Below are positions 1-27,776 of a stretch of DNA of 27,776 nt, piece after piece (position 1 is the first letter of the stretch; every line of letters begins with the position of its first letter). The notes below the pieces were generated by a model that was not told the DNA's origin, did not search any database, and saw only the letters and a program-made list of their open reading frames with translations. Source of the DNA: a virus; IMG/VR virus record IMGVR_UViG_3300032401_000060, positions 1 to 27,776 of that record; one strand, 5' to 3'. The translations under genes and the position numbers were made by a program.

Positions 1-335
1 TCCACCAGCTTCACCGACATCTCAAACGAGGTGGACTTACCCATCGCGATGAGGTGCAAAGCTTCGGACTGCTTGGCTAGATTTCGCGTCGCGTTGGCGC
101 AGCGATCGACGTACCGCTTGATATGCGCGGCGACTTCAAGGCCGAACTTCCCCTCATCCATGTCCTTGTCGACATGCAAGGCGGCGTCTTCGCAGGCTTT
201 GGCAGCTTGGTAAAAAGCGGATGTAGCTCCTTCTTGGCGCAGGACGTCTTTCCGTGCACCTTCTAGAACATCCTCGATGCGGGCTCCAATTTCGGTCGCC
301 ACATCGATTTTCACATCCGCCTTGTCCAAGTTCAT
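1..335 (-). CDS. Hypothetical helical phage protein, C-terminus cut by window edge
   Basis: This frame opens with ATG at 333-335 and stays open to base 1, giving at least 111 residues with no stop. It begins MNLDKADVKIDV and ends in the window with SFEMSVKLV. A TGAGGA ribosome binding site lies about 8 bases upstream, and the start is 17 bases after the stop of the 650-residue structural gene, as expected for the next gene in the operon. The composition is charged and alanine-rich with no glycine/proline clusters, which suggests a mostly helical protein. I recognise no domain or catalytic motif. Its place after the baseplate genes fits an accessory tail or chaperone role, but that is inference only. 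Confidence 0.8.
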   Translation of the reverse strand, partial: MNLDKADVKIDVATEIGARIEDVLEGARKDVLRQEGATSAFYQAAKACEDAALHVDKDMDEGKFGLEVAAHIKRYVDRCANATRNLAKQSEALHLIAMGKSTSFEMSVKLV

Positions 336-351
336 TCGTTAGTCCTCAAAA

Positions 352-2304
352 TCAGGGAGACGCGTAGGGAATCACACACAGAACGTCCGGACTTCCACCT
401 GCTTTGAGGTTGAACTCGAACTTGAGCTTGGCCGCCGTCGTCAGGGTCGTACCGGGGTAGTAATCGTTGTTTGAACCGGAGTTAGCACCAGGACGCAGCA
501 AATCTCCATTCAGGAAGACATCGTAGTCGGTGAGGAAGCTGCCACCGCTCATATCCGGCAACGCTGTATCGAGATTTCCATCCGCAAGACTGGCGTCGCT
601 GTCCGCCGTAATGAGCGTGGTCACTACAGAGTAGACCTTGGCGCGGCGATCTTTAGCATAGGCCTGGTTGATGCTGTTCAACAGCGAGACCTCGCCGAAG
701 TTCAACTCGAACGTGTTCCACTCCGCGGTTGACGCCGAAAGCTTGATGCCGTTGGTCTGGGCCCAGGTGGAGCCCGTCTGATTCACGTCATCCAGGTACA
801 GGTCGCGAGCGCTCAACACACGAAGGTCGTTGGTCGCACCAACCGACTCAATCGTGGCCGTGTTGGCAATGATCGTCGTTCCGACATTGATGCGCTGGCC
901 ACCCGTAGCCACCGCCAAACCCTTGTCGAAATCGTTCACGATCGCGTTCACATCAAAGGTGTCAACGTCTGCCGCGATTTGGAACGTGGTCGTTCCACCG
1001 CCGCTGCCTTCCGTAAGACGGAAAAGCGTCGCGTTGACAAGGTCTCGAAGCTCCCAGAAAATACCCGCGCTGTTGAGGTCGAGCGTAGCGTTGGTCGCCA
1101 ACTCAACTGCGGTAGTACCTTGGTTGTCGTACGCGACCTGACGCGTGACCGTCGTAGACGTCGGTACATCGAGCGTCGTACCGCGCAAGAAGTCTTGCTC
1201 GTTGAAGTCCTGAAGCGCCTTTCGCTCCGTAGCTGAGTAATGAACAATCAGGCCCGAGATGTCGGCGATCGGAACAGCTTCAAGCACGTTACCGGTCGCA
1301 TCCAGTCGCACGTAGCTGAGCTGCGCGCGGTTGGGCGTCGTAATCGAGACCGTGCTTCCGTTCGTGACGGACTCGCTGTGGAACAACGCGTAAACCCGAC
1401 GCGTGCTCGACAAAATAGGGTCGTGAGTAATGGAGTCGACGATCGGAACGAGGTTCTTTGGCGAGGTGATGGTCGCGCCTGCGACTTGCGTCAGCGAGTG
1501 AGCGCCGAAGGTTCCACCCTGCGCAGCCGCCACAGTGCCGAGCGTGGTCACGACGCCAATGGCAAGCGTAGTGTTGCTGGGCAGCTCGGCGGTTCGTGTA
1601 AAGATCGAGACGTTCGTAGCTACACCGCCGGTGAGCGTCGCTGCACCGAAGGAGGCGTTCGCCGCTGTTTCCGTAGTCGCTACCGAGTTACCAGCGGTAC
1701 CACCCTGCTTGGCCATCAGGTCCAGGGTCGTCGCCGTGGACGTGGCGTACGCGACCGTGCTGACTACCGTTCCAGTGCCGTAGTTGGTACCTGCAACGCC
1801 GTCGCCGTTGATCGCCCGCTTCAGATTATCGAGCGTTGCGGCCGTCGTACCTGACGCATCGATGTTGTCCGCAGCGTTGACGAACGGACTCTTCAGCGTA
1901 TAGGTCTGCGTGCCGATCGTGACGGTCTCGTTGTTGCTGAACACGCCAGTCGTGGTCAGCGTCCCGGTCGCCTGAGTGCCGATAGGTACGTCGCTCGGGT
2001 TGAAGACCTCGATGAGGACGCGCTTGCGCTCTAAGTCGTGGAGGTCTTGATTCGTCGTGTTGATGCCGCGCTTCGAGCCGTTCTCGAAGGTCACTGGGGC
2101 AACAGCATCATCCCACCAGTTACCGGCCGGGAAGCTCGCTCCGTTCCTATTCAGGAAGTTCTGGAGCTGAGATCTGACGCTGTTCAGATCTTCTTCGATG
2201 TTGGTCGGGTTGGTCTCGTAATTCGCCAACGTCGGAGTGATGGTGTCATCGTAGAGATCACTCTTACGAATCTGCGTGTCTTGGCGAATGAAAGTGCGGC
2301 CCAT
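352..2304 (-). CDS. Virion structural protein, probable baseplate/tail-fibre-associated (650 aa)
   Basis: ATG start with a GGAGG site 10 bases upstream. The N-terminus (MGRTFIRQDTQIRKSDLYDD) is followed by a short helical stretch (residues about 30-55) and an NWWDD motif. Residues about 107-226 form a Ser/Thr/Gly-rich beta module with the pattern VTIGTQTYTLKS ... LDNLKRAING ... GGTAGNSVATTE; modules of this type recur in phage virion and prophage proteins as surface or accessory beta domains. The C-terminal 60 residues (DYDVFLNGDLLRPG ... NDYYPG) resemble the C-terminal half of the preceding 162-residue protein. It lies directly downstream of the gp6-like wedge, where baseplate-attached fibre or adaptor proteins usually sit. 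The structural role is well supported by context; the exact role is inferred. Confidence 0.85.
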   Translation of the reverse strand: MGRTFIRQDTQIRKSDLYDDTITPTLANYETNPTNIEEDLNSVRSQLQNFLNRNGASFPAGNWWDDAVAPVTFENGSKRGINTTNQDLHDLERKRVLIEVFNPSDVPIGTQATGTLTTTGVFSNNETVTIGTQTYTLKSPFVNAADNIDASGTTAATLDNLKRAINGDGVAGTNYGTGTVVSTVAYATSTATTLDLMAKQGGTAGNSVATTETAANASFGAATLTGGVATNVSIFTRTAELPSNTTLAIGVVTTLGTVAAAQGGTFGAHSLTQVAGATITSPKNLVPIVDSITHDPILSSTRRVYALFHSESVTNGSTVSITTPNRAQLSYVRLDATGNVLEAVPIADISGLIVHYSATERKALQDFNEQDFLRGTTLDVPTSTTVTRQVAYDNQGTTAVELATNATLDLNSAGIFWELRDLVNATLFRLTEGSGGGTTTFQIAADVDTFDVNAIVNDFDKGLAVATGGQRINVGTTIIANTATIESVGATNDLRVLSARDLYLDDVNQTGSTWAQTNGIKLSASTAEWNTFELNFGEVSLLNSINQAYAKDRRAKVYSVVTTLITADSDASLADGNLDTALPDMSGGSFLTDYDVFLNGDLLRPGANSGSNNDYYPGTTLTTAAKLKFEFNLKAGGSPDVLCVIPYASP

Positions 2305-2326
2305 GATTTGAAATCCTCCGAGTTTT

Positions 2327-2815
2327 TCAGACCTTGCTGTAGTCCGATATCAGGTGATCCCCAGAACGAGGAGCCGCAAGCATCGTCACCGTGTCGTAAC
2401 CAGTGAGAGGCCCACCACTTTCCGACAAAGTGTAGTCATCCAAGGCTTTCTGCCGAACGCCGTTCCAATATACCCGAATTGTCCGCCCACCCGCTACATT
2501 AACGAACTTGTCCGGCGTCGTGAAGACCAAGTTGGCCCCGTTTATGGGACCAAGAAGCGAAATCCCGAACTTCTCGTTGTCCGCCCCTGTCGTGAGCTGG
2601 TTAAGCGGCTTGACGCCCAAACCCTCAAAAGGGGTGTACCAGTTACCTGGATCCCCGCCCCAAATAATACGCTTGATCTGAGAGAGGACGAACTCCTGAA
2701 GATCTTCCTGCGTCACGGACGTGACGTGCGCCGTATTAATTTGGGCAGGTGTCTTCTGGTCGTCCTTGTTGTTGGCGACTCGAACTACACCGTATCGGAG
2801 GTAACTCTCAGCCAC
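2327..2815 (-). CDS. Small baseplate/tail structural protein (162 aa)
   Basis: The start is GTG at 2813-2815 with AGGAG 10 bases upstream; no better ATG exists nearby. The N-terminal third contains an EDLQEFVLSQIKRIIWGG helix. The C-terminal half is a beta-rich module with the pattern INGANLVFTTPDKF, then TIRVYWNGVRQ, DYTL, and APRSGDHLISDY. This spacing (V.NG, DYT, P..GD.L..DY) is one I associate with phage tail and baseplate structural proteins, and a shorter variant ends the neighbouring 650-residue protein. It lies between the gp6-like wedge and that protein. It may connect a fibre to the baseplate, but I cannot assign a named family with certainty. Confidence 0.8.
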   Translation of the reverse strand: MAESYLRYGVVRVANNKDDQKTPAQINTAHVTSVTQEDLQEFVLSQIKRIIWGGDPGNWYTPFEGLGVKPLNQLTTGADNEKFGISLLGPINGANLVFTTPDKFVNVAGGRTIRVYWNGVRQKALDDYTLSESGGPLTGYDTVTMLAAPRSGDHLISDYSKV

Positions 2816-2871
2816 GGCGTAATCACTCCTATCAGGCCGTTCTCCTATTTAGTCGGAGATGTGGGAAGTGG

Positions 2872-5184
2872 TCACGCAAAACTGCCCGCAAAGAGTTCAG
2901 TGTTCACGTCTAGGTCGCTCTGGGAGAGCGTGATGACCTCGCTGTTGGCAATGATGAGGTTTCCGTTTGCGTCGAGTTTGTCCACGAGAATGACCGGCGA
3001 CAGGTTCGGACGGTAACCCAAAATAGTCACGTTGACGAAAACCACACCCGGAAGCGTACTCAACGGATCAAATAGGTCCGAAACATACAAGGACTGCCCA
3101 AAAGACCGATCTCGCAACACACCATCCACGATGGTTATCGCTGAAGCGGTGGTGATCTGCTCCGAGATACCCACCCGAATCGCCAGTCGGATCTCAATAG
3201 CCGCGGGAACCAGGAATTGCACGCCCGAAGTCACGGCCACGGTCTGCGTGACCTCTTTCACACCGTCCAACAAAGACTGCAGGGACTGCACCAGACCAAT
3301 GGAAGGCGCTGCATAAAAACCAGAAGCATCCCGCGCCAAGATGGGAACTACCACCAAGTTCGCTTTGCAATCCGCCGACAAGATCTTGTCTACATGGACC
3401 TCAATAGCGGCGGTATCTGCCGTGACTGTGTCAAACGCCAAGTCCGAGCTATTTTGAATCGTGACCAAGTCACCAAACAAACCTGCAACCGGGCTCTGCG
3501 TGCCCAAGGCCGTAACAATAGAGGTGATCTGCGTCTGCATGTCCTTCACGATCGTATTCGCCGTGAGGACGCTGATGCCGATGTCGTTGACCACTATCGA
3601 TTGGATCGCCTGGGTGACTGTCGTCTGCGACGTCGCCCCTGCCCCAATCTGACCCGCCAACGCGTTGATCAGCGTCAATAGCGCATCGATCTGATTCAGA
3701 TTGCTCGTGATGGCGTTTACGTTGTTGGACACGTTCGTCATCGTGTTCGACAACGCTGTTTTATCGGGAGCCGTCAGCTGACTACCGGCCGGATTAGCCG
3801 GTGCAGTCGCAAAAGCGTTTACCGTAGTGATGGCAGACAAGGCGGACGTCGATGCAGTAGCAACCGACACCTTGCTGGTAGCAACATAAGCAGCGGCATC
3901 CGCTTGATCGTTCTGAAGCTCGGTACTGTTGCTCTTGATGGTTCGAGACGTGGACAGGAGCGACGCGAGGTTGGTGTTGATGGTGTTGAGCTTGGTCAGA
4001 AGATTGGTGAGATCTGCCTGAAGCTGAGTGTTGCTCGTCTGAATCGTAGTCGTGAGAACGAACGCACCGGTGGTTACGTTATTCAGAGCGTTCTGAATCG
4101 TCGAGACAGCCGTCGTCAAAGCCGCGCTGATGTCGATGAGCAGATTCTGCAGCTCCAAGTCCGAGGCTGCACTCCTTGCAGAGATGGCCTGTGCAACTGC
4201 CACTCGACCAAACAAGGGGTCAGCAAAGGACCCGGCTAGCGCTTCGTAGTCCTGACGCGTGACCGCAACACGACGCGATTTGAAGACGCGAGGAGCGTAG
4301 GTCTTAGCGTGATCTAGGTCTTCAAGATCACTACCGCCGACCGTATTATCAGGGTTATCCACGACCAGATTGATGGGGGTAAAGAGCACCACAAGCTGCG
4401 TCTGTACCTTTTTGATGTTGTGAGACAACACCTGACCGGCAGCCCCGAGCGACGCTACGTATGTAACCGCAATACTCCCGTTTTTGATGGGGATATTGCC
4501 TGCAACTCCATCGCCGAATCGCAAGGTAGGAGGCTCGTCGTTGTAGTTGATCTCGAATTGGTCGGTAGCATCGAACGTAACGAAGTCGCTCTCAGCAAAC
4601 GGACTACCATTGACGAGTACTTGAACAGTTCCCTGAACGATGGAGCTGTCAGTCGGAACACGCGTGAGCTTGAAAAGCTGGTTCGCGGTACCGTCTGAAA
4701 CAAAATTTTCCGAAGTGGTGATGCCCTGAAAGGCAGGAACTTTCTGAGGAGCTGTCGTGAAAGCCGGAATCGTGACCTGCTGCGCCGCCTCAAAAATGAT
4801 GTTGTTCGGTCCCAGGAACTGGAAGCCCTTAGGAATAGGCACGGGGAAGGCGTACTGCGTAGCGGTAGAGACCTGTAGATCTACCGAGGCAGCCACCGCC
4901 CCGCCCATCTTGTAGCCCAGCTGGCGTGTCAAAAGTGCAACGGAGCGACGCGTTCTCGCCGTGACTAGGTACGTGTCGGTAGCCCTGCGATCTAAGTAGA
5001 ACGAAAGCGTATCCAGACCAAACGATACGATGTCGAGCAAGACAATCCCGAGACTCGAAACCGAGAAGTCATTGAAGCTGGCTGCGAACTTAATCTGCAG
5101 CTGCGCGCGAAGGTCGTCCTCGATGGTGTCGAAGTCCAAGCCTCCGTACTTGACGCGGTTCAACGAGACGAGATCTGTAGCCAT
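2872..5184 (-). CDS. Baseplate wedge protein, gp6 / gpJ-like, with large helical insertion
   Basis: The N-terminal part (residues about 1-110) has the pattern of baseplate J/gp6 proteins: LGIVLLDIVSFGLDTLSFYLDRRATDTYL followed by RRSVALLTRQLGY, seen here as separated blocks. A beta core follows with FGDGVAGNIPIKNG (about 225-240), then the RRVAVTRQDYEALAG motif (about 300-320) typical of the family. The C-terminal part (about 605-770) resumes with NLVVVPI, a helix, and the IEIRLAIRVG and DLFDPLSTLPGV segments. In T4 the gp6 ring forms the inner baseplate wedge. Unusual is a stretch of roughly 265 residues (about 335-600), low in aromatics and rich in Ala, Thr, Asn, Leu and Ser, inserted at a loop and predicted by eye to be long helices or coiled coil. 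The ATG overlaps the gp25 stop as TAATG. Confidence 0.92.
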   Translation of the reverse strand: MATDLVSLNRVKYGGLDFDTIEDDLRAQLQIKFAASFNDFSVSSLGIVLLDIVSFGLDTLSFYLDRRATDTYLVTARTRRSVALLTRQLGYKMGGAVAASVDLQVSTATQYAFPVPIPKGFQFLGPNNIIFEAAQQVTIPAFTTAPQKVPAFQGITTSENFVSDGTANQLFKLTRVPTDSSIVQGTVQVLVNGSPFAESDFVTFDATDQFEINYNDEPPTLRFGDGVAGNIPIKNGSIAVTYVASLGAAGQVLSHNIKKVQTQLVVLFTPINLVVDNPDNTVGGSDLEDLDHAKTYAPRVFKSRRVAVTRQDYEALAGSFADPLFGRVAVAQAISARSAASDLELQNLLIDISAALTTAVSTIQNALNNVTTGAFVLTTTIQTSNTQLQADLTNLLTKLNTINTNLASLLSTSRTIKSNSTELQNDQADAAAYVATSKVSVATASTSALSAITTVNAFATAPANPAGSQLTAPDKTALSNTMTNVSNNVNAITSNLNQIDALLTLINALAGQIGAGATSQTTVTQAIQSIVVNDIGISVLTANTIVKDMQTQITSIVTALGTQSPVAGLFGDLVTIQNSSDLAFDTVTADTAAIEVHVDKILSADCKANLVVVPILARDASGFYAAPSIGLVQSLQSLLDGVKEVTQTVAVTSGVQFLVPAAIEIRLAIRVGISEQITTASAITIVDGVLRDRSFGQSLYVSDLFDPLSTLPGVVFVNVTILGYRPNLSPVILVDKLDANGNLIIANSEVITLSQSDLDVNTELFAGSFA

Positions 5185-5579
5185 TACGGATTCCCCGAAG
5201 ACAACGTCAAGGTCAAAGTCCCGACCGTGACCGTCGCCAGGACGATGTAATTGATAGTGACGATCACGGAAGCAGGCCCGTTGTCCGTATCAGGATCCCC
5301 CTTGGCTACGTTCACACTGAGCAAGGAGACGCGCGGCTCGTACTGGCCGATAACTTGAGCGACCTCGTTTTGGATCAAAGTAGCCAACACTTCATCATTA
5401 TCCTCGAAGATATGACGAAAGGCCCCTGAGCCTACATCCGGACGCATTACGCGTTCGCCGCGCCCTGTAAGAATGAGCTGGACGAGGGACTCTTTAATGA
5501 GCGCATCGTCGGTCGCCACTTCGGGAAACGAAGTAGATCCCTTTCGAAACGGAAATGAGAATCCGATAAATTGAGGCAT
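5184..5579 (-). CDS. Baseplate wedge protein, gpW/gp25 family
   Basis: The protein is 131 residues, the usual size for gp25-like proteins. It shows the family signature: a starting FIGFSFPFRKG segment, the helix LIKESLVQLILTGRGERVMRPDVGSG (given here by its ends, residues about 28-52) and a FEDND segment before a second helix, ending in a beta strand. In T4 gp25 joins the baseplate wedge to the first sheath ring and primes sheath assembly; homologues exist in P2 (gpW), T6SS and pyocins. It is followed with one-base overlap by the gp6/gpJ-like gene, the classic gene pair. The ATG lies inside a 6-bp hairpin and has only a weak AAGAG site upstream. Confidence 0.95.
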   Translation of the reverse strand: MPQFIGFSFPFRKGSTSFPEVATDDALIKESLVQLILTGRGERVMRPDVGSGAFRHIFEDNDEVLATLIQNEVAQVIGQYEPRVSLLSVNVAKGDPDTDNGPASVIVTINYIVLATVTVGTLTLTLSSGNP

Positions 5580-5590
5580 CTCTTAGATGC
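5576..5590. repeat. Short inverted repeat over the gp25 start codon
   Basis: GCATCT CTT AGATGC is a perfect 6-bp inverted repeat with a 3-base loop. The ATG of the gp25-like gene lies in one arm. In mRNA this could partly hide the start, so translation may depend on ribosomes from the gene before it. The stem is short and may be chance. Confidence 0.35.
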
Positions 5591-5637
5591 AGCCGAGTCT
5601 AGCGGAAATTCCTTTACGAACCGAGGTCAAAAACGGC

Positions 5638-5898
5638 CTAGAGGTCGTCCAAAGGACAAGGCGGGGGGAGGTCCGGGAGACTAGGCAAGTCGATCGACGG
5701 AAGACTCGGCAACGCAAACGACGGGATTGGGATGTCGATCGACGGGAGCTGGATGTCGATCGAAATATCGAATCCTAGGTCTGGAATGTCGAAACTAGGA
5801 AGACTAGGCAAGTCGATCGACGGAAGACTCGGCAACGCAAACGACGGGATTGGAATCTCAATCGAAGGCAGCGTGATGTTGAATTCACAGAGGCTCAT
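5638..5898 (-). CDS. Proline-rich repeat protein next to the baseplate spike (86 aa)
   Basis: The protein consists almost wholly of alternating Leu/Ile/Pro/Ser/Asp. A block of IPIPSFALPSLPSIDLPSLP occurs twice, 41 residues apart, joined by a spacer with FDIPDLGFDISIDIQ. Only two cysteines occur, one near each end (Cys4 in MSLCEF and one in PPPCPL). The ATG overlaps the stop of the hydrophobic 162-residue gene by four bases. Short proline-rich proteins starting SLC and ending in a CPL-like tail are, to my knowledge, found near spike genes of other contractile phages, but no function is established that I can name. A strand- or polyproline-forming spike or tail-lumen component is a guess. The DNA repeat keeps the reading frame. 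Confidence 0.75.
   Translation of the reverse strand: MSLCEFNITLPSIEIPIPSFALPSLPSIDLPSLPSFDIPDLGFDISIDIQLPSIDIPIPSFALPSLPSIDLPSLPDLPPPCPLDDL
5678..5730. repeat. 53-bp direct repeat, copy 1
   Basis: Starts AGACTAGGCAAGTCG and ends ACGACGGGATTGG. Identical over 53 bases to 5801-5853, offset by 123 bases (41 codons), within the proline-rich gene. Confidence 0.95.
5801..5853. repeat. 53-bp direct repeat, copy 2
   Basis: Perfect second copy of 5678-5730. Sequence just outside the repeat diverges at third codon positions while the encoded IPIP motif is kept, which suggests an older duplication partly re-homogenised or selected at the protein level. Confidence 0.95.
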
Positions 5899-6383
5899 AG
5901 CAGCGGCACCATTGCGCTCGGAGGCGGCGCTACCGTGGCTATGACGGTCAACGAAGCAACATGAAGCGCTGTTGCAATGAGTGTTGCTGCTACCGGAGGA
6001 GGGCTAAAAGGAATGAGTACCTGCGCTGTTAAAGCGGCAAGAACACCCGGTCCACCCGTGAACGTTGTAACCGCGCCTACCTGCGGCCCCGCCACTGCGA
6101 TAGGCGGCGCAAGCCAGTACGTGGTTAGTCCTAGCGACCAAGCGGTTCCCCATGCAGCTGGATTCGGAACAGGAAGCACAAATACCGCGGCCAAGGTAGC
6201 AGCCAGCACTTGCTCTTCTAGACCCGTGAAAATGGGCAAACTCAAACCAAACTGTCCGGCCTTCGTATACTTCGAGTAGATGTTGGCCATCTTCGCAGCC
6301 CCTGCGATAGGACCGAGAGGGGGTCCTACAAGAAGCGCGGTAAAGTCGGCAATCATGCCAGGCAGTGCTGCCGCAAGAGCCAT
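5895..6383 (-). CDS. Hydrophobic Ala/Pro-rich virion-associated protein (162 aa)
   Basis: ATG start with GAGG seven bases upstream, seven bases after the spike gene stop. The protein is strongly hydrophobic (Ala, Val, Leu, Pro) with very few charged residues; the charged part is around residues 30-55 (KMANIYSKYTKAGQFG ... GLEEQ). Several segments could span a membrane or pack in a hydrophobic shell, for example QVLAATLAAVFVLPV and VAATLIATALHVASLTVIA. It sits between the spike and the proline-rich protein and overlaps the latter by four bases, so the three are probably co-translated. A role at the baseplate hub or spike, or in membrane contact during injection, is plausible but unproven. I recognise no named family. 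Confidence 0.75.
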   Translation of the reverse strand: MALAAALPGMIADFTALLVGPPLGPIAGAAKMANIYSKYTKAGQFGLSLPIFTGLEEQVLAATLAAVFVLPVPNPAAWGTAWSLGLTTYWLAPPIAVAGPQVGAVTTFTGGPGVLAALTAQVLIPFSPPPVAATLIATALHVASLTVIATVAPPPSAMVPLL

Positions 6384-6389
6384 GCAGCC

Positions 6390-7367
6390 TCAGTCCTGCA
6401 CCTTCACGGTTTGCGAACAGAAGTCGAGCGGAGTGGGCGGAGGCACCGGTGGAAGCACCACACCAAACGGATAAGGATGTGTATGAAGAGCGAGCCACTT
6501 GATGAGTTTCAAGCCGAGCACGGCGAAGTCGACCGCCTTGCCTCCGACCAAAACACTCCCTCCGTTGATGGCAACACTTTGACCGGAGATGTTAACGTTT
6601 TGCTGCTTCGACACCGCCGCAGAGATAGTGATACCGCTGTCGTTCATGAGGATGTTTCCACCCGACTTGTGAAACACCGCCACGGCGTCATCCGAGGAGA
6701 TGGTGTACATGCTCCCCTTAGGCGAAGCGATGGTTAGCGCTCCTTTGCCTTCATCGATCTGAATGATGTAAGAGCTAGCCGTTTTCAAGAGAAAGCCGCC
6801 CTTAGACTCCAACGACAACACAGTGCTCTTCTTGGGATTGAGCTTGGCCGTCTTGGTTCGATCTGTTTTGGCCGGATCTCCATCCGCCGGCTGATTCCAC
6901 TGAATCGTGATTGATTCCTTACCGTCCTCATCATTAAAAATGAGGGAGTGGCCTGCACGGGTAGTGAAACCCTTTTTCTCGGGGTAAGCCCCCTTCGGCT
7001 TCGGAGCCAGCCTTATCGGCACATCGGTCGGCTCATCACCAGTAGGATCGACTTCCCCATACCAACCACCCCAATAGACCTCGGGTCGATCATGGTCTCC
7101 TTCATAAAAAGATACCCAAACCGTGTCATCTACCTCCGGCACGAAGAACATACCGCGCCTGTTCCCTCCTCCCATTGTTGCAGGAAGAACCCACCTATCG
7201 GGTGCAGCAGTCTGACCCACCTGCGGACAAAGAATTTTTACACGACCTAGACTGTCAGGATCTTTGTTGTCCGTAACAGTTCCACGGTAGATGCTGTAAT
7301 AGCGGTTACACGCAACCCCCAACCCCTTTTTCATTAAGTTGGTGAGCCAGTTATCGAAGATAGCCAT
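6390..7367 (-). CDS. Baseplate central spike protein, gp5/gpV (VgrG-like) OB-fold
   Basis: Residues about 22-105 form the OB-fold of gp5/gpV/VgrG-type spikes: YYSIYRGTVTDNKDPDSLGR, VKILCPQVG, then VPEVDDTVWVSFYEGDHDRP and VYWGGWYG. Residues about 130-155 carry the TTRAGHSLIFNDEDGKESI motif that starts the beta-stalk. Residues about 185-275 alternate short beta segments (LTIASPKGS, NILMNDSGITI, VNISGQSVAINGG) as expected for a trimeric beta-helix or prism, followed by an HTHP motif near the C-terminus (about 292) and a proline-rich end. The protein punctures the outer envelope at contraction. Unlike T4 gp5, no lysozyme domain is visible. The start ATG directly follows the TAG of the hub gene, with GGAAGGGG upstream. 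Confidence 0.9.
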   Translation of the reverse strand: MAIFDNWLTNLMKKGLGVACNRYYSIYRGTVTDNKDPDSLGRVKILCPQVGQTAAPDRWVLPATMGGGNRRGMFFVPEVDDTVWVSFYEGDHDRPEVYWGGWYGEVDPTGDEPTDVPIRLAPKPKGAYPEKKGFTTRAGHSLIFNDEDGKESITIQWNQPADGDPAKTDRTKTAKLNPKKSTVLSLESKGGFLLKTASSYIIQIDEGKGALTIASPKGSMYTISSDDAVAVFHKSGGNILMNDSGITISAAVSKQQNVNISGQSVAINGGSVLVGGKAVDFAVLGLKLIKWLALHTHPYPFGVVLPPVPPPTPLDFCSQTVKVQD

Positions 7368-8759
7368 CTAGGGCCCCTTCCTCGGTTCCGCAGGAGCGTT
7401 TTGAGCGCTGGGATCTTGAGCGTTCTGGTTGCCCGCAGCCAAGTCCCTCATCTGAGATTCCAACGCGTCAGCGGTGTTCGATATCAAATGAAGAGCAGTA
7501 GTGAAGCCGGAGGCTCCTAGCGAGTGATTCACTTTAAAGACCCCGTAGTTTTGGTCGAGCTTCTTTCCTAGCCCCCGAATACGAACCACATCTCCCGGCT
7601 CGATAGTAGGCATCCCAATGGTCTCTACATCCAATGGAAGAGCCATGCCTAACGAGTACGTGTCGAAAGCGTGATGGACGTCTTGAAGGGTTTCCTTGTC
7701 GGCGGGGTCGCCGGGCATACGATGCACCGCTGTACGTTCCCCCGGTTTAGGAAGAATGGACTCGTCTTTACCCTTACCGTCAATCGCACCCTTAGAAGCC
7801 TGAGCGGGTTGAGCATCTTTAGCCGTTGTAGCTTTTAAGGTGGCCTTTTTGGTTTTGACATCCATCTCCTCAGAGACGATCTTCTGAATGCCGGCGAGGA
7901 ACAACTCCTTGGGCGTACTCGAAACCGATACGATCGGATAAACAGTCGCACCTAGAAGATCCGCGGCACCGTAATGAAACATCGAGAGGATGATAGTCGG
8001 CTGTTGTTTAACGAATGACGCAGTACGCGACACTATCTTCACGATCTGTTTTTTAGCCGCAGAGCCTTTAGACCCCCACAGCAAAAAACACCGCGCCTCA
8101 TTCGCCAATTGCGTCAGGAAAAACATGGGTGTCTGCCACCCTTGCGAACGCGTAATCAACTCCTCCGTAAGAGCAGGACCGGCCACAGGATCTTTCAAAG
8201 TAGAAGGATCTATAACGATCTCCAGCCCGTACTGAATAGCAACCAACTCGAAAATTGACCTCCTTGTAAGTTTTTCAAAGGTTTCCGACCCTTCCTGCTG
8301 CATCGTGGCAATAGCGCCGTTGAGACCCTGAGCAGTGAGCGTGATTGTGACCTCGCCTGCGCTGATGCTTATCTCAGGCGAGGTAGTAAGCATGCCTTCA
8401 AATTCACGAAAAACAGGCGCTCCGTCTGCCCCCGCCACATAACCGAATTGAACCTGAATACGGTTGGTTCCCAGTTCCAACAAGTCAGTGTTAATCAGCT
8501 TGATACCGTCTTCGAAGGGAGGCGCAAGCGTGACGGTGATCTTAGGGATGTTCCCCAAGTCCATCTCTACCTGCAACTCGGTTACAAAAGACAGAGCATT
8601 TAGATAACCACTAGTACCGGCTACTTTGAGGTGCGTCTTGACATCAAACCCAACAGTCTGAGCCGTACCACCAATCCAAAGAGGGTAGTTTTGACCATCC
8701 GATGTGATGATCTTGGCCGCCATAAACGGGTTGAAGTAGTCGAACGTGGCCTCAGGCAT
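7368..8759 (-). CDS. Baseplate hub protein, gpD / gp27-like
   Basis: A 463-residue protein directly upstream of the spike gene, the usual order for the hub of contractile tails. The N-terminal part holds beta segments typical of hub domains (LQVEMDLGNIPKITVTLAPP, then IQVQFGY and FREFEGMLTTSPEIS), followed by a helix domain with FELVAIQYGLEI and the GWQTPMFFLTQLANEARCFLLW block, and a late IEPGDVVRIRGLGKKLDQNYGVFKVNH segment (about residues 395-425), seen in gpD-type hubs as the end of the second tube-like domain. Residues about 310-345 are a charged Lys/Ala/Pro linker. The hub forms the trimeric base on which the spike stands and which joins the tail tube. Homology is inferred from pattern and position. 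Confidence 0.85.
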   Translation of the reverse strand: MPEATFDYFNPFMAAKIITSDGQNYPLWIGGTAQTVGFDVKTHLKVAGTSGYLNALSFVTELQVEMDLGNIPKITVTLAPPFEDGIKLINTDLLELGTNRIQVQFGYVAGADGAPVFREFEGMLTTSPEISISAGEVTITLTAQGLNGAIATMQQEGSETFEKLTRRSIFELVAIQYGLEIVIDPSTLKDPVAGPALTEELITRSQGWQTPMFFLTQLANEARCFLLWGSKGSAAKKQIVKIVSRTASFVKQQPTIILSMFHYGAADLLGATVYPIVSVSSTPKELFLAGIQKIVSEEMDVKTKKATLKATTAKDAQPAQASKGAIDGKGKDESILPKPGERTAVHRMPGDPADKETLQDVHHAFDTYSLGMALPLDVETIGMPTIEPGDVVRIRGLGKKLDQNYGVFKVNHSLGASGFTTALHLISNTADALESQMRDLAAGNQNAQDPSAQNAPAEPRKGP

Positions 8760-8762
8760 AAC

Positions 8763-9086
8763 TCACTGCGACCCTACATTCGCCTTTTGGAAAAAGGACT
8801 GCTGGATATATCGAGACGAAGGAATTCGCAAAACTCGACCAACATTTAGATCTGTAGGGATAAATTCCATGTCGTTCGCCACAGCGATGACCCACCAAAG
8901 AATAGGATCCCCGTAGTACTGAACCGCGATGAGATCGATACGGTCGCCGGTCTTCACCTGATACGTCGTGTCGTCCGGCTGCGAAGGGATGGTAGGCAGC
9001 TCCAGTAGGTTCCAAAACTCGAAGCCATCCAGCTCCATGAGATCACCAAACTGAAGGCGACTGCTTTTTCTTAGATTTACAGCCAT
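8763..9086 (-). CDS. LysM-containing baseplate protein, gp53-like
   Basis: The protein is 107 residues. Residues about 42-90 form a LysM fold: TYQVKTGDRIDLIAVQYYGDP, then LWWVIAVANDM and LNVGRVLRIPS. LysM proteins in this position (between tape measure and hub) correspond to T4 gp53 and P2 gpX-like baseplate components, where LysM probably helps fix the wedge or hub rather than digest cell wall. The N-terminus (SRLQFGDLMELDGFEFWNLL) resembles the leading arm of gp53-type proteins. It lies four bases downstream of the tape measure stop and three bases before the hub gene, so all are one operon. Confidence 0.87.
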   Translation of the reverse strand: MAVNLRKSSRLQFGDLMELDGFEFWNLLELPTIPSQPDDTTYQVKTGDRIDLIAVQYYGDPILWWVIAVANDMEFIPTDLNVGRVLRIPSSRYIQQSFFQKANVGSQ

Positions 9087-9090
9087 AGCG

Positions 9091-12000
9091 TTACTTACTC
9101 GGAAGTTGCGCCCCGGCTGCCACGGCCGCGCCTGTTGAGGGTCTCAGTTTATCGATCGCTTTGGATATCCCGCCGGTACCAGTCGCAGCCATGGGTACCG
9201 CCTTAATGGCCTTCACCGCGCCAATGAGTTCACCCATCTTGCTGTCGAAATTAGGCCCGTAGATGTTCATGAACCAATCAGGGTGTCTGGCTTGATCCAA
9301 CATCTGCTGATTGTACTTGGTGACGTCCGTCTCAGCCTTTAGCTGCTCGCCCTCCTTGGTACCACTCTTGTTAGCCTCCGTACGCGCCGCTATGACCGCA
9401 TCCAGAGCCGCCTTCACTTGCCCCAACTGATTCAGTGACTTCGACAACTCACCAGTCATCGCAACAGACGACTCCAATGTCGTCGTCAAAATCTTAAACC
9501 ACATGTTTTTGAACAGATCGAAAACCTTGTTTGTGAAGCTCGTAAACGCTTCCAGCTGCACCTTGAAAAAGGTCTTCGAGGACTCCGTGGTCGCCTTGAA
9601 AGCTGCCACGAACGCGCTCGTGATGCCCTCCACAATTGCGTCGTAGAGAGTCTTCTGAACGAGAGCGACTACGCCGCCCACGACGTTCTTGATGACGTCC
9701 AGCGCCTTATCCATGCCGGCGCCTATCATGCTCGCCACGGAGTCGCCGCCTCCGCCGAAGATCTTGTCTACGATCTTCGTTACAGGCGCGAACATAGCGC
9801 CGACGAAGGCCGTCACCTTGTCAAAGATCCCCTTCGCCATCTCCCAGAACGTACTGAAGATGGTAGTGATGGCCTTGAAGCCTCTGTCGAAGGCATCCGG
9901 AATGGTCGAGTGGCCGAAGAGGTCGTCTACGATCTTCTCGATCCAATCGAAGAAGTCCTTGAAACCCTTTCGTACAGTGGCCCACGCCCCAACAATGACA
10001 TCCGCCGCTGAGGTGACCGCCTTGCCGGCCTGGTCAAAAATATTGACGAAGAAGGCGGCTACCGGATCCCAAACAGGCTTGATGTACTTTTCCCATACGG
10101 CAACGACAATCGCCGCCATCGCGTTCCACTGCGGCTCCCAGACTTCTTTCCAGAGCCACGTCAACACTGCCACAATCGCTCCAATAGCCACTGTAGCGAT
10201 GCCTGCCAGTACCTTGAACGCGATGACGACAACGCGATAGATGACGTAGCCAATCGTCTCTAGAGCCGCGAAAACAATCCGGAGCCCGCTCCAGATAACC
10301 GTGGCAGCGAATTTGGCGACAGACCAGAGTACATTCCAGTAGGGGATCAACACCCCGAAGATGACTTCACCAACTGCGCTGAGGACATTCCAAACGGTCT
10401 TCAGTACATCGATGACAGGGTCAAAGGCGCTTGCCGCGCCGCTTAGTGCGTCTCCACCGAAAACCGAATCCCAGACCGCCAACGCTGCTCTTTCGAAGCC
10501 TGTAACGACACCGATCACCAAGTCAATGATGAACTTGATGCCGTCGTACATGCCTCGGTAAGCGCTCTCAATCGTATCGAACACCGCCGTGATGGGTCCT
10601 GCCAACGAGGGGAAGGTCTTGACCAGCCAATCGCGGACGCCCTGCATGATGCCGATGATCACGTCACGGACAAAGTCGAGTGCTCCCTTGATGAGGTCCC
10701 CGAGCCCTTCGAGAATGCTCGGAAGAGCGTGGTAGAACTTCATCAGCAGAGTGCCCGCCAAAGCGAGCAAGCCGACAAGGAAGTCCAAAACTACAGGAAC
10801 GATGTGCTTGAGAGCCCCTCCAACCATGGGGCCTAGTCCGCTGAGCGCCGCCCCAACGCGACTGGGCAAGTCCTTCACAATATCGACAGCCCTGTCGAAC
10901 ACCTTCGCAATCACGGGCAGCAATTTAGTCCGCAAGATTTCAATCAAAGCGGAGAAACCGGCGCCAGCTTTAGCTACAGCAACCCCCAACCCGGTCTTCA
11001 GGATCTCTCCGAATTTATCCCAATCGATCAGGTTTTTGGAACCCACCAAAACTTGATCGAGAAGATCGACGACCGCTTCAATGAGCGTGTTCCGCTGAGC
11101 AATCAGCTGGTCGCCCACCTTTCCGATGATTTCTCCCCACTTCACTTTCTTCGCAGCATCGCCAAGCGACGTCCAAAGCTCCTTCAGCTGCTCGCCGATC
11201 GCCTTCCAATCTATGTTCTTGATAGAATCGCCAATCGACTTCCAAAGGCCGCGCCAATCGATCTCCGTGAATATCGTAGCGAACTCTTCAGCCAGCTCCT
11301 TTGCATAGCCAGGCAGCTTCTTAACAAATGCTTTTGCCTGCTCCCCAAAACCCTTCAGCTTCTCCTTGATAGTCTGAACAAACTCTTTCCGGCTTTCGGC
11401 AGCAATAGCCTTCTCAGCGTCATGCTGCTTAGCCTCTGCCGACTTGAGCTTTTCGAGGGACTCCGCATATTTCGCGCTGGTCTTTGGTAGCTTCGCCAGC
11501 TCCGCTCGAAGCCCCACTACCGCCTTCGAAGAGTCCGAGAAGGAAGCAGACAGCTTCACGTCCTTCTGAACACGAGCCAGATTGGCTTGAGCACCGGTCA
11601 ATTTAGCCGATACAAGTGAGTACTCTTCAGTGCCTTCCGTAAGACCCTTGAGCTGTTTCTCTAGGCCGGCAACGGACTTCTGAGCAGCCTGAGTGTCTTT
11701 ACCCGAGAGACCCTTGATGTGCGCTTCGGTCTGCTTGAACCCTAGGTGCAAGAGGGTGAAAGCAGCGAGAATCAGCGTGACAGGATTCAGAAGAGCAAGA
11801 AGTGCAGGGACAAGCGGACCAAACGCTTGAACTGCAGTGGCAACCTCCGGACCCAGTTTGCTGAAGACCATCGACATCGGACGAAGAGCCTCAGGAAGGA
11901 ACGCTTTAGCGCCTAAGAAGGAGATCTCCGACATCTTGTCGACCATCTTCCCAAGCGGACCACCCTCCTTCGAAATCTTCTCCGCCGAATCGTTGAACTT

Positions 12001-13926
12001 CGCGAACTGCTTGCTCGCATCCGTAACGAATTTCTGAGCGTTGCCTCGACCTAGATTCCGAAAGCGCGCTTCCGCAGCTCCAACAATCAGGTCCATCGAC
12101 TCCTTCAGAGTCATCGAGGACCGCCAAGTCTCCTTACCCGCCTCTCCAAAGCTACGACTCATCGCCTTCGAGGCTTTGATCGTCGCCACTTTGGCCTCAT
12201 CCGCCTTATCCAAAGCAGACAGCAACACTTCAGAGGCTTGATCTCCGAAGACTTGCGTCATACGCCCACCAAACATCTTCATGATCTGCGCAGTACTCTT
12301 GCCTCCCTTTTTAAGCTTGGCAAACAGATCTGACATGTTGTCAATGAAAGGACCAACGCCGCCCTCGGCCGACTTAAAGGCCTTCGTTACGTCCCCTGTA
12401 ACAACCGAGGTGTTGGTCAAAAATCCGTGCAGCTCACTCTCCGTGCCCGTAAACATGTTCCGCACGGATTCCAACGACTCAACCAGCTTACCTTCGATCG
12501 TTAGAGCCGCCTCCTGCGCGCCCTTCGCGTTACCCGTTAGAGCATAAAGCGATCGAGATGCCTGATTGATACTCATCACGGCATCTTTGCCGCCAATTGT
12601 TTTGACTCCTTGAGCAAGCAAGTTAGTGCGTCGTTGGGCGAGAGACATGATCTCGTCCATGTGCTTGATCGGCCCTTGTACATCGCCAACAGCCTCGCCT
12701 GTAGCCATGAAAGACCGGCTGAGGTTTCCCAAGTCCTTGTCAGTCAGCTTTAGCCCCTTCTGCATCCGATCGAAGTTTTGGGCTGTTTCATAGATCGGTA
12801 TGCCTAGGCCGTCCTCCAATTTCACTCCGGTAGCCGCACTATCCACACCGATAGCCTTCAACACAGGACCGAACTTGATCATCGCGGACGTCGCATGACC
12901 TGCGGTTTGAGCAGAGACTTTCATCCCCATCACCAAACCAGCGGCCTCTTGATTGGCCTTGTTCAACTCCTTACCCATGAGTCCGGTATTCGCGACTATC
13001 TTGCGCGTATCCACGGAGTTCTGCTGAGCTGCAGCCTCGAAGCCTGTAGTGAGTTCACCACCCGCACTTCCTATGTTCCCGAGCGCGCCGGCTACCCCAG
13101 CCAAGCGCTTCATAGGCATCTTATCGAGGAAGCTTTTGAACTTGTCCCCTGAGGTGCCGACAGACTTTCCCATCTTCGACGCGCTTTCGTCGATCTTCTG
13201 AAAGCTGCGCGATACCTGATTCCCACCCGCCTCGATTCCATCCGCACTGCGCTTGAACTTCTCGCCCCCTTTTCGGGCTGCAGCAGGAAGTTTTTGACCA
13301 AGGGTGCCACTAAGGGTCTTCACCGCTTGGTCCATGCCTTGAGCTTTTGCCGCCGCGTCTTTCGACGCAAAGTGCTGCAATGGCTGGGCAGCCTTCTCCG
13401 CCCCTTGCCCAACCTGCTCAAAACCCTTCTTCATTCCGAAGAGGCGCTGCGCAAAATTGCCAGCCATCCCCATCGAAGTCTTGATCTGCTCGCCGACCGC
13501 CTTGAACCGCTCTACCGGAATCTGTTCCGCGAACTTCTGAATGCGATCCCCAACAAGCTGCTGATAGACCCCCTTCAAGGAGTTCTTCACGTTGTCGAAG
13601 GACATGCCGATGCCTTCGCCAGCCGCGTTGTACGACCGCTCAGCGTCCTCCATCATCTTGGAGCCCTTGAGCACCCCTTCGAAGACGGACCCCTCCAGAG
13701 CGTTACCAACGTGCTCTAGACCCTCTGCAGCACCCTCAAAAACCTTGCCGCCAAAGGAATTGGCTAGGTTCACCATTGGCTGCGTAGCTTTTTCCGCCGA
13801 GGTTCCGAACGTACGAATGCCCTCCGCCAACCCATCCACGCGGGTCAACACGTCTTTTAAGACGCCACTGAGGCCAGAATCCTTCGCACCGAAGGAAAAT
13901 CCGAGCCCCATGAAGTTCATCGCCAA
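9091..13926 (-). CDS. Tail tape measure protein (1611 aa)
   Basis: By far the longest gene, placed after the frameshifted chaperones and before the baseplate genes, the standard place for a tape measure. The N-terminal 650 residues are Gly/Ala/Lys-rich helices with repeated motifs (SMGMAGNFAQRLFGMKKG, KFKSFLDKMPMKRLAGV). Hydrophobic segments lie around residues 703-727, 1035-1065 and 1180-1290, the last rich in tryptophan (VWDSVF, VIWSGLRIVF, VLTWLWKEVWEP). A short repeat with LW..LGD..K.. .W occurs around residues 880-935. At about 0.15 nm per residue it predicts a tail near 240 nm. I see no peptidase or lysozyme motif. The start is taken as TTG at 13924-13926 because AAAGGAGG stands 8 bases before it; the next ATG, two codons on, would have a 14-base spacing. 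Confidence 0.95.
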   Translation of the reverse strand: MAMNFMGLGFSFGAKDSGLSGVLKDVLTRVDGLAEGIRTFGTSAEKATQPMVNLANSFGGKVFEGAAEGLEHVGNALEGSVFEGVLKGSKMMEDAERSYNAAGEGIGMSFDNVKNSLKGVYQQLVGDRIQKFAEQIPVERFKAVGEQIKTSMGMAGNFAQRLFGMKKGFEQVGQGAEKAAQPLQHFASKDAAAKAQGMDQAVKTLSGTLGQKLPAAARKGGEKFKRSADGIEAGGNQVSRSFQKIDESASKMGKSVGTSGDKFKSFLDKMPMKRLAGVAGALGNIGSAGGELTTGFEAAAQQNSVDTRKIVANTGLMGKELNKANQEAAGLVMGMKVSAQTAGHATSAMIKFGPVLKAIGVDSAATGVKLEDGLGIPIYETAQNFDRMQKGLKLTDKDLGNLSRSFMATGEAVGDVQGPIKHMDEIMSLAQRRTNLLAQGVKTIGGKDAVMSINQASRSLYALTGNAKGAQEAALTIEGKLVESLESVRNMFTGTESELHGFLTNTSVVTGDVTKAFKSAEGGVGPFIDNMSDLFAKLKKGGKSTAQIMKMFGGRMTQVFGDQASEVLLSALDKADEAKVATIKASKAMSRSFGEAGKETWRSSMTLKESMDLIVGAAEARFRNLGRGNAQKFVTDASKQFAKFNDSAEKISKEGGPLGKMVDKMSEISFLGAKAFLPEALRPMSMVFSKLGPEVATAVQAFGPLVPALLALLNPVTLILAAFTLLHLGFKQTEAHIKGLSGKDTQAAQKSVAGLEKQLKGLTEGTEEYSLVSAKLTGAQANLARVQKDVKLSASFSDSSKAVVGLRAELAKLPKTSAKYAESLEKLKSAEAKQHDAEKAIAAESRKEFVQTIKEKLKGFGEQAKAFVKKLPGYAKELAEEFATIFTEIDWRGLWKSIGDSIKNIDWKAIGEQLKELWTSLGDAAKKVKWGEIIGKVGDQLIAQRNTLIEAVVDLLDQVLVGSKNLIDWDKFGEILKTGLGVAVAKAGAGFSALIEILRTKLLPVIAKVFDRAVDIVKDLPSRVGAALSGLGPMVGGALKHIVPVVLDFLVGLLALAGTLLMKFYHALPSILEGLGDLIKGALDFVRDVIIGIMQGVRDWLVKTFPSLAGPITAVFDTIESAYRGMYDGIKFIIDLVIGVVTGFERAALAVWDSVFGGDALSGAASAFDPVIDVLKTVWNVLSAVGEVIFGVLIPYWNVLWSVAKFAATVIWSGLRIVFAALETIGYVIYRVVVIAFKVLAGIATVAIGAIVAVLTWLWKEVWEPQWNAMAAIVVAVWEKYIKPVWDPVAAFFVNIFDQAGKAVTSAADVIVGAWATVRKGFKDFFDWIEKIVDDLFGHSTIPDAFDRGFKAITTIFSTFWEMAKGIFDKVTAFVGAMFAPVTKIVDKIFGGGGDSVASMIGAGMDKALDVIKNVVGGVVALVQKTLYDAIVEGITSAFVAAFKATTESSKTFFKVQLEAFTSFTNKVFDLFKNMWFKILTTTLESSVAMTGELSKSLNQLGQVKAALDAVIAARTEANKSGTKEGEQLKAETDVTKYNQQMLDQARHPDWFMNIYGPNFDSKMGELIGAVKAIKAVPMAATGTGGISKAIDKLRPSTGAAVAAGAQLPSK

Positions 13927-13934
13927 GGTCGCAT

Positions 13935-13942
13935 CCTCCTTT
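13935..13942 (-). promoter_or_regulatory. Strong ribosome binding site of the tape measure gene
   Basis: AAAGGAGG on the minus strand, 8 bases before the TTG codon at 13926. It supports use of TTG as the tape measure start. It is one of the best matches to the anti-Shine-Dalgarno consensus in the window. Confidence 0.75.
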
Positions 13943-13981
13943 CCGGCAGTACCGCACGGTACCTGTCGGGCATTCTAGCTT

Positions 13982-14167
13982 TTATTTACGCCGCGACGCG
14001 GCCTCCATGCGGGCTTTTCGTTCTTGTTCGAGTTCGATTTTCTTCGTGATGAGGCGATGTCGGCGGGTCGAGGGCAGGCTCATGAATTCGGAGTAGGCGT
14101 ATCCTTCCCAGGCTTCGAGAAAGAAGAGGTACTGCGCTTCGAGTTCTTCTGAACCCGAGAAGGGAAG
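13982..14167 (-). CDS. gp51-like C-terminal extension made by -1 frameshift from the gp26-like chaperone
   Basis: In the -1 frame relative to the chaperone, 61 codons are open from the slippery site to TAA at 13982-13984. They encode SEELEAQYLFFLEAWEGYAY, then SEFMSLPSTRRHRLI and a charged coil KKIELEQERKARMEA. A short helix, a Leu-Pro-x-x-(R)R-x-x-(L/I) turn and a charged helix is the pattern of the second tail chaperone (T4 gp51-like, lambda T-like). The recognisable protein begins right after the slippery heptamer, well before the first ATG in this frame (14081-14083, ATGA overlap with the zero-frame stop), so fusion to the upstream frame is more likely than an independent start. The fusion would be 317 residues (256 + 61). 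Confidence 0.75.
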   Translation of the reverse strand, partial: LPFSGSEELEAQYLFFLEAWEGYAYSEFMSLPSTRRHRLITKKIELEQERKARMEAASRRK

Positions 14168-14934
14168 AAAAAACCGGTCTGGCCTACATCAAGTTCGGTC
14201 TTGAATCCCTCTCCGCAAGCCGGGCACTGGAGATCCATCTCGGTCTCGATGCCGCCTTCTTCGACGTTGAAGCACTCTTCTCGAAGGAAGTTTCGGTCCT
14301 TCATGTTGAGCGACTTGATCGTATCCATGTCTGTCGGTTGCCCATCCAAGAGGTCAACTCGGACGAGGATGCTGAGGGAGAGCTGATCGAGGTTCTGGAA
14401 CTTCGAAAGACTCTCCTCCTCTTTACCTGTCATGACATGCCAACGAGCCGGCTTTCCCGAAGGCAATACGACATCAAACACTCGCTTGTTTCGGTTGACG
14501 GTCGTTTTGACCTCCAGCTCCGCCAAGTTAATAGAAAAGAGATTCTTCTTGTCGCACTCATTACACTTGGCTTCGAACGGGAAGTCGTCTCCGAGCGTCA
14601 CACGGCGAATCGCCAACATGAGGAAAACTCGATCGCCAATCATCAAGCTACGGACGCAGTTCGCCAACTCCGTCTTGTCGGTGATGGTCCCCAAGCGCTC
14701 CAAACAATTGGTGATGAGCTGCGTCACCTTCTTACCCGAGGGGATGTTCTTCGCCGCCAGCATGTCCTCTTCGATACCGGTGATCTCCCTGACCTTCACC
14801 TCAGTGACAAGCTCACCTTCTGGACTGAGATAGCCACAGGGAAGCTCGAAGATACCCTGCGTCGCCTTCGGCACAGCCATCTGGTTCTGAACGAAAAAAG
14901 ACTCTTGGCTCTGGTTGAACGATTCTTCAGACAT
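14080..14934 (-). CDS. Tail/baseplate hub assembly chaperone, T4 gp26-like (zero-frame product, 284 aa)
   Basis: ATG start with GAGAGGAA about 4 bases upstream. After a Gln/Ser-rich N-terminus, residues about 26-110 carry the LPCGYLSPEG ... EVKVREITGIEEDMLA pattern followed by helices (VTQLITNCLERLG, LMIGDRVFLMLAIRRVTLGDDF). Two CxxC pairs (Cys124/127 and Cys237/240) probably bind one metal ion, the second in CPACGEGF. This matches the T4-type baseplate hub chaperone family. Right after the second CxxC the sequence reaches GFFF, encoded by GGT TTT TTC TTC, where the -1 slippery site lies; the remaining 27 zero-frame residues are low-complexity Ser/Lys/Pro and look like run-on sequence before a stop. 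The gene sits directly upstream of the tape measure, as lambda G and T do. Confidence 0.85.
   Translation of the reverse strand: MSEESFNQSQESFFVQNQMAVPKATQGIFELPCGYLSPEGELVTEVKVREITGIEEDMLAAKNIPSGKKVTQLITNCLERLGTITDKTELANCVRSLMIGDRVFLMLAIRRVTLGDDFPFEAKCNECDKKNLFSINLAELEVKTTVNRNKRVFDVVLPSGKPARWHVMTGKEEESLSKFQNLDQLSLSILVRVDLLDGQPTDMDTIKSLNMKDRNFLREECFNVEEGGIETEMDLQCPACGEGFKTELDVGQTGFFFPSRVQKNSKRSTSSFSKPGKDTPTPNS
14167..14173 (-). promoter_or_regulatory. Programmed -1 ribosomal frameshift slippery site (T_TTT_TTC)
   Basis: On the minus strand the zero-frame codons read GGT TTT TTC, giving the canonical X_XXY_YYZ heptamer T_TTT_TTC at chaperone codons 254-256. Slipping one base back leaves both tRNA-Phe pairings intact. 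It joins the gp26-like frame to the gp51-like frame. Possible downstream pairings are AGAAGA (14150-14145) with TCTTCT (14127-14122), and CTTCCC (14167-14162) with GGGAAG (14109-14104); neither is strong enough to be called the stimulator. Confidence 0.72.
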
Positions 14935-14943
14935 AGGTTCCTC

Positions 14944-15528
14944 TCAAGCCTCGCCGACCGGTGTTCGACGCTCGATGTTGATCTCACTCTGTTCCTCATA
15001 CATGCGTATGAGCGACTTAATGGCGTCAGTGACGGTCATCCCTCGCTTATCCAGAAGTACTTTGAAGGTGTCGTAGCGGTCACGCTCAACCCACACGTTC
15101 AACTTCGAGTCCGCCCCTTCGTCTTGGTACAGCTCCAGGTCATCGAAACGACTTTCGTCTTCGATGTACTTGGAGATCAAGTACCGAACCAAGGACCCCA
15201 TCGAGTTGAACGCCTTGTATGTCTGGAGCCCCTCTTGAATGCGATCGAAGAGCCTTCGACTCACCCAAAAATTCACCAGCCGCTGGTCGTTCGCCTTTGA
15301 GTCCTTCTTGGAAGCCTCCGCTGCCATCTCGCAGCTCCTACAAAGAAGCACTCCATTCGACTCCGACATCTGGCCGCCCGCTTCTAGCGGAACGATCATT
15401 TTGACGCGAAGTCTCTCTTCTTGGCCGCAATTCGCGCATCGGCTGCGATAGCGCTGCCAAATCTTCTTTTCCCAGTCACTCGTCACTGAAGAGACGGAAA
15501 CAGGGCGTTCGATCTTTTCGGCCGTCAT
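14944..15528 (-). CDS. Catalytically dead HNH-like domain fused to two ribbon-helix-helix-like modules
   Basis: I take ATG at 15526-15528 (194 residues); a GTG directly before it is also possible, and neither has a clear ribosome binding site. Residues about 28-70 align by eye to a zinc HNH core: CANCG (Cys31/34), VPLEAGGQ, SNGVLLCRSCEM (Asn58, Cys63/66). The Asp-His that normally precedes VP is Lys43-Met44, and the last His after the second CxxC is Glu67, so nuclease activity is unlikely. Residues about 84-122 (VNFWVSRRLFDRI, then SMGSLVRYLISKYI) and 132-170 (LNVWVERDRYDTF, then TVTDAIKSLIRMYEE) each have the strand-helix-helix pattern of ribbon-helix-helix DNA-binding domains. A DNA-binding regulator is the best guess. 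It lies between the tube genes and the chaperone gene. Confidence 0.8.
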   Translation of the reverse strand: MTAEKIERPVSVSSVTSDWEKKIWQRYRSRCANCGQEERLRVKMIVPLEAGGQMSESNGVLLCRSCEMAAEASKKDSKANDQRLVNFWVSRRLFDRIQEGLQTYKAFNSMGSLVRYLISKYIEDESRFDDLELYQDEGADSKLNVWVERDRYDTFKVLLDKRGMTVTDAIKSLIRMYEEQSEINIERRTPVGEA

Positions 15529-15611
15529 CACGAAGCCGAATATACGTTAAAGTAGTTGCCTAGTGGTAGCCATATCTACTGCGCATCTGACTAAGATGCT
15601 ACTGTCTAGGT

Positions 15612-16247
15612 ATGTATTCCAAAAGAAAGAGGTGCACTAAGTGCGAACAGACAAAACCTGTCTCAGAATTTCAGCGGAACAGAGCCACCGCGGACGGCTT
15701 GCAGACACGCTGCACTACCTGCCAAAACACAACCAATCGGGCTCAACAACGAGCCAAACGGGAAGCGGTCTACCACTACTTACGCCGCCATCCCTGTATC
15801 GACTGCGGAGAAGCAGATCCGATCGTTTTGGATTTTGACCATGTTCGAGGGGTAAAGAGCTTAAGTGTCGGTACAATGATCAGCCGACAGAAATCCCGAG
15901 CAGTTATCGCAGCGGAGATCGAAAAATGCGAAGTACGATGCTCTAACTGCCATCGACGCCGAACCGCTAAAAGCAGGGATTGGTACAGCGGCTTTGCCGA
16001 TTTCAAATTCGGGCCTGCCCCCAAACCAGACACACCTATTGATCAACAAGCGATAGCAGTAGCCGAGCGGGTTCTAGCTGAGAACCCTAATTGGCGGACA
16101 AACATAAAAGGCTTGTTAGCCGAGCTACAAACACAAGTAGACGCCGAATTATGGCCGATAGCGTGGTCCAGTGTTCGGGATAGCGTCAAACGACGTGTGT
16201 TGGAGTTACTAAACCCCCGCACTAATCGCCAGGAGGCGGCGGAATAG
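15612..16247 (+). CDS. Free-standing HNH homing-type endonuclease
   Basis: This is the only gene on the plus strand. Residues 8-37 form an N-terminal zinc ribbon (Cys8/11, Cys34/37). The HNH core spans about 60-118: Cys62/65 in PCIDCGEADP, Asp76-His77 in LDFDHVRG, Cys110/113 and His114 in RCSNCHRRRT, with Asn112. All catalytic and metal residues seen in active HNH enzymes of this type are present. The C-terminal 90 residues are helical and probably contribute DNA binding. Opposite orientation inside a phage structural operon is typical of selfish homing endonucleases, which cut alleles lacking them and spread by repair. The ATG has no clear ribosome binding site. It ends 9 bases from the convergent small gene. 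Confidence 0.9.
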   Translation: MYSKRKRCTKCEQTKPVSEFQRNRATADGLQTRCTTCQNTTNRAQQRAKREAVYHYLRRHPCIDCGEADPIVLDFDHVRGVKSLSVGTMISRQKSRAVIAAEIEKCEVRCSNCHRRRTAKSRDWYSGFADFKFGPAPKPDTPIDQQAIAVAERVLAENPNWRTNIKGLLAELQTQVDAELWPIAWSSVRDSVKRRVLELLNPRTNRQEAAE

Positions 16248-16256
16248 AGATCAATA

Positions 16257-16484
16257 TCAACGACGATATCGATCTGACCCTTGCATCGGGCTGTAATCAA
16301 GCGCGCACAGTTGCCCCTCTGGACAAGGCGCATAAGGTGCTCGACCCCCCGAGCCATACGGGTAATCCCGCTGCAACATGCCACCCAACGGAATCGGATA
16401 GGCCCCAACATTGGCCGAAGTGGTGGCCTCATGTTGAGCATCACGCTGAGCGAGGAGAGCGGCTAGGTCGAGCGTTTCCCACAT
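16257..16484 (-). CDS. Small conserved-looking protein after the second tube gene (75 aa)
   Basis: I choose ATG at 16482-16484, which gives MWETLDLAALLAQRDAQHEA followed by TTSANVGAYPIPLGGML and a Pro/Gly/Tyr-rich end. An upstream extension to 16553 would overlap the tube-like gene by 49 bases and looks Arg/Cys-rich, so I reject it. The start lies 20 bases after the tube-like gene stop, in line with the rest of the operon, and codon choice looks like that of its neighbours. No strong ribosome binding site is visible. The amphipathic N-terminus and SANVGAY segment look protein-like rather than random. The function is unknown; a small tail or chaperone component is possible. Confidence 0.55.
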   Translation of the reverse strand: MWETLDLAALLAQRDAQHEATTSANVGAYPIPLGGMLQRDYPYGSGGRAPYAPCPEGQLCALDYSPMQGSDRYRR

Positions 16485-16504
16485 ACGGATATTGTAGCTC
16501 GGGA

Positions 16505-17236
16505 TTACCCTAGGAGCGCAATTTCTTCCACCATCTCTACAGCCAACTCGCACTGCATCAGTGAAATGGCCGAGGACGAAGCGTCAAAGTCACCACCCAC
16601 TTTGTAGCGAATAGGTAGGGCCCCGTGAAGCATCCACGCTTTAGCCGGAATACGCGCCGCGAACTCAAAAGGACCAATCCCAAAGCCAGCCAACGCGTTC
16701 CCAATGCCTCCGATGAGAGCAGTGGTGAGACCTGACGCAAGAATTTGCCCGCCTGTAGCCCCTGCCAAAGCCGCTCCACCAGTTGCGAGCCCTCCCTGAA
16801 TCAAGGTCGCCGCAATCGCGCCACCCGCGCTCGTAGGCGGCGCAATCATAGGTCGCGTGAAGAACTGCACAAGCATCAGCGTGCGACGCGGTGTAATCCC
16901 GCCAATCTTCAGACTCACAGGCCCGATCCCCAATTTCGAGTTGGATAGGTCACCCGTCATCGCCGCCACAATCCACCGCCAAAAGTCGGAATCGTACCAA
17001 GAGACGCCGCGCTCTAGAGTGATGTTCCCAACATCGGCGTTCTTGATCACCTTCTTCTTGAAGAACCAGTTACCCTCGGTGATATCCATCGTCTCCAGCG
17101 TTATTTCAGGCGCCGTGATAGACGAGAACCCAAACAAGGGTGTGAGAATCGGCAAGGCTAGAGGCTCAATCGGATACGCATCCAAAAGCCAAAATGGGTA
17201 GACCTGCAGCAGGTCGCTGACGACAGATCTGGCCAT
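16505..17236 (-). CDS. Second tail tube-like protein (gp19 family) with Gly/Ala-rich insertion
   Basis: ATG start with AAGGGG upstream. Residues about 34-90 parallel the main tube protein position by position: FGFSSITAPEITLETMDITEG matches its AGFSACTIPEATIEAVEYKEG (shown here as short paired motifs), and DFWRWI matches AFWEWI. The ends also correspond (RYKVGGDFDASSSAISLM versus RHKLSSDLDATDSGVSIM). Between these halves, where the tube has a 25-residue loop, this protein has about 65 residues (about 128-192) of Gly, Ala, Ile, Leu and Thr with almost no charge (for example GGAALAGATGGQILASGL). Such paralogues can serve as a tube initiator or a tube-baseplate adaptor. The insertion may face the lumen or contact a membrane; that is inference. 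Confidence 0.85.
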   Translation of the reverse strand: MARSVVSDLLQVYPFWLLDAYPIEPLALPILTPLFGFSSITAPEITLETMDITEGNWFFKKKVIKNADVGNITLERGVSWYDSDFWRWIVAAMTGDLSNSKLGIGPVSLKIGGITPRRTLMLVQFFTRPMIAPPTSAGGAIAATLIQGGLATGGAALAGATGGQILASGLTTALIGGIGNALAGFGIGPFEFAARIPAKAWMLHGALPIRYKVGGDFDASSSAISLMQCELAVEMVEEIALLG

Positions 17237-17248
17237 GCCTTACCCCTT

Positions 17249-17286
17249 AAAAGACCTCACCCCGAATGTACTCCATTCGGGGTGAG
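17249..17286 (-). terminator. Rho-independent terminator after the tail tube gene
   Basis: A perfect 13-bp inverted repeat, CTCACCCCGAATG / CATTCGGGGTGAG, with a 5-base loop (17256-17286), is followed on the minus strand by GGTCTTTTAAGG. It lies between the tube gene and its paralogue. It would lower expression of downstream tape measure and baseplate genes relative to sheath and tube, matching the copy numbers needed. Confidence 0.82.
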
Positions 17287-17303
17287 CGCGTTACTGCATT
17301 TCC

Positions 17304-17321
17304 GACAGATTAGAATCTGTC
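17304..17321. repeat. Inverted repeat at the tail tube stop codon
   Basis: GACAGATT AG AATCTGTC is an 8-bp palindrome-like repeat overlapping the TGA of the tube gene, just before the terminator hairpin. It may protect the 3' end of the tube mRNA or simply be part of the termination region. Confidence 0.6.
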
Positions 17322-17838
17322 AGGGCTCGATCATCTCACAGTGCTCGTAAGCGACGTCCAACTCCATGATGGAGACTCCGGAGTCTGTCGCGTCCAAGTC
17401 CGAAGACAACTTATGCCGAGTCGGGAACGCCTGCCAAAGCTTGTAGATCTTGGCAGCCGCCTGGAGGTTGAGATTCTCCGCCGGAGGAGCCGAAGGCCCA
17501 GGCAACGTGTCAGCACGGTGGAAGTGCTTGATGAGCAACTCCGTCCGGTACTCGCCGGTGCCCTCGATGACGGTGCGAATCCACTCCCAGAACGCCGCAT
17601 CCTTACGAGCTACGCCACGAGACATCGTGACATCGCCGAAGGTGACGTGTCCGGGATACTTCCGCGTGTACAGGAACTGCCCTTCCTTGTACTCGACCGC
17701 TTCGATGGTCGCTTCAGGAATGGTGCACGCAGAAAACCCGGCTTGCGCGTTGATCGTGTTCAGTGGGACGTAGTTCTCCACTGCGGACACGTGGAACCGC
17801 ATATTGTGGAGGTAATCGAACGATTGCGCTCTTGCCAT
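17320..17838 (-). CDS. Tail tube protein, T4 gp19 family
   Basis: At 172 residues it is the normal size for a gp19-type tube monomer. Family features visible are the N-terminal FHVSAVENY, AGFSACTIPEATIEAV near residue 33, the YKEGQ segment, the VTFGDVTMSRGV strand pair (about 65-76), AFWEWI (about 82-87), and the C-terminal SDLDATDSGVSIMELDVAYE. Hexameric rings of this protein stack to make the inner tube around the tape measure. The start has a TAGGAG site about 7 bases before ATG. It is followed by a strong hairpin terminator, which suits a very abundant protein at the end of a high-expression segment. Confidence 0.92.
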   Translation of the reverse strand: MARAQSFDYLHNMRFHVSAVENYVPLNTINAQAGFSACTIPEATIEAVEYKEGQFLYTRKYPGHVTFGDVTMSRGVARKDAAFWEWIRTVIEGTGEYRTELLIKHFHRADTLPGPSAPPAENLNLQAAAKIYKLWQAFPTRHKLSSDLDATDSGVSIMELDVAYEHCEMIEP

Positions 17839-17885
17839 GATCGTCTCCTACTGAACCGGGTTTCCGTCGCCTGTTCCTGACCCGC

Positions 17886-18482
17886 TCAGGTTTCCGGACG
17901 AACTGTGATGACGATTTCGCCCGCCACACCGCGGTCCGAACGACGAAGGAAGAGTCCTACGCTCGCACCGTTGGTGATGACCTGCGAAGCAGTGACGGTA
18001 GCCGTCTGGCCTTGGCGACCGGCCGTCGCGCTGCTCATCTCAGCGCAAAGCGTTCCCGCTCCACCCGAGACCGTACGAACCTGCAGCGTGGTTGCTGCGA
18101 TAGCTGTCGAGACGATGGCGAACGCGTCCACGATACGCATCTTCTTGTAGGGAAGAGCATTGAGCGCGTAGAGCACCACGTCGTCCGGCGTACCTGCAAC
18201 AAGAGCGGTGAAGGGGATACGGATGACGTCGTCGTCTCCGATTCCAGATGCGCCAGGAGCCGGCGTGCCAACATCGACAAGGCCTGACGCTTTTTCAGCC
18301 GCCGTATAGGTTATGGCAGCAGCCAACGTTCCCGCAGCGATGAGCGCCTGAAGAGACGCCATGCGCGGCAAGTCGGAAGACGCGCGCGAAGTACTGATCG
18401 AGCCGGAAGCCGGAACGGTCGCGTAGAGATCGGTGACAAACACCGGGCTGGTCGTCAGGTTCGAAACTACTAGAGTCGCCAT
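17886..18482 (-). CDS. Two-part virion protein between sheath and tube (198 aa)
   Basis: The N-terminal 70 residues (LVVSNLTTSPVFVTDLYATVP, then DLPRMASLQALIAAGTL) form a small module resembling leading modules of other phage head or tail decoration proteins. After a Gly/Pro/Ala hinge (about 72-82), the C-terminal part is a beta-rich domain (DDVVLYALNALPYKKMRIVD ... GEIVITVRP), possibly a jelly roll. It contains one Cys. No catalytic motif is seen. The gene lies between sheath and tube, so a virion or decoration role is likely. A GGATGGAG site lies upstream of ATG. The assignment to structural protein rests on context and composition. Confidence 0.8.
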   Translation of the reverse strand: MATLVVSNLTTSPVFVTDLYATVPASGSISTSRASSDLPRMASLQALIAAGTLAAAITYTAAEKASGLVDVGTPAPGASGIGDDDVIRIPFTALVAGTPDDVVLYALNALPYKKMRIVDAFAIVSTAIAATTLQVRTVSGGAGTLCAEMSSATAGRQGQTATVTASQVITNGASVGLFLRRSDRGVAGEIVITVRPET

Positions 18483-18522
18483 TTGTTCTTCTCCATCCTC
18501 AAAGTTCTAAACCCGCGCCGCC

Positions 18523-21453
18523 TCATCCAACCGTTGTCTGCTGGAACCGGAACCGAACGAACTCGGCCGGCTTGTTCGGAGCGACTCCGACATCGATGAT
18601 GACTTGGCCGGCATTGATTGTTGCCGCCGTGTTGTTGGTCTCGTCACAGATGACGAAGAACGCCTGGTCAGGCGTAGATCCAGCAAAGTAGCTGTCGTTG
18701 AACAGTCCGAGCAGGAAGCCCTGGACCTGCGCTTTGATACGCACCCACAGCGACGGTCCGTTGTTCTCGAAGACAATCCAGAACGTCGAGTTGTAGATCG
18801 ACTTCTCCAAGAACATGAAGAGTCGACGCGCGTTGATGTACCGCCACTGCGAATCAATCGCGATGGTACGAACACCCCAGACCGCGTTCCCTGTCTGAGC
18901 CGACGAGATGAACGGGTTGATCTTGTTCGGGTATACGTAGTCGCGCTCTCCCTGCGTCGGAACGGATTCCAAACCGATGAGGAAGTTGAGCTGTCCGTCC
19001 ACCGTGCCGCCCGGCGACTTGCCCACGTTCCGGTTGACGTCAGTACGAGCGTAGATACCCGCTACGTGCCCGAGGCCAGGAATCGTCAGCTTGCGACCGT
19101 TGGCGAGAGGGTCCGCCACGTTGATCCAAGGCCAGTACAGCGCCGAGTAGTTCGAGTAACGACCCAAGCGATTGCGGAACCAATCGACCGCCTCGGTAGC
19201 ATTCGACCCCTTCGGGACCGTGAGAACAATGAAGCGGTCTCCGCCTGAAGATGCTCCTGCGCGAGCATCGGCGTAGTCGATGAGGTCTCCCGTCACCGTG
19301 GTATCACCGGCAAAGTCCGGAATGATGACCTGCATCAGCTCGTCGATGCGATCGAGAGCGTAGAGACCCTTGTAGTCGACCTTCAGACTAGGGTCAGTGA
19401 ACCGGTTACGGCCAAAGTTGGTGGAGTCGAACGTTCCGTCCGTTCCCACCGTGTAGCCCTTGGTCGTATCGCCAAAGCTCTCCTGATGAGCCGTCTCGGT
19501 GGCTACCGTGCGGTACGTTGCCAGAACCAGTGTCTGGTCTTGGATGCCGAGCGGGCCGATAACGGCGACAGTCTTGAAGTCGACAGCCCCCGTCGTGTAG
19601 TTGACCGTGTTGGCAGTCGCTCCCACGTACGCAACATCGATGTCGCCCGTGAGGTTGCCAGCGCCATCATCCTTGATGGTCCGAGCCACACCAAGCGAGT
19701 CGGTGTACGTGATGATCAAGCTACGCTTGGCAATCGGATTTCCGACCAGCGAAGTCGTGATGACGCGACCAGCATCGGTATCATCGCCCGCCGCAATTCG
19801 CATCACGTTGGGCAAGCCTTGCAGCTCGCCTGGAGCCTCAAGACCTCCAGGATCGACCACCGTAACGAGATTGGAGAACTCGTTGACGATGTCAGCGAAG
19901 TAAAAAATCGACAGCGGGTCATCGAAGACCACGTCTTCGTAGGTCTCCTGAATAGCCGTCTGGCCATTCACATCCGTCTGAAGAATGAAGACCGTGAAGC
20001 GCGAGTAGATCTGTGTTGGCGTGTCGAAGTAGTTGGGACTTCCCTGGATCTGAACCTTGAGCGAGTTGCCCCAGGCACCAGCCGAGATGGGATTGAACGT
20101 CCAGGCGTTGATCTTGTACGTCGCAAGCAGCCGCGCCGTGTTGTGCGGAATGTTCGTCGCACCCGCTGCGAAGACCAGCTGATACGCGCCATTCGCGACG
20201 TTGACGAACGATTGTGTCACACCAGGAGTTCCCAGTGTAAGAGCCGCCGTCGTGGTGCCGCCGCCGTTGAGGCTGGCGCCCAGGATACCCATGTTGCTAT
20301 CAACATTGGCAGTCGTATCACTGGTCAACAGCTTGGTCGTGCTGGCCGGCGTGTACGCCGTCGTCATGTTGATACCGTTGTCCGCCAAGACCGGAATCTC
20401 GGCTGCAACAGTCGTCAGAGAGAAACGGCCGCTACGAAGGTCGATCGTAATCGAGCTGCCTGCACCATTCACCTTGGTTGCAACCGGCGTCGCCAAGTCA
20501 GCACCCGTGAAGACGATCGTCTTGACAAGGGAGTTTGCCGTCCACGTGATGGTCAACGTGCCAGGAACGACTCGATCCAAGTCCTGATCGAAAAGCGGAA
20601 CACCGGTTAGAGGTGTCACCACGAAAGTCGCCAGGAGTCCGAGACCCGTACCCTGAGCAGTCGCTGTAACAAGCGCGTTAGCGGCTGGGAATCCAGCAAT
20701 CGCAGCTACCGCTCCAGCAGCTGTCGTGGTCGCCAAACCACCGCCATCCGTCGCCGAGTTGACGACGATTGCCGTACCCGTAACAGCCACACTGAGTGCG
20801 GTGCTGAGACCGGCAACGATGACCTGAATGGTGATGTCCTGACGCGCATCCTGAACCGAACGGACGTAAAAGTCCCCGTTCGGCGAAGTCGCTCCAACGA
20901 CCATCAACGTCGACTTGGTATCAACGATGCCTTCGTAGAGCGCAACACCCGTTGCACTCGTCAGAGCCGTGATGTCGTTACGCTTGCGAGCAACTTGCGC
21001 TGTAACCGCCGTTTGCGTTGCGCGGTACTTCAGCGAGAAAGCCCCGGTAACGAGCGGCGAAGCGCCCGTATTGTCCTTCAAAACGCTGGTTGCCGAAGTC
21101 TTCGAATAGGACGTGGCTGCGCCGTCGCCCGTTTCGATTTGCTGCTTCGTCGTCAGGCTTTGAATCTTAGCCTGCGCTTTGACAGCATTGGCCGGCGTAA
21201 CACGAACCGCGAAGGCACGACGCCCTCCGTTCGCAAAGAACGCGGCCATCGAATAGGCGCCGAAGGAGCGCCGATCGAAGGTTCCGAAGGTCTTGACGTA
21301 CTGATCGAACGACGTCACCAACGTCGCCTTGTCAGTCGGTCCCTGCGAGGTCCACGAGATGATGCCCATGTTGCTCGTTGAGACAGGACCGACCACCTGC
21401 GTGGTCGCCGGAACCTCCTCAATGAATACGCCGGGCGAAAGAAGCTCAGCCAT
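18523..21453 (-). CDS. Contractile tail sheath protein (976 aa)
   Basis: The N-terminus LLSPGVFIEEVPA is the classic sheath start, followed by the STSNMGIISWTSQGPTDKATLV and FANGGRRAFAVRV blocks. The C-terminal 130 residues (NPFISSAQTGNAVWGVRTI, SQWRYINARRLFMFLEKSI, VQGFLLGLFNDSYF, DVGVAPNKPAEFVRFRF, given as separate motifs) form the conserved core that connects neighbouring subunits by strand exchange. At 976 residues it is far longer than T4 gp18 (659). The extra length lies between about 110 and 640 and includes beta modules with repetitive Ala/Thr/Val content, such as SVAVTGTAIVVNSATDGGG followed by AANALVTATAQGTGLG. These probably decorate the outside of the tail. The start has GGAAGG upstream. 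Confidence 0.96.
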   Translation of the reverse strand: MAELLSPGVFIEEVPATTQVVGPVSTSNMGIISWTSQGPTDKATLVTSFDQYVKTFGTFDRRSFGAYSMAAFFANGGRRAFAVRVTPANAVKAQAKIQSLTTKQQIETGDGAATSYSKTSATSVLKDNTGASPLVTGAFSLKYRATQTAVTAQVARKRNDITALTSATGVALYEGIVDTKSTLMVVGATSPNGDFYVRSVQDARQDITIQVIVAGLSTALSVAVTGTAIVVNSATDGGGLATTTAAGAVAAIAGFPAANALVTATAQGTGLGLLATFVVTPLTGVPLFDQDLDRVVPGTLTITWTANSLVKTIVFTGADLATPVATKVNGAGSSITIDLRSGRFSLTTVAAEIPVLADNGINMTTAYTPASTTKLLTSDTTANVDSNMGILGASLNGGGTTTAALTLGTPGVTQSFVNVANGAYQLVFAAGATNIPHNTARLLATYKINAWTFNPISAGAWGNSLKVQIQGSPNYFDTPTQIYSRFTVFILQTDVNGQTAIQETYEDVVFDDPLSIFYFADIVNEFSNLVTVVDPGGLEAPGELQGLPNVMRIAAGDDTDAGRVITTSLVGNPIAKRSLIITYTDSLGVARTIKDDGAGNLTGDIDVAYVGATANTVNYTTGAVDFKTVAVIGPLGIQDQTLVLATYRTVATETAHQESFGDTTKGYTVGTDGTFDSTNFGRNRFTDPSLKVDYKGLYALDRIDELMQVIIPDFAGDTTVTGDLIDYADARAGASSGGDRFIVLTVPKGSNATEAVDWFRNRLGRYSNYSALYWPWINVADPLANGRKLTIPGLGHVAGIYARTDVNRNVGKSPGGTVDGQLNFLIGLESVPTQGERDYVYPNKINPFISSAQTGNAVWGVRTIAIDSQWRYINARRLFMFLEKSIYNSTFWIVFENNGPSLWVRIKAQVQGFLLGLFNDSYFAGSTPDQAFFVICDETNNTAATINAGQVIIDVGVAPNKPAEFVRFRFQQTTVG

Positions 21454-21456
21454 GAC

Positions 21457-21789
21457 TCATCCCTTCCTACGTCGCGACGGGTTATCGGAATTTTTCTCGC
21501 CGCTCATTGACGACTCCGAAGGGCTGTCGGGAGGAGGCGAAGGCGCATCAGGAGTCTTGACATCCGAAACCGCCTCTTGCGTAGTCGCAGGAGGGGAGAC
21601 AGAAGCGGGTGCCGTCGCCGGCATCGTAGAGCGGATAATGAAACCCCGCTGAACAGCCCGAATCACATCTTCGGAGCCTTCTTCGTCCGCCGGGATCTCC
21701 GTCCAGCTTTTTCCAGCCAGAAACGCAGTTCCGCCGCTTTTCAGTGTGACAGCCAAAGACACTGGACTTTTGTTGTAATATTCGGCCAT
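21457..21789 (-). CDS. Small virion protein with basic C-terminal tail (110 aa)
   Basis: The first 55 residues form a compact module (YYNKSPVSLAVTLKSGGTAF, then WTEIPADEEGSEDVIRAVQRGFI). Residues about 56-100 are a Pro/Ala/Ser-rich flexible linker, and the protein ends in NPSRRRKG. The architecture (small beta module, disordered linker, basic tip) is the same as that of the 109-residue protein ending at 25659. It lies three bases upstream of the sheath gene. A minor head, neck or decoration protein is possible. I recognise no named family. Confidence 0.78.
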   Translation of the reverse strand: MAEYYNKSPVSLAVTLKSGGTAFLAGKSWTEIPADEEGSEDVIRAVQRGFIIRSTMPATAPASVSPPATTQEAVSDVKTPDAPSPPPDSPSESSMSGEKNSDNPSRRRKG

Positions 21790-21801
21790 CGAAGAGACAC
21801 C

Positions 21802-22554
21802 CTACAGTTGGTGACCGCGAACAGTCAATGGGCGTTTCACTGTTTGGAGAGTAATCGGATCTTTCAAATCCAATTCGGCTTCAACCCGAAGTGTAATCGA
21901 AAAACCCAACTCTCTCTCCGTAACTTCTCCAACATTATCGATGTTGGAGATGCCCTCATTAAATGCCTCATACCCACGCAAATCGCCAATACTATCGACT
22001 ACGTTAACTTTGCCGTAGGGCGGATAGATTCGGAGAACATGCGCAAACATCGCGTTCGCCTGGTTGCGTTGCCCTGTGGCGCCGCGATAGCGAGCACGAA
22101 CTTGAATCGTGTAAGTGATGTCGAACGGAATGGCTTGTCCGAGCTGCTCCATGCGATCAAACCCCGTAACAGGTCCCGCTGGAGTCGAAGCGATAAAAGG
22201 GACAGCCCCGTAACCAGGCGCACGATACTGATACCCGGCCGGCTCCCAACGCTCCATAGCCGCCGAAATGTCTTCTCGACGCACCAGGATAAATGGATCT
22301 TTGTAATCCTGAAGAACGTCTTCAGGATAAGCAAAAACGATCGGAATACCCGGCAACCCAGGTGGCCCGCACGCTACATCACCGCCCGGTCCCGAATTGA
22401 CCTTCGTCCAGTACTTTGGAAGGCCTGCCCCGTCGTTCGCAATAAAGCCGCCTAAAGTAACAACAACACCTTCATCGAAATTCCGGATACCGACTGTGCC
22501 GGTTCGGTCTTTGCCATCAAGGCGACGATTGATGGCGTCTTCGGCCGCGCCCAC
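21802..22554 (-). CDS. Probable tail completion / sheath-stabiliser-like protein (250 aa)
   Basis: The start is GTG at 22552-22554, two bases after the upstream stop. The first 110 residues hold Gly/Pro-rich stretches (GPGGDVACGPPGLPGI). The C-terminal half has the pattern IPFDITYTIQVRARYRGA, then NAMFAHVLRIYPPYGKVNVVDSIGDLRGY and a closing ITLRVEAELDL strand. A strand-helix-strand core, a PPYG turn and an acidic final strand are features I associate with tail-terminator and neck proteins (T4 gp3/gp15 role), and the position just before the sheath gene agrees. The family assignment is tentative. Confidence 0.82.
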   Translation of the reverse strand: MGAAEDAINRRLDGKDRTGTVGIRNFDEGVVVTLGGFIANDGAGLPKYWTKVNSGPGGDVACGPPGLPGIPIVFAYPEDVLQDYKDPFILVRREDISAAMERWEPAGYQYRAPGYGAVPFIASTPAGPVTGFDRMEQLGQAIPFDITYTIQVRARYRGATGQRNQANAMFAHVLRIYPPYGKVNVVDSIGDLRGYEAFNEGISNIDNVGEVTERELGFSITLRVEAELDLKDPITLQTVKRPLTVRGHQL

Positions 22555-22557
22555 GAC

Positions 22558-22941
22558 TCAGGCGCCTCGCGCCGCTTTCAGAACCAAAGCTCCGAATCCC
22601 ATCGTATTCGCCTTACCCAACCAACCCGCCAGCTCTTCAGGATCTGCATCATCACTTGGCAACGCCGGAAGACGCCCATCTTCGGAGGAGCGATCGGCGT
22701 GGTCGAAAACAAGCTCCAGAGCCTCGTCCTCATCCATGCCGGTTACCAACACGAGCTGGTCCGCAATGTCCGCGAGATACTTGTCCACCGCATCATTCGC
22801 GTCAGGAATGTTGTCGGCCTCCCCCACACCAGGCTCACCAGCAAAATGGGAGTGCGCGCCAACCGCATGATGCTCTGGGCCAGACGCCGCCTCCAACTGT
22901 AGGCGAATAGAAGCCATTTTTGCATTGATCGCGGGAGTCAT
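22558..22941 (-). CDS. Acidic hypothetical protein of the neck/connector cluster (127 aa)
   Basis: An ATG-started gene eight bases after the upstream stop. The protein is acidic, with a His-containing N-terminal part (PEHHAVGAHSHF) and a helical core DAVDKYLADIADQLVLVTGM ending in DEDEALELVFDHAD. The C-terminus reads PEELAGWLGKANTMGFGALVL. No catalytic or metal motif is certain; the His cluster could bind metal, but this is speculation. Its place between two connector candidates suggests a neck or assembly role. I do not recognise the family. Confidence 0.75.
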   Translation of the reverse strand: MTPAINAKMASIRLQLEAASGPEHHAVGAHSHFAGEPGVGEADNIPDANDAVDKYLADIADQLVLVTGMDEDEALELVFDHADRSSEDGRLPALPSDDADPEELAGWLGKANTMGFGALVLKAARGA

Positions 22942-22948
22942 GGACGCC

Positions 22949-23782
22949 TTACGGGTGGATGCCCAGTTTCTTCTGAAAGTTGACGTACTTTTTAGCCTGA
23001 ACCGTCGTAACCGTGTGTCTAGTACGCGTGGGCCACTTCGACCAAATATTAGAAGACAGCTTGGTCAAAGGAAAGACGAATATGTCCCGCGAAAAGGAAC
23101 GCAAGCCCCCTCGAATCAAGCTGCGTACACCAAGACGCCAAGCCGGGCGAGGACGAGCACCACCCAACCCGAACTCCAACTTGAGAGCATCCATCGCCAC
23201 ATCAGGGATAGAAGACACGCTAGATGAGATCTTCAACCGCGTATCTTTTCGAATCTCCCTGAAACCCACACGACTCAGCTCGCGCGACCACTTCGAACGC
23301 TGTTTAGTTCGAGCTAGAGTGACTTTTGAAACGCGTTTGGCGGTCGCCTTCCGCTGAATCACGATGCCTAATTTGCGATCCGGTTTGAACGGCAACGACT
23401 CCACAGTCCAAGGATTGAACTTCTCCAAAACAAGAACAGCAGGATCCGGCTTCGCTGAGCGCTTCGTGGGGTGTACTTCCAGAAGAACCGTGTGCGTCTT
23501 CACCTGCTTCACAAGACGATTCTTCATGTCGATCTGAACGGTATAGCTGTACTGACCCGGCCCCACGCCTTTGGTACGAGCCACCTCGATGGAAGCGCGA
23601 TACGGTCGTGAAGCCTGAGACTTCGGTAAGCGTGACTTAACGAAACGCCGAACGTAGTCCGCCGAGAGATACACCAGCTGCGCCTGCACATGCTGCATGC
23701 GTTCCGGCCATTCTTTAACCAAACGAAGCGTCTGCTCCGTTCCAGCATCCAAACCGAAGGAAATTTGGAGTCCCTTACCCAT
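22949..23782 (-). CDS. Strongly basic hypothetical connector protein (277 aa)
   Basis: The ATG overlaps the end of the upstream zinc-site gene by eight bases. The N-terminal 90 residues have a helix (AQLVYLSADYVRRFVKSRLP) followed by YRASIEVART and YSYTVQID strands, a helix-then-beta layout reminiscent of HK97 gp10-like tail-completion proteins. The rest is very rich in Lys and Arg (KRVSKVTLARTKQRSKWSREL, GGARPRPAWRLGVRSL, given as short samples). High positive charge suggests contact with DNA or the acidic inner surface of the neck. The function is not assigned; virion or neck protein is inferred from the position. Confidence 0.78.
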   Translation of the reverse strand: MGKGLQISFGLDAGTEQTLRLVKEWPERMQHVQAQLVYLSADYVRRFVKSRLPKSQASRPYRASIEVARTKGVGPGQYSYTVQIDMKNRLVKQVKTHTVLLEVHPTKRSAKPDPAVLVLEKFNPWTVESLPFKPDRKLGIVIQRKATAKRVSKVTLARTKQRSKWSRELSRVGFREIRKDTRLKISSSVSSIPDVAMDALKLEFGLGGARPRPAWRLGVRSLIRGGLRSFSRDIFVFPLTKLSSNIWSKWPTRTRHTVTTVQAKKYVNFQKKLGIHP

Positions 23783-24233
23783 CAGCCTTGAACGTGCCCT
23801 TCTGCATCTCCAGCATCGCGTGAGCGAGTGTCTTCTTTGGGGCGTCGATGAACACCTTCTCCACCGGAGACTCCCCGGAAGGAGCCAAGATGGTCATCGG
23901 CACTACAGGCAGATGTCGGGGTTCTTTAGGAGCAAGACGCACTACGTAGTCCACGTGCGTGTTGCAAGCCCCGATCAACCGCACATGACCCTTAACGCGG
24001 ATCCCTTTTGTCGCGGGCTGACCACACACGAAGCAAAATCGCAAAAAGTCTGTGATGGGCCCGTCGTACTCGTGGAACGTGTCCCCCGCGATAGGAGAAC
24101 CACAACCGCTCTTCGCCGTGCACTTCTCTGAGCCTTGCTCCGCTCCCTCCGCCCACTTTTTACAGGTAGCGCAGACCATAGAAAGGCCTGACGCAATGGC
24201 GAGCTGTAGTTCACGTGTGTCCATTTTGATCAT
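23775..24233 (-). CDS. Protein with two apparent zinc-binding sites (152 aa)
   Basis: The ATG overlaps the stop of the previous gene as ATGA. Cysteines form two clear sets: Cys21/Cys24 with Cys38 and Cys44 (CATCKKW ... KCTAKSGCG), and Cys67/Cys70 with Cys90 and His93 (CFVCG ... CNTH). Two structural zinc sites are therefore likely. The C-terminal third is less ordered (HLPVVPMTILAPSGESP) and ends with a short helix. No nuclease motif is visible. It lies in the neck cluster. A second start at the fourth codon (MDTREL) is possible. I do not recognise the family. Confidence 0.8.
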   Translation of the reverse strand: MIKMDTRELQLAIASGLSMVCATCKKWAEGAEQGSEKCTAKSGCGSPIAGDTFHEYDGPITDFLRFCFVCGQPATKGIRVKGHVRLIGACNTHVDYVVRLAPKEPRHLPVVPMTILAPSGESPVEKVFIDAPKKTLAHAMLEMQKGTFKADG

Positions 24234-24847
24234 TCACAAGGGTCATTGGGCCCCTTGCCGGGACCACTGGGAGGAGTGATGAACTGTTGCTCCGGTGTGA
24301 AGTTGCTGCGCCTCTTCAAGTCGCACCGAAACCCTACGAAGGCGGCGTTGTCGATGAGATGGCCATCGTCATTGACCTTAATGAGGTCGAAGTAGAACCC
24401 GCTTCCAGGGGTGTTTTGATTTCGGGTCGCTACCTTGTTGAAGTAGGGGAGATCCCAGAAGCGAATCACGTCACCTTCAGAAGGAGGTCGTGCACGCGCT
24501 TCTTCCAGAGTCCTTCGAGGAATCCAAATGCCCGAAGGCCACAAGGTCCGCATTCCCAGCTCCGATACGTCCGGAGTGCCTTCCGGCCACTCAACTTGAA
24601 CCATGAGCAAGTACGGACCGACAAAAGCACTCACGATTGGCTCCGAATAGAGCGGGTCGGCCTTGGTATTTTTCAGGTCACGCTGGAAGAGCCAACCCTC
24701 GGTTCCGGCAGCATTTACAGGCTCCTGCGCGAAGTTGTCGAACATGAACAACTCACTCGCATCGAGCCGAAATGCCGGGTCGACCAGCCTGTTATCCGAG
24801 GGCTGCGGTACTGGCTTCGGATTCATCGGCTTAATGTACCGAGGCAT
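24230..24847 (-). CDS. Neck-cluster protein, possibly gp14-like (205 aa)
   Basis: After a proline-rich N-terminus (PMNPKPVPQPSDN), the protein is a beta-rich domain: VGPYLLMVQVEWPEGTP, SGIWIPRRTLEEARAR, EGDVIRFWDLPYFNKVATR, GFYFDLIKVNDDGH and FVGFRCDLKRR. The pattern 'EGDVIxFWDLPYFxK' and 'FxFDLIKV' suggests a small beta-barrel. It follows the gp13-like gene with a short gap, the same order as T4 genes 13 and 14, which supports but does not prove a head-closure role. The ATG has GCGAGG upstream. Confidence 0.8.
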   Translation of the reverse strand: MPRYIKPMNPKPVPQPSDNRLVDPAFRLDASELFMFDNFAQEPVNAAGTEGWLFQRDLKNTKADPLYSEPIVSAFVGPYLLMVQVEWPEGTPDVSELGMRTLWPSGIWIPRRTLEEARARPPSEGDVIRFWDLPYFNKVATRNQNTPGSGFYFDLIKVNDDGHLIDNAAFVGFRCDLKRRSNFTPEQQFITPPSGPGKGPNDPCE

Positions 24848-24888
24848 CCTCGCAGTTTAGCCCAGCATCGAGCCGTTTTCGAGACCGT

Positions 24889-25614
24889 TTACCCAGCCCT
24901 AAAGCCCATCGGGAAGGCGCTGAGGGAGATCTCTTTTTCAAGCACTTCGAGTTCCGCCGCCGCTTCGTTGAAAAGACGGTCTGAATCCAGCGTGGCTGGG
25001 CCTTGGGCGCCTGCGAATTCGCCGTACTTAGACCGATTTCGACCGAGCTGCTGTTTCGCGTAGGTCAGTGCGTACCGCTTCACTAGGTCGTGGTCGCGCT
25101 CTGCCAGCTGCTCAATCGTAAAATCATGCGACTTGAAGTCCATGATCATAGTGCCGCTGGTTTTCGGGTTTGGGAAAATGAGCAGATTCCTACCGTCTTG
25201 CCGCCAATCTGGCTCCGCGTTCAAGATCCTCTTCGCCATCTCGACGTATTGGATCGTCTGCGTGTAGCTGGAGTAGATACCGACCGCAGAGGGCGCGGCA
25301 AAGACGTCATACGGAACCTTCTCGTCCTGCAAAATATAGGGCGAGAAGACCAACGAGATGTCCATCGGCGACACCGGAAAGGACACATCCAAAACGAGAT
25401 TCACATCGTCCGGTAGCTTGTACTCCACGATGTTTGGGAAGAAGAACATGCCTCTTTGGCGTATGACTCCCTTCTTCGCAGAAAACCAGCGGCGTGCTTG
25501 TTCTACAGCGTCGTCAAGATGATCGCCGGTTAGCTCGACCTTCCAGAACGGGGCGCCAAGCCGACGCAAAATCCACTGCTGGAGCTGCGCTTCGTTCATC
25601 AAGCTGTTAGGCAT
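24889..25614 (-). CDS. Neck protein, T4 gp13-like (241 aa)
   Basis: The N-terminus LQQWILRRLGAPFWKVELTG, followed by DHLDDAVEQARRWFSAKKGV, is the opening helix-turn-helix pattern of gp13-type neck proteins. Beta segments YKLPDDVNLVLDVSFPVSP and LLIFPNPKTSGTMIMDF follow, and the C-terminal helices (ERDHDLVKRYALTYAKQQLG, then LFNEAAAELEVLEKEI) complete the usual layout. In T4 gp13 forms the neck that seals the filled head and takes the tail. Position a few genes after the capsid gene is in keeping. The match is by pattern, so the assignment is probable rather than certain. Confidence 0.82.
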   Translation of the reverse strand: MPNSLMNEAQLQQWILRRLGAPFWKVELTGDHLDDAVEQARRWFSAKKGVIRQRGMFFFPNIVEYKLPDDVNLVLDVSFPVSPMDISLVFSPYILQDEKVPYDVFAAPSAVGIYSSYTQTIQYVEMAKRILNAEPDWRQDGRNLLIFPNPKTSGTMIMDFKSHDFTIEQLAERDHDLVKRYALTYAKQQLGRNRSKYGEFAGAQGPATLDSDRLFNEAAAELEVLEKEISLSAFPMGFRAG

Positions 25615-25658
25615 CGCCGCTCCCTACCTCTTACGGCAATATATCGCCTTTTTGGTCT

Positions 25659-25988
25659 TCAGGCATTCTTGCGCGGACGACCACGCGGACGCTTCTCTTC
25701 AGGTGCTGCCGCAACAGCAGCTAGAGGAGCTTCTTCTTCGAGCTTCAGGGGCTCAGGCGTAGGAACCGGAATCGCGGGTGCATGCGTCGGTTCAGTCAAC
25801 AGAGAAGGCCCGGTGCGAGGCTGTGTGCTCTCCAATGGAGCGCCATTAGGCATCTCAGGTACTTCAGTCAAAAAACGAGGCGCAAACTTGCCGTATTCGT
25901 CTCCCACAAGAACCATCCCTTCAGTGAGCCGACCGACTCCAGGAATGAAAACCTGGCTCACGTCAGCATTTTTTACGTAGCGTTTCAT
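25659..25988 (-). CDS. Small protein with C-terminal AT-hook (109 aa)
   Basis: The first 45 residues form a compact module (KNADVSQVFIPGVGRLTEGM, then FAPRFLTEV). Residues about 46-97 are a Pro/Ala/Glu-rich linker. The last 11 residues, KRPRGRPRKNA, carry the RGRP core (residues 102-105) flanked by basic residues, a textbook AT-hook that binds the minor groove of AT-rich DNA. The ATG overlaps the stop of the acidic gene by four bases. A head or neck protein that touches packaged DNA is the natural guess; a DNA-binding regulator is the alternative. Confidence 0.82.
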   Translation of the reverse strand: MKRYVKNADVSQVFIPGVGRLTEGMVLVGDEYGKFAPRFLTEVPEMPNGAPLESTQPRTGPSLLTEPTHAPAIPVPTPEPLKLEEEAPLAAVAAAPEEKRPRGRPRKNA

Positions 25989-26680
25989 GTCAACCTCTTC
26001 TCCGCATCTGCCTTGAGCGAGGCAATGAACCGATGGCGTCTATCCAACACCGAGCCAGGTTCTGACGACAACCCGCCTTCTGAGGTGGGCTTTACGTTCT
26101 CGTCGACACCCAACGTAATGCCGGCAGCCTCGTTCTCCTTGTAGAAGTCGAGGATGGCGTTGTTGGTTTCTACGGGTTCCTCACTCTCGGAAGGAGTCTC
26201 AGGGGCTTCAGGGGCTTCAATGACAACAAGCGGAGGCTCGATTACTCCCTCTTCAGCTACCCCCTCGTCTTCGTCATCTTCGTCGTCCTCGCCCTCGGCG
26301 CTGTCATCCTCTTCATCCTCTTCGCCCTCACCCTCCAGCCCCTCATCGGTTTCTGAAGACGCCTCAATGTCCGGCGCAGAGGATTCATCGGACTCTTCGT
26401 CCAACTCTTCATCCGACTCGCCTTCCGACCACAGGTCTCGCATCTGAGAGAAGGTCTCTTTCAGTTCGACCTGAATCTGGATGTTCACGTCTAGAAGCTC
26501 GACGACACGATCGCAGAAAGCGACCATGAGGGCTCCGCGTGAGTCGCGAAGTACTGCGGAGGGTTTGGCACGTTCGATCGTAATCTCGGATACCGATTCG
26601 GCGGCGATAGCCGGAGGCACAGGCAAAGAGCCGATGGCTCCGATCTCTTCCAATTCAGCGAGAATATCTTTTGCGCCCAT
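25985..26680 (-). CDS. Protein with very acidic central region, downstream of capsid gene (231 aa)
   Basis: I take ATG at 26678-26680 (MGAKDILAELEEIGAIG). An in-frame TTG at 26743 would extend the protein through the terminator stem after the capsid gene, which is unlikely. Residues about 1-80 are an ordered module (ITIERAKPSAVLRDSRGALM, then VVELLDVNIQIQVELKETF). Residues about 85-143 are almost only Glu, Asp, Ser and Gly. A proline-rich linker follows, then a C-terminal helix (LDRRHRFIASLKADAEKRL). It might be an assembly or internal head protein, or an acidic partner of the basic AT-hook protein encoded next. I do not recognise the family. No strong ribosome binding site is seen at this ATG. 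Confidence 0.75.
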   Translation of the reverse strand: MGAKDILAELEEIGAIGSLPVPPAIAAESVSEITIERAKPSAVLRDSRGALMVAFCDRVVELLDVNIQIQVELKETFSQMRDLWSEGESDEELDEESDESSAPDIEASSETDEGLEGEGEEDEEDDSAEGEDDEDDEDEGVAEEGVIEPPLVVIEAPEAPETPSESEEPVETNNAILDFYKENEAAGITLGVDENVKPTSEGGLSSEPGSVLDRRHRFIASLKADAEKRLT

Positions 26681-26697
26681 CTGGTAGTTCGTACCAC

Positions 26698-26738
26698 AAA
26701 ACACCGAAGCCCCGAACCTGTTTCCAGGCCGGGGCTTC
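26698..26738 (-). terminator. Probable terminator after the major capsid gene
   Basis: GAAGCCCCG (26706-26714) pairs with CGGGGCTTC (26730-26738), and inside it CCTG pairs with CAGG around a TTTC loop. On the minus strand GGTG then TTTT follows. It lies 21 bases after the capsid stop. It probably limits read-through so the capsid protein is made in excess. The four-base gap before the T run makes it weaker than the tube terminator. Confidence 0.65.
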
Positions 26739-26758
26739 GACAACCTCCTCTGCGGAGA

Positions 26759-27776
26759 TCAGAGGTTGAGAACGCGGAGCTGTCCGTAGAACTCTGGACG
26801 AAGCAGCTTCTTCGCGTAACGGGTACGGAGCCCCTTACGGAAGCTGAAGTCCGAGGGATCCAGGAACGTCGGCGTGACCTGGAGCGGGATGTACGGCGCC
26901 CAAACGTAGCCGGCGTCGAGGAAGCTGCCTCCCTTGAGACCGATGAGCATCTGGTCGCGCTGGAAGAACGGGTCCTCGTAAACCAGCCACTTGTTCATCA
27001 GTGTGCCGGTCTTGTAGATGCCGAACTGTCCGTGCTGCGTCATGGGACGCGGCATGTCGGCCGGGCCGTACGGGCTCTCTCCGCCCGATACCCAAAGCGG
27101 CCTGAAGTCGCCATGGGTCGTGAGCTGCGAGAGAAGCGCCGAGACCTCGGGGCTTGTCACGATGAAGTTCGCCGGTGCTCGCAGCGTCTTCTTGTGGATG
27201 AGGTTCGAGACCGTGGAGATCTGCGTGATGAGCGCGCGCAGGTGGTCGATTTCCGGAATGCCCGCAGGCGGCACACGGTCGAACGAGCCCGTCGTACCCG
27301 TCGAGGATGCGAACAGGTCTTGAACGATTTCGCGGTCGATTTCGAGCGCGATGTCCTGGGCCACAGCCGAGACCATCTCGGTCTCTGCATCGAGGCCGTG
27401 GAAGGCGCGGAGGTCTTCCGCTGCTTCTGCCGACCAAAGGGCCTTGAGCCGACGCGCCTGGGCCTCGACAGGCGCCTTCTTCACGTCGAGGTTGATCTGC
27501 GGAATCTTCTGATTCAGCTCCCCGTCGTAGTAGTAGAAGGCCTTGATCTGATTCCCGGATGCCGGAGGCACCGTGAACAGGAAGCCTGCGATGGCGCCGT
27601 TCGAGTAGTTGATGGAGCCGGCAGTAACGTTACCGGTGAAACCACCCGTACCGTTGTCCGTTGCCGCCTGAATCACGTTACCCGTAGAATCCAGCTCCTG
27701 AATGACGCAGCTGAAGCCACGCGTCGAATCTAGAGGCCGAACCGGGTTGTTCGACAGAGACGACGACAGCGCCGTA
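26759..27776 (-). CDS. Major capsid protein, T4 gp23-like (N-terminus beyond window)
   Basis: The frame is open to base 27776; a GTG at 27674-27676 is internal, since upstream codons (PVRPLDSTRGFSCVIQELDS) continue without a stop. About 338 C-terminal residues are present. The gp23 signature lies in IPQINLDVKKAPVEAQARRL, then AAEDLRAFHGLDAETEM and DIALEIDREIVQDL. Later motifs FIVTSPEVSALLSQL, FGIYKTGTLMNKWLVYEDP, LIGLKGGSFLDAGYVWAPYIPLQV (shown in parts) and the FRKGLRTRYAKKLLRPE end also fit this HK97-fold family. It builds the icosahedral head. It is probably expressed at the highest level in the operon and is followed by a hairpin terminator. Confidence 0.93.
   Translation of the reverse strand, partial: TALSSSLSNNPVRPLDSTRGFSCVIQELDSTGNVIQAATDNGTGGFTGNVTAGSINYSNGAIAGFLFTVPPASGNQIKAFYYYDGELNQKIPQINLDVKKAPVEAQARRLKALWSAEAAEDLRAFHGLDAETEMVSAVAQDIALEIDREIVQDLFASSTGTTGSFDRVPPAGIPEIDHLRALITQISTVSNLIHKKTLRAPANFIVTSPEVSALLSQLTTHGDFRPLWVSGGESPYGPADMPRPMTQHGQFGIYKTGTLMNKWLVYEDPFFQRDQMLIGLKGGSFLDAGYVWAPYIPLQVTPTFLDPSDFSFRKGLRTRYAKKLLRPEFYGQLRVLNL

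Follow-up and report, generated by a model that had tools for sequence, protein, structure and literature searches.

The window (the whole stretch of DNA analysed here, a virus contig of 27,776 bases) encodes a contractile-tail module on its minus strand, comprising a sheath gene (phrog_23), two tube-like genes (phrog_4542), a chaperone gene and a tape measure gene (phrog_1272). The module further includes, on the same strand, genes for a LysM/gp53-like protein, a tail protein (phrog_52), a spike (Phage_base_V), gp25 and a wedge protein (phrog_219). The chaperone gene, which is the gene of interest, lies directly upstream of the tape measure gene, with a gap of 55 nt between the stop of its -1 frame (13982) and the latter, and the layout is that of lambda G/GT, as the initial annotation of this DNA had proposed. 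Two HNH endonuclease genes on opposite strands, at 14944-15531 (minus) and 15612-16247 (plus), separate the tube genes from the chaperone gene, possibly as a homing insertion. The features relevant to the argument are the following.

14080 to 14934, minus strand: zero-frame open reading frame of 284 amino acids plus stop, the short tail assembly chaperone (TAC-N), of the gp26/T4_baseplate family
14554 to 14565, minus strand: first CxxC pair (C124, C127), invariant in 21 relatives
14215 to 14226, minus strand: second CxxC pair (C237, C240), invariant in 21 relatives
14167 to 14173, minus strand: slippery heptamer T_TTT_TTC, in phase at Phe255-Phe256, kept in 21/21 distinct close loci
13982 to 14167, minus strand: -1 frame extension (TAC-C) of 61 codons plus stop, with three predicted helices, as judged from its conservation in 21 loci, pN/pS and a structural model
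9091 to 13926, minus strand: tape measure protein, the expected client (phrog_1272, E 1.2e-25)
16505 to 17838, minus strand: two genes resembling tail tube genes (17838-17320 and 17236-16505; phrog_4542 tail tube protein, E 5.7e-13 and 1.1e-5), whose products may be partners for the long form

The zero frame (14934-14080) reads GGT TTT TTC at 14175-14167, with F255 placed 15 residues beyond the end of the second CxxC pair. From the two phenylalanines (residues 255-256) a further 61 codons can be read in the -1 frame as far as the stop at 13982, which would give a TAC-NC fusion of 256+61 = 317 residues; in all these particulars, from the in-phase heptamer at 14173-14167 to the length of the fusion, the initial annotation proved to be accurate. 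The -1 frame opens merely 15 nt 5' of the heptamer, and its earliest ATG, GTG or TTG is an ATG 90 nt past it. Across the 26 listed minus-strand genes of the window there are 23 in-phase heptamers of the form X_XXY_YYZ (Y = A or T), and only at one of them, 14173-14167, does the -1 frame outlast the zero-frame stop. The chaperone gene itself contains a second in-phase T_TTT_TTC near its start (14893-14899, minus strand), where the -1 frame closes after 28 codons. Since the heptamer occurs twice in one gene, the motif alone is not diagnostic, and comparison between loci was needed.

The assignment of the N part to the gp26 family, likewise made at the outset, was supported by matches of TAC-N to PF12322 (T4_baseplate; 49.7 bits, cut-off 24.5) and to phrog_150, while hhalign alignment to the single T4 gp26 and gp51 sequences was weak (probability about 5-6%). 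A search of the predicted TAC-N structure (pLDDT 87.9) against viral models returned T4-like 'baseplate hub assembly' models at E 5.3e-26, among a total of 61 viral models at E <= 0.001. Foldseek comparison of the TAC-N model with the PDB gave no chain at E <= 0.001, and a PDB sequence search gave nothing at E <= 0.3. A second look at the PDB placed YqbN first (3klu; Z 6.9, rmsd 4.5, 93 aligned) and the HK97 tail assembly chaperone second (2ob9; Z 6.0, rmsd 3.9, 93 aligned), with the next entry at Z 2.8, where a Z below 8 can reflect a common arrangement. YqbN belongs to a phage chaperone family.

A first search yielded two near-identical contigs with the same TAC-N and tail, and further loci were added by means of a sheath bait and a four-sequence alignment. 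Among the 12 loci obtained with the sheath bait, a gp26-like ORF was present in L008, L009, L014, L016, L017 and L019, and was not found in L010, L011, L012, L013, L015 or L018. Of these last six, four (L011, L012, L013 and L015) have only 1.8 to 3.6 kb of sequence beyond the sheath and the other two (L010 and L018) have no gp26-like ORF within 8 kb, so none of the six is a test of the claim. The 35 loci eventually assembled were found partly via a peptide pattern containing FFFP, by which the amino acids were preselected but the codons were not. The same contigs appeared under several ids (L002/L009/L020, L003/L008, L014/L036, L016/L042 and L017/L023), and collapsing near-identical sequences left 21 distinct loci, the window included. 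The distant L004, L005, L006, L007 and L019, three of which are without the -1 layout, were left out of the 21-locus counts; the 47 contigs from an exact-pattern scan were selected by motif, and none of them enters any count through that scan.

An in-phase T_TTT_TTC was present at the FFF motif in 35/35 loci, at identical codons in 34 and one codon later in L033, and each of the 21 distinct close loci combines it with a -1 tail homologous to the others, which supports the programmed -1 frameshift that had been put forward for this gene. All 21 TAC-N proteins carry FFFP without change, and, given the amino acids, T_TTT_TTC would be expected from codon usage (that of the gene plus the longest ORF, site included) at only 0.003 to 0.072 per locus. 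Thus L052 uses TTT in 1/65 Phe codons (gene plus longest ORF), and L046 uses TTC in 2/42 and TTT in 40/42, yet in both the site reads T TTT TTC TTC. As a control, 2/79 other FF pairs in the 21 loci are T_TTT_TTC, both of them in L033, this count excluding the chaperone gene itself with its one further copy. To judge from these sequence comparisons, the codons of the heptamer have been retained in the face of contrary codon usage. No fold common to the 24 loci folded was found that could serve as a stimulatory RNA structure; a marked downstream hairpin was seen in L021 and L022 only (z -5.1 and -4.0), and the window gave z of about -1.4 to -1.9.

Alignment of the 21 tails revealed invariant residues at F2, P4, E12, P34, R37, R38 and R40, and the pooled pN/pS for the tail past the zero-frame stop is 0.40 (16 pairs, which are not independent). 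Nucleotide diversity by codon position was compared in the 13 loci in which the zero frame continues for at least 17 codons beyond the heptamer. Upstream of the heptamer the values by zero-frame position are 0.425, 0.305 and 0.516, the usual pattern; after it they are 0.377, 0.459 and 0.384, with diversity highest at what is the third position in the -1 frame. The variable codon position switches right after the heptamer, which argues that selection on the -1 frame starts there, ahead of an ATG found at +54 in some of the loci (see below). Mean pairwise amino-acid identity in the overlap (13 loci) is 0.424 in the -1 frame and 0.365 in the zero frame, so that both frames are constrained. By these measures the -1 tail is evolving as protein.

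T_TTT_TTC with an open -1 tail was also found in the distant L004 (uncultured phage, LR756511) and L006 (Xanthomonas phage XaC1). Part of the -1 tail of XaC1 is annotated as a separate small hypothetical gene, in line with the earlier remark that a simple gene caller would miss the extension. The XaC1 -1 tail (L006:4642-4860) matches phrog_18291, a family without an assigned function, at E 8.4e-14, and this family may be one of chaperone tails. The closest relative beyond the near-identical contigs is L102, a 58%-identical contig of 3.5 kb in a Candidatus Sulfotelmatobacter MAG, a location that gives a weak hint of the host; L102 keeps TTTTTTCTTCCCTTC, and L103 has T_TTT_TTG. Relatives with the two frames as separate genes and no conserved site, an arrangement that would speak against a frameshift, were also sought. 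The close loci keep the site without exception (21/21). Among the distant relatives, in Listeria phage LIS04 (L005:4599-4904), Streptococcus phage GXN1 (L007:4503-4868) and L019 (7514-7843), the conserved FF is followed directly by a tail-like frame in +1, and an in-phase -1 heptamer is missing there; by inspection, this layout is possibly a +1 (or -2) variant.

The tail is modelled as three helices (pLDDT 76.9), and a fold search with it returned nothing at E <= 0.001. Comparison with phage records gave only two entries of one phage, in a terminase region and at E 0.5, which were rejected. The initial annotation had described the tail as gp51-like, and this was not supported: hhalign of the tail profile against gp51 gave a probability of 0.04%, and there was no match to phrog_634. 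T4 gp51 itself matches PF12322, the Pfam family of gp26, over residues 1-201 and phrog_634 over residues 147-246, so gp51 is a whole long form and not a partner domain, which corrects the view that gp51 supplies the pair's second half. A profile search with the -1 frame residues, which had been suggested as a check, gave matches for some of the relatives but not for the window: DUF6760 (PF20546) is matched by 7/21 tails at E <= 1, the best at 9.9e-4, and by the window tail not at all. Aligned by hhalign, the tail profile and a single DUF6760 protein share 49 columns at a probability of 60.6% (E 8.3e-5). These matches suggest that the tail weakly resembles DUF6760. Such a likeness, weak but testable, would provide a sequence bridge through which a simple reporter assay could address the chaperone step in contractile injection systems.

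DUF6760 was found in 2/297 genomes of the phylum of the L102 genome (L106 and L107), and in 23/392 genomes of the phylum of the L103 genome (L108-L130). A protein search located it in 34 further records, all of plasmids, of which 12 were opened (L133-L144); L134 is a plasmid of Nostoc sp. UHCC 0926. The names given to its neighbour, where annotation exists, are 'phage tail assembly protein', 'zinc-ribbon domain-containing protein' or 'hypothetical protein'. Genes for sheath, tube or LysM proteins frequently lie next to DUF6760. A chaperone-like frame was not found by script in L118, L125, L128 and L143, out of 37 loci examined; in the 33 loci with that frame, DUF6760 always lies in -1 to it (33/33). 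The chaperone-like proteins of L106 and L107 have no clear Pfam or NCBIfam family. At least five G occur just before the DUF6760 domain in 26/33 distinct loci, compared with a control in which 9/274 other Gly-Glu/Gly pairs read G_GGG_G. No ATG, GTG or TTG is available to start DUF6760 in 21 of the 26 G-run loci; the other five have a usual start, and reinitiation is therefore possible for those five. The codons of the G-run are GGG GGA or GGG GGG in 8/26 loci, which would fit a normal tandem slip. The other 18 have GGG GAN-like codons, on which only the P-site tRNA re-pairs fully, and would call for either a one-tRNA slip or initiation at a non-AUG codon. The G-run is absent in seven loci, among which L124, L126, L127, L129 and L130 have in-phase T-run heptamers instead; neither a G-run nor a T-run heptamer was detected by script in L138 and L128.

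It is possible, on this pattern of frames and G-runs, that the DUF6760 junction is a recoding site in contractile injection systems. We lean slightly towards the broader proposal that a -1-recoded pair of short and long chaperones is general to contractile tails, including those of bacterial and archaeal injection systems, with DUF6760 as the tail of the long form. DUF6760 was not found by name in the literature searched, and no frameshifted chaperone of contractile injection systems was found there either, the accessible portions of PMC10020575 and PMC13277306 included; subscription papers were outside this coverage.

For the window and its close relatives, the site, its conservation, the protein-level selection on the -1 tail and the family of the N part are shown, and they make it very probable that one gene specifies two tail assembly chaperones, TAC-N and, by way of T_TTT_TTC, a -1 fusion, TAC-NC, a pair of the lambda G/GT kind. 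We infer the occurrence and frequency of slippage and the binding roles of the two forms as follows. The majority of ribosomes would proceed to the zero-frame stop to yield the 284-aa TAC-N; a minority would slip one base back on T_TTT_TTC, where both tRNA-Phe can re-pair with UUU, and would then read 61 more codons to yield the 317-aa TAC-NC, which has a helical domain in addition. If the two forms behave like those of lambda G/GT, the tape measure protein would be bound by many copies of the short form, and recruitment of the tail tube subunit would fall to the few long forms.

The tail might instead be produced on its own as a small protein, through reinitiation at an internal start close to where the zero frame stops, with the T-run incidental. 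An ATG does lie 54 nt past the heptamer in the -1 frame in 15/21 loci (L034 being read from its tail), in 10 of which it overlaps the zero-frame stop as TGATG, and T4 uses two genes (PMC10885494). This ATG is however absent in 6/21 loci, the window among them, and both the conserved -1 residues P4 and E12 and the switch in variable codon position precede it. The chief objection to reinitiation as the sole route is that the -1 frame is under selection from the heptamer onward, ahead of the +54 ATG, and the retention of the T_TTT_TTC codons against codon usage likewise counts against a separate protein. We therefore regard this explanation as improbable, though a second, shorter product is possible in the ten TGATG loci.

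Slippage on the six-T run might also be transcriptional, rather than ribosomal, and yield a fused message. The TTTTTT run is present in the close loci, as this would have it, but what is conserved is the codon-phased T_TTT_TTC, which is still in phase in L033 with its eight T, and six T is a short run for transcriptional slippage; such an origin seems very unlikely. Least credible of all is chance, a pair of Phe codons with a fortuitously open -1 frame, or an error in sequencing. The invariance of FFFP and the other copy of T_TTT_TTC in the chaperone gene might be cited in favour of chance, but it is contradicted by the rarity of the heptamer at other FF pairs and by the homologous tail in 21 distinct loci, and the two further contigs with the same TAC-N and tail argue against both chance and error. 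The production of TAC-N and TAC-NC by a -1 ribosomal frameshift is the reading adopted here.

A frameshifted chaperone pair is a known device of tailed phages. The slippery site in lambda is G_GGA_AAG, as against T_TTT_TTC in the window. PMC5009743 describes frameshifted chaperones in lambda and in numerous long-tailed phages and names T4 as an exception, and lambda G/GT resembles the window in layout, with the gene directly upstream of the tape measure and a short form accompanied by a low-level -1 fusion. PMC12846349 reports frameshifted chaperones in Vandenendeviridae and Andersonviridae, and mentions poly-T signals in T4-like phages; as in the window, the -1 frame is open past the chaperone gene and there is a conserved T-rich site (GTTTTT), and, as in the window's relatives, the tail is often annotated as a separate gene. 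Both are other phage families than that of the window, to which they are likened by layout. The TAC-N and TAC-NC chaperones of T4-like phages are reportedly the subject of a 2022 paper by Vladimirov, Gautam and Davidson (Virology 566:9). These share with the window a gp26-family short form, a long form with a C-terminal domain and, in part of the group, a poly-T site, and some T4-like phages have a short and a long gene in place of the frameshift (PMC10885494). T4 itself is unlike the window in having two genes, 26 and 51, whereas the close family here always has T_TTT_TTC and a tail unlike T4 gp51. What the window adds to these systems is a frameshifted chaperone, well supported, from a lineage with contractile tails that is known here solely from metagenome contigs, and the 21-locus alignment shows where gene callers should join the frames. 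The newer edge is the link to DUF6760: the DUF6760 pairs of contractile-injection-system-like loci resemble the window in that a short domain of helices lies in the -1 frame relative to a chaperone-like gene, and differ from it in having mostly a G-run, not a T-run, at the junction.
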